In this document: one piece after another, positions 1 through 64,000 of the stretch | How the letters are laid out: each line of letters opens with the position of its first letter | Numbering within the stretch: position 1 is the stretch's first letter | Assembly: GCF_000419685.1 (NCBI RefSeq) | Contig: NZ_ATTM01000004.1 | Location: 310,001 to 374,000 of the forward strand | Direction of reading: 5' to 3' | DNA: 64,000 bases | From: Flavobacterium antarcticum DSM 19726 | GTDB taxonomy: Bacteria > Bacteroidota > Bacteroidia > Flavobacteriales > Flavobacteriaceae | The notes under the pieces: generated by a model | Told to the model about the DNA's origin: nothing | Databases searched by the model: none | What the model saw: only the letters and a program-made list of their open reading frames with translations | Made by a program: the position numbers and the translations under genes

Positions 1-1
1 G

Positions 2-253
2 GTTCCTCAAATGGGTTGGAATAATTTTACATCTTTAAAAGGCAAACTTTTCGATGGAATTGCTTTGGAAAACGATTGCTATTTCGTCCACAGTTTTTAT
101 GCTAAAATTTGCCCAGAAACTATCGCTGTCAGCGATTATATTTTACCTTTCAGTGCTGCTTTACAGAAAAATAATTTTTATGCAACCCAATTTCACCCAG
201 AGAAATCGGCAAAAATCGGATTACAAATTTTAAACAACTTCTTGAAATCATGA
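2..253 (+). CDS. hisH: Imidazole glycerol phosphate synthase subunit HisH, C-terminal part (gene cut by window edge)
   Basis: Only the last 83 codons are present; the frame is open to the left edge. HisH is the class I glutamine amidotransferase that feeds ammonia to HisF in histidine synthesis. Visible are the VPQMGWN segment, the YFVHSFYA strand and the C-terminal TQFHPEKS motif with the His and Glu of the Cys-His-Glu triad; the Cys lies upstream, outside the window. The TGA stop overlaps the hisA ATG (ATGA), so translation is probably coupled. Confidence 0.95.
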
Positions 254-969
254 GAATCATTCCTGCAATTGATATTATCGGAGGAAAATGCGTGCGACTT
301 TCCAAAGGCGATTATGCGACACAGAAAACATACAGCGAAAATCCTTTGGATATGGCAAAACAATTCGAAGATTTTGGCGTGAAATATTTACACGTTGTGG
401 ATTTGGATGGAGCGAAAGCGAAGCAAATCATCAACTATAAAACCTTGGAATTATTGGCAACCAAAACCAATTTGATTATCGATTTTGGTGGTGGAATTAA
501 ATCGGAAGACGACGTTAATATTGCTTTTAATTCAGGTGCTAAACAGATTACGGTGGGAAGTATTGCGGCTCAAAATCCTGAACTAATGCTCGAATGGTTG
601 CGGAAATTTGGCAATGAAAAAATCATTTTAGGTGCTGATTGTAAAGACCGAAAAATTGCTACAAATGGTTGGTTAGAAAGTTCGGGAGACGATGTCGTTT
701 CGTTCATTCAAGAATATGAGAAAAACGGAATTGCTTACAGCATTGTGACCGACATTGAAAAAGACGGAATGCTTTTAGGACCAGCTTTCGAATTATACAG
801 CGAAATTTTATCCGAAACAAATCAAATAAAACTCATAGCAAGTGGCGGAATTACTACGATTGACGATGTAATAAAGTTGAGTGAAATGGGTTGTGAAGGT
901 GCGATTATTGGCAAAGCGATTTACGAACGAACAATCAATTTGAAAGATTTAATGCAACTGCCATGTTAA
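250..969 (+). CDS. hisA: ProFAR isomerase HisA
   Basis: This 239-residue (beta/alpha)8 barrel isomerises ProFAR to PRFAR, the fourth step of histidine synthesis. The N-terminus [17 protein letters not shown] carries the catalytic Asp in PAIDI. FGGGIK in the middle and LIASGGI near the C-terminus are the phosphate-binding glycine loops, and [11 protein letters not shown] carries the second catalytic Asp. The length is normal. It overlaps hisH by 4 nt and hisF by 7 nt. Confidence 0.97.
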
Positions 970-1718
970 AGAAAAGAATCATTCCGTGTTTGGATATCAA
1001 AGACAATCGAACGGTAAAAGGAATTAATTTTGAAAATATAATTGACGCCGGTGATCCAATTGAATTGGCAAAACGCTACGTCATTGAAGGTGCTGATGAA
1101 TTGGTTTTTCTCGATATTACAGCTACTCAAGAAAAGCGAAAAACCTTAACAGAATTGGTTCGGAAAATTGCAGCGGAAATTAATATTCCGTTTACCGTTG
1201 GCGGTGGAATCAATAGTTTAGAAGATGCAAATGCGATAATCGATTCTGGTGCGGATAAAATTAGCGTGAATTCCGCCGCGATTTTGAATCGTAACTTAAT
1301 TACTGAAATCTCAAAACAATACGGAAATCAATGTGTTGTTGTGGCAATTGACACAAAGTTTGTTGATGGCGAATGGATGGTTTTCAGAAGTGGTGGCAAA
1401 ATCCCAACAGGTTTAAAAGCGGTCGATTGGGCAAAAAAAGTGGCTAATTTAGGAGCCGGCGAAATTTTATTGACTTCAATGAACAACGACGGAACCAAAG
1501 CTGGTTTTGCTTGCGATATTACTAAACAAATTTCAGAAGTGGTTTCAATTCCCGTGATTGCTTCAGGTGGTGCGGGAACGATGGAACATTTTGCCGAAGT
1601 TTTCCAAGAAACAAAAGCTACGGGAGCTTTAGCAGCGAGTGTTTTTCACTTTGGACAAATTCCAATTCCTGAACTCAAAAATTATTTAAAAACACAAAAT
1701 ATCCCAATTAGAATATGA
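963..1718 (+). CDS. hisF: Imidazole glycerol phosphate synthase subunit HisF
   Basis: HisF is the cyclase half of the HisHF complex, turning PRFAR and ammonia into IGP and AICAR. The 251-residue barrel starts [20 protein letters not shown], with the catalytic Asp in CLDIK; VGGGI and IASGGAG are phosphate-binding loops and [13 protein letters not shown] carries the second catalytic Asp. The length is typical. It starts inside the end of hisA and ends in an ATGA overlap with hisIE. Confidence 0.97.
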
Positions 1719-2302
1719 TACCTGATTTTACAAAAACAAACGGATTGCTTCCCGTAATCATTCAAGATGCGACTTCTTTGCAAGTTTTAATGTTGGGTTA
1801 TATGGACGATGAAGCGTTTAAAAAAACGTCGGAAGAACAGATAGTGACTTTTTTCAGTAGAAGTAAAAACCGACTTTGGACGAAAGGTGAAACTTCTGGA
1901 AATTTCTTATTTGTCAAAGAAATGCATTTGGATTGCGACAATGATGCGTTACTAATTACCGTTTCTGCAGAAGGACCAACTTGCCATACCGGAGAGACAT
2001 CTTGTTTCAAAACAGAAACTTCAACTAACTTTCTATATCAGTTGGAAAAAACAATTCACAATCGAATTGATGAAAATGTGGCTGATTCGTATACCAATCA
2101 ATTGTTTCGAAGAGGCATAAATAAAGTAGCTCAAAAAGTAGGTGAAGAAGCTGTGGAATTGGTTATCGAAGCTAAAGACAACGACGCTGATTTATTCAAA
2201 AATGAAGCAGCCGACTTGATGTATCACTATTTGATTTTGTTGAAAGCGAAGAATTTTACGTTGAAAGATATTGAAGCGGTTTTGGCAGAACGAAATCAGT
2301 AA
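1715..2302 (+). CDS. hisIE: Bifunctional phosphoribosyl-AMP cyclohydrolase / phosphoribosyl-ATP pyrophosphatase HisIE
   Basis: This 195-residue fusion catalyses steps 2 and 3 of histidine synthesis. The N-terminal HisI half (about residues 1-105) has LMLGYMDDEAF, FFSRSKNRLWTKGETSGN, the DCDNDALL metal site and the zinc-binding Cys residues around GPTCHTGETSC. The C-terminal HisE half has KVGEEAVELVIEAK and NEAADLMYHYLILL, the MazG-like acidic residues that bind metal. It is the last gene of the his operon here. No stem-loop terminator is seen in the 70 nt after it. Confidence 0.96.
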   Translation: MIPDFTKTNGLLPVIIQDATSLQVLMLGYMDDEAFKKTSEEQIVTFFSRSKNRLWTKGETSGNFLFVKEMHLDCDNDALLITVSAEGPTCHTGETSCFKTETSTNFLYQLEKTIHNRIDENVADSYTNQLFRRGINKVAQKVGEEAVELVIEAKDNDADLFKNEAADLMYHYLILLKAKNFTLKDIEAVLAERNQ

Positions 2303-2371
2303 TTTACTAGTTATGAAAATTTAGTAAAAAATTAATAATGGGTTTTTAATTAGATTTATTTTTATATCGTA

Positions 2372-2383
2372 ATATTGCAATAT
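2372..2383. promoter_or_regulatory. Palindromic ArsR-type operator
   Basis: ATATTGCAATAT is a perfect 12-bp palindrome ending 15 nt before the arsR ATG. It lies in an A/T-rich stretch (TATCGTAATATTGCAATATA) of the sort bound by ArsR/SmtB repressors. Its position just upstream of arsR suggests autorepression relieved by arsenite. The function is inferred from position and symmetry. Confidence 0.55.
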
Positions 2384-2398
2384 ATAAATAATAGTATT

Positions 2399-2728
2399 AT
2401 GGGAGCTACAAAAGCGGAATATTTTACGGAAGGACAAAACGAGTTGGCACGCTTGGCGAAAGCTTTGGGTCATCCCGCTCGAATTGCAATTTTAGACTAT
2501 CTATCGACTGTAGATACTTGTATTTGTGGCGATATTGTAAACGAATTGCCCTTGGCACAACCGACGGTTTCGCAACATTTGAAAGAGTTGAAAAATGCAG
2601 GATTAATCAAAGGAACGATTGAAGGAAATGCAATTTGTTATTGTATTGATGAAACTGCTTTGCAACATTTGAACGATTACATCGCCCATATTTCTGAACG
2701 AATTTCTCAAAGAACGACTTGTTGTTAA
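2399..2728 (+). CDS. arsR: ArsR-family winged-helix metalloregulator
   Basis: This 109-residue repressor has GHPARIAIL followed by a winged helix ([18 protein letters not shown] recognition region) and the family ending [14 protein letters not shown]. Cys41 and Cys43 sit in the DTCICGD helix and a Cys pair ends the protein, giving likely arsenite-sensing thiols. I chose ATG 2399 over an in-frame TTG at 2375, because the TTG lies inside the palindromic operator and the added residues do not resemble the family. arsM follows 20 nt downstream. Confidence 0.9.
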
Positions 2729-2748
2729 CTACTAAATTTTAAAAAAAC

Positions 2749-3588
2749 ATGAATACGAACGAAGAAATTAAAGAAATGGTAAAGCAAAAATACAGTGAAA
2801 TTGCTTTACAAGACCAAGACACAAATGCGAGTTCTTGTTGCGGAAGTGGAGGCTGTAGCACAGAAGTCTATAATATTATGAGTGACGAATACGACCATTT
2901 AGGTGGGTATTCTGCTGATGCTGATTTAAAATTAGGCTGTGGTTTGCCGACAGAATACGCTAAAATTCAACCCGGAAATGTAGTTGTGGATTTGGGAAGT
3001 GGCGCTGGAAACGATTGTTTTGTCGCACGTCATGAAACAGGAGAAAGTGGAAAGGTAATTGGCGTTGATTTTACCGAAGCGATGGTAGATAAAGCTAGAA
3101 TTAATGCAGAAAAACTAGGTTTCAATAATGTCGAATTTCGCTTGGGCGATATTGAAAAACTACCAATAACTGCAAATGTTGCCGATGTTGTAGTAAGTAA
3201 TTGTGTGATGAATCTTGTTCCAGATAAACCAAAAGCGTTTGGAGAAGTATTTAGAATAATGAAATCAGGTGGTCATTTTAGTATTTCAGATATTGTTTTG
3301 ACGGGCAATTTACCTGAAAAAATCAAAAATGCTGCTGAAATGTATGCGGGTTGTGTGGCAAGTGCGATTCAAAAAGAGGATTATTTGCAAATAATTAAAA
3401 ACGCAGGATTTACAAATATCCGACTTCAAAAAGAAAAACCAATTATCGTTCCGAATGATATTTTGAAAAATTATTTATCTGACGAAGAAATTGCAGATTA
3501 CAATTCAAAACCAAATATTATTTTTAGTATAACCGTTTATGCTGAAAAAGGAGAGAGTTGTTGTGCACCAACGAGTGGGTGCTGTTAA
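2749..3588 (+). CDS. arsM: Arsenite S-adenosylmethyltransferase ArsM
   Basis: ArsM methylates As(III) using SAM and thiols, giving volatile or less retained methylarsenicals. The 279-residue protein has the SAM motif VVDLGSGAGNDCF (about residues 79-91) and the family's As-binding cysteines at Cys64 (KLGCGLPTEY), Cys152 (VSNCVMNLV) and Cys202 (YAGCVASAI). Extra Cys clusters occur near the N-terminus (SSCCGSGGC, residues 29-36) and at the end (SCCAPTSGCC). It is the second gene of an arsR-arsM unit, with no arsB/acr3 efflux pump or arsC reductase beside it. A stem-loop terminator follows at 3635. Confidence 0.93.
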   Translation: MNTNEEIKEMVKQKYSEIALQDQDTNASSCCGSGGCSTEVYNIMSDEYDHLGGYSADADLKLGCGLPTEYAKIQPGNVVVDLGSGAGNDCFVARHETGESGKVIGVDFTEAMVDKARINAEKLGFNNVEFRLGDIEKLPITANVADVVVSNCVMNLVPDKPKAFGEVFRIMKSGGHFSISDIVLTGNLPEKIKNAAEMYAGCVASAIQKEDYLQIIKNAGFTNIRLQKEKPIIVPNDILKNYLSDEEIADYNSKPNIIFSITVYAEKGESCCAPTSGCC

Positions 3589-3634
3589 GCAAATCGTTGT
3601 TTAGAAACGTCTCCTAAACTCAATTTTTAAAGCC

Positions 3635-3670
3635 GCTGTGTAAATCTGATTTTACGCAGCGATTTCTTTT
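3635..3670 (+). terminator. Rho-independent terminator after arsM
   Basis: GCTGTGTAAA pairs with TTTACGCAGC (one G-T wobble) around a 6-nt loop at 3645-3650, followed by a T-rich run. It lies 46 nt after the arsM stop. Confidence 0.75.
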
Positions 3671-3818
3671 TAAAATTAGGTATTGGAGGTTGTAAAATAC
3701 AGAAACCTAACAAGTACAATTTTAATAAATCTTTCTTCCACTCTACTTTCAAAGTAAAGTATAGTCTATAAAACCGATGTAAATTTTTCAGGAAAGAAAT
3801 AAAATTTTTATGTATAAA

Positions 3819-4376
3819 TTACCTTCCAATTGAGTGTTTTAATAAAATTTCTGCACAAATTACATGAGCGATTTTCTTCTCTCTATAAAATTCGTGCGTT
3901 TCTTCCTCAAAAGAAATTGCTTGAATTTGCATTTGCTCCATCCACGATTCATCAGGAGAAAACGGATCTAAACTACCATAAAACAGACTAATTTCACCGC
4001 TGGGTTTTTGTGTTTCATAGCGTAATCTTGTCGAAGAAATTGCAAATAAGTGCGAAATAGACAATCCAGATAATGCAGCTTTCCATGCAATTAATCCGCC
4101 AATACTAAAACCTAAAACTATAGCCGACTCTTTTTCGTTCTGAATAAGAAGCGTTACCGCTTTTTCAATTCCTCCATTTACAAATTGAGCGTGTAGATTT
4201 TCTGCAGTATAGTTAGTCGTATCAACGCCTGCTAGTTCGCATACATCGTAATAGTGAACATCAAAATCGTCACTCAGTTTTCTTAAATAATACTGAATCC
4301 ACTCAGCATTGGCTTTCCCCCAAATATCGGATAGCAACAACAAGCGCAGTTTTGATTTTGTAGCGTTACTCCTCAT
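3819..4376 (-). CDS. Small alpha/beta-hydrolase-fold protein
   Basis: This 185-residue cytosolic protein starts LRLLLLSDIWGKANAEW, as in RBBP9/dienelactone-hydrolase-like folds, and has the nucleophile elbow GFSIGG in IVLGFSIGGLIAWKAAL. Further on, FYGSLDPFSPDE holds a candidate acidic residue, and EETHEFYREK could supply the His. The substrate cannot be deduced. It is 45 nt downstream of the serine hydrolase gene on the same strand, but no shared pathway is evident. Confidence 0.65.
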   Translation of the reverse strand: MRSNATKSKLRLLLLSDIWGKANAEWIQYYLRKLSDDFDVHYYDVCELAGVDTTNYTAENLHAQFVNGGIEKAVTLLIQNEKESAIVLGFSIGGLIAWKAALSGLSISHLFAISSTRLRYETQKPSGEISLFYGSLDPFSPDESWMEQMQIQAISFEEETHEFYREKKIAHVICAEILLKHSIGR

Positions 4377-4421
4377 AGAATTGAATTAATTTTCTCAATT
4401 ACTTTTAATTTTGGTTTAATT

Positions 4422-5819
4422 TTATTTTTCTATTTCGCTTAATAATTCAAAACCTAACGCGTCAATTTTTTCATGTTGCGAACTCAATCCAGAAACATTT
4501 GATAAAATAATAATTCCGTTTTTATTTTTCACATCCAAGACCATTGACGACGAATAACCGCCAGTTCCTCCATTGTGCCAAATCAAATGTTTTGATTTAT
4601 CAGAATCCACAAGATGCCACCCAAGTCCAATTTCCATTGATTCGTTCACGGTTGAAGTGCTTTTTCGCGTCAGTTCAAGTGCCTTATTTTTAACGTCAAA
4701 TTGTGCCTCTGCAAACTGAACTAAATCAGCCGTTGTGGATATAATTCCGCCAGCACCTAATAAAACATCAAAATCCCAATTAGAAACAACTTCGCCGTCT
4801 TCGTTTAATCCGCGAACCAATTTGTTTGGCAAAGCATTAGAACTTGTAAACGAATTATTCATCTTATATCTTCTAAAAATTAGATCTTTAAAAAGCGATT
4901 GCAATGTAGTTTTCTGCGAAATTCCAAGCGTATAACCTAATAAACCCGCTCCTAAATTTGAATACCCATAGACATTATCTGCATCTTTCGTTAATTGCAT
5001 CTCGTTCTTCAAATAAAAATCAAGTTCTTTCGCACCATAAGTTTTATACGGAGTTTCATCATTTGTCTCCTCTAAATTAGTTGGTAATCTTGGTAATCCC
5101 GAAGTATGATTGGCTAGACTTTCAAACGTAATTTTATTACTATTTTTAAATGAAAAAGGATAATACGAATTGATGTTATCACTCAATTTCAATTTATCCG
5201 CGACAACTAATTCTGCTAATATAGTGGAAGTAAAAACTTTTGACAGCGAACCAATTTCAAAACATTTATCCTGATTTACAACTTCAATTAATGTATCATT
5301 TGCAACCTGTACTCCGTAATAATTTGTTTTTCCATCCTTAATAATAGCGATAGTGAGTTGCGTGTTGGTTGGAAAATTTTTAGTGTTTTCAAATATAATT
5401 GTTGCAATTTCTTTGGGGTATGTTGATAAATTGTTTACCAACCTACTTGCCGCAGTTGGCATTAAAGGCTTAACAAGTAATCCATTGATTTTGTCTTTAT
5501 CGTCAATCGAAATTTGAATTGAAAAAACGTCACGTTCAAACGTCGTTTTGTAAACCGCATACGATTGATTTTTCATTTTCTGAAAAGAAAAGTTGGTAAT
5601 TTTCCCCGCTTGGAGTTGAAGTCTACCGAAAAACTGACTGCAATTTGCTATTGGCAACGCTTTTTGCATTTCTAGTGAAAAACTATCAAAAATGGCATCG
5701 TATTGACCCAAATTATAATTCGTTTTGAAATTTTCGAATGCCAAATGATATTTTTCCGATTGTGAAAAACTCAAAGTCGTAGTAACTAATACAATCAGGA
5801 TAATAAGAGTCTTTTTCAT
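4422..5819 (-). CDS. Exported beta-lactamase-family serine hydrolase with N-terminal DUF3887-like domain
   Basis: The 465-residue precursor has a Sec signal peptide (MKKTLIILIVLVTTTLSFSQ), then a DUF3887-like alpha/beta domain (about residues 22-120). The class C/PBP-fold hydrolase domain follows, with catalytic Ser191-x-x-Lys194 (GSLSK), Tyr286-Ser-Asn (YSN) and the third motif HNGGTGG at residues 415-421. Such proteins are usually periplasmic esterases or peptidases rather than true beta-lactamases. All three active-site motifs are intact. Downstream gene: the alpha/beta hydrolase. Confidence 0.85.
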   Translation of the reverse strand: MKKTLIILIVLVTTTLSFSQSEKYHLAFENFKTNYNLGQYDAIFDSFSLEMQKALPIANCSQFFGRLQLQAGKITNFSFQKMKNQSYAVYKTTFERDVFSIQISIDDKDKINGLLVKPLMPTAASRLVNNLSTYPKEIATIIFENTKNFPTNTQLTIAIIKDGKTNYYGVQVANDTLIEVVNQDKCFEIGSLSKVFTSTILAELVVADKLKLSDNINSYYPFSFKNSNKITFESLANHTSGLPRLPTNLEETNDETPYKTYGAKELDFYLKNEMQLTKDADNVYGYSNLGAGLLGYTLGISQKTTLQSLFKDLIFRRYKMNNSFTSSNALPNKLVRGLNEDGEVVSNWDFDVLLGAGGIISTTADLVQFAEAQFDVKNKALELTRKSTSTVNESMEIGLGWHLVDSDKSKHLIWHNGGTGGYSSSMVLDVKNKNGIIILSNVSGLSSQHEKIDALGFELLSEIEK

Positions 5820-5903
5820 TCAATAAATTTTAATAGTGGAAGTTTTAATTCGAATATACTTCAAAAATAAACATGTAATTCTAGATTATAATTATTGATC
5901 ATT

Positions 5904-6440
5904 CTAATCTTCTTCGGTATATACCACCGTTCCATTCACAATTCGAGCAGGCGATGTATAGGGATGTTCCTGAGATTTTCCCACTCCCATAATATGCAAT
6001 ACGTTCCAGCCACGTACTTTTAAATAATCGGAAATCATTGAACGGTGACATCTCCACCAAACGGCTTCCGAACACATATAAACTGTTTGTGATTCTACCG
6101 CTATTTCCTCCAAACTTGCAGCCGCGTTTTTAAATTCGTCCGTTTCCATATAATCAGCATAAGCTTGGAAAGAAGTATTTCGCCAAGTGGTGTTTTTTGA
6201 ATCTTTGTTGGCTTTTCGTCGCCCACCTAAATCCGCAATGTAAATGTATTCAATACCAAGTTCCGCCAGAGTATCACGCAACGTATCTTGATCATATTGG
6301 GGAAATTTTCGCGATCCTGGAAGCCTTCTAACATCAACCAACTTTTTAATTTTAAAAGAATGCAACATTGCTAAAAATACCTCAATGGGATGCGTTGAAT
6401 GTCCAACAGTATAAATTGTGGAAGACGTCAAGGAATCCAT
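5904..6440 (-). CDS. DUF488 family protein
   Basis: This 178-residue protein has the DUF488 hallmarks: YTVGHSTHPIEVF near the N-terminus, LVDVRRLPGSRKFPQYD, YIADLGGRRK, and the C-terminal CSEAVWWRCHRSMI region with conserved Cys, Glu and Cys-His-Arg. The biochemical role of the family is not established. Its start overlaps the end of the upstream SMUG2-like gene by 13 nt, so the two are co-transcribed and probably translationally coupled. Confidence 0.85.
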   Translation of the reverse strand: MDSLTSSTIYTVGHSTHPIEVFLAMLHSFKIKKLVDVRRLPGSRKFPQYDQDTLRDTLAELGIEYIYIADLGGRRKANKDSKNTTWRNTSFQAYADYMETDEFKNAAASLEEIAVESQTVYMCSEAVWWRCHRSMISDYLKVRGWNVLHIMGVGKSQEHPYTSPARIVNGTVVYTEED

Positions 6441-7132
6441 ATTTCGTTGTTTAACGTTAAAATATATTTGTCAATATAAAGTTGTTTTTCCTTTGATTTA
6501 TATTGTTGGATGTACCTCGGATGTTCCAATACTTTTAAGTCACCAAACAAATTTGCTTCCGCATTTAATTTTTGAATAAACTGCGCGTTTTTTTTACCGA
6601 GAACATACACTTCCGACGTTTCTAAACCGAGGCTGATGTGATTTCGCAAACTCAAAATCATAAAATCTTTTACACTTTTAAAAAGAGTTACATCGTCGTA
6701 ATAATTAGCATTCAGCCACTTCCCTGCTCCATTTCTTCGAACGATTGCTAATGGAAAAGGTGAGTTTACGTAAAACTGCCGGTAAAAATCGGTAGCTCCG
6801 CCAAATTCTGAAATCATGTCGTACATATATACAGAAGAAATTTCGTGCGTATGAGCGGAATGCATTGGAATTCCGCAAACACTTTCCAACCTTTTAGTAT
6901 CTGTGAAAGGAACACCTGTAACTCCAGCTCCATGCCGACTTGGATTAATACCTACAATAAATTTTCGCTGTAAAGAGTCGTTATAAAATTTGTTGTAAAA
7001 TTGCTCCATAACCACCATTGTTTCGGGATTATCTAAGTACGGATTCAAAACCTGAAAACCATCAGGCAATGCGTCTGTGAAATCTAATTTTTTATTAAAA
7101 GCAATGACTTTTTCTCCAAAAGATGCCGACAT
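6428..7132 (-). CDS. SMUG2-type uracil-DNA glycosylase family protein
   Basis: This 234-residue protein has a UDG-superfamily motif 1, FIVGINPSRHGAGVTGVPF (Asn63 in GINPS), and a C-terminal motif 2-like LEHPRYIQQY with His204, both diagnostic of SMUG2-like glycosylases that excise uracil or related bases. It is the first gene of a two-gene unit with DUF488. The upstream 290 nt to the divergent CoA-transferase gene is A/T-rich. Confidence 0.8.
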   Translation of the reverse strand: MSASFGEKVIAFNKKLDFTDALPDGFQVLNPYLDNPETMVVMEQFYNKFYNDSLQRKFIVGINPSRHGAGVTGVPFTDTKRLESVCGIPMHSAHTHEISSVYMYDMISEFGGATDFYRQFYVNSPFPLAIVRRNGAGKWLNANYYDDVTLFKSVKDFMILSLRNHISLGLETSEVYVLGKKNAQFIQKLNAEANLFGDLKVLEHPRYIQQYKSKEKQLYIDKYILTLNNEIWIP

Positions 7133-7422
7133 ATATTTTAGTTTGATTCTGATTTTTAAACAAATTCAATTTACAAAAAAATCTATAGAAAAAAGAAGGT
7201 TAATTTCGAATATTTGCAAAATAAACATTGCAGTTCCATTGCTATAATTTTCCAAAAAATAACTTTCATCAAAATTAAATCACCTTTACTTTGTTATTTC
7301 TAACCCAATTCATTTTTCAAAAATCATTTATTGTTCTAACTTTATATCCATATATCCATCTTAAATTGATATTTATCATAGTATCATTTGCTTTGTTAAC
7401 TTAATTTTGAAATAAAAAAATC

Positions 7423-8688
7423 ATGATCAAATATGTCACTGCCGAAGAAGCTGTAAAAGTCGTTCAATCTAACAATAGAGTCTATATTCAAGCCGCTGCT
7501 GCAACACCTACTGTTCTAGCAAATGCTTTAACAGCAAGAGCTTCAGAATTAAAAAATGTTGAAATTTGCCACTTACATACAGAAGGAGAAGCGCTTTATG
7601 CCAATCCAGAATACCGCGAAAGTTTTCACGTAAATTCTTTTTTTATTGGAAAAAATGTTCGCCATACCATTCAAAGTGGAAATGGATCCTACACACCCGT
7701 TTTTTTAAGTGAATTGCCAAATTTATTTCGCAAGAAAGCCCTTTTACTTGATGTCGTATTTATTCACGTTTCACCACCGGATCAACACGGATACTGTTCG
7801 TTGGGAACTTCTGTAGAAGCTACCGTTGCTGCAATTGAAAATGCCAAAATTGTGGTTGCTCAAGTCAATAAAAGAATGCCTAGAACCTTTGGCGACAGCC
7901 TAATCGCTGCTTCGAAAATTGATTATTTAGTAGAAGTCGACACGCCAATTCACGGACATGGAACAGAACCTATTTCAGAAACCGAACTACGGATTGGGAA
8001 ATATGTAGCGTCACTTATTGACGACAGAAGTACGTTGCAAATGGGAATTGGTTCCATACCAAATGCAGCTCTTGCAAATCTTACCACTCACAAAGATTTA
8101 GGGTTACATACTGAGATGTTTTCTGATGGTGTGATTGACTTGATTGAAAGTGGTGTAATCAATTGCAAATATAAAGGAGTGGTTAAAAATAGAGCTTTGG
8201 CTACCTTTTTAATTGGATCCCAAAGATTATATGATTTTGTAGACAACAATCCATTTGTAGAAATGCGAGAATCATCGTTCGTGAACGATACCGCAGTAAT
8301 TCGAAGAAATCCTAAAATGGTTGCTATTAATTCTGCCATTGAAGTTGATTTGACGGGACAAGTTTGTGCAGATTCCATTGGTGCAAAAATGTATTCCGGT
8401 GTAGGCGGACAAATGGATTTTATTCGTGGTGCTTCATTAAGCGACGGCGGAAAAGCAATTATCGCTTTGCCATCCATTACAAAAAGAGGCGAAAGTAGAA
8501 TCGTACCGTTTTTAAAACAAGGTGCTGGAGTAGTTACAACGCGTTCTCACGTTCAATATATTATTACCGAAAATGGAATCGCCGATTTATATGGCAAATC
8601 GCTGACGCAAAGAGCGAAAGCTTTAATTGAAATTGCTCATCCATCTTGCCAAGAGCAAATTGAGAAAGAATTTTACAATTTGAAATAA
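7423..8688 (+). CDS. Acetyl-CoA hydrolase/transferase family protein (4-hydroxybutyrate CoA-transferase-like)
   Basis: This 421-residue class I CoA-transferase moves CoA between acyl groups or hydrolyses acyl-CoA. Motifs are VFIHVSPPDQHGYCSLGTSV, a GIGSIPNAAL CoA-binding loop (about residues 208-217), the active-site glutamate Glu231 in LHTEMFSDGVIDL, and the C-terminal ENGIADLYGKSL signature. The acyl substrate (acetate, 4-hydroxybutyrate, propionate) cannot be fixed from sequence. It is monocistronic, with a terminator 35 nt after the stop. Confidence 0.88.
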   Translation: MIKYVTAEEAVKVVQSNNRVYIQAAAATPTVLANALTARASELKNVEICHLHTEGEALYANPEYRESFHVNSFFIGKNVRHTIQSGNGSYTPVFLSELPNLFRKKALLLDVVFIHVSPPDQHGYCSLGTSVEATVAAIENAKIVVAQVNKRMPRTFGDSLIAASKIDYLVEVDTPIHGHGTEPISETELRIGKYVASLIDDRSTLQMGIGSIPNAALANLTTHKDLGLHTEMFSDGVIDLIESGVINCKYKGVVKNRALATFLIGSQRLYDFVDNNPFVEMRESSFVNDTAVIRRNPKMVAINSAIEVDLTGQVCADSIGAKMYSGVGGQMDFIRGASLSDGGKAIIALPSITKRGESRIVPFLKQGAGVVTTRSHVQYIITENGIADLYGKSLTQRAKALIEIAHPSCQEQIEKEFYNLK

Positions 8689-8722
8689 AAAAAGTAGCGA
8701 AAACTTATAATTTTTTGAAGAG

Positions 8723-8759
8723 GCAGTTGGAAATTTATGAATTTTCAACTGCTTTTTTT
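8723..8759 (+). terminator. Rho-independent terminator after the CoA-transferase gene
   Basis: GCAGTTGGAAATT pairs with AATTTTCAACTGC (one G-T wobble) around TATG, followed by seven T residues. Confidence 0.9.
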
Positions 8760-8800
8760 ATGTAAAAAAAGGCATAAATAACTACATTTTACGGAGGTAA

Positions 8801-8857
8801 CTACCTGTGATTTTGTAGATATTATTCTACATTACTATCTGTGATATGGCTACAGAT
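8801..8857. promoter_or_regulatory. Direct repeat CTAyCTGTGAT upstream of the exopolysaccharide operon
   Basis: CTACCTGTGAT (8801) and CTATCTGTGAT (8835) match at 10 of 11 positions and are 34 bp apart. The second copy also forms an inverted repeat, ATCTGT at 8837 with ACAGAT at 8852. They lie 170-230 nt before the first gene of the 9028-17599 operon. This is a candidate regulator-binding region; no clear -33/-7 promoter pair was found here. Confidence 0.3.
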
Positions 8858-9027
8858 TTCTGTTTTAAATATGATGACATTTGTAAGTAAGTTGAAGATT
8901 ATTGTAAATGTGCTTATTTACCAACAAAAATAACACGGATTACCAGTCTCCACTTAAAAGAAAATAAAAGGTAACGCCACCATTTTGTGATTACTATTAT
9001 TTTACAACTGACTGATATTCAAAACCT

Positions 9028-10173
9028 ATGTATATAGTTTACAATTTATTCGAGAATTTTTACTACAAATTTATTACCATGCCTTTGGTAATCAGAATTG
9101 CAGTAATCACGACCGTATTTTTTATAGTACTGCTGCTTTTTTACGCGCTTTTAAGTGTTTTTAATTATTATAGTAAAAAGAGAGCGGATAAACGAGAAGA
9201 GGAACGTAAAAACAATAGTGATTGTTATACCGTTTTAAAAGAGCTTCTGACTTATGAGGAAGTAATTCCTTTTATAACTTTAGAACAGGACTTTGAAACA
9301 ATCAAAGCGCGTTGTCACTCTGATCCTGAAGATATTGTTTATGAAATGTTGGTTATTAAAAATGAGTTTCCAACACAATTTAACTACGAAAACCTGCAAT
9401 CACTTTCACGTCTTTTTAACTTAACACCTTACTGGGATGGAAAGTTAACTGATAATTCATTGAAAGTAAAAATGGAAAATCTTCAGAATATCATTGAGCT
9501 TCGTGCTACTATTTCTGAATCTGTACTTTCTACCTTAGTATATCATAAAAATAGTGAGCTTCGTAAAAAAGCGCGAATTGCTCAAATTCACTTGAGTCAA
9601 CACGACCCGTTTAAGTTTTTTGATGAGGAATTTGACAAAGATTTTACCGTTTGGGACAAGATTAAGATCCACGATATTTTATTACACAGACCAATACAAA
9701 CCATTCCTAACTTTATTAGATGGGTTCCAAAAGTAAAAAATGAAAATTTACAATCCATGTTTATCTACGAAATTGGTTACTACAATCAAGTAGAAAATAA
9801 AGAATTTTTATATGATTTCTTTAAAATGACGCCTAGTGATGAGGTAAAAATTCAAATTGTCGAAACATTGAATGTTTTGGGAATTGAAGACATGGCTCAC
9901 AACTTAATCCGTCAGTACAACGCTTGTTCTGAGAACGTTCAGTTGGCTATTATAAATAATTTGAAACACATCCAAACGGATAAATTCTTACTTCCGTTTT
10001 ACGTTCACGCTTTTGAAAAAGCATACGAAACGGATTTAAAATTAGCACTTGGAGACGCAATTTATAGTTCAGAAGTAAATGGACACCGCGTGATTGAAGT
10101 TTTAGAGCGTAATGCAAAAGGTTTTGATCAACTTATTTTTGAACACATTAAAAATCCTTTGCTTTTAAATTAA
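9028..10173 (+). CDS. HEAT-repeat protein with N-terminal membrane anchor (first gene of exopolysaccharide operon)
   Basis: The 381-residue protein has a hydrophobic segment at about residues 18-45 followed by a Lys/Arg/Glu-rich stretch (KKRADKREEERKNN). That predicts a single-span inner-membrane protein with a cytosolic body. The body is all-helical with HEAT-like helical pairs, for example VLSTLVYHKNSELRKKARIA and SDEVKIQIVETLNVLGIEDM. It lies 13 nt before the GT2 synthase gene, which makes a scaffold or regulatory partner of the synthase plausible. No enzyme motif is seen. Confidence 0.75.
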   Translation: MYIVYNLFENFYYKFITMPLVIRIAVITTVFFIVLLLFYALLSVFNYYSKKRADKREEERKNNSDCYTVLKELLTYEEVIPFITLEQDFETIKARCHSDPEDIVYEMLVIKNEFPTQFNYENLQSLSRLFNLTPYWDGKLTDNSLKVKMENLQNIIELRATISESVLSTLVYHKNSELRKKARIAQIHLSQHDPFKFFDEEFDKDFTVWDKIKIHDILLHRPIQTIPNFIRWVPKVKNENLQSMFIYEIGYYNQVENKEFLYDFFKMTPSDEVKIQIVETLNVLGIEDMAHNLIRQYNACSENVQLAIINNLKHIQTDKFLLPFYVHAFEKAYETDLKLALGDAIYSSEVNGHRVIEVLERNAKGFDQLIFEHIKNPLLLN

Positions 10174-10186
10174 TTACTGACAATTT

Positions 10187-11641
10187 ATGGATACTATTTT
10201 ATACAGCTACCAATATTTAATATTTTTCTACGCCTTTTCATTGGTTGTTATTTATACAAGTTTAGCGGTGTTGGCTTTTTACAAACTGACCCAATTAGTG
10301 GCAAAAAAGAGTTCTGATACTGAAAAAATCTTTAGAGAATCACCCTTTATTCCAGGTATCTCCATTATTGCACCTGCATTTAACGAGGAAACGTCCATTA
10401 TTAATAATGTGATTTCAATGATGACCGTGAATTATCCTACTTTTGAGGTGGTAATTGTAAACGACGGTAGCAAGGACAATACGCTGCAACTGCTTATTGA
10501 TAACTTTGAAATGGTGGAAACGACTTACGCTTACGTGGAAAAAATTAAAACCAAACCATTTAAGCGAATTTTTAAATCTACCAACCCGGAATACAGCAGA
10601 CTAATCGTTGTAGATAAGGAAAATGGCGGAACGAAAGCCGACGCTTCTAATGCAGGAGTTAACGTAGCAAAATATCCCTACTTTATTTGTACGGATGTGG
10701 ATTGTGTACTGGATCGTGAAGCTTTAAGTAAAATGATTTTACCAATCATTAGTACGAAAACACGTGTAATCGCTGTTGGTGCAACGATGAGAATGGTAAA
10801 CAGTTGTAAAGTTGAAAATGGCGTTATGGTGGAAACGAGACTTCCTACGCGAATATTTCCATTGTACCAAGAAATTGAATATTTACGCAGTTACTTAATT
10901 GGAAAATTAGGTTTCTCAACAATCAATGCGGTTCACAATGTTTCAGGTGGATTGGGATTATTTGACAAAGAAATTGCAATTGGAGCCGGAGGATATGATC
11001 CTTTATCTCACGCCGAAGACATGGACATGACGACGCGTATGATTGCTTACATGATTAATTACCAGAAAGAATATAAGATTGATCAAGTACCAGAAACGTG
11101 TTGCTGGACGGAAGGACCTCCTTCGTTTCGTGTATTAAATCGTCAGAGAACACGTTGGGCTCGCGGATTATTCCAAATATTTTCTGTACACCGAAAATAT
11201 TTATTCAATAGAAAATTTAGAAAATTAGGATTGATTTCATTTCCGTATATTTTCATCTATGAGTTTTTAGCTCCTATTATTGAAATGCTGGGATACATTG
11301 TAACTATATATCTTCTTTTAGTAGGCGGAATTAATTGGGACACTGCTTTTTTAATGTTATTCTTTGCTTATGTTTTTGGAGTTTCACTTTCACTTACGAC
11401 CTTATTATATGAGCGACTTCTAGAACATCGTTTTAAAAATAGAGAATATGTGCGGTTGATATTATTTTGCTTAGTAGAACCATTTATATACCACCCGTTG
11501 ATCGTTTTTTTTAATATTCGAGGATATATTGATTATTTGACTAAACGAGATTTTGAGTGGGGAACAATGACCCGACAAGGATCACAAGACAACAAATCAG
11601 ACAAACAAAAGGGATTAAGTACCCAAACAATAGCACAATAA
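10187..11641 (+). CDS. Processive family 2 glycosyltransferase (polysaccharide synthase)
   Basis: This 484-residue inner-membrane synthase has one N-terminal TM segment (about 10-33), a GT-A domain and C-terminal TM segments (about 345-465). Every catalytic motif of cellulose, chitin and PNAG synthases is present: Asp93 in VNDGSKDNT, Asp170-Val-Asp172 in CTDVDC, Glu277-Asp278 in HAEDMDM, and Gln320-x-x-Arg323-Trp324 in NRQRTRWARGLFQ. No PilZ domain is present, so control by c-di-GMP binding in cis is not indicated. The closest architecture I recognise is PgaC/IcaA-like. The sugar is unknown. Confidence 0.88.
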   Translation: MDTILYSYQYLIFFYAFSLVVIYTSLAVLAFYKLTQLVAKKSSDTEKIFRESPFIPGISIIAPAFNEETSIINNVISMMTVNYPTFEVVIVNDGSKDNTLQLLIDNFEMVETTYAYVEKIKTKPFKRIFKSTNPEYSRLIVVDKENGGTKADASNAGVNVAKYPYFICTDVDCVLDREALSKMILPIISTKTRVIAVGATMRMVNSCKVENGVMVETRLPTRIFPLYQEIEYLRSYLIGKLGFSTINAVHNVSGGLGLFDKEIAIGAGGYDPLSHAEDMDMTTRMIAYMINYQKEYKIDQVPETCCWTEGPPSFRVLNRQRTRWARGLFQIFSVHRKYLFNRKFRKLGLISFPYIFIYEFLAPIIEMLGYIVTIYLLLVGGINWDTAFLMLFFAYVFGVSLSLTTLLYERLLEHRFKNREYVRLILFCLVEPFIYHPLIVFFNIRGYIDYLTKRDFEWGTMTRQGSQDNKSDKQKGLSTQTIAQ

Positions 11642-11645
11642 AAAT

Positions 11646-14438
11646 ATGTTTACAAAAAATTCTATACTAAAAAACACTGTAGTTGTTGCGTTTGTGCTTT
11701 TACTGAGCTTCATCGCTACTGATAAAATGTATGGTCAAGCTACAGAAGATTCCTATTTTAAAAGGGCGAATAAATTATTCAAACAAGAACGTTGGGAAGA
11801 AGCAAAGCAAATTGTAGACATCGGATTGAAAGATACGCCGTATGATGCCGATTTACTGATGTTGAATGGTAAATATTATCATTACAAACGTAATAACGAT
11901 AAAGCAAGATACAATTTGATAAAAAGTTTGCAATACGATCCCAATAATGTAGATGCAAAACAAATTTTGACAAACGTTGAAATTGAAGACAAACATTATT
12001 CTGCTGCAATTTGTTACATCAACGAATTATTAGAAGTAAATCCGTATTGGAAAGGACTTTGGCGTAAAAAAATTGAAGTATACCGCTTACAAGGAAATAC
12101 AGAAGAAGCGACTCGTTTATCAAAACGGATCAATCAAATTTATCCTGAAGATGAAAAAATCCAAGAGGATTATAGATATAATTTAAAAACTGAAATTAGT
12201 TCGCTTAAAAAGTCAGGTAAATTAGAGGAAGCATTAAAATTGACAAATGATTTGATGCTTGTTGACAAGACAAATCCTGATTTATATGTTGATGTAATTA
12301 ACACTCATCTTGCTGCAGGAGATTACGACAAAGCACTTGTCTATGCAAACAGAGCGTTAACTTTCATGCCTAATAATTCGTATTTAATTACAAAGAAAGC
12401 GTCTATACTTGCCGATCGCGGTGATTATAACGAAGCTTTGTCTTTCATAAAATCGAAAAACAAAGGTGGAAATGGTCAATTGACTACTTTATACAATCAG
12501 TTATTATTGCAAAATGCTCGTGTTCAAAACGACAGCGATCCCTATACTTTATATGGTAAAATTTTAGAGCGTTCACCAGGAAATCCAGAAGCGCTTAATT
12601 ATTTGTTGAATACTTCTTTGTCAAAAGGATTCTATTCGGATGCACAAAATTACATCAACATGGCAAAGAAATCCGGTGGTGAAACTAAGAGTATTCTTTC
12701 AAAAGAATATACCTTATATACACAAATGGGGAACGAGTCAAAAGCAAACGCAATCTTAGCTAAACTGTATACCCGTTTTCCTGAAGATGCTGATATTAGA
12801 GACAATTACATCAATTATCAGTACAAATTAGCGAGAGAAAACATGCTAAACGAACAATACCGCGAAGCTTTAATCCAGTTGTCCTTTTTGAATAATCTCC
12901 CAAAAAATGATTACTCAGAAAAAAGTATGCAGGAACTTACGCAAGCCTATTTAAAATTAGGAAGAAAAGAAGAAGCATTCGCTACTGTTCAAAAACTTAA
13001 CAGCGAATATCCAAATAGTATTGACAACCAACTTCGTAAAGTAGGCGTTTTAATAGCAATGGATCGCGACGATGAAGCCTTGACCATCTATGAAGAGTTC
13101 ATGAAAAACGCCAGTCAAAGTGAATTTCAAAATCACCTGATTGCTTATGATGAAATTGGAACTCAATTTCTTAAAAAATTAATTGAAGCAGGACAAACGC
13201 AAAAAGTTTTTGAAGTAGCCGACCGAATTATTGCATTAAATCCCGATAGCGAATTGGCGTATACCTATGCAATGAATACCGCAGCAAGTATAAACGATGA
13301 TCGATTGTTTTTAAAATATGCTGAACAGGCAATTGAAGCAAACCCAGACAGTATTTTATTCCGAACTAAATATGCTGAAGCGCTATCTACAAAAGGAGAA
13401 TTTGGAACAGCAAATAATGTTTTAAAACAATTATTGGCCGAAAATCAATACAATAAAGATGTAATCAATACCAATACGCAATTTACTTTAGATTACGGTA
13501 AAGTCCTTTATAAAGAAAAAGATGCGGATCAATTGATGCTGATTACAGATGAAGCACTTAAATACAACCCTAATAATAAAGAACTTTTATATCAAAAAGG
13601 TCAAGCTCATTTGTTATTAAAGGAATATGGCGAAGCATTTGACTACATGAAATTTTACACGCCCTCTACTTTAGAAGCAGCTGCCTTCAATAAGGAAATG
13701 GAATGGTTGCAAAACAAATCGTACAGAAACCAAGTCACTTTAAATTACTTAAGAAGTCGTTTTGCCGATGAAATTAATGTAAATTCGATTGCAACATTAG
13801 AATATACACGTTTTCAATCAGCTAAAAATACTTATACCGCAAGAATTAACTATACAGGTAGAGATTTAGGTTCTGGCGTTTTAGCCCAAGCAGAATGGTC
13901 GCATGTTTTGAATCAAAAAACTTATTTTATTGCAAATGTAGGTTACGGTTCGCGCTATTTTGCTCAAATAATTGCCAACGGAAGTGTTTTTAGAAATTTT
14001 GCAAGTGACTATGAATTAGAATTGGGACTGGGATACAGAAACTTACCTGATGTCTATACATTAACGAATATCGTCGCGGGAGTTTCGCACACAAGTGATC
14101 ACATGTGGTTAAACGCAAAAGGATTTATTTACAAAACCGATACTTCTTTAACCTTATATAATGTATTAGCACAATCTAAGTTTTACATTTTCAACGACGG
14201 AAAAAGTTTTCTACAAGCAATGACTTCTGTAGGTACAGTTCCAGAATCAGGTGCTTTAGATTTGGCTTTGTATGATTCTTATAATGCTTTTAACACCATG
14301 GTTGGTGCTGGTGGACAATATATGGTAAATAAAAGATTGACTTTAGGCTTATTAGGAAACTGGTACAACTTTAAATTCAATCCGAAAGAATATAGCAATC
14401 TCTATAATCTATACTTGACGGCTACTTATTCTCTATGA
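11646..14438 (+). CDS. TPR protein with C-terminal YaiO-type outer-membrane beta-barrel (candidate exopolysaccharide exporter)
   Basis: The 930-residue precursor has a signal peptide (hydrophobic residues 10-24, then MYGQ). About 650 residues of TPR helices follow, with repeats of the LxxxGxYxxALxxxxxAL type such as AAGDYDKALVYANRAL and NLYKxGQAHLLLKEYGEAF-like units. A C-terminal beta-rich region (about residues 710-930) with YaiO-like strands such as EWSHVLNQKTYFIANVGYG ends in YLTATYSL, an aromatic-ending barrel terminus. TPR plus barrel is the layout of PgaA and AlgK/AlgE-type exporters. It starts 4 nt after the synthase stop. Confidence 0.82.
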   Translation: MFTKNSILKNTVVVAFVLLLSFIATDKMYGQATEDSYFKRANKLFKQERWEEAKQIVDIGLKDTPYDADLLMLNGKYYHYKRNNDKARYNLIKSLQYDPNNVDAKQILTNVEIEDKHYSAAICYINELLEVNPYWKGLWRKKIEVYRLQGNTEEATRLSKRINQIYPEDEKIQEDYRYNLKTEISSLKKSGKLEEALKLTNDLMLVDKTNPDLYVDVINTHLAAGDYDKALVYANRALTFMPNNSYLITKKASILADRGDYNEALSFIKSKNKGGNGQLTTLYNQLLLQNARVQNDSDPYTLYGKILERSPGNPEALNYLLNTSLSKGFYSDAQNYINMAKKSGGETKSILSKEYTLYTQMGNESKANAILAKLYTRFPEDADIRDNYINYQYKLARENMLNEQYREALIQLSFLNNLPKNDYSEKSMQELTQAYLKLGRKEEAFATVQKLNSEYPNSIDNQLRKVGVLIAMDRDDEALTIYEEFMKNASQSEFQNHLIAYDEIGTQFLKKLIEAGQTQKVFEVADRIIALNPDSELAYTYAMNTAASINDDRLFLKYAEQAIEANPDSILFRTKYAEALSTKGEFGTANNVLKQLLAENQYNKDVINTNTQFTLDYGKVLYKEKDADQLMLITDEALKYNPNNKELLYQKGQAHLLLKEYGEAFDYMKFYTPSTLEAAAFNKEMEWLQNKSYRNQVTLNYLRSRFADEINVNSIATLEYTRFQSAKNTYTARINYTGRDLGSGVLAQAEWSHVLNQKTYFIANVGYGSRYFAQIIANGSVFRNFASDYELELGLGYRNLPDVYTLTNIVAGVSHTSDHMWLNAKGFIYKTDTSLTLYNVLAQSKFYIFNDGKSFLQAMTSVGTVPESGALDLALYDSYNAFNTMVGAGGQYMVNKRLTLGLLGNWYNFKFNPKEYSNLYNLYLTATYSL

Positions 14439-16582
14439 AAATGATTTTATTACAAGTTTTATTATGTTCTCTATTATTTTCTTGCGGTTCTTCCCAAGAA
14501 GATGATCAAGCAATTGCATACGACAACTATGTAATTACGAAACCTAATGAGGAAAACAAAGATGCAGTCAACTATTTGTATCATCATTTTAAGAAAAGAA
14601 CAGCTCCTGGAATTGTTTTAATGCAAGGTGTTGACGCTATTCCATCTAATACATCGAAGATGCAATTCATTGATGTGGCAATTGACTCACAGTTAAATGA
14701 TGATTATCAAATTATAAAAAAAGACAACAAATTAATTTTCAAAGCAAGGTCAAAAAAAACACTCTACTGGTTGTACTATCAGTATTTTCAGGCATTAAGT
14801 GCGAACGATTCTAAAATGAACGGTGCTGATTTACCACCATCAATTGTCAGTTTTAAAGATTCGAAAGATGGAAAATTTGCATTCCAATATCGTGAACCTT
14901 ATTTGCAAGCTAATTTAGTTGAAGATTACGATGTAATTGTAAATACCAATAATGTAGAAAAGGATTGGGGAATTTGGGGCCACCAACTTTTCAACCTGCT
15001 TAATAAAGCACCTAAAAATACATACTACAGTACAGTAAATGGTACGTTGAATAAAAATCAAATTTGTTTCAGCAACCCTGCAGTTTATTCATTTTTAGAA
15101 GATTACATAATTGATAATTTTGGCGAAAAAGAAACCTATCAACAAAATTTTGTAATCAGTCCTGCAGATAATGGACTGGTTTGTACTTGTAGTTTGTGTT
15201 TAAAAGCAGGAAATACGAAAACAAACGCTAGTTATTCTGTCGTAGCGCTGGTAAATAAATTAGCGGTCCGTTTTCCAAGCCATCAGTTTTTTACTATTGA
15301 TTACATTACAGTAAATACACCGCCTACTACTCCAATGCCAAAAAACACAGGAGTTCTCATCAGTTCTATTGATATTCCACGTAAAGTGAATTTAGATTTA
15401 AATAACGGTTATGTAAAAGAGTTTGAGTCCAAAGTTAATAAATGGAAGAAGGTATGTTCAACAGTTTATGTTTGGGATTACATTTCTAATTTTGACGATT
15501 ATTTGACGCCTTTTGCCACATTATCGGTAGCGAAAACAAATTTTAATTTTTTTAAAAAGTTGGGCGTCACTGGCATTTTTGCCAATGGAGCAGGTTATGA
15601 TTACAGTACTTTTAATGCGGTACACACCTATGTATTAGCTGCATTAATGCAAGATCCTACGTTAGACGTAAATGGATTAGTTACTAAATATTGTGACTTT
15701 TATTATGGTGCTTCAGGTCAGATGATTGCAGATTATATTTTGGGGTTGGAAAAGGTCATGCAAAACAAAAACATCAAATTAGATTTATACAACGGCGTTA
15801 AAAAAATGACGGGAACTTATTTAAGTAAGCAGGAGTTTTTTGATTTTTATAATGCAGTCAAAGATGCAAAAGACAGCGGCGACGAAGAAGTAGTTATAAG
15901 AATGAACCAACTATACACAGCCTTAACGTTTACGGCGATGCAAATTGAATTAGCAAATAAACTCGACGAACAATTTGGCTTTGCAACTCTACAAGAGAAC
16001 AGAATCGTGGTGAACGAACAGTTTGTAAATCAATTTAATGTTTTTTCAGAACAATTTAAATTGAATGATATTTTTACAACGCGCGAGACCGAAGGAACAG
16101 TTTCGAACTATTTGAAAGATGTACAGACGGTAATTTTAAATGGTACATTAAAACCAAACTTGCTCACGAAATCAACTTTAAAAGTAACGAGTGAACTTGA
16201 CGAAGATTATTCTGATGCAACTTTATTAACGGATGGAATTCCAGGTTTAAGTTCAGATTATCACAATGCTTGGTTGATCGTAACTGCCCATGATTTTTCA
16301 GCAGAAATTACTGCTCCAAAAGAGTCAGGAATGTATCATTTTAATTTCAATTTCCTCGTTGACGGACGTTTAAAATTAACCGCTCCAGAAAAAATAGAGA
16401 TCATAATTAACGACAAAATTGTAAAAACAATAACGTCTCCCGTAAAAACACGTGATGCAGCAGAACGCATGACGCTAACAACAACAGTGCCTCTCGGAAC
16501 AAATGACCAAATTAAAGTCAAAATTTACCGTGATAAAACCATAAAAAAATTCGCTTGTGATGAAATTTATTTGTACAAATAA
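14435..16582 (+). CDS. DUF4838 lipoprotein, putative periplasmic glycan-active protein
   Basis: The 715-residue protein has a lipobox (LLFSC, Cys17). The region WLYYQYFQALS ... PPSIVSFKD ... WGIWGHQLF resembles DUF4838, a family related to alpha-glucuronidase-like glycoside hydrolases. CTCSLCLKAG is a Cys-rich loop at about residues 250-258. A C-terminal beta-sandwich, possibly carbohydrate-binding, starts near residue 590 (SELDEDYSDATLLTDG). Its position after an exporter suggests a polymer-trimming or modifying role analogous to PgaB; that is inference. It overlaps the TPR-barrel gene by 4 nt. Confidence 0.75.
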   Translation: MKMILLQVLLCSLLFSCGSSQEDDQAIAYDNYVITKPNEENKDAVNYLYHHFKKRTAPGIVLMQGVDAIPSNTSKMQFIDVAIDSQLNDDYQIIKKDNKLIFKARSKKTLYWLYYQYFQALSANDSKMNGADLPPSIVSFKDSKDGKFAFQYREPYLQANLVEDYDVIVNTNNVEKDWGIWGHQLFNLLNKAPKNTYYSTVNGTLNKNQICFSNPAVYSFLEDYIIDNFGEKETYQQNFVISPADNGLVCTCSLCLKAGNTKTNASYSVVALVNKLAVRFPSHQFFTIDYITVNTPPTTPMPKNTGVLISSIDIPRKVNLDLNNGYVKEFESKVNKWKKVCSTVYVWDYISNFDDYLTPFATLSVAKTNFNFFKKLGVTGIFANGAGYDYSTFNAVHTYVLAALMQDPTLDVNGLVTKYCDFYYGASGQMIADYILGLEKVMQNKNIKLDLYNGVKKMTGTYLSKQEFFDFYNAVKDAKDSGDEEVVIRMNQLYTALTFTAMQIELANKLDEQFGFATLQENRIVVNEQFVNQFNVFSEQFKLNDIFTTRETEGTVSNYLKDVQTVILNGTLKPNLLTKSTLKVTSELDEDYSDATLLTDGIPGLSSDYHNAWLIVTAHDFSAEITAPKESGMYHFNFNFLVDGRLKLTAPEKIEIIINDKIVKTITSPVKTRDAAERMTLTTTVPLGTNDQIKVKIYRDKTIKKFACDEIYLYK

Positions 16583-17141
16583 TTCTACAATTTTGATAGT
16601 AAAGAAAACATTTTCTTTGCTTAAATTGCTAATGATTTTATCGGTGATGGTTTCTTGTGATTATAAAGAACAATTAGTTGATGTGAAAATAGTGGATCCA
16701 GTAAGACATTACTATCCAATTCTTCAAGGTCAAGAACTAAATATTATAATTGAATTAGAGAATAAAAGCGATTCGCCTTTTAAAATCACTGATATTTTAA
16801 CTTCATGTGGATGTGTAGTTGTGAAAAAGGGAACATTTGATGTTATTCCAGCTCAAAGCACAGGCTATTTAGAGTTAACATACAACAGTAATAAAAATAT
16901 TGGACTGGTAAACCACTTTATTTACATTTATGGAAATCTAGATAAAGTGAATAAATTAGAAGCTAATTTTGACGTTCATGTAGTTCCTGATGCATTATAC
17001 ACTCCTGATTATGAAGAATTATACCGCAAGGAAGTAGATTCAAAAGCAGGAACAAAAAATGCAGTAGAAGGAAACGAAAATGAAAAAGGCTACTATACCT
17101 CATCCGATGACAGCGATGAAGAAAATAATAACACGAATTAA
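16557..17141 (+). CDS. DUF1573 lipoprotein
   Basis: The 194-residue protein has the DUF1573 Ig-like core: ELENKSDSPFKITDILTSCGCVVVKKGTFDVIPAQST, with the CGCV motif. A lipobox (MVSC, Cys34) follows a KKTFSLLKLLMILS hydrophobic stretch. The annotated ATG overlaps the DUF4838 gene by 26 nt and gives a long n-region. An in-frame TTG about 36 nt further on (IVKKTFSLL) is an alternative start and would give a more normal lipoprotein signal. The tail is Asp/Glu/Asn-rich. DUF1573 proteins are common in Bacteroidota exported systems but have no fixed function. Confidence 0.75.
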   Translation: MMKFICTNNSTILIVKKTFSLLKLLMILSVMVSCDYKEQLVDVKIVDPVRHYYPILQGQELNIIIELENKSDSPFKITDILTSCGCVVVKKGTFDVIPAQSTGYLELTYNSNKNIGLVNHFIYIYGNLDKVNKLEANFDVHVVPDALYTPDYEELYRKEVDSKAGTKNAVEGNENEKGYYTSSDDSDEENNNTN

Positions 17142-17155
17142 ATAAAGCTATAAAA

Positions 17156-17599
17156 ATGGAAGAATATTCAGACCTTAAATTCGACGGAGATTTGTCATTT
17201 TTAAATGAAAATCTAGATGCTGCGAAAAATGAAGTAAAGGCAAAAGTTGAAGAGCAAGCTAAACAAGAGCCTGTTGCAACTAATTACAATACAGGAACAC
17301 CAACACCTCAAAATACTGAAGAAAAAATGGAAAAATTCAATGAAACTGTGAACAATCAAAATACAAGTTCATCTAATTCTAATGAAAATCAAGTAAACAA
17401 TAGAATGGATTCAAGAATGATTGATCAAAATGCTCCTCAATTTGGTGAGAAAAAAAGCCAATTAGAAGCTATGGTTCTTAGTTCAGGATACGGTCCAGAG
17501 ATGTTTGATAAATTGAAAATGGAGCTTCTTGAAATGGAAAAAGAAAAAATCATCATGAAATACAAACAAGATTTGATGATGATGATTATAAAAAGCTAA
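17156..17599 (+). CDS. Small Asn/Gln/Glu-rich protein of unknown function, last gene of exopolysaccharide operon
   Basis: This 147-residue protein lacks a signal peptide and TM segment. Residues 15-95 are low-complexity (NTGTPTPQNTEEKMEKF, NNQNTSSSNSNENQVNN). The last 50 residues form a Met-rich amphipathic helix (LKMELLEMEKEKIIMKYKQD). No family is recognised. It lies 14 nt after the DUF1573 gene, with a strong terminator about 150 nt downstream, so it belongs to the operon. A cytosolic regulatory or adaptor role would be speculation. Confidence 0.6.
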   Translation: MEEYSDLKFDGDLSFLNENLDAAKNEVKAKVEEQAKQEPVATNYNTGTPTPQNTEEKMEKFNETVNNQNTSSSNSNENQVNNRMDSRMIDQNAPQFGEKKSQLEAMVLSSGYGPEMFDKLKMELLEMEKEKIIMKYKQDLMMMIIKS

Positions 17600-17745
17600 G
17601 TAGTGCATTCTATAAAAAGAATTTGCTAGTGATCAGATTAAGTAGGGAAAGAATTTATTTCTAAAACCTGATAACCTTTATATACATTACTAAAAACTAC
17701 TTGGTTAAATAGTTTTAGTTAAATATTACATGTGGCCTTAATAAG

Positions 17746-17780
17746 AAGTTTACTGAATGTACAATTCAGTAAACTTTTTA
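17746..17780 (+). terminator. Terminator of the exopolysaccharide operon
   Basis: A perfect 13-bp stem, AAGTTTACTGAAT with ATTCAGTAAACTT, around a 5-nt loop (17759-17763), followed by TTTATATTTT. Confidence 0.88.
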
Positions 17781-17841
17781 TATTTTATAGCTATCCCATT
17801 TCACTTGAAAAATATATAAAAGTGATATCGCTAATTTTATA

Positions 17842-17849
17842 TATTTTTG
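17842..17849 (+). promoter_or_regulatory. Candidate -7 promoter element for sulP or a leader RNA
   Basis: TATTTTTG fits the Bacteroidota -7 consensus TAnnTTTG. No well-spaced -33 TTTG was found. It sits just ahead of the hairpin at 17865. Confidence 0.4.
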
Positions 17850-17864
17850 CATCTTAATACAACT

Positions 17865-17916
17865 AAAGAAGCCTTTTTTTAAACTTAGGATTTCAAAAAA
17901 TAAGCTTCTTTTTTAA
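17865..17916 (+). promoter_or_regulatory. Leader hairpin with T-run between promoter and sulP (possible attenuator)
   Basis: AAAGAAGC (17865-17872) pairs with GCTTCTTT (17904-17911), extended inward by T7 against A6, and is followed by TTTTAATTATTTTTTT. It begins about 15 nt after the -7 element and ends about 40 nt before the sulP ATG. It could be a transcription attenuator or the end of a short RNA. Confidence 0.4.
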
Positions 17917-17956
17917 TTATTTTTTTAACTAAACTGTTAGAACGCATTCCACCCTT

Positions 17957-19489
17957 ATGAAGCAAGTACTACACTTATTTGATTTTTCGCAAAAAGTAAA
18001 TTATAAAAACGAAATTCTAGCCGGTTTAACCGTAGCAATGACGATGATTCCCGAATCGTTGTCGTTTGCTATTTTAGCAGGATTTCCGCCACTAGTTGGT
18101 TTATATGCTGCATTTATCGCCGGCTTAATCACCGCTGTTTTTGGAGGTCGTCCGGGAATGGTATCAGGAGGAGCTGGTGCAACTGTAGTTGTGGTAATTG
18201 CTTTAATGCGATCAAACGGAATTGAATATGTCTTTGCAGCAGTAGCTTTAGCTGGAGTTTTCCAGATTCTCGTCGGGCTTTTCAAACTAGGAAAATTCAT
18301 CCGACTCGTTCCACAACCTGTGATGTACGGTTTTGTAAACGGTTTAGCAGTCATCATTTTTATGTCGCAACTCGAACAATTTAAAGCCGTAGTCAATGGT
18401 GAATCAACTTGGCTTCAAGGAGATAGTTTGTATATCATGTTGGGATTAGTTGCGCTAACAATAGCAATAGTAGTTTTATTTCCAAAAATCACTAAAGCTG
18501 TTCCCGCTTCTTTAGTTGCTATTATCGTCGTTTTTGCTTTGGTTCTTGTTTTAGGAATTGATACAAAAACCGTTCAAGATATCGCATCAATTGAAGGTGG
18601 CTTCCCTCCTTTTCACATTCCAAATATTCCGTGGACTTTTGAAACTCTAAAAATCATCGCACCATTCTCCTTAATTTTCGCAGCAGTTGGTTTAACCGAA
18701 GGTCTTTTAACCTTAAATTTAGTCGACGAAATGACCGGAACTCGCGGAAAAAGCAATCGAGAATGTCTAGCTCAAGGAGGTTCAAATATCTTAAACGGAT
18801 TCTTCTACGGAATGGGCGGTTGTCCCATGATTGCACAAACTTTAGTAAACCTATCGGCGGGTTCAAGAGCCCGACTTTCAGGTATTATTGCTGCAATTAC
18901 CATTCTAATAATCATACTTTTTGGCGCACCAATAATTGGCCAACTTCCAATGGCGGCGTTAGTTGGTGTAATGATTATGGTCGCAATTGGCACTTTCGAA
19001 TGGGCAAGTTTTAAAATTATTACAAAGATGCCAAAACACGATATTTTTATCGGAATTTTGGTTGCTGCAATAACTATTTATTTACATAATTTAGCGTTAG
19101 CTGTATTAATTGGAGTCATAATTTCCGCTTTAGTTTTTGCTTGGGAAAGTGCTAAACGTATTCGAGCGAGAACAAATATTGACGAACATGGCGTGAAGCA
19201 TTATGAAATTTATGGCCCACTATTCTTTGGTTCAACCATGAACTTTATAGATAAATTTGACTTAAAAAATGATCCGTCTGTAGTAATTATCGATTTCAAG
19301 GAAAGCCGTGTGAATGATATGTCGGCTATTGACGCGTTGAATAGTTTGACAAAAAAATATAATGACGCCGGAAAAACCGTTCATCTCAAGCATTTAAGTA
19401 CCGATTGTATTCAGTTACTTAAAAATGCCGGAGCGGTCATCGACGTCAATATTTTGGAAGACCCAACTTATAAAGTGATGTCTAAATAA
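17957..19489 (+). CDS. SulP-family inorganic anion transporter with STAS domain
   Basis: This 510-residue inner-membrane transporter carries sulfate, bicarbonate or another anion. It begins with a short cytosolic helix, then GLTVAMTMIPESLSFAILAG (TM1, SulP signature) and PGMVSGGAGATVVVV, with multiple TM segments to about residue 390. A C-terminal STAS domain (about residues 405-505) contains VVIIDFKESRVNDMSAIDAL. The start ATG is preceded by a hairpin leader. Substrate not determined; no carbonic anhydrase gene or cys genes are adjacent. Confidence 0.9.
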   Translation: MKQVLHLFDFSQKVNYKNEILAGLTVAMTMIPESLSFAILAGFPPLVGLYAAFIAGLITAVFGGRPGMVSGGAGATVVVVIALMRSNGIEYVFAAVALAGVFQILVGLFKLGKFIRLVPQPVMYGFVNGLAVIIFMSQLEQFKAVVNGESTWLQGDSLYIMLGLVALTIAIVVLFPKITKAVPASLVAIIVVFALVLVLGIDTKTVQDIASIEGGFPPFHIPNIPWTFETLKIIAPFSLIFAAVGLTEGLLTLNLVDEMTGTRGKSNRECLAQGGSNILNGFFYGMGGCPMIAQTLVNLSAGSRARLSGIIAAITILIIILFGAPIIGQLPMAALVGVMIMVAIGTFEWASFKIITKMPKHDIFIGILVAAITIYLHNLALAVLIGVIISALVFAWESAKRIRARTNIDEHGVKHYEIYGPLFFGSTMNFIDKFDLKNDPSVVIIDFKESRVNDMSAIDALNSLTKKYNDAGKTVHLKHLSTDCIQLLKNAGAVIDVNILEDPTYKVMSK

Positions 19490-19557
19490 TAAAAAAATCG
19501 TGAAATCTGAATAGACTTCCTAATTCGTACCAATTGTAAAATTCGTGGCTAACATTT

Positions 19558-19890
19558 TTAACCTGCCATTTGTCTGCATAATTCAGCACATTTTTTACAA
19601 GCTTCAGCACATTCTTGACAATGTTTCATGTCGTGTTGGCTACATTCTTGGTAACATCTCTCGCACATTTCTGCACATAATTTACAGAAATCTTTTGCTT
19701 TGTCACTTCCTAAACTCATTAATTGAGCAGCAGCATAACAAACAGCGGCACATTCCATATCAAATTGAATGCATTTCGCCATCATTTTAATATCGTCTTC
19801 TGTCAAACATTCTGAAGCACAATGATTGCAAAGTGCAGCACATTTTAAACAAGCTTCGATGCAGGATTGGTAATCGTGGTAATTTTTCAT
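19558..19890 (-). CDS. Csp-type four-helix-bundle copper storage protein
   Basis: This 110-residue cytosolic protein contains 19 cysteines, mostly in CxxC and CxxxC spacing along four helices, for example CIEACLKCAALCNHC and CQECAEACKKCAELC. That is the pattern of copper storage proteins in which thiols line the bundle core. No signal peptide is present, so it is Csp3-like (cytosolic) rather than exported Csp1. It is a single gene, convergent with sulP. A TAAATTTG -7 element lies on its strand at 19913-19920. Confidence 0.88.
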   Translation of the reverse strand: MKNYHDYQSCIEACLKCAALCNHCASECLTEDDIKMMAKCIQFDMECAAVCYAAAQLMSLGSDKAKDFCKLCAEMCERCYQECSQHDMKHCQECAEACKKCAELCRQMAG

Positions 19891-20091
19891 GGTTATAATT
19901 TTTTAGTTCTCTCAAATTTAAAAATTTGGTATGAAAAATTCGTTACACAATTTAAATCGAGATTTATAAACATTAAAACTTCAAAGAATTCAACTACAAC
20001 GTTGTAATGTGTTTTTTTGTTAGTAACAATCATTTTGAAATTGGTCTTCGGTGGCGATAATTCTTAAATTTACGGACTTAAGTATTTTTAA

Positions 20092-22203
<2,112 letters not shown>

Positions 22204-22270
22204 TATCTTCTCCCGAAACTTTTCCGTATGACAGGAAATTTGGAATAGTAAAATACTAATTGAGGAAATA

Positions 22271-22308
22271 AAAAAGGCTAACAGTTTAAAAATTGTCAGC
22301 CTTTTTTT
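22271..22308 (+). terminator. Terminator after the GH97 gene
   Basis: AAAAAGGCTAACA pairs with TGTCAGCCTTTTT (one mismatch), followed by T residues; it lies 67 nt after the stop. Confidence 0.82.
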
Positions 22309-22379
22309 ATGGAAATCTATTTCTGTAGATGATTTTAAAAAATCACTAGCGTTTAAAAGAAGCCTAAAGATTTTAGACT

Positions 22380-22449
22380 AGCCCAGATTGCAGTGAAAAT
22401 CCTTTTTATTCCGGGGTTCGGAATAAAAAGATTGTAACGGAAAGCTGGA
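22380..22449 (+). repeat. REP-like palindromic element, copy A
   Basis: It starts AGCCCAGATTGCAGTG and ends GATTGTAACGGAAAGCTGG, around a perfect 11-bp hairpin (TTTTTATTCCG with CGGAATAAAAA, loop GGGTT at 22414-22418). The outer parts match the element at 39297-39372 (other strand) and partly that at 39684-39736; the inner hairpin differs in each. Confidence 0.7.
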
Positions 22450-22492
22450 AAATGGATTGAACAAATGTCCAAGCCAGTCGCTCCAAGCAAAA

Positions 22493-22801
22493 TTAAACCG
22501 TCTTCTCGCCTTCCCAATTCATGAAACCGCCCATTAAATTGTATGCGTTTTCAATGCCTAATTCGTTCATCATGCTGCATGCTTGTGAACTTCTGCCACC
22601 TGCTTTGCAGTACACATAAAAATTTTTGGATGCATCCAATTCCTGAACGGCATAAACGAATCCTTGTCCTTTAAAAATATCAATATTTATGGCGTTTGGA
22701 ATCATTCCTTCGCTGCATTCTTCCGGCGTTCGTACATCTAAAATAATTGCATTCGTGTCTTCAGCTAGTTTACTTGCCCATTCTTGTTGCGTCAAATCCA
22801 T
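22493..22801 (-). CDS. Single-domain rhodanese-like protein
   Basis: This 102-residue protein has IILDVRTPEECSEGMIPNAINID and the active-site loop YCKAGGRS with the persulfide-carrying Cys (about residue 65). It is a cytosolic sulfurtransferase candidate. It stands alone on the minus strand, divergent from the MarR gene, and is separated from GH97 by a palindromic element. A promoter match lies just upstream (22816-22847). Confidence 0.88.
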   Translation of the reverse strand: MDLTQQEWASKLAEDTNAIILDVRTPEECSEGMIPNAINIDIFKGQGFVYAVQELDASKNFYVYCKAGGRSSQACSMMNELGIENAYNLMGGFMNWEGEKTV

Positions 22802-22815
22802 AATTTGTTTTTTTT

Positions 22816-22847
22816 CAAAAATACAAAATACATTTAAAGTGTAACAA
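22816..22847 (-). promoter_or_regulatory. Bacteroidota-type promoter for the rhodanese gene
   Basis: On the minus strand a TTG (22845-22847) and TATTTTTG (22816-22823) are 21 nt apart, matching TTG-N17-23-TAnnTTTG. The start codon is only 15 nt further on, so the mRNA leader would be very short. Confidence 0.45.
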
Positions 22848-22897
22848 CAGATTTTTGCAAAGTTCCGTTAAAAAGATTAACAAAAAATTATTAAACG

Positions 22898-22942
22898 TTT
22901 GTATGTACAAATAAATTCGGAAAGTATATTTGTACCTACAAA
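22898..22942 (+). promoter_or_regulatory. MarR-operon promoter with two identical-arm operators
   Basis: TTTGTA-N2-TACAAA occurs at 22898-22911 and again at 22929-22942, 31 bp apart (about three helical turns). The first copy contains the -33 TTTG (22898-22901). The second overlaps the -7 element TATATTTG (22925-22932). Binding of a dimeric repressor to both sites would block RNA polymerase, and the MarR protein encoded next is the obvious candidate. Confidence 0.7.
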
Positions 22943-22958
22943 TTTTGCATTAGCAAAT

Positions 22959-23417
22959 ATGAAAATAGAAGAAATTATAAAATCGAATACCGAGGTCTCT
23001 TTAGCCAAGAAAACTTTGCTGAACCTGATGTATACGCAAAATTGCACGGCAGAACGGTTCAACGAAGTTTTAAAAGCATACGATTTATCAGCGGAACAAT
23101 TCAACGTTTTGCGCATTTTGAGAGGTCAAAAGGGAAATCCGGCAAACATGTCCGTAATCCAAGAGCGAATGATTGCTAAAACGAGTAATACCACTCGATT
23201 AGTGGATAAATTGTTATTGAAAGAATTGTGCACTAGAAAAGTCTGCACGGTAAACAGAAGAAAAATTGAAGTTTTTATTACCGCTAAAGGACTTGAACTA
23301 TTAGCACAAATCGACCCTAAAATAGATGATTTTGAATCGAAATGGGTCGAAAATTTAACCACAGAAGAATTACAAACATTAAATAATTTACTAGAAAAAT
23401 TAAGAACATCATACTAA
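22959..23417 (+). CDS. MarR-family transcriptional regulator
   Basis: This 152-residue regulator has LRGQKGNPANMSVIQERMIAK as winged-helix core, NTTRLVDKLLLKELCTR as recognition helix and KIEVFITAKGLELL as wing. An upstream in-frame ATG at 22899 was rejected because it lies inside the operator and promoter. It contains Cys residues in LCTRKVCT that could be redox-active. The stop overlaps the nitroreductase start (TAATG), so it is the first gene of an autoregulated operon. Confidence 0.88.
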   Translation: MKIEEIIKSNTEVSLAKKTLLNLMYTQNCTAERFNEVLKAYDLSAEQFNVLRILRGQKGNPANMSVIQERMIAKTSNTTRLVDKLLLKELCTRKVCTVNRRKIEVFITAKGLELLAQIDPKIDDFESKWVENLTTEELQTLNNLLEKLRTSY

Positions 23418-24052
23418 TGGAACATACAATTATTGAAAACCTGAATTGGCGTTATGCCACGAAAAAATTTGACGCTTCAAAAAAAATCGCAAAGAAAGAT
23501 TTGGAAATTTTAAAAGAAGCGGTTCGATTAAGTGCTTCTTCTTATGGTTTGCAACCTTACCAAATAATTATGGTTGATAATGAAGATTTACGCGAACAAA
23601 TTAAAACTGCAGCTTGGAACCAAACGCAAATTACAGAAGCTTCTGATGTTTTAATTTTTGCAAATATTACAGATGTTGGAGCTAAGGAAATTAGTAATTA
23701 CATCGAAAACATGGCTGCAATCCGTGAAATCCCTACAACGAATTTGGCAGGATTCGAGAATATGATGAATAAAGTTATGACTGCTTTTAGTCCCGAAGAG
23801 AAAGAAGTTTGGTCTGCAAAACAAACCTACATCGCATTGGGAACTTTACTTTCTGCAGCAGCCGATTTAAAGATTGATGCTACTCCAATGGAAGGATTTG
23901 ACAGAAACACTGTAAACAATATCTTACAACTTACAGAAAAAGGACTGTCTGCTACGTTAATCGTAACATTAGGCTACAGGCACGACGCTGACACGACCCA
24001 ATATTTAAGAAAAGTAAGAAAACCGAACGAAGAATTATTTATTACACTTTAA
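23417..24052 (+). CDS. Nitroreductase-family NAD(P)H-dependent oxidoreductase
   Basis: This 211-residue flavoprotein has the NfsB-like start NLNWRYATKKFDASKKI (FMN-binding Arg/Lys), then RLSASSYGLQPYQIIMVDN. ATPMEGFDRNTVNNIL and LSATLIVTLGYRHDAD form the C-terminal FMN/dimer region. It reduces nitro or quinone compounds. It is translationally coupled to MarR (TAATG) and followed 19 nt later by a YceI gene. Confidence 0.9.
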   Translation: MEHTIIENLNWRYATKKFDASKKIAKKDLEILKEAVRLSASSYGLQPYQIIMVDNEDLREQIKTAAWNQTQITEASDVLIFANITDVGAKEISNYIENMAAIREIPTTNLAGFENMMNKVMTAFSPEEKEVWSAKQTYIALGTLLSAAADLKIDATPMEGFDRNTVNNILQLTEKGLSATLIVTLGYRHDADTTQYLRKVRKPNEELFITL

Positions 24053-24071
24053 TTTTATAACCAATTTACAA

Positions 24072-24641
24072 ATGAAAAATTTGAAAACTATTGCGCTTGC
24101 ATTTTTAGCTTTTACGGCTACAACATTAGCTTCGGCTCAAACTAAAAAAATTGACGCTTCAAAAAGCAACATTACTTGGGTTGGTAAAAAAGTAACTGGT
24201 TCGCACGAAGGAATCATAAAATTTAAAGAAGGAGCATTAGCTTTTAAAGGTGATAAACTTACCGCTGGAAACTTTGTAGTAAACATGACTTCTATCAACG
24301 TTACAGATTTAAAAGCAGGTGGAGGTAAAGAAAAATTAGAAGGACACTTGAAAGCAGATGATTTTTTTGGAACTGAAAAATATCCATTAGGAACATTGGT
24401 TTTTACTAAAATTGCTGCGAAGCAAAATGGATTATACACAATTACGGCTGATTTGACTTTAAAAGGAATTACACATCCTGTAACTTTTGACATGATTGTT
24501 AAAGATGCAAAAGCGAACGCAGCATTAATTGTAGACCGAACTAAATATGATATTAAATATAAATCAGGAAGTTTCTTCGACGGATTAGGAGATGCAACTA
24601 TTTACGATAATTTCGATTTAGCTGTTGAATTATCATTCTAA
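24072..24641 (+). CDS. YceI-family exported lipid-binding protein
   Basis: The 189-residue precursor has a Sec signal peptide (MKNLKTIALAFLAFTATTLA, cleavage after ASA) and the YceI lipocalin-like barrel: SNITWVGKKVTGSHEGIIKF, HLKADDFFGTEKYPLGT and DLTLKGITHPVTFDMIV. The family binds isoprenoid or quinone-like lipids in the periplasm. It is the third gene of the MarR operon and ends in a perfect terminator. Confidence 0.92.
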   Translation: MKNLKTIALAFLAFTATTLASAQTKKIDASKSNITWVGKKVTGSHEGIIKFKEGALAFKGDKLTAGNFVVNMTSINVTDLKAGGGKEKLEGHLKADDFFGTEKYPLGTLVFTKIAAKQNGLYTITADLTLKGITHPVTFDMIVKDAKANAALIVDRTKYDIKYKSGSFFDGLGDATIYDNFDLAVELSF

Positions 24642-24668
24642 TTTGAAGCTATAAAACATAAAAGTTCC

Positions 24669-24701
24669 ACTCCTAATTTCGCAAGAATTAGGAGTTTTTT
24701 T
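24669..24701 (+). terminator. Terminator of the MarR-nitroreductase-YceI operon
   Basis: ACTCCTAATT pairs perfectly with AATTAGGAGT around TCGCAAG, followed by seven T residues (the first is the last stem base). Confidence 0.9.
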
Positions 24702-24751
24702 ATGCCTTAAAAAAGGCTGTTTTCGCACTCTAATTTTACCCTTTTTCTGCT

Positions 24752-25316
24752 TTGAAAAAAATTGTGATGATCGACAATTATGGTAGTTTTACTTTTAATT
24801 TAGTTCACTATTTTGAAGCGCCAAATTGGAAATAACTTATTTGAGAAATGAAAAGTTTTAACTAGATAAATTAGAAGAGTTTAATAAAATTGTACTTTGT
24901 CCCGGACCTGGATTACCATCCGAAGATGGACTTTTGAAACAGGTAATCGAGACCTATGTTGCGTCAAAAAGTACTTTGAAAATCTGTCTCGGTCAACTAA
25001 CAATTGCACAAGTTTTTTGAGGTAAATTACGGCAGTTGAAAATTGTAAAACAGGGCGTGGCAACAACTATAAAAACAATGTTTTGAGTTGGATTTTATTC
25101 CGAGATTTATCTGAAAATTTAGAATTTATACACTACCATTCTTGGATTATTGATACAGATGTACCTTGTATTTTACAGTCAACTTTTACCGACGAGGAGG
25201 GAGAAATCATGTCACTTCAACACCGGACTCTTGATGTAAAAGGAGTGCAATTTCATCCTGAAAGCATCTTAATAACTCATGTGAAAGTAATGCTTAAAAA
25301 TTTGATAACCCATTAA
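24752..25316 (+). pseudogene. Decayed TrpG/PabA-like glutamine amidotransferase
   Basis: Reading across frames gives the class I amidotransferase of anthranilate/aminodeoxychorismate synthase. MIDNYGSFTFNLVHYFE starts at 24767 and stops at TAA 24833. After a frame change, KIVLCPGPGLPSEDG and KICLGQLTIAQVF (catalytic Cys codon at 24985) run to TGA 25018. After another change, IHYHSWIIDTD ... VKGVQFHPESIL runs to 25316 with the triad His and Glu. At least two frameshifts and two stops make it non-functional; the oxyanion GHQ is GQL. No trp or pab neighbour is present. Confidence 0.85.
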
Positions 25317-25445
25317 ATTTAAGGCAATTTGTTCGATTACAATTGGAAATTATCTATATTAGCTTTTCTATAAGACAAACTATAAAATATTATAATTTAC
25401 TTTACATAAAACACTACAACTTCCTGAATATTAATACTAAAAACT

Positions 25446-25478
25446 ACCACTATCGAATTTATCTATAGTGGTTTTTTT
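25446..25478 (+). terminator. Terminator downstream of the trpG-like pseudogene
   Basis: ACCACTAT (25446-25453) pairs with ATAGTGGT (25465-25472), followed by seven T residues. It is intact although the gene upstream is dead. Confidence 0.75.
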
Positions 25479-25570
25479 GTATTTAAAAGTAATTTTAATC
25501 AACTATTCAAGGTGGAAATACTCCAGAAAAAGAGTTAATTTTACTTTGTTAAAATTAAGTTAAAAACAAA

Positions 25571-25608
25571 TTAAACAAACGTTTAACTTAAACAAACGTT
25601 TAATTTTG
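25571..25608 (+). promoter_or_regulatory. Tandem TetR operators overlapping the -7 element of the efflux operon
   Basis: TTAAACAAACGTTTAA is present twice, at 25571-25586 and 25588-25603, 17 bp apart. Each has TTAAAC/GTTTAA inverted arms around AAAC. The second copy overlaps TAATTTTG (25601-25608), a Bacteroidota -7 match. It lies 24 nt before the TetR gene, so repression of the whole operon by its own first product is likely. Confidence 0.7.
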
Positions 25609-25631
25609 CCCTCTGTTTTAAAACGAAAAAT

Positions 25632-26258
25632 ATGGAGCCTAATTTTAACGAAAAACAAATCTGCATTTTGCAAGTAGCTGAAAAGCTTTTTGCAGAAAAA
25701 GGTTTTGACGGAACTTCAATTAGAGACATTTCAAAAGCAGCAAAAATCAACATAGCAATGGTGTCTTATTACTTCGGTTCGAAGGACAAAATGTTGGAAG
25801 CTCTAGTCCTATTTCGCACCGATGATTTAGCAATTCAAATTGAAAATTTACTCAAAGAATCACTTTCGCCTTTAGAAAAAATGGGACGGTTAATTGACTT
25901 TTATATTACTCGAATTAATCAAAATAAAGACATTTATAAAATCATGCATTTCGAATTATCTTCAAAAAAAAGAGTGCTGAATTTTGAGTCATTTACCCAA
26001 GTTAAAAAAAGAAATGTAGCTTCTTTACGACAAATTATTACGGAAGGACAAGACCTTGGAATTTTCAATTTAGACGTAAATATTGATCTAATTGCACCTA
26101 CAATTTTGGGTACTTTTTTTCACTTCCAAATGAACCGTCCGTACTACGAAAATATCTTTGATTTACACTCCGACGAAGTCTTTGAAAACTACGTCAAAAC
26201 TGATTTAACAAAACACATTAAACGAACCATTAACGCACTATTACTTTATGAAAAGTAA
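25632..26258 (+). CDS. TetR/AcrR-family repressor of the efflux operon
   Basis: This 208-residue repressor has the TetR HTH GFDGTSIRDISKAAKINIAMVSYYFGSKDKML (about residues 24-55, shown in parts: TSIRDISKAAKIN and VSYYFGSKDKML) and an all-helical ligand domain. It is the first gene of the tolC-emrA-emrB operon and overlaps the TolC gene by 11 nt. Two identical operators precede it. Confidence 0.92.
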   Translation: MEPNFNEKQICILQVAEKLFAEKGFDGTSIRDISKAAKINIAMVSYYFGSKDKMLEALVLFRTDDLAIQIENLLKESLSPLEKMGRLIDFYITRINQNKDIYKIMHFELSSKKRVLNFESFTQVKKRNVASLRQIITEGQDLGIFNLDVNIDLIAPTILGTFFHFQMNRPYYENIFDLHSDEVFENYVKTDLTKHIKRTINALLLYEK

Positions 26259-27591
26259 ATCCATCTTGCTTTTTGCATTTTCCGTTTTAGGAATATTTTC
26301 GGCAAAAGCACAAGACAAAACAGTTCTATCCTTAAACGAAGCAGTCAAGATTGCACTTTCAAAAAGTGACGAATCTAAATTAGCCGACAGTAAAGTGAAC
26401 ACAAAATCGTTCGAGTTACAATCGACGAAAATGAATCAGTATCCCGATTTGAAAATTTCAGGACAGTACTTGCGATTGACAAATGCCGATATTAATTTGA
26501 AATCAACTCAAGAAGCTTCTACCACTCCTAGTGACGCTCCGTCGAATACTTCACCAAAAGTAAATCAGTTGATTTTAGGTCAAGCAAATCTTGGAATTCC
26601 TCTATTTTCTGGTTTTAAAATTAAAAATAGTATTCTACTTTCTGAAAACACGTATAAAGCAGAGATTGCAAATGCAGCTTATACAAAGGAGAATTTGACG
26701 CTTCGCGTAATTGAGTATTATGCAAGTTTGTATAAAGCACAAAAATCGGTTGAGTTATTAGATGAGAATTTAGTATGCAGCAATCAGCAAGTGAAAGATT
26801 TTACGGCAATGGAGGAAAATGGATTGTTGGCGCGAAATGATTTATTGAAAGCGCAATTGCAAAGTTCACAAATCGAATTGTCATTGGCGGAAGCCAAAAA
26901 GAACGTGAAATTGCTGAACTACAATTTAATTACACTTTTGAAATTAGACCCAAATACACAAATTACCGTTAGCCCTGAAAATGTAGATGCCAATTTATTT
27001 AATTTTCAAACGGCGACTGAAAGTGAAGCGATTTTGAATCGGAAGGATTTAGAAGCGTTGCATTTTCAACAAAAAGCAATTGAAGCTGGAATTAAAGTCG
27101 CAAAAAGCGATTATTATCCATCTGTGAATCTAGTTGCAGGTTATACGACTTTAGATTTACAAAATGTGGTTCGTGTTGAAAATGCGATGAATTTTGGAGT
27201 AGGATTATCTTATAATTTAAGTAGTATTTTCAAAAATGGCAAACAAGTAAATGCAGCGAAAAGCAAGTTTGAGGAAAGTAAATTTCAAGAAGCCGCTTTG
27301 ACAGACCAGATTAAAAGTCAGGTTGTGGAAGCACAAGAAAACTACGATTTAGCCATTAAACAAGACCAACTTTACAAACAATCTGTGTTGCAAACTACTG
27401 AAAACTACCGAATTGTAAAAGACAAATATGATAATGGATTAGTAGACACTAAAGATTTATTAGACGCAAATGTGCAAGATTTGGCTGCTAAAATCAATCA
27501 AGCTTACGCAAAAGCAAATGTAGTTTTGAAATACTACGAATTATTGAACGCAAACGGACAACTTACTCAATCTTTCAACAGCAATAATTAA
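26248..27591 (+). CDS. TolC-family outer-membrane efflux channel
   Basis: The 447-residue precursor has a signal peptide (MKSKSILLFAFSVLGIFSAKA). Two OEP repeats follow, each with a long helical hairpin: LNEAVKIALSKSDESKLADSK starts the first, and LNRKDLEALHFQQKAIEAGI with YPSVNLVAGYTTLD the second. It forms the trimeric outer-membrane duct for the EmrAB-type pump encoded next. It starts within the end of the TetR gene and ends 4 nt before the HlyD gene. Confidence 0.92.
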   Translation: MKSKSILLFAFSVLGIFSAKAQDKTVLSLNEAVKIALSKSDESKLADSKVNTKSFELQSTKMNQYPDLKISGQYLRLTNADINLKSTQEASTTPSDAPSNTSPKVNQLILGQANLGIPLFSGFKIKNSILLSENTYKAEIANAAYTKENLTLRVIEYYASLYKAQKSVELLDENLVCSNQQVKDFTAMEENGLLARNDLLKAQLQSSQIELSLAEAKKNVKLLNYNLITLLKLDPNTQITVSPENVDANLFNFQTATESEAILNRKDLEALHFQQKAIEAGIKVAKSDYYPSVNLVAGYTTLDLQNVVRVENAMNFGVGLSYNLSSIFKNGKQVNAAKSKFEESKFQEAALTDQIKSQVVEAQENYDLAIKQDQLYKQSVLQTTENYRIVKDKYDNGLVDTKDLLDANVQDLAAKINQAYAKANVVLKYYELLNANGQLTQSFNSNN

Positions 27592-27595
27592 AACG

Positions 27596-28675
27596 ATGGA
27601 AAAGAAAAAAACCAACAAAAAATTTATATTCATTTTTGGCGCTCTAATCTTACTTGGCGGTACTTACGGTGTGATTAAATACATGCATTCCCTGGCACAT
27701 GAAGAAACGGACGACGCTCAAATTGAGAAAAACATAAACCCAATTATTCCAAGAGTTGGCGGTTATATTACAAAAGTATATGTGCAAGACAACCAGGAAG
27801 TAAAAAAAGGAGATACTTTATTTACGATTGACAACAAGGATTACATCGTAAAATTAGCAGATGCAAGAGCGGCTTTAGTTGCGGCAGAAGCAACTTATGC
27901 GGTTTCGAAAGCGGATGTTGGAAGTTCACAAGCCAATGTTTCTGTTTCGGATGCAAATTACAAATCGACTTCTGGAACGATTGAAAGCGCGAAAATTCGA
28001 TTGAATTTAGCCAAAAACGATTTTGAGCGTTACAGCAACTTGTACAAGAACCGTTCGATTACGAAACAACAATTTGAACAAGCGGAAGCTAAAAAACTAG
28101 ATGCTGAAAGTCAGTTACAGGTTTTGAAAGAACAACAAAAAGCAAGTCAGTATCAGAAATCATTTGTAACGGCTAAATCTAATGTTTCTGGGAAACAAAC
28201 TGAAGTTGCCGAAGCAAATATCAATCGGGCAAAAGCGGCTTTAGATGCAGCTGAATTGAACATGAGTTACACGGCAGTTACGGCTCAAGTTGACGGACAG
28301 GTTTCGAAAATCAACGCACAGCCGGGACAATTTGTGCAACCGGGACAATCTTTGTTTTACATTATTAACAACAGTGAAGTTTGGGTGATTGCAAATTTTA
28401 AAGAAACACAATTGAGCAAAATGGTTATCGGACAGAAAGTGACTTTAAAAGTTGATGCGTATCCGGATACTGAATTTGAAGGAATTGTTTCTTCTTTTTC
28501 ACCTGCAACGGGTTCTAGATTTTCAATTTTGCCTCCAGATAATGCGACGGGAAATTTCGTTAAAACAATTCAACGTTTGCCTGTGAAAATCACAATTGAC
28601 AAAAACAACGACGCTGAAAAAGTGAAAAATTTACGTCCGGGAATGAATGTGGATGTGGATGTGCATGTGAAGTAG
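27596..28675 (+). CDS. HlyD/EmrA-family membrane fusion protein
   Basis: The 359-residue adaptor has an N-terminal TM anchor (FIFIFGALILLGGTYGVI, about residues 10-27) and a split biotinyl-lipoyl domain (NPIIPRVGGYITKVYVQDNQ and VDGQVSKINAQPGQFVQPG). Coiled coils lie between them and a beta-barrel domain follows (VWVIANFKETQL, IGQKVTLKVDAYP). It bridges the MFS pump and TolC. A 198-nt gap with a degenerate repeat separates it from emrB. Confidence 0.92.
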   Translation: MEKKKTNKKFIFIFGALILLGGTYGVIKYMHSLAHEETDDAQIEKNINPIIPRVGGYITKVYVQDNQEVKKGDTLFTIDNKDYIVKLADARAALVAAEATYAVSKADVGSSQANVSVSDANYKSTSGTIESAKIRLNLAKNDFERYSNLYKNRSITKQQFEQAEAKKLDAESQLQVLKEQQKASQYQKSFVTAKSNVSGKQTEVAEANINRAKAALDAAELNMSYTAVTAQVDGQVSKINAQPGQFVQPGQSLFYIINNSEVWVIANFKETQLSKMVIGQKVTLKVDAYPDTEFEGIVSSFSPATGSRFSILPPDNATGNFVKTIQRLPVKITIDKNNDAEKVKNLRPGMNVDVDVHVK

Positions 28676-28709
28676 AAATTTTTGATTTGGGATTTTATTA
28701 AAAAAATCA

Positions 28710-28837
28710 GCCACGAATTACACCAATATTCACGAATTAAAATTATTTGAATCACGATTTTACTTTTCACTTAATAGAAGGCTATCGAATCCTAAAATTT
28801 AAAAAATTAATTGGTGTGAATTTATGTAATTGGTGGC
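28710..28837. repeat. Degenerate long inverted repeat between the emrA-like and emrB-like genes
   Basis: GCCACGAATTACACCAAT at 28710 is mirrored by ATGTAATTGGTGGC ending at 28837; about 27 bp of each arm resemble each other in inverted orientation. The interior (including CACGAATTAAAATTATTTG) is A/T-rich and has no open frame. It looks like an old palindromic insertion inside an operon. Confidence 0.5.
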
Positions 28838-28873
28838 AAAAAAAAGATTTTATAAATTTATAAAATACAGAAA

Positions 28874-30451
28874 ATGGTTCAAGAAGATGATTTAGTTGAG
28901 TACGGTTTTAGACGTGTGATTATTACGATTACGGCTGTAATGTGTGCTCTGCTTGAAATCGTGGATACGACTATCGTGAATGTGGCGCTGACGGATATGC
29001 GTGGAAGTCTTGGCGCGACGCTGACCGATGTGGCGTGGGTGATTACGGCGTATGCGATTGCAAATGTGATTGTGATTCCGATGACGAGCTGGCTTTCGCA
29101 GCAATTTGGGCGTAAAAACTATTTTGCAGCTTCGATTATTTTATTTACGGTTTCTTCCTTTTTGTGTGGAAACGCTGATAATATTTGGGAATTAGTCGCG
29201 TTCCGATTCGTTCAAGGTTTAGGTGGTGGTGCATTGTTAGTAACGGCTCAAACGATTATTACCGAAAGTTATCCCAAGGCAAAACGAGGAATGGCTCAAG
29301 CAATTTACGGAATGGGTGTGATTGTGGGGCCCACTTTAGGTCCGCCTTTGGGAGGTTATTTAGTGGATAATTTTTCGTGGCCTTATATTTTTTACATCAA
29401 TATTCCGCTTGGAATTATCGCGACTTTCTTGACGATTACTTTTGTGAAAAGTCCGAAATATGGTGAAAAACTAAAAGCCAATCAAGTGGATTGGTGGGGA
29501 ATTGTGTTTCTTGCGTCATTCATTGGTTCGTTGCAATTCGTTTTGGAACACGGACAGCAAGACGATTGGTTTAACAATAACCTCATCATATTTTTAAGTG
29601 CGGTAAGTGTGTTTGGTTTATTGGCGTTTATTTGGCGGGAATCGACTTATAAATATCCGATTGTGAATTTGAGCGTGTTGAAAGATTCCAACTTGCGTAT
29701 TGGAACGATTATGACATTCATTCTAGGTTTTGGGTTGTATGGTTCGACGCTGATTATTCCGATATATACACAATCGGTTTTGGGTTGGACAGCGACTGAT
29801 GCGGGATTATTGCTGATTCCGGGTTCGATAACAACTGCGATTATGATGCCTTTTATTGGGAAAATGATTCAAAAAGGTGTTCCGCAAGGTTATATGGTTG
29901 CTGTAGGATTTTTCGTGTTTTTCTTATTTACTTTTTGGATGCGAAATATTATCACGCCGGATACAGGTGCTGAACATATGTTTTGGCCTTTGATACTTCG
30001 CGGAGTTGGTTTGGGATTGTTATTTGTACCCATTACTACTTTATCACTTTCTACTTTAAATGGTAAAAATATTGGTGAAGGTGCGGCTTTTACGGGAATG
30101 ATGCGTCAACTGGGAGGTTCATTTGGTATTGCTTTGATTACGACTTTCATCACGCGATTTTCACAAGAACATCGCGTGAATCTGATTGCACATTTAGACA
30201 TAACGAAAGTGGAGTTGCAAACGAGAATTCAACAATTGCAAGCGGGATTTATGTCTAAAGGTTTTACTCCTAATGAAGCTTTGGCGAAAGCGTACCAAGT
30301 TTTAGATTTTACCGTAACCAAACAAAGTACGGTGATGTCTTACATGGATATTTTTATGTACTTGGGAATTATGTTTTTGCTTTGTATTCCGATTATATTT
30401 TTTATTAAGAAAAGTAAGAATATCGTTAATCCGGCGGATGCGATGCATTAA
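28874..30451 (+). CDS. DHA2-family MFS drug transporter (EmrB-like)
   Basis: This 525-residue, 14-TM pump has the MFS motif A-like WLSQQFGRKNYF, motif C-like GMGVIVGPTLGPPLGGYL and EIVDTTIVNVALTDMRGS in TM1, typical of EmrB. It exports hydrophobic toxicants through EmrA and TolC. It is separated from emrA by a 198-nt repeat-bearing gap with no terminator, so it is probably still co-transcribed. Confidence 0.92.
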   Translation: MVQEDDLVEYGFRRVIITITAVMCALLEIVDTTIVNVALTDMRGSLGATLTDVAWVITAYAIANVIVIPMTSWLSQQFGRKNYFAASIILFTVSSFLCGNADNIWELVAFRFVQGLGGGALLVTAQTIITESYPKAKRGMAQAIYGMGVIVGPTLGPPLGGYLVDNFSWPYIFYINIPLGIIATFLTITFVKSPKYGEKLKANQVDWWGIVFLASFIGSLQFVLEHGQQDDWFNNNLIIFLSAVSVFGLLAFIWRESTYKYPIVNLSVLKDSNLRIGTIMTFILGFGLYGSTLIIPIYTQSVLGWTATDAGLLLIPGSITTAIMMPFIGKMIQKGVPQGYMVAVGFFVFFLFTFWMRNIITPDTGAEHMFWPLILRGVGLGLLFVPITTLSLSTLNGKNIGEGAAFTGMMRQLGGSFGIALITTFITRFSQEHRVNLIAHLDITKVELQTRIQQLQAGFMSKGFTPNEALAKAYQVLDFTVTKQSTVMSYMDIFMYLGIMFLLCIPIIFFIKKSKNIVNPADAMH

Positions 30452-30510
30452 TGTTTCAGGATAGAAAGATTGAAGGATAGAAGGATTGAGAGATTGAGAG
30501 ATTAAAAGGA

Positions 30511-30547
30511 AAAAGGATTTAAGTCTGAACTTAAATCCTTTTTTTTA
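30511..30547. terminator. Bidirectional terminator between emrB and yaaA
   Basis: AAAAGGATTTAAGT pairs perfectly with ACTTAAATCCTTTT around a 4-nt loop (30525-30528), with T residues after it on the plus strand and A residues before it. It serves the converging emrB and yaaA. The adjacent 30462-30500 holds a short GATTGA/GGATAGAA simple repeat. Confidence 0.85.
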
Positions 30548-31303
30548 TCGGGTAAAAATTAAGTTTTCGCCTTTTGAGAGATTTCCATCGAGTTTGTAAC
30601 CGTCGTAATCAAAACCTTTTAAATCATCTAGAGTTTTTGCATTCGTATCTATAATGTAACGCACCATCATTCCCCTCGCCTTCTTGGCATAAAAGCTGAT
30701 AATCTTCAGTTTACCGTCTTTATAATCCTTGAAATCCGGTGTAACAATCGTCGCTTTTAATTTCTTGAAATCAAGTGCCGAAGCATATTCTTTGCTTGCC
30801 AAATTAATCAGCAACTCTCCTTCTTTCATTTCTTTGTTTAGACTTTCGGTTAAAGTTGGTTTCCAAAAATCATAGAGATTTTTGTTGTCTTCAAAATGTA
30901 GTGAAGTTCCCATTTCCAATCGATAAGGTTGCACCAAATCTAGCGGTTTTAAATAGCCATACAATCCTGATAGAATTCGGAGTTGGTCTTGTAACTGATC
31001 TAGTTTGTCAATAGGAATTGTATAAGCGTCAATTCCACTGTAGACGTCTCCATTGAAAGCGTAAATGGCTGGACGTGCATTTTCAGGTGTAAAAGGCGTG
31101 TTGAATTCTTTGTTTCGTTTCCAATTTAAATCCGCTAACTTATCCGAAATATGCATTAATTCAGAAAGTTGTGCAGGTGTTTTTTCTTTGATTACTTTAT
31201 TCAAAATCCAACTTTGCTTCATAAAATCACTTGAAGTAAATCGGTCGGTTGGTAATGCAGTTTCATAATCCAGTGATTTTGCTGGAGATATAATTATTTT
31301 CAT
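30545..31303 (-). CDS. yaaA: YaaA-family peroxide stress protein
   Basis: This 252-residue DUF328/UPF0246 protein starts MKIIISPAKSLDYE, and has AIYAFNGDVYSGIDAYT and LRILSGLYGYLKPLDLVQPYRLEMG in the centre and FYAKKARGMMVRYI near the end, all typical of YaaA. Members protect DNA and proteins from iron-driven oxidation during peroxide stress. Length is normal. It is a single gene. Confidence 0.93.
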   Translation of the reverse strand: MKIIISPAKSLDYETALPTDRFTSSDFMKQSWILNKVIKEKTPAQLSELMHISDKLADLNWKRNKEFNTPFTPENARPAIYAFNGDVYSGIDAYTIPIDKLDQLQDQLRILSGLYGYLKPLDLVQPYRLEMGTSLHFEDNKNLYDFWKPTLTESLNKEMKEGELLINLASKEYASALDFKKLKATIVTPDFKDYKDGKLKIISFYAKKARGMMVRYIIDTNAKTLDDLKGFDYDGYKLDGNLSKGENLIFTR

Positions 31304-31754
31304 TTTTTTAAGAATTAAATTTGAGCACCACTAATCTCACCACTGAAATTAAGGCTTTTGCTAAAATTAAACATTTTTATTTAAAATTCTGATTAGACAA
31401 ATTACAAAATTTTATTAATCTGAAATTGTACTTTAAAACTGATAAAAAATCCTGATTCGCAAATCAGGATTTAAAATTTTATTAGTCAGATTTTATTTTG
31501 GAATCAATGCGCTAAATTATTCCTTCAATCATTCGATAAAATTTGAACAAGTCTCCATCCTAAATAGATGAACTTACCAACAACTATATTTTGTGAATTC
31601 ATTGCTTAAAATAGGTTGCTGTGCACCTTCGTAGCTTTATGAGGTTGTATTTTTAACATCAGCAATTCTGTTCAGATAAAATTGTACAACTAGGATAAAA
31701 TCAATTTTAACGCATATTTCGTAATCTTTCAAAAACACTTCTGTGCTTTCGGCT
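31304..31754. other. Gene-free stretch between yaaA and the exported protein gene
   Basis: Apart from the hairpin at 31446-31473 no ORF, promoter pair or repeat is supported in this 451-nt A/T-rich stretch. Confidence 0.5.
31446..31473 (-). terminator. Hairpin with minus-strand T-run
   Basis: AAATCCTGATT pairs perfectly with AATCAGGATTT around CGCA. Read on the minus strand it is followed by TTTTTT, so it can end transcripts coming from the gene at 31755, although that stop is about 280 nt away. Confidence 0.6.
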
Positions 31755-32924
31755 TTAATTTTTAATAATGGAATTAATAAATTTTTGTTCACTTGCTGTT
31801 AGTGGAAAAGCGTTGTATAATTTCCAGAACTCTTGTTTATATTTTGTTCCAGCTTCAAATATTGTTCTTTTCTTATATCCGTTTTCTGGGATTTGCACAT
31901 CATTTTTGTACTCATAAACAAATAAATCACTGCTAAAATTAAAATTATCATTTACTTTATCTCCCATTTTTACATATATTCCCGCTTCTGTTTTGTTATA
32001 AGTTAATATGTATTGATTATTAATCAAATTAAATTTAGACCAATCTAATGAATAATTTAATCTAATTTTTGCAATCATAATGTTGACCAATTTGGCATTT
32101 TTCAAGTGACTTTCCGCTGTATAAATTTTAAATTCGAGTATATTTTTTGTTTTCTGATCAATAATAACATATCCTTTATTGAGCATTTTATCGCTATCAA
32201 TGTTAGGAATTATTTCAACATATTCATACTCGTCTCCGTTTGCCTCTTTCTTTATTTTTCTTACAAATTCATAATTCTTATCTTTTACTATCTTTTCTAA
32301 TTTGTCAAAATTATAGGCATTTTTTACATAATCTTTTAAGGTAAATGCTGAATTGATATTATCAAATTTAAAATTGTCAGTAGTATCAATTTTCGGTCTT
32401 TCAAGCGCTCTATGTTCCGTTAAAATTATATTAGATTTCCCATTTCCTTTCTTTACATAATAATCAACAAGAGCATCAGAGAATTTTGAGTAATCATTAT
32501 TTATCTTTACAATCTCTCTACAGTACGTTTTAAACAAAGTGTTTTTCTCAATCTTATTACTATTCGTACTAATTACTTTCTTTAAGTAATCCCGTGGTAG
32601 TGTTTTTGAAATGACAATTTCTTCTAAAATATAGCTTTTGGGTTTTAATGCAATTTCATTAAACTTTTCGTTCAAAGTCAACGACAATGACTCATAATTT
32701 ATATGACTGAATGTAACCTGAGAAGTAATAGTGCTAAAAGAAAATTCTCCTATTTCATTTGAAATTGACCCAGTTGAATTAGCATTTATACCATCTTCAA
32801 AAAATATATTTACAAACTCGACTGGCTGTAACGTTTCTGCATCCACTATTTTACCAGTAAATTTCTTATTTTGAGACCAACCTAAATTTGATAATAAAAT
32901 AAATACAATAATAATTTTTTTCAT
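31755..32924 (-). CDS. Exported protein with CarboxypepD_reg-like domain
   Basis: The 389-residue precursor has a signal peptide (MKKIIIVFILLSNLGWSQ) and an N-terminal CarboxypepD_reg-like Ig fold (about residues 20-95: KFTGKIVDAETLQPVEFVNI ... NEIGEFSFSTI). A Bacteroidota-specific beta-rich domain of unknown function follows. Such proteins are normally envelope-associated. Codon and base composition are more A/T-rich than neighbouring hutH. Function unknown. Confidence 0.75.
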   Translation of the reverse strand: MKKIIIVFILLSNLGWSQNKKFTGKIVDAETLQPVEFVNIFFEDGINANSTGSISNEIGEFSFSTITSQVTFSHINYESLSLTLNEKFNEIALKPKSYILEEIVISKTLPRDYLKKVISTNSNKIEKNTLFKTYCREIVKINNDYSKFSDALVDYYVKKGNGKSNIILTEHRALERPKIDTTDNFKFDNINSAFTLKDYVKNAYNFDKLEKIVKDKNYEFVRKIKKEANGDEYEYVEIIPNIDSDKMLNKGYVIIDQKTKNILEFKIYTAESHLKNAKLVNIMIAKIRLNYSLDWSKFNLINNQYILTYNKTEAGIYVKMGDKVNDNFNFSSDLFVYEYKNDVQIPENGYKKRTIFEAGTKYKQEFWKLYNAFPLTASEQKFINSIIKN

Positions 32925-33001
32925 GTTTTATATTTTTTAATGTTGGTTACCTCTTATTTTTACTGCAATAATGTTACAAAGCGGTATTTATTGATTAAAA
33001 A

Positions 33002-34510
33002 TTAATCAAACAAATCTGCTTCAATTTGGAAACTATCTAAAAACGCAATCGTCTTCATAATGTCGTAATGCAAAATTCGATCTTCAGAAACATATGGAAC
33101 TTCTTGGCGGTAGCTTTTTAAGAACATTTCGATAAAATCACTCGATTTCAATGGACTTCTGAAAGCAATGGCTTGTGAAGCATTCATCAATTCAATCGCC
33201 AAAATTCGTTCGATATTTTCAATAATTTTCAACACTTTCGTTGCAGAATTCGCACCCATACTCACATGATCTTCTTGTCCGTTTGAGGAAACAATACTGT
33301 CAATACTCGCTGGTGTAGCCAATTGTTTGTTCTGACTTGCAATACTTGCCGCCGTATATTGCGGAATCATAAATCCTGAATTCAATCCCGGATTGTCCAC
33401 TAAAAACGCGGGTAATCCACGTAAACCAGAAATCAGTTGGTAGGTTCTTCTTTCAGAAATACTTCCCAATTCTGACAAAGCAATTGCTAGAAAGTCCAAC
33501 GCTAAAGCTAATGGTTGGCCGTGAAAGTTTCCACCAGAAATGATTTGGTCGCTTTCAATAAAAATATTTGGATTGTCGGTAACTGAATTGATTTCCGTTT
33601 TGAAAACTTTTTTCACATAATCAATCGCATCTTTCGAAGCACCGTGTACTTGCGGAATGCATCTAAACGAATACGGATCTTGAACGTGCTGTTTTTCTTG
33701 GTCGATAATTTCACTTCCCTCTAAAAATTCATTTATGCGTCTTGCGGTTACAATTTGTCCTTTATGAGGCCGTATGAAGTGAATTAATTCGTTAAAAGGT
33801 TCTTTTCTTCCGTCAAAACCTTCTAGAGAAATCGTTCCAATTAAATCCGCTAAATACGAGTATTTGCACGATTTGATTAACACATAAACTCCGTATGCAC
33901 TCATAAATTGGGTTCCGTTCAATAAAGCCAATCCTTCTTTAGATTGCAATACAAGTGGTTTCCAACCGAAGTGCGTCATCACTTCTTTCGCATGTACTTT
34001 TTTATCTTCAAAATAGACTTCACCTTCCCCTAAAAGCGGCAAAGATAAATGAGCTAACGGAGACAAATCGCCCGAAGCACCAAGTGAACCTTGTGTGTAA
34101 ATTACAGGATAAACCGCATTGTTGTAGAAATCGATCAACCGTTCAGCAGTAGCTAATTGCACTCCTGAATTTCCGTAACTCAGCGACTGAATTTTAAGCA
34201 ATAACATAATTTTCACAATGTCTTGTGGCACTTCATCACCGGTTCCACAAGCATGCGATTTTACAAGATTTTCTTGCAGTTGCGAAAGGTTTTCCTTTGA
34301 TATTTTTATGTTGTATAAAGAACCAAAACCAGTATTGATGCCGTAAATTGCCGTGTCATTATTGTCCATTTTTTGGTCCAAATAATCGCGGCATTTCTGA
34401 ATGTTTACTTTCGCTTCTTCAGATAAAGCTAGTTTTTTATTTTCAACTACGATTGTATTAATTTCTTGAATCGTTAACGTACTTGAACTGATATAATGTG
34501 TGGTTTCCAT
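33002..34510 (-). CDS. hutH: Histidine ammonia-lyase
   Basis: HutH deaminates histidine to urocanate, the first step of histidine degradation. The 502-residue protein has the MIO-forming Ala145-Ser146-Gly147 in GSLGASGDLSPLAHLSLPL, Tyr56 in AIYGINTGFGSLYN, and QDPYSFRCIPQVHGA plus GGNFHGQP in the active site. Normal length. The hutU, hutI and hutG genes are not adjacent, so this is a stand-alone lyase; pyrF lies 92 nt upstream on the same strand. Confidence 0.95.
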   Translation of the reverse strand: METTHYISSSTLTIQEINTIVVENKKLALSEEAKVNIQKCRDYLDQKMDNNDTAIYGINTGFGSLYNIKISKENLSQLQENLVKSHACGTGDEVPQDIVKIMLLLKIQSLSYGNSGVQLATAERLIDFYNNAVYPVIYTQGSLGASGDLSPLAHLSLPLLGEGEVYFEDKKVHAKEVMTHFGWKPLVLQSKEGLALLNGTQFMSAYGVYVLIKSCKYSYLADLIGTISLEGFDGRKEPFNELIHFIRPHKGQIVTARRINEFLEGSEIIDQEKQHVQDPYSFRCIPQVHGASKDAIDYVKKVFKTEINSVTDNPNIFIESDQIISGGNFHGQPLALALDFLAIALSELGSISERRTYQLISGLRGLPAFLVDNPGLNSGFMIPQYTAASIASQNKQLATPASIDSIVSSNGQEDHVSMGANSATKVLKIIENIERILAIELMNASQAIAFRSPLKSSDFIEMFLKSYRQEVPYVSEDRILHYDIMKTIAFLDSFQIEADLFD

Positions 34511-34602
34511 TGATTTAATTTAGAGTGCCAAAATTCCGTAAACAATTGTTAATAAACAAAGTTTGCAGGTTGTATTTACTAACATTAACGTTCCTAGTAC
34601 AT

Positions 34603-35421
34603 TTATTCTTGTGCTAAAATAGCAACCATTTCCTGTTGCATTTTCAACGCTTCTTCCCTCGCCTTTTCGGCAAAATCAGTTCCGTTTGAGGCATAAATAA
34701 TTCCTCTTGAAGAATTAATTAGCAAACCTACATTTGTATTCATGCCGTATTTACACACTTCGGATAAACTTCCGCCTTGAGCTCCAACTCCGGGAACTAA
34801 CAAGAAACTGTCCGGTACAATTTTTCTTATTTCTGTGAAATACTCTGCTTTTGTAGCGCCAACAACATACATTAAGTTTTCGCTGTTTTTCCAATTTTTG
34901 GATGTCTCCAAAACATGTTTGTAAAGCGGAATTCCATCAACAGTCAATGTCTGAAAGTCAAACGCACCCTGATTAGAAGTCAAAGCCAAAAGTATCGTGT
35001 GTTTATTTTCAAAAGCTAAAAAAGGCTCCACCGAATCTTTCCCCATATAAGGAGCCACGGTAACCGAATCAAAATTCAAATCTTCCAAAAAAGCTTTGGC
35101 ATACATCGTCGAAGTATTTCCGATATCTCCACGTTTTGCATCTGCAATCGTGAAAATTTCAGGATGGTTCTCGTTGATGTACTCAATTGTTTTTTGAAGA
35201 GATTGCCAACCTTTGATTCCATACGCTTCATAAAAAGCAGTATTGGGTTTGTAGGAAACCGCTAAATCATGTGTGGCGTCAATAATTGCTTTATTGAATT
35301 CGAAAATTGGGTCTTCGGTTTCTAATAAATGAGCGGGGATTTTAGTCAAATCGACGTCTAAACCGATGCAAAGAAATGATTTTTTCTGTCGGATTTGTGC
35401 TATTAATTGTTGTGTAGTCAT
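34603..35421 (-). CDS. pyrF: Orotidine 5'-phosphate decarboxylase, type 2
   Basis: PyrF makes UMP from OMP, the last step of pyrimidine synthesis. The 272-residue protein is the longer type 2 form: [14 protein letters not shown] near the N-terminus, the catalytic Asp94-Ala-Lys96-Arg-Gly-Asp99 in [13 protein letters not shown], and [11 protein letters not shown] and [11 protein letters not shown] as phosphate-binding loops. Start ATG is the only sensible choice. Confidence 0.96.
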
Positions 35422-35698
35422 TGTAGTTGTGTTTGGACAAAGGTCGTAAAAACATTTTCAATAGCAATATCAATGGCAATGACAATTTCACCAAGAATAG
35501 TGATATAAATTATTATTTTCATTGCCTAGTTTTGTAATATAATGTTAAGCATATATAAAAATTGATTTTCATAATTTGTAAAAAAAATAATTACATTTAT
35601 GAAAATTAAATAATGCATTGCTGAGTATCGGGTATACATTCGAATGTGGGTATATTGGTTCTAAAAAATAAAGGCATATATAAGTTAAAAGAAATTCT

Positions 35699-36163
35699 AT
35701 GGCGTACGAACGTTCCTACACTATCACATTAGATAATAATATTTCTGAAAAAGAAGCAATAAATTATTTACTTAGAACTGATCTCAATTTTCTAAATCCT
35801 GATAAAGAGAGTCGCAAAAGACTTTTGGATTTAAACGGAATTGATAAAAAATATTCAAAAGCTTTTGATTTAATATTAATTCCAGGATTTACAAATCTTA
35901 ATGAAATAATTGAACTTGAGAATTTTGATCAAATTATCTTTATAGAATTAAAAACAACAAGAAAATATTTGCCAAATCTTCCAAAAGGATTTTTTTTCGG
36001 AGCAACACAAAATGAATTTGATTTTGCGGAATTACTTGGTAGTAGATTTCAATTTTGTTTTGTATCTATAAATCCAAAAAGCCCATCATATAAACTTCTA
36101 TCGTTATTAGAATTAGAAAATATTATTCGCACAAAAAGAATTCAGTATCAAATTAATTTATAA
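35699..36163 (+). CDS. Small PD-(D/E)XK nuclease-like protein
   Basis: This 154-residue protein has no signal peptide. Asp57 in SKAFDLILIPG followed by Glu83-Leu-Lys85 in IIFIELKTTRKYL gives the D-Xn-ExK catalytic pattern. Gln104/Glu106 in GATQNEFDFAELLG sit where family members carry a further conserved helix residue. The end, IIRTKRIQYQINL, is basic and amphipathic. It is predicted to be a nuclease-fold protein, but the target is unknown. There is no methyltransferase or antitoxin beside it, so a restriction role is not supported. Confidence 0.5.
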   Translation: MAYERSYTITLDNNISEKEAINYLLRTDLNFLNPDKESRKRLLDLNGIDKKYSKAFDLILIPGFTNLNEIIELENFDQIIFIELKTTRKYLPNLPKGFFFGATQNEFDFAELLGSRFQFCFVSINPKSPSYKLLSLLELENIIRTKRIQYQINL

Positions 36164-36397
36164 ATAGAATTTCTGTTAACAGCTTGTAACATCAATCGCG
36201 GAGATTTCGGTAAAGGTAAATTGTAGTTTCACGAATAACGTCGATCTTGGGCAGAAAGAAATCGTTCCGCTTTGATTTGCGACTGACGTTTATAGGGTAC
36301 ACTTTATTTCTTTAGACCATCAGTGGGATTAGATACGGGTTTCGCACATGCTCTTTTACGAGCAAAATATCAAAGTTAGAAAGGAACGAAAAGCCAC
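36164..36397. other. Gene-free stretch with locally higher GC
   Basis: About 36180-36390 has more G and C than the flanks (for example GCGGAGATTTCGG, CGATCTTGGGC, CGACTGACG) but no open frame, hairpin or RNA gene that I recognise. It could be a remnant of transferred DNA or an unrecognised RNA. Confidence 0.3.
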
Positions 36398-36610
36398 ATG
36401 CGAACTATTGGAACTATACTTTTACTTCTTTTAGATATCCATTTGGTCATTCTATATTGGTCAATAATAACGGCATTAACGCTTTTAATTTTTAAATTAG
36501 TATTGTTTCTCATCTTAATTATTTTGACTTTTTTAATCAACGTCAGTGATAAACAAAATTTAAAAAATAATAAAGAAGGAAATTTAAAACAAATAGAACT
36601 AAGGGAATAA
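36398..36610 (+). CDS. Possible small two-span membrane protein
   Basis: A 70-codon ORF encodes two hydrophobic segments (about residues 5-20 and 22-48) and a charged tail (KQNLKNNKEGNLKQIELRE). No family is recognised, and a minus-strand ORF of 79 codons covers the same DNA. Kept because the hydrophobic-hydrophobic-charged layout is coherent; it may be chance. Confidence 0.3.
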   Translation: MRTIGTILLLLLDIHLVILYWSIITALTLLIFKLVLFLILIILTFLINVSDKQNLKNNKEGNLKQIELRE

Positions 36611-36720
36611 CTCACTTTAGTAGGTATTTTAATTATTACAATTGTAGTAAATGTTTTTCATTAAAAAATTACGACACTAAAATCTTTTACATAACTAACC
36701 TATTTCTAAAAACTTAAACG

Positions 36721-37110
36721 ATGAACATCGAACTTAGTAAATGGATCATAACTCTCTTTGGAACTTTTATTATCTTCATTGGATTTCTAATGCTAATTGC
36801 TCCAGTAAAAGCAAGGAATACTTTAAAGAAAGCCGGTAGTACCAACTTTATAAATTACACAGAAATAACGCTTCGACTGATTCCGGCAATTGCATTAATC
36901 ATTTGTTCTGAAACAGCTAAATTCCCTGTTACTTTTAAAACGTTTGGATGGGTAATGCTCATCACTTCTCTGATTCTTTATGCAGCACCAAGAAAACTAC
37001 ACCACCACTTTTCGATGAAAAGTGCTGAAATACTTAAGCCTTTCTACTTTCAGTTGCTTGCTCCGTTTGCGTTTCTTCTTGGCGGATTCCTTATTTACAG
37101 TATAATTTGA
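36721..37110 (+). CDS. Small four-span membrane protein of unknown function
   Basis: The 129-residue protein has four hydrophobic segments: WIITLFGTFIIFIGFLMLIA (8-27), LIPAIALIICSE, TFGWVMLITSLILYAA and FQLLAPFAFLLGGFLIYSII. Short basic or polar loops such as RKLHHHFSMKSAE lie between them. It resembles small DUF-type membrane proteins of Bacteroidota. No enzyme motif; no obvious partner next to it. Confidence 0.6.
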   Translation: MNIELSKWIITLFGTFIIFIGFLMLIAPVKARNTLKKAGSTNFINYTEITLRLIPAIALIICSETAKFPVTFKTFGWVMLITSLILYAAPRKLHHHFSMKSAEILKPFYFQLLAPFAFLLGGFLIYSII

Positions 37111-37243
37111 ACTGAGAATAAACCAGTTTGAGATTATATACACAACGAGAAACTGAACATAGCTTTGATCGGTAAATTAAATACTGAAAAAGGCAAGAGA
37201 AGTCAAAAAGCACTATTTTAGTTGGATTCATTTCCAAACTAAA

Positions 37244-37900
37244 TTATTTCCCTTTTAAATTATTAATTTTTGACGTTAGTTCCTGAGTGAAAACGTCAAG
37301 TGCAAGAGCGGAATTCTTCATTCCGTCTATCAGCTCTTTATCAGCACCGGAAAGATGAGAACCTTCAAGTTGCGTAGCCAAGCCAATGATATTGGTTACC
37401 GGTAATCGGACCGCATGGGAAGTTATGAACATCAGTTCCTCTAAACCTTTGATATACTCCTTCTGCTCTTTTCTTATTTTTTTTAGTTGTCGGTTTACCG
37501 CTAGTAATTCTTTAGCTCGTTTTCCCCTTTCTTCATTTTGAAAAACAAGTTCAATATTAGCAAGGATTAATTCTGCAGCACGTTTTACTTTTTCGCTGTT
37601 TTGAAATTTCAATTCCTTTTTGGCAAGAACTAGTTCACCGGCTCTTTTTTCCTTTTCAGAATTTTGAAAAACCAGTTCCGTATTTGCGATAATTAATTCC
37701 GCAGCACGTTTAAGCTTTTCAGATTCCTCAAAAACAAGTTTTTTATTCGCGACGATTAATTCGGCGGCGCGTTTTATTTTCTCAGACATTTGATACGCCA
37801 ATTCCGTATGAACCGCCTTCAATTGGTCTATTTTATTTGATTCCCTTCCATTTTGAGAATCAAGAACTGGCGGTCTCGATATTCTAATATATCTTGTCAT
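37244..37900 (-). CDS. 21-residue-repeat coiled coil fused to a histidine-kinase DHp domain, no ATPase domain
   Basis: The 218-residue protein has five tandem 21-residue units (residues 39-143) of the form SEKxKRAAELIxANxELVFQN. Twenty-one is three heptads, giving an uninterrupted signalling helix. It leads into ITSHAVRLPVTNIIGLATQL, a HisKA H-box with phospho-acceptor candidate His162, and a second DHp helix (KELIDGMKNSALALDVFTQEL). The protein then stops, with no N, G1 or G2 boxes. It has no sensor domain or TM segment. It could be a phosphotransfer or kinase-dimer-poisoning protein, or a remnant of a larger kinase. Confidence 0.7.
   Translation of the reverse strand: MTRYIRISRPPVLDSQNGRESNKIDQLKAVHTELAYQMSEKIKRAAELIVANKKLVFEESEKLKRAAELIIANTELVFQNSEKEKRAGELVLAKKELKFQNSEKVKRAAELILANIELVFQNEERGKRAKELLAVNRQLKKIRKEQKEYIKGLEELMFITSHAVRLPVTNIIGLATQLEGSHLSGADKELIDGMKNSALALDVFTQELTSKINNLKGK
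37472..37786 (-). repeat. Coding tandem repeat, 63-bp unit, five copies
   Basis: The DNA encoding residues 39-143 of the DHp protein is built of 63-bp units (four close copies, one divergent). The copies have drifted at synonymous sites, so it is an old repeat held by selection on the heptad pattern rather than a fresh expansion. Confidence 0.7.
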
Positions 37901-38065
37901 TTTTACGGTATTGTACTACTTTTCAATTACTTAATTAAATTCAGTAAACAATCATAGGTGTTATTTAATTAGAACCGACGTTTATCTACAAACAAATATA
38001 TTAAATTAACGCTTATCTCAAAGGAATTAAAGAAGTACAAGTGCATACTTTCAAAAATTAACAAA

Positions 38066-38095
38066 AAAAACACCGAACAAAGTCCGGTGTTTTTT
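38066..38095 (-). terminator. Terminator of prfA
   Basis: AAAAACACCG pairs with CGGTGTTTTT around a 9-nt loop, with A/T runs on both sides, 33 nt beyond the prfA stop on the minus strand. Confidence 0.82.
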
Positions 38096-38127
38096 CTATT
38101 CTCTTAAATCTATTTTATTTTCGCTTC

Positions 38128-39204
38128 TTAAAAAACCTCACTCGCTTCTTTCAACTTCTCCATATTATTAACCAACTGAAGTTCGTCAATTAATTTTTGG
38201 ATTTTACCGTTCATTACACCATCCATGTCAAAAATGTCCATCCCAATTCGGTGATCCGTAACCCGACCTTGCGAATAGTTATACGTACGAATCTTTGCAG
38301 AACGGTCACCTGAACTTACTTGTGAAGTACGTTTAGTAGCATCTTCCGCTTGTTTTTTAGCCAATTCTTGTTCGTATAAACGAGAACGTAAAACACCAAA
38401 TGCTTTATCCTTATTCTTATGTTGTGATTTCTGATCCTGACATTGAGCCACTAATCCTGTAGGAATATGCGTCAATCGAACCGCTGATTTCGTAGTATTT
38501 ACCGATTGTCCACCAGGTCCTGACGAACAAAAGAAATCGACACGAACGTCGTTCATATCAATTTGCACGTCAAATTCTTCCGCTTCTGGCAAAACCATTA
38601 CTGTTGCTGCTGAAGTATGTACGCGACCTTGCGTTTCCGTTTGTGGAACGCGTTGAACACGATGAACACCCGCTTCAAATTTCAAAGTTCCGTAAACATC
38701 TTCGCCGGAAACCTCAAAAATCACCTCTTTAAATCCACCAGAAGTCCCCTCATTCATATCCACAACCGAAGTTTTCCAACCACGGCCTTCGCAATATTTC
38801 GTGTACATACGGAATAAATCGCCCGCAAAAATACTTGCTTCGTCTCCACCCGTTCCTGCACGAACTTCCACCATTACGTTTTTCGCGTCTTCGGCATCTT
38901 TTGGAATCAACATAAACTTGATTTCCTCTTCCAGTTCAGGAATTCGGTCTTTTGCTTCGTCCAGTTGCATTTTTGCCATTTCAGTCATATCGGCATCGCT
39001 CCCGTCAGCAATAATTTCGTTCGCTTCGTCAATATTTGCCATCAACAAAACGTATTCATCGCGCTTTTCAGCCAATGCTTTTAAATCCTTGTATTCCTTA
39101 TTTAATTGTACGTAACGCTTCTGATCTGAAATCACTTCCGGCTGAATAATCAAATCCGAAATCTCGTCAAAACGCTGCTTTACTATCTGAAGTCTATCTA
39201 ACAT
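38128..39204 (-). CDS. prfA: Peptide chain release factor 1
   Basis: RF1 reads UAA and UAG stop codons. The 358-residue protein has the codon-reading P187-Q188-T189 (PxT) motif in [17 protein letters not shown] and the catalytic Gly231-Gly232-Gln233 in [15 protein letters not shown], whose Gln is the usual methylation target. [15 protein letters not shown] is in domain 2. Length and start are normal. A TAAATTTG -7 element lies on its strand at 39230-39237. The hemK/prmC methyltransferase gene is not adjacent. Confidence 0.97.
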
Positions 39205-39296
39205 AGTTCAATTCCTTTATTTTGGAGTGCAAATTTACGAAAAAATAGTTTAGTTTTTAAAAAGTTGTTACTGTAGCAATTAATTTGAATTTTTAG

Positions 39297-39372
39297 GAGC
39301 TACTTCCAGCTATCCACTTTATCTTTTCCCTGCTAAAGAAGCAGGAAAAAGGATGTCGTTGCTATCTGGGCT
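39297..39372 (-). repeat. REP-like palindromic element, copy B
   Basis: Read on the minus strand it begins AGCCCAGATAGCAACG, continues ATCCTTTTT, has a CCTGC/GCAGG hairpin, then AAAAGATAAAGTGGATAGC and TGGAAGTAGCTC. AGCCCAGAT, ATCCTTTTT, AAAAGAT and AGCTGGAA are identical to copy A at 22380; the inner hairpin is different. Confidence 0.7.
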
Positions 39373-39426
39373 ATGGATTTAGGGATTTTAAGAAATTTAT
39401 GCATCAATTAAACATTCAGATCTCTT

Positions 39427-39459
39427 AACTCCGACAGCGTTTGAAACTCTGTCCGAGTT
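39427..39459. repeat. 33-nt imperfect palindrome
   Basis: AACTCcGACAGcGTTT pairs with AAACtCTGTCcGAGTT around a single G; only two mismatches in 16 positions. Confidence 0.6.
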
Positions 39460-39487
39460 TATTAAAAAAAATAAATTACTAAAATCT

Positions 39488-39503
39488 TCAGGCTAAAGCC
39501 TGA
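39488..39503. repeat. Short palindrome around GGCTAAAGCC
   Basis: TCAGGCT-AA-AGCCTGA is a perfect 7-bp inverted repeat. Its core GGCT/AGCC recurs in the hairpin at 39631-39646. Confidence 0.5.
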
Positions 39504-39622
39504 TGCTAATGCATTAAAAATTATAATGGTAGCATTTTAGCATTTACTTTTGGATCTATTAAAAAGTGAAATTACTAAAGTCTAAAGTCATTACCCTAAC
39601 AATTATTTATGAAAAATTGCCT

Positions 39623-39648
39623 CATTTGCTTTTGGCTTTAGCCAAATG
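39623..39648. repeat. Hairpin around GGCTTTAGCC
   Basis: TTTGGCT-TT-AGCCAAA (39631-39646) is a perfect 7-bp inverted repeat flanked by CATTTG at 39623 and CAAATG ending 39648. Confidence 0.5.
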
Positions 39649-39683
39649 AAAAAATGGTAAAAGAAAGCCACAAGAAGATCTCT

Positions 39684-39736
39684 AGCCCTGATAGGAGGAA
39701 TCTCGTCTTTTGGGACGAGATGGAAGGATAGTAGAA
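39684..39736 (+). repeat. REP-like palindromic element, copy C
   Basis: It begins AGCCCTGATAGGAGGAATC, has a perfect TCTCGTC/GACGAGA hairpin (39701-39720) and ends GGAAGGATAGTAG. The outer parts match copies A and B more loosely; it faces copy B in inverted orientation 311 bp away. Confidence 0.55.
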
Positions 39737-39829
39737 ATATGGATATTAGAAAAGCCAAAGCCTTTCGCTCCCAAAAAAATAAAAACCCAATTGTTGATTA
39801 CTTTTTAAACAAAACCAAAATATAAATTT

Positions 39830-39837
39830 TACCTTTG
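39830..39837 (+). promoter_or_regulatory. -7 promoter element of the ORF-3-like gene
   Basis: TACCTTTG fits TAnnTTTG and lies 24 nt before ATG 39862. It covers an in-frame TTG at 39835, which argues against that TTG as start codon. No well-placed -33 TTTG is seen. Confidence 0.45.
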
Positions 39838-39861
39838 AACCCTCAATACTATTTACAGATT

Positions 39862-40401
39862 ATGGTTTATAAATTTAGAGTAATTCTCGATGCGGAAGAG
39901 GATATTTTTAGAGATATTGCAATTCAGGAAGACGATACCTTAGAAGATTTGCACAATGCAATTTTCAATGCATTTGGCTTTGATGGAATGGAAGTGGCTT
40001 CTTTTTATACGTGTGATGAAACTTGGAATCAGGAAGATGAAATTTCGCTTTTTGATACAGGTGACGAACCGGGTGAACAAAAAATCATGAGTGATTATGC
40101 ACTTTCTGATTTGCTTGACGCACAGAATACTAAAATTATTTATGTGTATGATTTTATTCAAATGTGGACATTTCTTGTAGAACTTGCCGCAATTGAAGAA
40201 CCACAATCGGGCGAATCGTATCCTGCGTTACTTTTTTCACACGGAGAAATGCCGGATGAAGCAGGAGAAAAGATTTTTGAAGCTGAGAATCCAGACGACC
40301 TTTATGGCGACTACGACGATGATTATGACGAGGAAGACCTTGATAATCTGGATGGTGGAGACAACTTTGAGGACTACGGATTTGAAGAAAATTGGAACTA
40401 A
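39862..40401 (+). CDS. Plasmid pRiA4b ORF-3-like family protein
   Basis: This 179-residue cytosolic protein begins MVYKFRVILDAEEDIFRDIAI, followed by EDDTLEDLHNAIFNAFGFDGMEVASFY and YVYDFIQMWTFLVEL, the conserved blocks of the ORF-3-like (IS1096 passenger TnpR-like) fold. The last 40 residues are almost all Asp, Glu, Gly and Asn (GDYDDDYDEEDLDNL). The family name refers to its first host; there is no transposon here. Function unknown. ATG 39862 was chosen because the earlier TTG lies in the promoter. Confidence 0.8.
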   Translation: MVYKFRVILDAEEDIFRDIAIQEDDTLEDLHNAIFNAFGFDGMEVASFYTCDETWNQEDEISLFDTGDEPGEQKIMSDYALSDLLDAQNTKIIYVYDFIQMWTFLVELAAIEEPQSGESYPALLFSHGEMPDEAGEKIFEAENPDDLYGDYDDDYDEEDLDNLDGGDNFEDYGFEENWN

Positions 40402-40408
40402 AAACTAG

Positions 40409-40445
40409 TTTGTAGAATTTATTCTACAAATATTTTGTATTTTTG
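40409..40445 (+). promoter_or_regulatory. Perfect inverted repeat and -7 element before the four-helix-bundle gene
   Basis: TTTGTAGAA-N4-TTCTACAAA (40409-40430) is a perfect 9-bp inverted repeat starting 7 nt after the previous stop. TATTTTTG (40438-40445) is a -7 match 8 nt further. The repeat's first TTTG could be the -33 (spacing 25 nt, slightly long). It can be read as an operator inside a promoter or as a weak terminator. Confidence 0.45.
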
Positions 40446-40500
40446 TTGCGTGTTAAAATATTTTGATTAATTTTAGCATAACCTATTAATACAAAATGTT

Positions 40501-40917
40501 ATGAGATTTACAAAATCCCTTCAAGCTTGGCATCAATCAATGCAACTTGTATCACAAATCCACCATTTAATTCCAACTCAGTCAGAGTTAAGTTATAACT
40601 TACAATTTAAAAAATCAGCTGCTGCAATTACCCATTCTATTGCAGAAAGTTTCGGAACAATTACGTACAATGCGTATTTGCTTAATTTCAGCGAAACAAA
40701 TGCGATAATTAATAATTTGAAAACAGAATTAAAAGTTGCCAACGAAACCGGTAACTTACATTTTACTGATTATTTAATTTTAGTAAACAGTGCAACTATC
40801 GTTCAAGAAACATTAGTTCAGTTGCTTTCTAAAATAACAGAACGAAAAAACAAACAAAAAATCAGAGTACCTGTATTCCCTCTGAACCCTAATTTAAAAA
40901 ATGATAAATTTATTTAA
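40501..40917 (+). CDS. Four-helix-bundle protein, divergent relative of the 23S rRNA intervening-sequence protein
   Basis: This 138-residue helical protein starts MRFTKSLQAWHQSMQLVSQI, followed by LQFKKSAAAITHSIAESFGT, which corresponds to the R/K-AxxSIxxNIAEG signature of the TIGR02436/S23 family. Acidic and polar heptads follow, then a basic tail (ITERKNKQKIRV). Members form pentamers and are of unknown role. Here it is in the chromosome beside, and overlapping by 17 nt, an NdpA-type nucleoid protein rather than inside 23S rRNA. Confidence 0.65.
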   Translation: MRFTKSLQAWHQSMQLVSQIHHLIPTQSELSYNLQFKKSAAAITHSIAESFGTITYNAYLLNFSETNAIINNLKTELKVANETGNLHFTDYLILVNSATIVQETLVQLLSKITERKNKQKIRVPVFPLNPNLKNDKFI

Positions 40918-41959
40918 TACCCATATTGAGTCGTTATCAATCCACCGGGTTGGCAATAAAAGCCGTAACGAACCACTATTTTTATCCGAACAAACATTTA
41001 GCCTCAGCGATGAGATTGTTCCCTTAATTAAGGAGTATTTTTTTAAACCTTTTAGAGATAAAGAGGAAAATTATTTTCAGTTTGCACACGAAGTCGACTT
41101 AGACTATAATGACATGTTTATGTTTGCAAGCGAAATTTTTGACAACCCAAGTTCAGTTCATGAGGTTTCAAAAAAAATAACAAACCACCTTTTCGAGCAA
41201 AGTAATCATCCACACATTAAAAACGGAGAAGTTTACGTCGCTCATTTAACCAATATAAATATTGACAATAACGTCGTTGACGCCATTGGAATTTTTAAAA
41301 GTGAGTTGCAAGCCGATTTCCTGCAATTTGAAGAAAAAGGAACGCATCTTGAAATGATCTTGCAACAAGGAATTAACTTGAATAAGTTAGATAAAGGTTG
41401 CTTGATTTTTAATTACAAAAAAGAAGAAGGATACAAAATCTTAACCGTTGACAGTAATCGCTACGATGCACGGTACTGGTTAGAACATTTTTTATCCGTT
41501 GATGCTTTTCAGGATGAAAATTTTATTACCAAAAAATACCTGAAGTTTTGTCAAGATTTTGCAAAAGACGTTGTTCTTCCTGCAGAAGACAAAAAAGAAG
41601 AAGTCATGTTCCTGAATCGTTCTGTGAATTATTTTGCAAAGAACGATCAGTTTGAAGAAACGAATTTCCTAAATGAAGTTTTAGATAATCCGGATTTAAT
41701 TCCTGAATTTAAAAATTATAAAGTAGACAAAGGCGAAAAATACAGTATTGAAGACATTACCAACTTCCCTATTGCAAATGCAGCCGTTTCAGACGCGAGA
41801 AAGAAGATGAAAAACGTCATTAATCTGGACACTCATATCCAAATTAAATTAGACTTCATCAATCCCGAAAGTGCTGAGAAATATGTTGAAAAAGGTTGGG
41901 ACGAGGAAAAGCAGATGTACTACTACCTTGTTTATTTCAACAAAGAACAGAAAAGTTAG
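40901..41959 (+). CDS. Nucleoid-associated protein of the NdpA/37-kDa family
   Basis: This 352-residue cytosolic protein has the family blocks HIESLSIHRVGNKSRNEPLFL, NGEVYVAHLTNINIDNNVVDAIGIFKSE (quoted in part) and GCLIFNYKKEEGYKILTVD. YEJK/NdpA proteins bind DNA and are found in the nucleoid; the Bacteroidota branch is poorly studied. It overlaps the four-helix-bundle gene, so the two are translationally linked. A terminator follows 22 nt after the stop. Confidence 0.85.
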   Translation: MINLFNTHIESLSIHRVGNKSRNEPLFLSEQTFSLSDEIVPLIKEYFFKPFRDKEENYFQFAHEVDLDYNDMFMFASEIFDNPSSVHEVSKKITNHLFEQSNHPHIKNGEVYVAHLTNINIDNNVVDAIGIFKSELQADFLQFEEKGTHLEMILQQGINLNKLDKGCLIFNYKKEEGYKILTVDSNRYDARYWLEHFLSVDAFQDENFITKKYLKFCQDFAKDVVLPAEDKKEEVMFLNRSVNYFAKNDQFEETNFLNEVLDNPDLIPEFKNYKVDKGEKYSIEDITNFPIANAAVSDARKKMKNVINLDTHIQIKLDFINPESAEKYVEKGWDEEKQMYYYLVYFNKEQKS

Positions 41960-41981
41960 TTTTAGTTAGAAATTAGATTGC

Positions 41982-42016
41982 AAAAATCTCCACTGTAAAG
42001 TTGGGGATTTTTTTTT
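41982..42016 (+). terminator. Terminator after the nucleoid-associated protein gene
   Basis: AAAATCTCCAC pairs with GTTGGGGATTTT (G-T and one bulge) followed by a run of T residues. Confidence 0.8.
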
Positions 42017-42071
42017 TACGCAACCATTTGATTATAAATTACTCTTAGAATAAACCAATACATCATTTACC

Positions 42072-42458
42072 ATGAAAACATTTTACTTCTCTTGTCTCGC
42101 TTTATTTTTATTCAGCTGTAATTCAAATGATGTTACTGCTGACAATTGTCTTGAACTTACACCAGCAGGCATAATTAGCGTTGAACCAAATTTATCTACA
42201 GAAGAAATAGAAAACGATTTTGAAGTCACTTTCCCGGTTACTAATGGTTGTGGCACATTTGAATCATTCAAGCAAACTGCAGTTGGCAATATAACTACTA
42301 TTGAGGTTATTGCAAAATATGAAGGTTGCATTTGTACACAAGACATCCGATTATTAAAATCAGTTTATAATTTTAATCAAACGACTCCTGGAACCTACAC
42401 GTTAAAATTTAAAATGACGGATGGTACTTACACCAATGAAACAGTAATCGTAGAATAA
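42072..42458 (+). CDS. Small lipoprotein of unknown function
   Basis: The 128-residue precursor has a lipobox with Cys16 (LFLFSCNSND) and a compact beta-rich domain with Cys in DNCLEL, NGCGTF and EGCICTQDI. The last two could form disulfides. It ends with a strand pattern KFKMTDGTYTNETVIVE. The +2 region is Asn-Ser-Asn-Asp. No family is recognised. A terminator follows at 42613. Confidence 0.65.
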   Translation: MKTFYFSCLALFLFSCNSNDVTADNCLELTPAGIISVEPNLSTEEIENDFEVTFPVTNGCGTFESFKQTAVGNITTIEVIAKYEGCICTQDIRLLKSVYNFNQTTPGTYTLKFKMTDGTYTNETVIVE

Positions 42459-42612
42459 TTAAAACACTGCGTATTTTAAAACAACGACGCAACCTTTTTA
42501 GTTTTCTTACATCTAAGTAGTATTAAATCAATTTCCCAACTTGATTTATCATAAAGTTTTTGGTTAGACTTTCATAATGTTTTGTTTAATTGTTATCCCT
42601 TTACGGGAATTG

Positions 42613-42649
42613 AGATGTGTTTTCGAAAGAGAACGCATCTTTTTTTTTG
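42613..42649 (+). terminator. Terminator downstream of the small lipoprotein gene
   Basis: AGATGTGTTTTC pairs with GAACGCATCT (G-T wobble, one bulge), followed by nine T residues. It lies inside the long frame open upstream of the ABC ATPase gene, which shows that frame is not coding there. Confidence 0.8.
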
Positions 42650-42716
42650 CATAACTTTTTTTATTAGTAACAAATATTCGGTTTTGGCGTCTTACTTAAA
42701 AACAAATAGCAGTGGT

Positions 42717-43613
42717 ATGGAAACGATTCTTTCTATTAAAAATTTGCATAAATCCTACGGTCGAATTAAAGCCGTAAAAAACCTGTCGTTAGAAATAACA
42801 AAAGGGAATGTTTACGGTATTTTAGGTCCAAACGGTAGCGGAAAGTCTACCACATTGGGAATTGTACTGAATGTAGTGAACAAAACATCCGGTGATTTTG
42901 AATGGTTTGATGGAAAACTTACGACACACGAAGCTTTGAAAAAAGTAGGTGCGATTATCGAACGACCAAACTTCTATCCATATATGACTGCCTATGAAAA
43001 CTTAGCTTTAGTTTGCAAAATCAAACAAATTAATTTCTCAAAAATTGATGAGAAGTTAGAAATTGTAGGTTTAACTGATCGAAAAGACAGTAAATTCAGA
43101 ACTTTTTCACTTGGAATGAAACAACGGTTGGCCATTGCTTCTGCCTTATTAAACGATCCTGAAATTCTAATCTTAGACGAACCCACCAATGGTTTAGATC
43201 CTCAAGGTATTCACCAAATTCGCGATATTATCAGATTTATTGCCTCGCAAGGAACCACTGTTTTATTGGCTTCTCATTTGCTAGATGAAGTTGAAAAAGT
43301 TTGCAGCCATGTTTTGGTTTTACGAAAAGGTGAAATATTGTACCAAGGAACCGTAAATGGAATGATTACTACGCAAGATTTCTTTGAATTAAAAGCGACC
43401 GATAATCAACTGTTAGAAAGCATTTTACTAAAACATCCTGCGGTTAATACTATTGAACAACACCACGACAAGACAGTGGTGTACTTAAAAAATTCACTTT
43501 CGGCAGCTGAGCTAAACCGGTATTGTTTTGAACATAATATTGTTTTGGAACATTTAGTAAAGCGAAACAACAGCCTTGAAGAGGAATTTATTAAACTGAT
43601 CAGCAACTCTTAA
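42717..43613 (+). CDS. ABC transporter ATP-binding protein (ABC-2 exporter type)
   Basis: This 298-residue ATPase starts METILSIKNLHKSYGRIKAV, has Walker A GPNGSGKST, signature FSLGMKQRLAIA, Walker B EILILDEPTNGLDP and a switch His in LLASHLLDEV. The longer frame back to 42582 crosses a terminator and was not used. It pairs with the permease 10 nt downstream. The layout resembles bacitracin/lantibiotic immunity-type exporters; the substrate is unknown. Confidence 0.9.
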   Translation: METILSIKNLHKSYGRIKAVKNLSLEITKGNVYGILGPNGSGKSTTLGIVLNVVNKTSGDFEWFDGKLTTHEALKKVGAIIERPNFYPYMTAYENLALVCKIKQINFSKIDEKLEIVGLTDRKDSKFRTFSLGMKQRLAIASALLNDPEILILDEPTNGLDPQGIHQIRDIIRFIASQGTTVLLASHLLDEVEKVCSHVLVLRKGEILYQGTVNGMITTQDFFELKATDNQLLESILLKHPAVNTIEQHHDKTVVYLKNSLSAAELNRYCFEHNIVLEHLVKRNNSLEEEFIKLISNS

Positions 43614-43623
43614 TTTTCACAAC

Positions 43624-44475
43624 ATGAAACGATTATTATCCATTGAATTTCAGAAAATTCAGAAAAATAGAGCGAGTAAAATTTTGGTCATTACTTATTT
43701 CGTCTTGCTTAGTTTAATCAGTCTTATTGCTTCTTTGAAGTTCACTATTGGTAGTTTAGAAATCAATATTGCCGAACAAGGAATTTTCAACTTTCCATAC
43801 ATTTGGCATTTCAACACCTATGCGGCTTCTTTGTTTAAATTATTTTTAGCTGTAGTCATTGTTTCGATGATGGCGAACGAATACACTTATGGAACACTTA
43901 AACAAAACTTAATAGACGGTTTAAGCAAGAAAGAATTCATTTTGTCTAAATTTTATGTAGTCATTTCATTTGCGTTAGCTTCTACCGTTTTTGTATTTAT
44001 AATGACTTTATTATTGGGTTATTCATTCTCGTCGTATACTGAAATTGCTATTGTGTTCAGTGATTTAGAATATCTTTTGGCTTATTTTATAAAACTAGTT
44101 GGCTTCTTTTCATTTTGTTTATTTCTTGGAATTTTAGTAAAAAGAAGTGCTTTTGCTTTGGGTTTTTTAGTCGCTTGGTTTTTTGTAGAGAAAATAACGT
44201 ACGGATTTATTAAGTTCAATTTATTAAACGGCACTTACAAAACAAAAAATTTCGCAGATACCATAATTCAGTATTTTCCACTAGAATCCATGAGTAATTT
44301 GATTAAAGAACCCATTTCGCGACTTAACGCAGTAAAATCTATAGAAAATGCACTTGGCGGAAGCGAAAACATCAAAATTTATGCAGTGCAGTTTTCTGAT
44401 ATTGCTATTGTTAGCACGTGGATCGTTATCTTTATTTTAACATCTTTTTACATTTTGCGAAAAAGAGATTTGTAG
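43624..44475 (+). CDS. ABC-2 type permease
   Basis: The 283-residue protein has six predicted TM segments (for example ILVITYFVLLSLISLIASL, LFLAVVIVSMMANEYTYGTL and IAIVSTWIVIFILTSFYIL). The NEYTYGTLKQNLIDGLSKKEF stretch is typical of ABC-2 permeases. It forms the membrane part of the exporter with the ATPase upstream. It ends 15 nt before the first T9SS cargo gene, which may be read through from this operon. Confidence 0.87.
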   Translation: MKRLLSIEFQKIQKNRASKILVITYFVLLSLISLIASLKFTIGSLEINIAEQGIFNFPYIWHFNTYAASLFKLFLAVVIVSMMANEYTYGTLKQNLIDGLSKKEFILSKFYVVISFALASTVFVFIMTLLLGYSFSSYTEIAIVFSDLEYLLAYFIKLVGFFSFCLFLGILVKRSAFALGFLVAWFFVEKITYGFIKFNLLNGTYKTKNFADTIIQYFPLESMSNLIKEPISRLNAVKSIENALGGSENIKIYAVQFSDIAIVSTWIVIFILTSFYILRKRDL

Positions 44476-44490
44476 TATCTTTACGCGATT

Positions 44491-46791
44491 ATGAAAGGAA
44501 TTAAATTTATTGGGTTTGTGCTGATTCTGTTGGGTTTTCAAACGATATCAAGAGCACAATTTATAACTGTCGACGAAACTTTGACTCCCACTCAACTCGT
44601 TCAAAATATATTAATTAACAATCCCTGTGCTAATATTTCAAATGTTTCCGTGACGACGTGGGATTTTGGAAACGGAAAAAGCTTTGGGAAATTTACTTCT
44701 GGCGGAAGCGTTTTTCCATTTGCCGATGGAGTTGTATTGACTACAGGTCGTGCGAAAGCTGCTATTGGTCCAAATAGCTCCATCATTAGTGATGGACCCT
44801 CAAATTGGTCAGGTGATCCTGATTTAGAAGAGGCTTTAAATATTGGACAAAGTTCAATAAATGCCACCGTTTTAGAATTTGACTTTCTTCCGCTATCGGA
44901 TAAAATCAGTTTTGATTATATTTTTTCGTCCGAACAATATCTTACTTCACCAAGTCAAAATCAATGTAATTATACAGACGGATTTGTCTTTTTACTAAAA
45001 AAAGCCAATACAACGGATACGTATTCAAATCTAGCTGTTGTTCCTGGAACAAATATTCCAGTGCGAGTGAATACGGTGAGAGGAACAGGAACACTTTGTC
45101 CTCCTGCAAACCCGCAATATTTTGATGCTTTTAACGGCACGAATCACCCTACAAATTATAACGGGCAAACGAAAGTACTGACCGCTCAATCAACTGTTGT
45201 TCCTGGAACGCTGTACCACATTAAGTTAGTCGTTGCTGATCAAGGAAACAACCTGTATGATTCGGCCATATTTTTGGGTGGTGGAAGTTTTAAAGTTGAA
45301 AAAAACTTGGGATCTGATCGATTGCTATCTACGAATAACCCATTATGCTTTGGCGGAACGCTTGATTTATTTGCCAATGAACCTGGAACAAACACTTATA
45401 AATGGTTTAGAAATGGCGTTGCAATTCCTGGAGCAACAAACCCACTTTACACGGTCAGTCAAGCAGGAATCTATAGTGTTGAAATTAATCTCGGTTCTTC
45501 TGGATGCATTTCTACCGGTAAAATTAACATTGAATATGCAGCACAACTGACACCAAGTCCTGCTACAATTGTGCAATGTGATCCCGATATGGATGGCATC
45601 ACAATTTTTAATTTAAAAAATGCGGAAACAAAAATAAAAGCAACGGATACTTCTATTCAAACTATAAAATACTATACGGATGCAAACGCCGATGATTTAA
45701 TTTCAAATCCAACAGCATTCAATTCTACAGAAACAACGGTTTACGCTAAGGCATTTAATACATACAATTGTTTTGTAATTGTTCCCGTTACTTTAAAAAT
45801 TTCAAACGAAACACCTGCTCCTCCTGCTCCACTTTCTTTTTGCGATACGGATGGAGGAAAAGATGGAATTCGTCAATTTAACTTAACAAACGAAGTTTCG
45901 CCTTCCGTTCTTAATGGACTTCCTGCAGGACTAGACGTAAGCTATTTTTCAAATGTAAACGACGCGTTGTCTGCTACAAATCCGTTGCCAAATGCATTCA
46001 CCAACACGGATCCTTCACAAGAAATTATCTGGGCAAAAATCACAAACGGACCTGATTGTTATGGAATCATTCCTGTTACATTAATTATAAATTACCTTGA
46101 AGTTCCTAATTTTGATGATGAACAAAAAATTGTCTGTGAAGGCTTAAATTCAATTGTACTTTCTGTTCCATTGGGTTTTCAAAGTTATTTATGGAACGAC
46201 AGCAATGCAAGTACTTCAAATAGCATTACCGTAACAACTGCCGGAAATTACACAGTTACAGTTACGGATGCAAATGGCTGTAGCGATACAAAAACATTTA
46301 TAGTCAAGGCTTCTGGAGTGGCAACAATTACAGGAGTTAACATCGTAGATTTTAATGGCGGCGAAAATACAGTAACTATTGAATTTACCGGTCCTGGTAT
46401 TTATGAATTTTCGCTTGACGGCTTTAGCTATCAAAGTGATCCTACTTTTTACAATGTACCGTCCGGAACTTATACTGTTTATGTTCAAGATACACAATTC
46501 TGCGGAAAACGCACACAGGAAATTTTTGTTCTAGATTACCCAAAGTATTTCACGCCAAACGGAGATGGTTTTAACGATATTTGGAAAATTGACTATCTAC
46601 AAAAACAAAATCGAAGAGCTCAAGTACATGTTTTTGATCGCTATGGAAAACTGGTTTTCAGCGGAACTGGCGATACAGCTGGTTGGGATGGTACATTAAA
46701 TTCCTATCCACTTCCGGCAAGCGATTATTGGTTTACTATTATTTTAGAAAATAAGCGCGTGATCAAGGGACACTTTTCTTTAAAAAGATAA
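44491..46791 (+). CDS. T9SS type B cargo protein with choice-of-anchor L domain
   Basis: The 766-residue precursor has a signal peptide (KFIGFVLILLGFQTISRAQ). A choice-of-anchor L domain (about residues 40-270) includes FPFADGVVLTTGRAKAA, VLEFDFLPLSDKISFDYIF and YHIKLVVADQGNNLYDSAIF. Ig/PKD-like repeats follow (WFRNGVAIPGATNPLYTV; YLWNDSNASTSNSITVT). The type B sorting domain starts at YFTPNGDGFNDIWKI and ends GHFSLKR. The protein is secreted by the Type IX system and likely displayed at the surface. Ligand unknown. Confidence 0.92.
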   Translation: MKGIKFIGFVLILLGFQTISRAQFITVDETLTPTQLVQNILINNPCANISNVSVTTWDFGNGKSFGKFTSGGSVFPFADGVVLTTGRAKAAIGPNSSIISDGPSNWSGDPDLEEALNIGQSSINATVLEFDFLPLSDKISFDYIFSSEQYLTSPSQNQCNYTDGFVFLLKKANTTDTYSNLAVVPGTNIPVRVNTVRGTGTLCPPANPQYFDAFNGTNHPTNYNGQTKVLTAQSTVVPGTLYHIKLVVADQGNNLYDSAIFLGGGSFKVEKNLGSDRLLSTNNPLCFGGTLDLFANEPGTNTYKWFRNGVAIPGATNPLYTVSQAGIYSVEINLGSSGCISTGKINIEYAAQLTPSPATIVQCDPDMDGITIFNLKNAETKIKATDTSIQTIKYYTDANADDLISNPTAFNSTETTVYAKAFNTYNCFVIVPVTLKISNETPAPPAPLSFCDTDGGKDGIRQFNLTNEVSPSVLNGLPAGLDVSYFSNVNDALSATNPLPNAFTNTDPSQEIIWAKITNGPDCYGIIPVTLIINYLEVPNFDDEQKIVCEGLNSIVLSVPLGFQSYLWNDSNASTSNSITVTTAGNYTVTVTDANGCSDTKTFIVKASGVATITGVNIVDFNGGENTVTIEFTGPGIYEFSLDGFSYQSDPTFYNVPSGTYTVYVQDTQFCGKRTQEIFVLDYPKYFTPNGDGFNDIWKIDYLQKQNRRAQVHVFDRYGKLVFSGTGDTAGWDGTLNSYPLPASDYWFTIILENKRVIKGHFSLKR

Positions 46792-46835
46792 CAATTTTTA
46801 AAACTTTAGAATATATTTGACAAAAAAAACACAAA

Positions 46836-49265
46836 ATGATTCAATTTCGTTATTTTCTTCTTTTAATACTAATAGGTTCGTTTTATAATGCTTCAGCTCA
46901 AAACGACTGTAGCGATGCGTTAGTAGTTTGCGGAAATACCGGATTTGAAGGTTTAAGTGCGACAGGTGTTGGTATCCAAGAATTATCGGGGTCAAACACG
47001 TGCGGAAGTCAAGAGAATAATAGTATTTGGTTGAAAATTTCTATTGATCAAGGCGGTACATTGGGTTTTACTTTAACGCCTCAAAGTACTAGCCTTCTTG
47101 TAGATTTCGATTTCTTTATTTTTGGTCCAAATGTGACCTGTGGAAATATTGGTCAAGCCATTCGATGCAGTACAACCAATCCTGAAGCAGCAGGAAGTAG
47201 CAGTAATACGACAGGTTTAAATGCCACAGAAACCGATACAGCGGAAGGTCCCGGTCCTACAGGAAATAATTTTTTAAAATGGTTAACAGTTAGCGATGGA
47301 GACAGTTATTTTTTAGTAATTGATCGTCCTCAAGGTTCTAGTAATTTCTCGTTGACTTGGACTGGAACCGCTACATTTACGGAACCTCCTGTTTTTGATA
47401 TTCCCACTGGAGCCGGAATTGACATCGAAGAATGCGACATCGATGCGACTGACGACGAAAAAACCGTTTTTAATTTGGCACAAAATACACCAATCACCAT
47501 TGGATCACAAACTAATGTTGCCGTAACTTACCATTTGAATTCGAATGATGCAATTGTAGGCGAAAATGCAATCGCTAATCCCGCAAATTTTACAAATTCA
47601 CAGAATCCACAAACAATTTATACTAGAATAACCGATACGAATTCAGGGTGTTTCAATACTACTGATTTTGAAATTCGAGTGATCAATTCAATAAACATTC
47701 CAAATTCAGCATACGGAATTTGTGACGACAATTCCGATGGAAACAGTACAAATGGATTTGCAACATTCAACTTAGATCAAGCAAATGATGTGATTTTAGA
47801 AGGTGAAGACATCTCAAACTTAACGATTAAATATTACGCGAACAATCAAGATGCTGTTGATGGAGTAAGTCCACTTCCTAGTAATTTTACCAATACGACA
47901 GCTAACCAACAAATTGTATTTATTAAAGTGGTCAATCCTGATAATTGTTTTAAAATTAAGGAAGTTACTTTAATAGTGAATCCACTGCCGGTTATTGTTA
48001 ATACCACATTGGTTCAGTGCGATTCAGGTTTCAATCCAGATGGATTGACCACTTTTAATTTAAATGAAGCACTTTCAGAACTAACCAATAACGATACGAA
48101 TTTCGAAGTAAAATTCCGTTTCAATGGAACTGAAATTAATCCTATCTATAACAACATTTCAAATCCTCAAATTATTCAAGCGGTAGTAACAAATTTAAGT
48201 ACCGGTTGTTCCAGTAGCAGTACCGTCAACTTAAATGTGAATCTTGTAAATCCAATTGTTACAATTCCGGCCGTTTGCGACGACGAGGCAAGTGAAGACG
48301 GATTTGCATCTTTTGATTTGTCAAATGCGGATTTAATCTTAACTCCAAATCAAACGGTACGTTACTTTGAAACAGTAAACGATGCTTTATTAGAGCAAAA
48401 CACGATAACAAACACAGCTAATTATACCAACTTAACTCCGTACGACGCTACGATTTATTTTAGAATAGAAGAGCAAAATAGTTGTTCAGGTATTGGAAGT
48501 TTAGCCTTAAAAGTAAATCGCTTGCCCACTATTTTAAAAACGCTTGAAAAAGACTATTATGTCTGTGAAAATTTACCAATAAAATACATTTCACTTGATC
48601 CACGGCTTTTAGAAGGAAATCCTGCTGACTTTACTTATGAATGGTTTAAAGACAATCAAATTTTACCAGAAACTACTTACAGTATTCAAGTGAACGAACC
48701 CGGAAATTATTCCGTAACGGTAACAAATACACAAGGTTGCTCTAAAACGAGACTGATCCCGGTATTAAATTCAAGTGACGCAATTATTGACGACATAATT
48801 ATTACGGATTTGACTCCCTATCAAAATAGTATAGAAGTTATTTTAAATCCGGCCAGTATTGGAAATTATGTATTTGCATTAGATTACGAAGATGCTATTT
48901 ATCAATCTTCAGGTTTTTTTGACAACGTTAGTATGGGTTTTCATACCATTTACATCAATGATTTAAATGGTTGTGGAATGGTTCAAAAGCTAATTGCTAT
49001 AGTTGGTGCTCCAAGGTATTTTACACCAAACGGTGATGGTTATAATGATTCTTGGAAAATTGAAGGAATAAGTCAATACTTTAGTCCTTCAACGGTTACG
49101 TACCTATACGATCGATACGGTAAATTTATACATAAAATATTTGCACTCGACGACGGCTGGGACGGTACATTAAATGGAACACCACTTCCTGCAGATGACT
49201 ATTGGTATGTAATAAATTTAGAAGATGGACGAACGGTTAAAGGACATTTTTCTTTAAAAAGATAA
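46836..49265 (+). CDS. T9SS type B cargo protein, large surface protein
   Basis: The 809-residue precursor has a signal peptide (FLLLILIGSFYNASA) and a Cys-paired N-terminal domain (DCSDALVVCGNTGF ... SCGSQ-like). Repeated Ig-like modules follow, each starting with a CD/CDDxxDG pattern (ECDIDATDDEKTVFNLAQ, ICDDNSDGNSTNGFATFNL, QCDSGFNPDGLTTFNL, VCDDEASEDGFASFDL). The type B sorting domain YFTPNGDGYNDSWKI ends GHFSLKR. The last codons share near-identical DNA with the upstream gene. A TATATTTG -7 element sits at 46812-46819, 17 nt before the ATG. Confidence 0.92.
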   Translation: MIQFRYFLLLILIGSFYNASAQNDCSDALVVCGNTGFEGLSATGVGIQELSGSNTCGSQENNSIWLKISIDQGGTLGFTLTPQSTSLLVDFDFFIFGPNVTCGNIGQAIRCSTTNPEAAGSSSNTTGLNATETDTAEGPGPTGNNFLKWLTVSDGDSYFLVIDRPQGSSNFSLTWTGTATFTEPPVFDIPTGAGIDIEECDIDATDDEKTVFNLAQNTPITIGSQTNVAVTYHLNSNDAIVGENAIANPANFTNSQNPQTIYTRITDTNSGCFNTTDFEIRVINSINIPNSAYGICDDNSDGNSTNGFATFNLDQANDVILEGEDISNLTIKYYANNQDAVDGVSPLPSNFTNTTANQQIVFIKVVNPDNCFKIKEVTLIVNPLPVIVNTTLVQCDSGFNPDGLTTFNLNEALSELTNNDTNFEVKFRFNGTEINPIYNNISNPQIIQAVVTNLSTGCSSSSTVNLNVNLVNPIVTIPAVCDDEASEDGFASFDLSNADLILTPNQTVRYFETVNDALLEQNTITNTANYTNLTPYDATIYFRIEEQNSCSGIGSLALKVNRLPTILKTLEKDYYVCENLPIKYISLDPRLLEGNPADFTYEWFKDNQILPETTYSIQVNEPGNYSVTVTNTQGCSKTRLIPVLNSSDAIIDDIIITDLTPYQNSIEVILNPASIGNYVFALDYEDAIYQSSGFFDNVSMGFHTIYINDLNGCGMVQKLIAIVGAPRYFTPNGDGYNDSWKIEGISQYFSPSTVTYLYDRYGKFIHKIFALDDGWDGTLNGTPLPADDYWYVINLEDGRTVKGHFSLKR

Positions 49266-49294
49266 AAAAAAGTTTTATATTTCGATAAATTAAG

Positions 49295-49323
49295 AATGGC
49301 TTCCCTCATACGAAGCCATTTTT
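49295..49323 (+). terminator. Terminator after the second T9SS cargo gene
   Basis: AATGGCTTC pairs perfectly with GAAGCCATT, followed by TTT; 29 nt after the stop. Confidence 0.75.
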
Positions 49324-49344
49324 AATTCAATCAATCTTGCTTAT

Positions 49345-50526
49345 ATGACTACATCGATTATAATTTCTATATGTGCTTTACTCCTGTTTGCTTATGTTTT
49401 TGACATAAGTTCCGCACGAACTAAAATCCCATCAGTAATTTTACTCTTATTTTTAGGTTGGGGAGTGAAACAAACAGCTAATTTCTTCGCTATTGAAATT
49501 CCCAATTTAACTTCCGTCTTGCCTATCTTAGGGACAATCGGTTTAATACTGATTGTTTTAGAAGGTTCGCTTGAACTAGAATTAACGCGATCCAAGCTTC
49601 CCTTTGTACGAAAGTCTTCACTGGTAGCGTTCATTCCAATAATCGTCATTAGCTTTGGTTTGGGAGCCGTTATTCATTATTACAGCGGCATTAGTTTTAA
49701 ATCTGCTTTGACAAATTCGATTCCATTAGCAATAATCAGCAGTTCGATCGCGATTCCCAGTGCAAACAACCTAATATCGAAAAATAAAGAGTTTATTACT
49801 TATGAAAGTAGCTTGTCCGATATATTCGGGGTGATTATGTTTAACTTTATAGCGTTTAATGATTATTTTACCTTTGAATCCATTAGTATATTTGTAGGAC
49901 AAATTATTCTTATTATCATTATATCCTTCATAGCAACCTTAGGTTTGGCGTTTCTATTAAGCAAAATTAAACATTCTGTAAAGTTTGCTCCAATCATTTT
50001 ACTTGTTATCTTGATCTACGAAATATCAAAAATATACAACTTACCCGCTTTAGTATTCATTCTCCTATTTGGGATTTTCTTAGGGAATCTAGACGAATTA
50101 AAACACATAAAGTTTATCCAACGCTTGCGTCCTGAGATTTTAACCAATGAAGTACATAAATTTAAAGATCTAACGGCAGAAATGGCGTTCTTGGTTCGTG
50201 CCTTATTTTTCTTGCTTTTTGGATTCTTAATCGAAACATCAGAGATTATCAATACCGATACTATTATTTGGGCAGTCGGAATAACGGCCAGTATATTTGT
50301 TGTTCGATTTATACTTTTAAAAATATTTAAGATTGCCATCAGTCCGCTGCTTTACATTGCACCACGAGGACTAATTACAATTTTACTATTTCTCTCCATT
50401 CCTTTGAGTCAGGTTTCCCCTTTAGTAAACAACTCGCTTATTTTGCAGGTTATTATTATGACTGCTTTAGTAATGATGTTGGGATTAATATTCAATAAAA
50501 AAGCAGTTGAAAACAGCAAACAATAA
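49345..50526 (+). CDS. Cation:proton antiporter (CPA family)
   Basis: This 393-residue inner-membrane protein has about 11-12 TM segments. It has KIPSVILLLFLGWGVKQ in TM1-2, IGLILIVLEGSLELELTRS with acidic residues, SIPLAIISSSIAIPSANNL as an unwound-helix region and LYIAPRGLITILLFLSI near the end, all typical of Na+/H+ or K+/H+ antiporters. No RCK or STAS domain. Ion specificity not determinable. Confidence 0.85.
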   Translation: MTTSIIISICALLLFAYVFDISSARTKIPSVILLLFLGWGVKQTANFFAIEIPNLTSVLPILGTIGLILIVLEGSLELELTRSKLPFVRKSSLVAFIPIIVISFGLGAVIHYYSGISFKSALTNSIPLAIISSSIAIPSANNLISKNKEFITYESSLSDIFGVIMFNFIAFNDYFTFESISIFVGQIILIIIISFIATLGLAFLLSKIKHSVKFAPIILLVILIYEISKIYNLPALVFILLFGIFLGNLDELKHIKFIQRLRPEILTNEVHKFKDLTAEMAFLVRALFFLLFGFLIETSEIINTDTIIWAVGITASIFVVRFILLKIFKIAISPLLYIAPRGLITILLFLSIPLSQVSPLVNNSLILQVIIMTALVMMLGLIFNKKAVENSKQ

Positions 50527-50617
50527 TTAGTACCTGTTTAGCTATTCAAAATAATTTTGTTGTGCAAATGTGTAAGTTACCATTACGCTCAAATAAAGAT
50601 TGCGACAACTACTATAA

Positions 50618-51101
50618 ATGAAAGTAAAAATATTCATATTACTATTTCCTATAGTGCTCTTTGGACAAGATCATAATTCAAATTTAAGTAAAATAAAAAG
50701 TATTGAATCTCAAATAAAATTTACTGACAGCATCTCTAATTTCACTTAAGAAGAAATTCAAAATGTTGTGGTCGTTCCTGCACATGGAAGGATTGATGGC
50801 AGACAAACAAAATCAATTCAAATTAAGACTCGTATAGTAATGTATTCAAATCAAATTTTGAGAATTATTTATGCTGAAAGTAATTCAAAATACAACTGGT
50901 TCTACTATTATGTTGATTCTAAACTTATCTATGCAGAATCAAATGTACTACGTGGTAAACAAAAGAAGACCAAAAAAGAAATTTTACTACCATAACGATA
51001 AACTAATAGCTCCATTATCTTCCGATATAAATTATGATTTGGAAGAAGAAGTCAATGTTTTCACATCAGCTAATGAGTTATTAAATTCTGCGAAACCATA
51101 A
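50618..51101 (+). pseudogene. Broken gene for a small exported protein
   Basis: ATG 50618 begins a signal-peptide-like MKVKIFILLFPIVLFGQ and runs in frame to TAA 50747 (after SISNFT). The same frame continues to a stop at 50995 (VVVPAHGRIDGRQTK ... YYYVDSKLIYAESN). From about 50960 the coherent reading moves to the next frame (YYHNDKLIAPLSSDINYDL) and ends at 51101. One stop and one frameshift separate the parts. No family recognised; no intact copy lies in the window. Confidence 0.7.
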
Positions 51102-51230
51102 TAATTGCTGCACAAAATTTACTTTCAAATCCTCAATTAGTATTATTATCAATAAATTACACATAAAGTATTTTATTAAAATACCGCAACCCACTTGTAA
51201 GTAAATTATTTATTTCCGTTAAAAGCAAAA

Positions 51231-51256
51231 AAAAGACCTGATTTCTCAGGTCTTTT
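51231..51256 (-). terminator. Terminator of secDF
   Basis: AAAAGACCTGA pairs perfectly with TCAGGTCTTTT around TTTC, 22 nt beyond the secDF stop on the minus strand. Confidence 0.9.
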
Positions 51257-51277
51257 CTATTTGTATAAAGTGTTTAG

Positions 51278-54244
51278 TTAAGCAACTGGATTGTTGTGTA
51301 ACTCTTCAATTCTTTTATGTTCTGCTTCAGAAAGTGTATCACACAATACTGGAGTTGCAATGAAAAGAGATGAATAAGTACCTACAATCATACCGATTAA
51401 CATCGCGAAGATAAATCCTCTGATTGATTCACCACCGAAAATGAACATCACTAAAAGTACCATAATCATCGTTAACGAAGTATTAATGGTTCTAGACATT
51501 GTCGAGTTAACAGATCTATTTACAATCTCATTAAATGTACCTGTAGTTTTACCACCTAGATACTCACGAATTCTATCAAATACAATTACTGTATCATTCA
51601 TCGAGTATCCAATTACAGTTAGAATCGCAGCGATAAAATGCTGGTCAATTTCCATTCCAAATGGAGCCCATTTCCACATAAGTGAATAAATTCCTAAAAC
51701 GAAGATAACATCATGTGCTACTGCAGCAATGGCACCAAGACTATACTGCCATTTACGGAAACTGATTGTTAAGTAAACAAATACAATTGCCATCGCTCCT
51801 AAAACCGCCCAATAAGAGTTGGTCTTAATATCTTCCGCAACTGTTGGTCCTACTTTTGAAGCTTGCAATATTCCTAATGCTTTACCGTCATAAATATTTA
51901 CAAATTTATCGTAAGTCATGTCTGCTGCAAAATGTTTTTTCAAACCTTCAAACAACAATGTATTTACTTCCTCATCAGCAGCTGTTCCATGCTCTTCAAC
52001 TTTATATTTAGTAGTGATTTTCAATTGATTTTCGCTACCAAAAACTTTAGCTTCAACTCCACCACCAAATACAGGATTCAATTCTTCTTTAACTTCATCC
52101 GTAGAAACTGGTTTTTCAAAACGAACTTGGAAGGTTCTACCACCTACAAAGTCAACACCTTGATTCAATCCATTAGTTGATAAGGAAACAATACTTCCGA
52201 TAACTACAATTGCAGAGAATATGTACGCATATTTCTTAAATCCTAAAAAGTCAAAATTAAATTTTGTAAAGAAACCTTTAGAGAAGTCTGTTACAAATCG
52301 CAATGTTTTACCTTTATATGCATCCCAATCTAACATGATTCTTGTAATAAAAATTGCAGTAAACAAAGAGGTAAAAATACCGATAAGCAATGTCAATGCA
52401 AATCCTTGAATAGGTCCTGTTCCAAATATAAACAATACAATACCAGTTAAAATATGTGTTACGTTCGCATCCACAATAGAACGCATAGCTCCAGTCCAGC
52501 TGTACGATTCACTGATGGCTACATCAAGTGTTTTCCCTAAACGTAATTCTTCTTTCGCTCTTTCAAATATAATGATATTCGCATCGACGGCTGTACCAAC
52601 AGTCAATACAATACCTGCAATACCTGGTAAAGTCAATACAAATCCGAAACTTGCAAGAACTCCAAAAAGGAACAATAAGTTGACTGCCAATGCAATATTT
52701 GCATAAAGACCTGCTTTACCGTAGTAAATCATCATCCAAATTGACACAATCAATAATCCTAACAACGCCGAGTTGATTCCACTATCAATAGCTTCTTGAC
52801 CTAAAGATGGTCCTACTACTTCTGATTGAATAATATCTGCTGCAGCAGGCAACTTACCCGCTTTCAATACGTTCGCTAAATCTTTAGTTTCTGTTACCGT
52901 AAATGCACCAGAGATTTGAGAGTTTCCTCCAGCAATAGCTCCAGTTGTAACTCCAGGTGCAGAATAAACAACATCATCTAAAACGATGGCGATATTTCTT
53001 TGTTCTCTGTAAGCTATTCCAGTTAATTCTTCCCAAGTTTTCGCTCCAGCACCATTCATTTGCATAGACACACTTGGTTTTCCCATTGCATCAAATTCGT
53101 CTCTTGCTTCTGTAATTACACCACCGCTCATTGGTGCAACATTGTCTCTATTTCCTTTTAAAGCATAAAGCGACAATGCTTCCGTTTCAGCTGCTTTATC
53201 ATCTTTCAAAGTTTCTGGTTTACCCCAAACAAATTTGGCATAACGTTGATCACCTTGTAATAAATTACGAATGTCTTGGCGTTTCAAGTAGCTGTTAATT
53301 ACCGCAGTATCTTTTGGTGAAAACATAGCTAAAATTGGTCCACCACCTTGCGCAATAATTTTATCAAACAATGGATTATTACCTTTTGCAGTAGCCGAAG
53401 AATCAGCATCTGTTAATAGAGACGCTAAAGTATCTGTTACTACAGGAGCTTCTTCTTTTTTATTAATTTCAGTTTTTTGCAAAGCTGTATTCGCCGCTCC
53501 TAAAAACGGTCCCATTTCTTCTAACTTATAAGTTTCCCAAAACTCTAATTGAGCAGTACTTGACAATAATTTCTTAATACGATCCACATCTTTTGCTCCT
53601 GGAAGCTCCACTAAGATACGACCTGTCTCTCCTAATTTTTGGATATTAGGTTGTGTAACACCAAATTTGTCAATACGTTTTCTCAATACTAAGAACGCGC
53701 TATTTACAGACTCGTCCACTTTTCTTCTAATTACTTTTTCAGCTTCTGAATCAGTCATTTTGAAGTTGATTCCGTCTGAACCTTGCATGTTTTTATTTGC
53801 AAAAATACTAGGAGAAGCTAATTTAGTTTGTCCATTCGCGTTCTCTTTAAATGCAATAAAGAAAGCATCAATGTACGTTTGATTCCCTTTTAAATTTTTA
53901 GTAGCATCGTCTAAAGATTTATTAAAAATAGGATCTTTAGAATTGTTTGCCAATCCTTTCAAAACATCTTTAACTGAGATTTGAAGAATAACGTTGATTC
54001 CTCCCTCTAAGTCCAATCCTTTGTTGATTTTTTTCTCTTTTACTTCATTGTAAGTAAACATTCCCAGAAAAACATCTTGTTTCCCGATGGAATCTAAATA
54101 AGCATTTTCTTTTTCGCTGTCTCCATTTGCAAACGCTTTTGCTTTGCTTTCAACGCTACTTGCCACAAATGTGAAAGAAAGTTGGTAAATACTTACCAAT
54201 GCAAACAAAATTGCAAAAAATTTAATAAGTCCTCTATTCTGCAT
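51278..54244 (-). CDS. secDF: Fused protein translocase subunit SecDF
   Basis: SecDF uses the proton gradient to pull exported proteins through SecYEG. The 988-residue fusion has a SecD half (first TM at about 7-28, GLDLEGGINVILQISV, then TMs with VLTVGTAVDANIIIFERAKEE). The SecF half follows (TNGLNQGVDFVGGRTFQVRF, then IGYSMNDTVIVFDRIRE), with both RND-like D/R charge pairs in place. The insert between the first TM and P1 carries long Bacteroidota-specific segments. It has its own promoter (54366-54396) and terminator. Confidence 0.96.
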   Translation of the reverse strand: MQNRGLIKFFAILFALVSIYQLSFTFVASSVESKAKAFANGDSEKENAYLDSIGKQDVFLGMFTYNEVKEKKINKGLDLEGGINVILQISVKDVLKGLANNSKDPIFNKSLDDATKNLKGNQTYIDAFFIAFKENANGQTKLASPSIFANKNMQGSDGINFKMTDSEAEKVIRRKVDESVNSAFLVLRKRIDKFGVTQPNIQKLGETGRILVELPGAKDVDRIKKLLSSTAQLEFWETYKLEEMGPFLGAANTALQKTEINKKEEAPVVTDTLASLLTDADSSATAKGNNPLFDKIIAQGGGPILAMFSPKDTAVINSYLKRQDIRNLLQGDQRYAKFVWGKPETLKDDKAAETEALSLYALKGNRDNVAPMSGGVITEARDEFDAMGKPSVSMQMNGAGAKTWEELTGIAYREQRNIAIVLDDVVYSAPGVTTGAIAGGNSQISGAFTVTETKDLANVLKAGKLPAAADIIQSEVVGPSLGQEAIDSGINSALLGLLIVSIWMMIYYGKAGLYANIALAVNLLFLFGVLASFGFVLTLPGIAGIVLTVGTAVDANIIIFERAKEELRLGKTLDVAISESYSWTGAMRSIVDANVTHILTGIVLFIFGTGPIQGFALTLLIGIFTSLFTAIFITRIMLDWDAYKGKTLRFVTDFSKGFFTKFNFDFLGFKKYAYIFSAIVVIGSIVSLSTNGLNQGVDFVGGRTFQVRFEKPVSTDEVKEELNPVFGGGVEAKVFGSENQLKITTKYKVEEHGTAADEEVNTLLFEGLKKHFAADMTYDKFVNIYDGKALGILQASKVGPTVAEDIKTNSYWAVLGAMAIVFVYLTISFRKWQYSLGAIAAVAHDVIFVLGIYSLMWKWAPFGMEIDQHFIAAILTVIGYSMNDTVIVFDRIREYLGGKTTGTFNEIVNRSVNSTMSRTINTSLTMIMVLLVMFIFGGESIRGFIFAMLIGMIVGTYSSLFIATPVLCDTLSEAEHKRIEELHNNPVA

Positions 54245-54365
54245 TATTACTAATAATTAATTAATTTTATTGTCTTTTGGTGTTTTTAATAATAAATTCA
54301 CATTTAAATTTCAAGATTAGCTAAAATACTTCAAACTCAAATGCCTCTGCTATTTTTAAAACGAG

Positions 54366-54396
54366 CAAATATATAATTTAGATAAAGATTAACCAA
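54366..54396 (-). promoter_or_regulatory. Bacteroidota-type promoter of secDF
   Basis: On the minus strand a TTG (54394-54396) is followed after 20 nt by TATATTTG (54366-54373), matching TTG-N17-23-TAnnTTTG. It predicts a leader of about 115 nt before the secDF ATG. Confidence 0.65.
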
Positions 54397-54420
54397 TTTA
54401 TTTCTTAATTAATCTTAAAA

Positions 54421-54447
54421 AAAAGACTGCAGTTGATGCAGTCTTTT
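54421..54447 (-). terminator. Terminator of mdh
   Basis: AAAAGACTGCA pairs perfectly with TGCAGTCTTTT around a 5-nt loop, 22 nt beyond the mdh stop on the minus strand. Confidence 0.9.
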
Positions 54448-54468
54448 CTATATATCTGTAATGTGGTA

Positions 54469-55404
54469 TTATTTCAAATTTGCATTTAGTTCCGCATTCA
54501 TACTTCTAACGGCAGTAGCACTTTTAGCAAACTTCGCTTTTTCATCTTCGTTTAAGGTAATATCTACAATTTCTTCGATACCATTTCTTCCGATAATACA
54601 AGGAACACCAATGCAAATATCACTTTCTCCATATTCCCCTTCTAGGAAAACAGAACAAGCAATCATTTTCTTTTGATTGTTCAAAATACTATCTACTAAG
54701 TAAGCTACTGAAGCTCCTGGAGCATACCAAGCCGAAGTTCCTAGTAAACCTGTTAAAGTTGCACCACCAACCATTGTGTCAGCTGCTACTTTATCTAATT
54801 CCTCTTGCGATAAAAATTCAGAAACCGGAATACCGTTGTAAGAAGCCAAACGAGTCAATGGAATCATTGTCGTATCTCCGTGTCCACCAATTACCATTGC
54901 CGAAACGTCTCTTTGTGGCTTGTTTAATGCTTTTGATAAATAATATCTGAAACGTGAACTATCTAAAGCACCACCCATTCCGATGATTCTATTTTTTGGC
55001 AAACCTGTCGCTTTTAACGCCAAGTAAGTCATCGTGTCCATTGGATTAGAAACCACAACGATGATTGCGTTTGGTGAATTTGCCAATACATTTTCTGAAA
55101 CTGATTTTACAATTCCAGCATTGATGCCAATTAATTCTTCACGCGTCATTCCTGGTTTTCTTGGAATTCCAGAAGTAATAACAACTACATCACTGTTTGC
55201 TGTTTTTGTATAATCATTCGTAACTCCTGAAAGCTGTGTATTGAATCCTGTATTAGAAGCACATTGCATGATATCCATCGCCTTACCTTCAGCAAAACCT
55301 TCTTTGATATCTAATAAAACTACTTCACTTGCAATTCCTCTGTAAGAAATTACATCTGCACAAGATGCTCCAACGTTTCCAGCACCAACTATTGTAACTT
55401 TCAT
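54469..55404 (-). CDS. mdh: Malate dehydrogenase (NAD-dependent, LDH-like type)
   Basis: This 311-residue TCA-cycle enzyme oxidises malate to oxaloacetate. It has the Rossmann motif VTIVGAGNVGASCADVI and the substrate-specificity region ITSGIPRKPGMTREEL. Arg82 and Arg88 favour malate over lactate. VVVSNPMDTMTYLAL carries Asn120, Arg151 is in GGALDSSRFRYYL, and the catalytic His175 is in IGGHGDTTMIPL. Normal length; single gene with own terminator. Confidence 0.97.
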   Translation of the reverse strand: MKVTIVGAGNVGASCADVISYRGIASEVVLLDIKEGFAEGKAMDIMQCASNTGFNTQLSGVTNDYTKTANSDVVVITSGIPRKPGMTREELIGINAGIVKSVSENVLANSPNAIIVVVSNPMDTMTYLALKATGLPKNRIIGMGGALDSSRFRYYLSKALNKPQRDVSAMVIGGHGDTTMIPLTRLASYNGIPVSEFLSQEELDKVAADTMVGGATLTGLLGTSAWYAPGASVAYLVDSILNNQKKMIACSVFLEGEYGESDICIGVPCIIGRNGIEEIVDITLNEDEKAKFAKSATAVRSMNAELNANLK

Positions 55405-55429
55405 ATTATGTTGTGTTTAAATTTATTAT

Positions 55430-58373
<2,944 letters not shown>

Positions 58374-58590
58374 TTATATTCTGAATAAATTTAATTTAAC
58401 GAACAAATATAACGAAACGAAGCGACAATTCATTGTAAATACGCATTTAGCGAGAGTAAGTTATTAACATTTGTTCGTTAAAACATGCGAGATTAAGCTC
58501 AAAAATAGTACGATAAAACGGTGCATTACTGATTACTCAAATTTGAAGCAAAAAACATAAAATATTCACAAATAAAATAAAAATAAATAG

Positions 58591-58598
58591 TACGTTTG
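58591..58598 (+). promoter_or_regulatory. -7 promoter element of the porin-family gene
   Basis: TACGTTTG fits TAnnTTTG and lies 22 nt before the ATG at 58621. The expected -33 TTTG is not at the usual distance. Confidence 0.4.
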
Positions 58599-58620
58599 TT
58601 ACCTTTTTAAAAACAAAAAC

Positions 58621-59241
58621 ATGAAAAAATTATTTTTGACAGCCTTTTTAACTTTAGGCTGTTTCTTGTTTTCTTTTGCGCAAAACAAAGGAGATGTAGA
58701 ATTTGGCGTTAATTTAGGTTTTAACTTATCAAATGCTACAGCAGATTCTTTTTCTACAGATACCGGAACTGGTTTCAATGTAGGATTCTCTACTGATTAC
58801 TTTTTTTCAGACCATTGGAGTATCAAAGGAAAATTAATCTACGACCAAAAAGGTTGGGATAATGGTTATTTTCAAGGTCAAGCTGGTGTTCATGAACCGG
58901 ACGCAGACTATAATTTGAACTACTTGACTATTCCTGTTACTGCAAATTGGCACTTTGGAAGTAAACGAAATTGGTATTTGCATTTTGGCCCTTACGTGGG
59001 ATTTCTTTTAAACGCTAAAGAAAGCTCTTTAAACACTGAAGTTACAGATTACTACAGTTCCACTGATTTTGGCTTAGCCGTGGGAATTGGAGTAAAAATA
59101 CCTGTATCAGACAAGTTGAAGATATTCATCGAATACGATGGACAAAGCGGCTTTCTAGATATTTTTAGAGACAATAGAGATGATGTTGTAACTGGAGCAA
59201 GAAGTGCATTCAATGTTGGCTTGAACTTCATGATGAAATAG
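58621..59241 (+). CDS. Porin-family outer-membrane beta-barrel protein
   Basis: The 206-residue precursor has a signal peptide (KKLFLTAFLTLGCFLFSFAQ) and an eight-strand OMP_b-brl-type barrel: VEFGVNLGFNLSNATA, GFNVGFSTDYFFSDHWSIKG, NYLTIPVTANWHFG and a last strand AFNVGLNFMMK. It resembles OmpA/PorT-like small barrels of Bacteroidota. A single gene with a strong terminator; ligand or role unknown. Confidence 0.88.
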   Translation: MKKLFLTAFLTLGCFLFSFAQNKGDVEFGVNLGFNLSNATADSFSTDTGTGFNVGFSTDYFFSDHWSIKGKLIYDQKGWDNGYFQGQAGVHEPDADYNLNYLTIPVTANWHFGSKRNWYLHFGPYVGFLLNAKESSLNTEVTDYYSSTDFGLAVGIGVKIPVSDKLKIFIEYDGQSGFLDIFRDNRDDVVTGARSAFNVGLNFMMK

Positions 59242-59260
59242 TTTTCCCTTTTACATAAGC

Positions 59261-59293
59261 AAAAATGCCGTTTGAAATTCGAACGGCATTTTT
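59261..59293. terminator. Bidirectional terminator between the porin gene and the acidic protein gene
   Basis: AAAAATGCCGTT pairs perfectly with AACGGCATTTTT around a 9-nt loop. The minus-strand gene stops at 59296, so its stop lies right at the hairpin. Confidence 0.88.
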
Positions 59294-59295
59294 TA

Positions 59296-59652
59296 TTATA
59301 AATCATTTTCTCCTTTGTTCTCTTCTAAATCTTCGTGGTTATCACCGCCAATTGAGTAATAATTATTCTCTTCATCTTCACTTCCCACATTTTCTAATTC
59401 ATCATCTAACTCTGAACCGGGAACATCCAAATCTGTACCTGTTTTTACAGTCTCAAAATCGAGTTCGTTACGTTTATTAGCAATTCGCGGATCAATTGTT
59501 TGCTTCATTCTTGTTGGATCACTTGGATCAATATCTTCTTCTTTTTTCCCTTGTCGGTACATATCCTCACTTGGTGGATAATTTAAAAAATCAGGCACTT
59601 TTGAATCGTCTTTTCCTTCTTTATGATCGTGTTTATCTGAATTATTCATCAC
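59296..59652 (-). CDS. Small acidic cytosolic protein of unknown function
   Basis: The 118-residue protein is strongly acidic and low in hydrophobics, with no signal peptide. Its centre is PNFxYPPSEDMYRQGKKEEDI-like (VPDFLNYPPSEDMYRQ), a pattern seen in Bacteroidota proteins of unknown role; the C-terminus is Asp/Glu/Asn-rich (ELDDELENVGSEDEENN). It is probably disordered. Single gene. Confidence 0.7.
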   Translation of the reverse strand: MMNNSDKHDHKEGKDDSKVPDFLNYPPSEDMYRQGKKEEDIDPSDPTRMKQTIDPRIANKRNELDFETVKTGTDLDVPGSELDDELENVGSEDEENNYYSIGGDNHEDLEENKGENDL

Positions 59653-59743
59653 AATTGGTTTTAAAAATTAAGTATTGAAAGTTACTTAAAAATTCCACGA
59701 TATAATTATACGATTACTGCCATACCTTATGTTATTTCACAAA

Positions 59744-59769
59744 AAAAGTCTGCCGTTAAGCAGACTTTT
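59744..59769 (-). terminator. Terminator of lpd
   Basis: AAAAGTCTGC pairs perfectly with GCAGACTTTT around CGTTAA, on the minus strand after lpd. Confidence 0.88.
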
Positions 59770-59822
59770 CAATATAAACATCAATGGCAATTGTAATTTA
59801 AATAACAATTACATAATAAATC

Positions 59823-61211
59823 TTACATGTGAATTACTTCGTCATACGCTGCTGCAACGGCTTCCATAACCGCCTCACTCATTGTTGGGTGTGGGTGAAT
59901 TGTTTTCAACACCTCATGACCCGTAGTTTCTAATTTACGTCCCAAAACTGCTTCTGCAATCATGTCTGTAACTCCAGCACCAATCATGTGACAACCTAAC
60001 CATTCGCCGTATTTTGCGTCGAAAATCACTTTTACGAAACCATCTTTTGCACCAGAAGCACTTGCTTTACCCGAAGCCGAAAATGGGAATTTTCCAATTT
60101 TCAAATCGTATCCTTTTTCTCTTGCTTGTTTTTCAGTCAAACCAACAGAAGCAATTTCTGGAGTCGCATACGTACAACCTGGGATATTTCCATAATCAAT
60201 TGGGTCCACGTGCATTCCTGCAATTTTCTCCACACAAGTAATTCCTTCAGCAGAAGCTACGTGAGCCAAAGCTTGCCCCGGAACTACATCACCAATTGCG
60301 TAATATCCTGGAACATTCGTTTGGTAAAAATCGTCAACTATAATCTTATCTTTTTCAAAAGTGATACCTACTTCTCCTAAACCAATATTTTCGATGTTTG
60401 ATTTAATTCCAACAGCAGAAAGTAAAATATCAGCTTCTAAAATCTCTTCGCCTTTAGCTGTTTTTACAGTTGCTTTTACTCCAGCACCTGAAGTATCCAC
60501 TTTTTCAACAGAAGAATTAGTCATGATTTTTACACCCGCTTTCTTCATTGAGCGCTCCATTTGTTTTGAAATATCTTCGTCTTCAACTGGAACAATATTT
60601 GGCATAAATTCAACGATAGTCACATCCGTTCCCATTGAATTATAAAAGTGAGCAAACTCAACTCCAATAGCACCTGAACCTACGATAATCATCGATTTTG
60701 GTTGTTCTGCAAGAGTCATTGCTTGACGGTAACCAATTACTTTTTTACCATCTTGTGGCAAACTTGGCAATTCGCGAGAACGCGCTCCCGTAGCAATAAT
60801 AATATGGTCTCCTGAATATTCAGTTGTTTTTCCGGCTGCGTCAGTAACGTCAATTTTCTTACCCGTTTTGATTTTTCCAGTTCCTTGAATAACGTCTATT
60901 TTGTTTTTCTTCATCAAAAACTCAATCCCTTTACTCATTCCGTTGGCAACACCTCTTGAGCGTTGAACAACAGCGCTAAAATCCTTGTCGAATTCTGAAA
61001 TAGTCAATCCGTAATCAGAAGCATGTTTTAAATAATCGAAAACTTGAGCAGATTTCAATAATGCTTTCGTTGGAATACAACCCCAATTCAAGCAAACGCC
61101 ACCTAAACTTTCTTTCTCGATTACAGCGGTTTTAAAACCCAATTGCGAAGCACGAATCGCAGTTACATAACCACCTGGTCCACTTCCTAAAACAATAATA
61201 TCGTATTTCAT
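59823..61211 (-). CDS. lpd: Dihydrolipoyl dehydrogenase (E3)
   Basis: E3 reoxidises dihydrolipoamide of pyruvate, 2-oxoglutarate and other dehydrogenase complexes. The 462-residue flavoenzyme has the FAD motif IIVLGSGPGGYVTAIR, the redox pair Cys40/Cys45 in GGVCLNWGCIPTKALL, NAD-binding IVGSGAIGVEFAHFY, FAD-binding GYYAIGDVVPGQALAHVA, and the catalytic His441/Glu446 in HPHPTMSEAVMEA. Normal length; no E1 or E2 gene is adjacent. Confidence 0.96.
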   Translation of the reverse strand: MKYDIIVLGSGPGGYVTAIRASQLGFKTAVIEKESLGGVCLNWGCIPTKALLKSAQVFDYLKHASDYGLTISEFDKDFSAVVQRSRGVANGMSKGIEFLMKKNKIDVIQGTGKIKTGKKIDVTDAAGKTTEYSGDHIIIATGARSRELPSLPQDGKKVIGYRQAMTLAEQPKSMIIVGSGAIGVEFAHFYNSMGTDVTIVEFMPNIVPVEDEDISKQMERSMKKAGVKIMTNSSVEKVDTSGAGVKATVKTAKGEEILEADILLSAVGIKSNIENIGLGEVGITFEKDKIIVDDFYQTNVPGYYAIGDVVPGQALAHVASAEGITCVEKIAGMHVDPIDYGNIPGCTYATPEIASVGLTEKQAREKGYDLKIGKFPFSASGKASASGAKDGFVKVIFDAKYGEWLGCHMIGAGVTDMIAEAVLGRKLETTGHEVLKTIHPHPTMSEAVMEAVAAAYDEVIHM

Positions 61212-61356
61212 TTTTTCTTTGGTTTAATATTTTATAAAAAAGAAACGGCCAAATGCACATTTCTTACATTTAAAAATTGTCGTTTTTCAGGTAGCGAAAA
61301 TAAGCAATTATTCTGTTTTAGAAAAACTTCAAAGTTGTTTATTTTTTGTCGAAAAA

Positions 61357-63117
61357 TTATCCGATTTTCTCCACTGAAAACTGTGAATCATACAGTCGTT
61401 TATAGTACCCATTTTCGCGATGCACTAAATCATAATGATTTCCTTGCTCTACAATCAAACCTTTGTCCATCACAATAATTTTATCAGCGTTGATAATTGT
61501 CGCTAATCGGTGTGCAATTACAATTGAAGTTCGACCTTTAGTAACGGTTTCTGTTGCTCTTTGAATTAATTCTTCAGAATAAGTATCTATCGAAGAAGTT
61601 GCTTCATCCAAAATCAAAATACTTGGATTACTCACATACGCTCTTAAAAAAGCGATTAATTGGCGTTGACCAGAAGACAACATCACTCCTCTTTCTTTTA
61701 CATTATAATCGTAACCGTTTGGCAAATTCATAATAAATGGATGCACTCCAATATTTTTTGCAGCAGCAATCACATCTTCTCTCGAAATTTCTGCATTATT
61801 AAGCGTAATATTATTGTGAATCGTATCTGCAAATAAGAAAACATCTTGTAAAACGACAGCAATTTGTTTTCGCAATGATTCTAGCGAATAGCTATTAATG
61901 TTTTCTCCATCAATACAAATGGTTCCCGAATTAATTTCGTAAAAACGATTCAACAAGTTAATAATTGTCGATTTACCAGCTCCTGTAGAACCAACGATTG
62001 CAACAGTTTCGCCCGGATTCACTTTTAAATTAATTCCTTTAATTACTTCTTCATTTTCTAAATAACCAAAATGAACGTCCTTGAATTCAATTTGACCTTC
62101 AAAAACGGGAGCGATAAGAGCGCCTTTGTCTTGAATTTGATCCTCAGTATCTAAAATATCAAAAACACGATTTGCGGCAATCATACCCATTTGCATCTCG
62201 TTGAATTTATCTGCAATTTGTCGCAAAGGATTAAAAAGCATAGTGATGAACATCGTGTAGGAAAATAAATCTCCAAAAGTGGTATCTAAATCACCGCCTA
62301 AAATTCGGGTTCCACCGTACCAAACCACCATTCCTAAAGTCAGCGATGAAATAATATCAGCAATCGGGAAAAATATGGAGTTGTACCAAACAGTTTGAAT
62401 CCACGCTTTTTTGTGTTTGTCGTTGATCTCGCTGAATTTCCGCGCTTCAATTGTCTCTCTATTAAACAATTGAACGATTTTCATTCCCGTCACACGTTCT
62501 TGTACAAAGGTATTCATGTTTGAAATCTGTGTTCTAACTTCTTGAAACGCGACTTGCATTTTCTGCTGGAAAATACGTGTAATGATGACTAAAATAGGCA
62601 TTGCCACAATTACAATCCAAGTCAATTTCCAATTCATATAAAACATAAAAATCAACACCACGACCATTTTCATTAAATCACTGACAATCATAAACAAACC
62701 TTGACTGAAAATTTTTGCAATAGCTTCAATGTCAGAAACTGAACGCGTTACCAATTGGCCAACTGGCGCGTTATCAAAATATTTCATTCTAAAACTCAAC
62801 AAGTGTTTGAACAATTTAGTTCGGATGTCTTTTACGATATCTTGTCCGAGCCAGTTGGCCCAATACACAAAGTAAAACTGCGAAATAACTTCCAGTAATA
62901 ACACAATTCCCATCAAAATAATATAGAAAAGAAGGCCTTTTCCATCATGAGTTTGAATATAACCGTCAACCGTTTGCTTCAACAAATAAGGACGTAATGC
63001 TGCGAAAATAGACAACGCGATTGCCCAAACAATAACGCTATTAAAACGCCATTTGTAAGGCTTGGTGTACACCATTATTCGTTTAAAAACTTTTGTATCG
63101 AATGCTTTTGCTTTCAT
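61357..63117 (-). CDS. ABC exporter, fused TM and ATPase (MsbA/MdlB-like)
   Basis: This 586-residue half-transporter has six TM segments (about residues 20-310), intracellular loops with RTKLFKHLLSFRMKYFD and NMNTFVQERVTGMKIVQLFN, then the ATPase: Walker A VGSTGAGKSTI, Q-loop VVLQDVFLFADT, signature MLSSGQRQLIAFLRA, Walker B ILILDEATSSID and switch His in VIAHRLATI. It is a homodimeric lipid or drug exporter; next gene on the strand is truA, 53 nt upstream. Confidence 0.92.
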   Translation of the reverse strand: MKAKAFDTKVFKRIMVYTKPYKWRFNSVIVWAIALSIFAALRPYLLKQTVDGYIQTHDGKGLLFYIILMGIVLLLEVISQFYFVYWANWLGQDIVKDIRTKLFKHLLSFRMKYFDNAPVGQLVTRSVSDIEAIAKIFSQGLFMIVSDLMKMVVVLIFMFYMNWKLTWIVIVAMPILVIITRIFQQKMQVAFQEVRTQISNMNTFVQERVTGMKIVQLFNRETIEARKFSEINDKHKKAWIQTVWYNSIFFPIADIISSLTLGMVVWYGGTRILGGDLDTTFGDLFSYTMFITMLFNPLRQIADKFNEMQMGMIAANRVFDILDTEDQIQDKGALIAPVFEGQIEFKDVHFGYLENEEVIKGINLKVNPGETVAIVGSTGAGKSTIINLLNRFYEINSGTICIDGENINSYSLESLRKQIAVVLQDVFLFADTIHNNITLNNAEISREDVIAAAKNIGVHPFIMNLPNGYDYNVKERGVMLSSGQRQLIAFLRAYVSNPSILILDEATSSIDTYSEELIQRATETVTKGRTSIVIAHRLATIINADKIIVMDKGLIVEQGNHYDLVHRENGYYKRLYDSQFSVEKIG

Positions 63118-63170
63118 TAAAATTTTAGATTTATGGCTTTAGATTTATGACAAAACTTATACCCTATAAC

Positions 63171-63917
63171 TTATAACAATTCTATATAATCGTACTTAAT
63201 TTCAGTTAAATAAAGTCCGCATGCGGGAACTGAAAACCCTGCTTTTTTTCGGTCTTTACTTTCAATTATGATTTGGAAATCGGCTTTTGAAATTTTACCT
63301 AAACCTACATAAACTAAAGTTCCAACAATGGACCGAACCATATTCCGCAAGAATCGATCTGCTGAAATGGTAAACGTAAGTTGGTCGTCTTCTTCTTTCC
63401 AAAATGCTTTGGTAATTTTACAATTAAACGTGTTTACATCCGTATGTACTTTTGAAAAACATTGAAAATCGTTGTGTTTCATCAGCAAAGATGCGGCATC
63501 ATTCATCGCTTCAACATTTAATTTCTTATTGTAATACCAACTCAATTCATCCAAAAAAACATTTTTTGAAAGATTAATTTTATATTCATACGTTCGTTGT
63601 TTTGCATCAAAACGGGCATGTGCATTTTCATCAACAAGGATAATATTTGAAACCGCGATATCTTTTGGTAAAAACGAATTTAATTTATGGACAATGGTTT
63701 TTGAATCTATTTCATTTTCATAATCAAAATGAGCGAACATTTGACTTGCATGAACGCCTGTATCAGTTCGGCCGGCTCCCATAATTGCGATATTCTTGTC
63801 ATTCAAAACAACGCCAAGTGCTTTAGTCAACGTTTCTTGTACAGAAGTAGCATTCGGTTGAATTTGCCAACCGTGGTAGTTTGTTCCGTTATAAGAAAGT
63901 TGTATAAAAAACCGCAA
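63171..63917 (-). CDS. truA: tRNA pseudouridine synthase A, TTG start
   Basis: TruA makes pseudouridine at tRNA positions 38-40. The 248-residue protein has IQLSYNGTNYHGWQIQP, the catalytic Asp52 in MGAGRTDTGVHASQMFAHFD, and FLRNMVRSIVGTLVYVGLGK. No ATG is available at the conserved N-terminus; a TTG at 63915-63917 gives the family start (M)RFFIQLSYNG. A stop lies five codons upstream in frame, so the TTG is the practical start. A minus-strand TATCTTTG (63939-63946) fits the -7 consensus. Confidence 0.95.
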   Translation of the reverse strand: MRFFIQLSYNGTNYHGWQIQPNATSVQETLTKALGVVLNDKNIAIMGAGRTDTGVHASQMFAHFDYENEIDSKTIVHKLNSFLPKDIAVSNIILVDENAHARFDAKQRTYEYKINLSKNVFLDELSWYYNKKLNVEAMNDAASLLMKHNDFQCFSKVHTDVNTFNCKITKAFWKEEDDQLTFTISADRFLRNMVRSIVGTLVYVGLGKISKADFQIIIESKDRKKAGFSVPACGLYLTEIKYDYIELL

Positions 63918-64000
63918 TATCCTGAAAATTTAAGGCTACAAAGATACTTTATTAATGCTAAAAAAATCAGATTTGAAATACAACAAAATGTTAATATGAT

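Follow-up and report, generated by a model that had tools for sequence, protein, structure and literature searches.

A conserved five-gene operon of Bacteroidota pairing a membrane-bound GT2 with a HEAT-type solenoid, a putative variant of synthase-dependent polysaccharide secretion

The locus lies in a 64,000-nucleotide stretch of Flavobacterium antarcticum DSM 19726 (contig NZ_ATTM01000004.1, positions 310,001 to 374,000), hereafter the window. Six open reading frames, all in one direction (+), were tightly packed between positions 9028 and 17599, as listed below.

9028..10173, + strand: gene 1, 381 aa; inner-membrane-anchored HEAT-type alpha-solenoid (predicted model and loci), constant upstream partner of the synthase
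10187..11641, + strand: gene 2, 484 aa; membrane-bound GT2, putative polysaccharide synthase (Pfam and motifs)
11646..14438, + strand: gene 3, 930 aa; signal peptide-like N terminus, TPR and C-terminal YaiO barrel, putative export pore
14435..16582, + strand: gene 4, 715 aa; DUF4838 lipoprotein with a GH20/84/67/115-like barrel (model), an N-terminal accessory domain and a C-terminal beta-sandwich
16557..17141, + strand: gene 5, 194 aa; DUF1573 lipoprotein with an Ig-like domain, GTG start
17156..17599, + strand: gene 6, 147 aa; Asn/Gln-rich, same direction, not conserved
17741..17781, + strand: intrinsic-terminator-like hairpin, 18 pairs then a T-rich tail

The spacings from gene 1 to gene 6 were +13, +4, −4, −26, and +14 nt. 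A preliminary description had proposed six packed, co-directional genes separated by 14 nt or less; packing and direction were borne out, whereas the spacing limit was not, because the DUF4838 and DUF1573 genes overlap by 26 nt when the GTG start is taken. The true start of gene 5 may lie further in. The single terminator proposed at 17746 corresponds to the 18-pair stem at 17741-17781, but four such sites occurred in the region, no more than in shuffled sequences (4.7). A promoter scan was uninformative (41 sites versus 42.3 in shuffles).

Gene 2 matched Pfam Glycos_transf_2 (3.3e-17) and carries hydrophobic segments at the N terminus and several at the C terminus. The catalytic motifs D, DxD, ED, and QxxRW were intact as earlier described (D93, D170xD172, E277D278, and Q320xxR323W324), and were likewise intact in all 74 family A rows and all 22 other rows of the tree set. 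QxxRW, a C-terminal membrane region of multiple segments, and a long TPR-barrel partner are the usual marks of processive synthases. PgaC_IcaA was the best NCBIfam match (4.5e-34), scoring 118.1 bits versus a curated cut-off of 422.3; CelA gave 29.7 bits (cut-off 699.1) and NodC 33.1 bits (2.9e-8, cut-off 550). The preliminary description had held that a synthase of a well-described system would speak against a new class. Given that gene 2 fell under the curated PgaC, CelA, and NodC cut-offs, it was rejected as a Pga, Bcs, or NodC-like member.

The product of gene 3 starts with a hydrophobic segment (residues 7-25), continues with a TPR stretch of about 650 aa (Pfam TPR_19, 6e-28), and ends in a YaiO barrel, in agreement with the TPR-plus-YaiO assignment made beforehand. 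The YaiO match (PF19413, 7.9e-19) scored 68.7 bits versus a cut-off of 23.9, and TIGR04390 gave 35.0 versus 32, placing the protein in the YaiO family. It lay far below the NCBIfam cut-offs for PgaA (36.9 versus 366.65 bits) and the BcsC exporter (44.7 versus 858 bits), and hence outside BcsC. Among the literature matches listed, we found no demonstrated transport function for a YaiO barrel.

Gene 1 had been described as a membrane-anchored HEAT protein. Although a Pfam search of the six proteins gave no HEAT match for it, its AlphaFold (AF2) model was entirely helical (pLDDT 92.9), and the closest structures were HEAT-like alphaRep (best Z 14.3) and armadillo proteins, where the structure tool cautions that Z values as high as about 13 are commonplace among helical repeats. 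Model and Z together assign it to the alpha-solenoids of two-helix repeats; the family name is approximate, because armadillo (ARM) proteins score within 1-1.5 Z of alphaRep. A single strongly hydrophobic segment (residues 24-42), followed by basic residues, agrees with the described anchor. A gene matching the HEAT profile stood immediately upstream of the GT2 in all 39 GT2s of the window's own, same-genus, and same-order loci. After the profile had been widened with the same-genus and same-order upstream genes, it was applied to the phylum loci, and the match recurred in 75 of 78 (the exceptions being L227, L236, and L237); it was also present in 77 of the 80 loci chosen by synthase. No HEAT match occurred elsewhere in the 1.05 Mb searched, nor beside six of six more distant GT2s (about 1.5 kb each side). 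These HEAT sequences are divergent, with 18-34% identity to the window's protein, which we counted against the reading of the genes as one machine. To our knowledge, the textbook sugar-export systems have no helical HEAT membrane partner.

Both lipoproteins of the earlier description were recovered. Gene 4 carries the lipobox LFSC and a single Pfam match, DUF4838 (6.5e-43), with no GH20 match; gene 5 carries the lipobox MVSC and matched DUF1573 (8.1e-12). The structure prediction proposed for DUF4838 yielded a model (pLDDT 93.5, pTM 0.92) with a glycosidase-like fold, and its predicted fold resembles GH20/84/67/115 glycosidases, beta-hexosaminidase and O-GlcNAc hydrolases being among the nearest. 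The best Foldseek match was the beta-hexosaminidase BT0459 (PDB 6q63, 1.2e-15), which we take to belong to GH20; whole-chain TM was only 0.33/0.32. VIA gave Z 17.1 against 6q63 over 500 aligned residues at rmsd 10.5 and 12% identity. The predicted domain layout and fold resemble those of BT0459 and of GH84, GH67, and GH115 enzymes. A profile match to 6q63 (6.7e-11) covered the N- and C-terminal domains and left the barrel unaligned. The C-terminal domain is a predicted beta-sandwich resembling the discoidin-type domain of DDR1 (4ag4, Z 12.5, 133 aligned, rmsd 2.6), and it alone was aligned in a profile comparison with 18 GH20 relatives (prob. 94). D245, D348, and E551 were invariant in 61 of 61 DUF4838 rows, and the residue after D245 was Asn in 50 of the 61. 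The low TM, the profile alignment with GH20 in the C-terminal domain only, and this Asn together suggest that DUF4838 may be a non-catalytic binder. Placing its catalytic residues on GH20 was abandoned, since the local profile aligned the C-terminal domain only and a forced global alignment is untrustworthy over the barrel. DUF4838 is not exclusive to this system: the L086 and L088 clusters carry it without a GT2 of the synthase family.

To examine conservation, 80 loci were selected by the synthase alone. They are the top 80 among 450 confirmed loci, so that near relatives of the window's synthase are over-represented, and not all are independent (L131 and L132 come from the same genome with identical GT2; L096 and L107 appear to be the same records as L081 and L080). 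The order HEAT, GT2, TPR/YaiO, DUF4838, DUF1573 was complete in 55 of the 80, with DUF1573 in the same position throughout. Of the remaining 25, 14 break off at a contig end or close to it, among them L147, whose DUF4838 frame ends about 290 nt before the end of its contig, and 11 are true variants. DUF4838 was missing from three of the 80 loci and a downstream DUF1573 from seven; L170 has a weak DUF1573 match upstream instead, and L152 retains the HEAT-GT2 pair only. The order, DUF1573 included, was also kept in 11 same-genus orthologue loci, so that the neighbours do co-occur in order elsewhere, as the preliminary description had proposed checking. Row set A1 leaves out L075, which stops in DUF4838, and A2 leaves out L078, where GT2 shares one frame with TPR-YaiO; A5 (60, DUF4838) and A6 (68, HEAT) hold only loci with a single-frame gene inside the length window.

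The flanking genes vary among lineages while the complete block is kept, indicating that it is not mere synteny. Furthermore, same-genus carriers were scattered over several places in the GT2 tree, and we read the block as one that would move. Pairwise distances among the five proteins, compared over 51 of the 56 complete loci (window counted), correlated most strongly for HEAT-GT2 (Pearson 0.92, Spearman 0.69) and TPR/YaiO-DUF4838 (Pearson 0.88, Spearman 0.78), a correlation that shared ancestry alone also yields. That the five are unrelated neighbours, brought together by chance packing or general operon dynamics, has next to no probability: the order held across many families with differing flanks, which refutes it for the five genes.

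Gene 6 does fit such a chance neighbour. It had no Pfam or NCBIfam match, no phmmer homologue in the six-frame translation of the 80 related loci, and no BLASTP match in the 11 same-genus loci (the L073 contig ends soon past DUF1573). Without a counterpart in the related loci, it was rejected as a system part and probably lies outside the system. The conserved unit is accordingly not the six genes first described but five: HEAT solenoid, GT2, TPR-YaiO barrel, DUF4838 lipoprotein, and DUF1573 lipoprotein. In L074, L104, and L105, DUF1573 is followed by an NAD-dependent epimerase/dehydratase gene (PF01370), which can be read as a UDP-glucose 4-epimerase; with so few loci, no substrate was called from it.

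The synthase-dependent exopolysaccharide class, as excerpted from its systematic survey, comprises cellulose, acetylated cellulose, PNAG, alginate, and Pel, and is defined by a synthase, a c-di-GMP-binding regulator/co-polymerase, a periplasmic modification enzyme, and a periplasmic TPR with an outer-membrane pore (PMC7112194). Against that excerpted definition, the window encodes in one operon a putative inner-membrane polysaccharide synthase (gene 2, by its domain, motifs, and hydrophobic segments), TPR and outer-membrane pore within the single gene 3 protein, and, as a candidate for the modification enzyme, a glycan-enzyme-like DUF4838 lipoprotein with a predicted glycosidase fold. It differs in that no c-di-GMP-binding part was found, neither PilZ nor GGDEF being matched in any of the 12 operon-bearing genus genomes, in the HEAT solenoid as constant partner, and in the DUF4838 and DUF1573 lipoproteins. 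The excerpted survey text mentions neither Bacteroidetes nor YaiO (PMC7112194).

Among the individual systems, Bcs is set apart by GT2 and gene 3 both falling under the BcsA/CelA and BcsC cut-offs, and no Pel (PelF/PelA) or alginate (Alg8/Alg44/AlgE) protein was named among the best 25 NCBIfam matches listed for each of the six proteins. The E. coli YaiO/YaiP/YaiS genes share the YaiO barrel family, and a GT2 gene and a deacetylase gene lie near yaiO there; we know of no HEAT, DUF4838, or DUF1573 at that site. No description of the operon was found in the open-licence PMC papers among the matches listed.

A synthase of the window's kind occurred in 87 of 395 sampled Bacteroidota genomes. From this draw, 78 related GT2 loci were surveyed, comprising the listed matches outside the genus with G040 and G053 excepted. 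A YaiO match was present in 51 of the 78, within the stretches examined, and DUF4838 in only six. Many relatives carry a PF00884-fold enzyme and most a response regulator: a receiver domain lay within 3.5 kb upstream in 64 of the 78, a figure that fell to 51 when only short receiver-domain ORFs at most 500 nt before the HEAT match were counted. The window's operon has no response-regulator gene, so any model of control rests on the relatives.

Taken together, the five genes probably form a synthase-dependent polysaccharide secretion machine with a HEAT partner, most likely a distinct variant of such secretion that is not c-di-GMP-driven here. Of the separate class suggested in the preliminary description, the distinct gene set stands, by co-occurrence and by scores under the known cut-offs, and the six-gene form does not. 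Polymer export, sugar identity, subunit roles, DUF4838 activity, and signal flow we infer from the genes. The GT2, with a cytosolic active site and a membrane channel, would polymerise a nucleotide sugar and feed the chain across the inner membrane, while the HEAT protein, tethered to the membrane through a single N-terminal helix and with a cytoplasmic solenoid, would scaffold or gate it. TPR-YaiO would take the chain in the periplasm and pass it through its own outer-membrane barrel. Of the putative envelope accessories, DUF4838 would probably trim, remodel, or bind the polymer, and DUF1573, with its Ig-like domain, would have a structural or binding function. Control in the wider relatives probably runs, as a rule, through a phospho-signal to the HEAT-synthase pair, because a receiver-domain response regulator lies upstream of HEAT in most of them.

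The preliminary description had HEAT replacing the PilZ or PgaD partner, and a related reading has it take the place of a c-di-GMP sensor at a late stage, in lineages where c-di-GMP was lost. Supportively, GGDEF and PilZ matches were each absent from the 12 operon-bearing genus genomes (0/12 and 0/12, controls positive), and among the matches listed only two GGDEF-matching phylum rows were of the window's class or closer. However, HEAT-GT2 stood beside GGDEF-motif genes in seven loci (adjacent HEAT detected in five), and Pfam GGDEF matches lay within a few kb on the same contigs in G630, G644, G735, and G769. Simple replacement is thus weakened and unlikely; HEAT also pairs with the synthase in other classes where GGDEF genes are neighbours, and so resembles a core subunit.

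Two further readings concern the product. Were gene 2 a PgaC orthologue making PNAG in a divergent Pga/Ica system with exchanged accessory genes, its best NCBIfam relative, the PgaA-like TPR-barrel layout, and the hexosaminidase and O-GlcNAc hydrolase folds nearest to DUF4838 would be explained; yet the GT2 is about 300 bits under the cut-off, Pfam found no polysaccharide deacetylase domain (and so no PgaB type) in the six proteins, the barrel is YaiO family, and the GT2s related to gene 2 group together as partners of HEAT, which makes this quite improbable. A short product, that is, a NodC-like oligosaccharide or glycolipid moved or displayed by TPR-YaiO, would suit the GT2 length, the low-scoring NodC match, and the lack of a demonstrated YaiO transport function among the literature matches listed, but the processive-synthase marks noted above and the distance from the NodC cut-off leave it very doubtful.

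If the preferred reading of a HEAT-partnered secretion machine is true, Bacteroidota, which are abundant in guts, soils, and seas, would have their own polymer-secretion machine. It would show a way for bacteria lacking GGDEF and PilZ to regulate a matrix polysaccharide, assign DUF4838 and DUF1573 a role open to testing, and offer structural work a new solenoid-partnered GT2. The operon was present in gut genera including Bacteroides, Prevotella, and Alistipes, and the polymer may therefore be relevant to colonisation of the gut. There is about an even chance that it belongs to a further, Bacteroidota-wide secretion class, in which a GT2 locked to a membrane HEAT solenoid would normally be turned on and off through a response regulator rather than through c-di-GMP, with varying outfits: DUF4838/DUF1573 as in the window, a PF00884-fold decorating enzyme, a GT2-PF00884 fusion, or tandem synthases, which would make a two-sugar polymer.

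A second, paralogous cluster (L033) occurs in the window's own genome. It shares the HEAT-GT2 pair (GT2 40% identical), the YaiO barrel, and DUF4838. Unlike the window's operon, it is flanked by response regulators at either end, has a PF00884/TPR membrane protein separating GT2 from YaiO, showed no DUF1573, and has its GT2 in a separate clade of the tree.

The genome carrying the window is 3.08 Mb in size. The gene block lies in the following setting.

9028-17599: six co-directional genes, encoding in order (genes 1 to 6) a HEAT protein, a GT2 synthase, a TPR-YaiO protein, a DUF4838 protein, a DUF1573 protein and an Asn/Gln-rich protein
Flanks of the six-gene run: an acetyl-CoA hydrolase-type gene on one side and a sulfate-permease-type gene on the other (Pfam)
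17741-17781: a strong hairpin past gene 6

Successive genes were spaced by +13, +4, -4, -26 and +14 nt. Nearby, positions 19558-19890 (minus strand) held a Cys-rich 110-aa ORF with DUF326 repeats, reminiscent of four-helix copper-storage proteins, and positions 20104-22203 a GH97 glycosidase in which Pfam recognized each of the three GH97 domains.

To examine conservation of the block, named GTDB genomes were scanned with the GT2 alignment, and the best 80 of 450 confirmed matches, a set thus enriched in close relatives of the window synthase, were taken as loci. These came from Flavobacteriaceae, Weeksellaceae, Cryomorphaceae, Crocinitomicaceae, Sphingobacteriaceae, Chitinophagaceae, Bacteroidaceae, Prevotellaceae, Rikenellaceae, Muribaculaceae, Dysgonomonadaceae and other families; three loci labelled as other phyla (L093, L120 and L148) look like mis-binned Bacteroidota contigs. 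Six-frame profile searches found HEAT, GT2, TPR-YaiO, DUF4838 and DUF1573 in this order at 55 of these best 80 loci, whereas no gene 6 homologue was detected in the same set, either 3′ of DUF1573 or elsewhere, and gene 6 was therefore dropped as a system member. The preliminary description, which had proposed a six-gene operon, thus holds for five genes but not for the sixth. At a further 14 of the 80 loci a contig ended at or near the block and the remaining genes were ordered, and the other 11 were variants: seven with two GT2 genes and no downstream DUF1573 (L134, L136, L148, L149, L161, L170 and L172), three without DUF4838 (L143, L162 and L171) and one consisting of HEAT-GT2 alone (L152). 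Within the genus, the window DUF4838 was matched in 62 of 398 genomes; in 11 genomes besides the window's own the match was a close relative, at 30-35% identity and with E under 1e-79, and all 11 had the five-gene order.

Genes flanking the five-gene block varied from lineage to lineage. Genus carriers were scattered over several parts of the GT2 tree, as would be expected of a block moving between lineages; differential loss is a possible alternative. Individual loci showed further features. One operon copy (L075, genome G261) was decaying: its DUF4838 gene contained stops and its TPR-YaiO gene was split. At another (L078:4234-8499, genome G394) GT2 and TPR-YaiO formed one 1421-aa open frame, either a sequencing error or a true fusion. 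In some Bacteroidales, proteins of a single BLAST cluster were encoded immediately upstream of HEAT (L131, L132, L140, L141, L142, L153, L157, L159 and L167), identified by Pfam as DUF4842 in L132 and L141, and were preceded by bactofilin-type genes in L132, L140, L159 and L167 (Pfam in L132 and L140).

The synthase encoded by gene 2 retained the GT2 catalytic motifs. Its best curated family was PgaC/IcaA, at 118 bits versus a cut-off of 422, and it likewise fell far under the curated cut-offs for CelA and NodC; membership of Pga or Bcs was tested and set aside. Nor is the system assigned to Alg or Pel; the best 25 NCBIfam matches of each of the six proteins named no protein of either. Gene 3 combined TPR repeats with a YaiO barrel scoring above both curated cut-offs. 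Gene 1 gave no Pfam HEAT match, and its predicted fold is all-helical, near HEAT-like alphaRep and armadillo solenoids. A single hydrophobic segment precedes the solenoid and is followed by basic residues; by the positive-inside rule, this places the solenoid in the cytoplasm.

Genes 4 and 5 both encoded lipoboxes. The gene 4 DUF4838 model (pLDDT 93.5) resembled enzymes named in their Foldseek entries as GH115, GH84, GH138, GH20 and GH67. Its best match was 6q63 (BT0459; Z 17.1 over 500 residues, rmsd 10.5), with a Foldseek E of 1.2e-15 but a whole-chain TM of only 0.33, and its C-terminal residues 575-715 matched DDR1 (4ag4; Z 12.5, rmsd 2.6) as a discoidin-type domain. Invariant in 61 of 61 DUF4838 sequences were W178, W181, G182, H183, Q209, D245, C250, C252, C255, Y290, S310, W337, W347, D348, Y349, G380, Y452 and E551, the three cysteines being spaced as CxCxxC. 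DUF4838 also occurs outside the system, since L086 and L088 carried it without an adjoining GT2 of the window synthase's family. Its neighbours at these two loci read as putative sugar-degradation enzymes.

A four-part definition of synthase-dependent systems is given in PMC7112194. Two of its features were found, and the c-di-GMP part was not; for the periplasmic modification enzyme, the candidate is the glycosidase-like DUF4838 lipoprotein. We therefore propose that the system works like synthase-dependent secretion, as a new variant. By analogy with that definition, the GT2 would synthesize the polymer and translocate it, the polymer would pass through the TPR and barrel, and the DUF4838 lipoprotein may process it in the periplasm. 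No description of the five-gene system was found in text searches of open-licence PMC papers.

The HEAT-GT2 pair extended well beyond the five-gene operon. The gene directly 5′ of GT2 matched the HEAT profile in 39 of 39 cases (own-genome, same-genus and same-order loci; 11 close orthologues). In a draw of 395 Bacteroidota genomes, 87 had a GT2 at an E of 1e-100 or better, and 78 GT2 loci outside the genus were examined. HEAT lay upstream of GT2 at 75 of the 78, and no HEAT match fell outside this slot in the 1.05 Mb of these loci. Two of the three exceptions (L227 and L236) held a 371-374 aa ORF in the slot, which was not clearly readable in the third (L237). No HEAT match was found in the roughly 1.5 kb examined on either side of six more distant GT2s. 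Other partners at the 78 loci were a YaiO match anywhere in the examined stretch (51), a PF00884-type gene (28) and DUF4838 (6). A same-strand receiver domain lay within 3.5 kb upstream at 64, or, when only short receiver-domain ORFs immediately preceding HEAT were counted, at 51. The window's genome itself contained a second, paralogous cluster, its GT2 being 40% identical to the window GT2.

G000:C2:253600-262700 (contig C2 of the window's genome; L033:7667-16947): response regulator, HEAT, GT2, PF00884/TPR membrane protein, YaiO barrel, DUF4838, response regulator

Neither GGDEF nor PilZ was matched in any of the 12 operon-bearing genus genomes, and control genomes were positive. GGDEF was present in 203 of the 395 phylum-draw genomes, yet only two of the GGDEF-positive genomes came from the window's class or a closer group. 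At seven loci of other classes (L229, L234, L236, L237, L239, L240 and L241), a GGDEF-motif gene lay about 2-2.7 kb from GT2, and HEAT was detected at five of the seven. With no GGDEF or PilZ match here and HEAT still detected beside GGDEF elsewhere, the system here seems not to require c-di-GMP, and HEAT seems to be a general partner of the synthase. The HEAT protein probably serves the synthase as a core scaffold or gate, on which, in the majority of relatives, a phosphorylated response regulator would act. A response regulator was generally missing from the five-gene operons: among the best 80 of 450 loci, a receiver match lay upstream in eight, all of the tandem-GT2 type, and BLAST clustering added a further upstream receiver at L115.

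Tandem GT2 genes occurred at L134, L136, L139, L148, L149, L158, L161, L170 and L172, and also at L133, with no DUF1573 3′ of them where the contig continued. Both copies kept intact motifs in all eight tandem loci checked, suggesting two activities and possibly a two-sugar polymer. GT2 was also found joined to a PF00884 domain in one protein (L048:8752-12183, Pfam). The fused gene was preceded by a hybrid histidine kinase, a response regulator and HEAT, and was accompanied by a convergent YaiO gene; in ORF lengths, L049 and L050 were similar to this locus.
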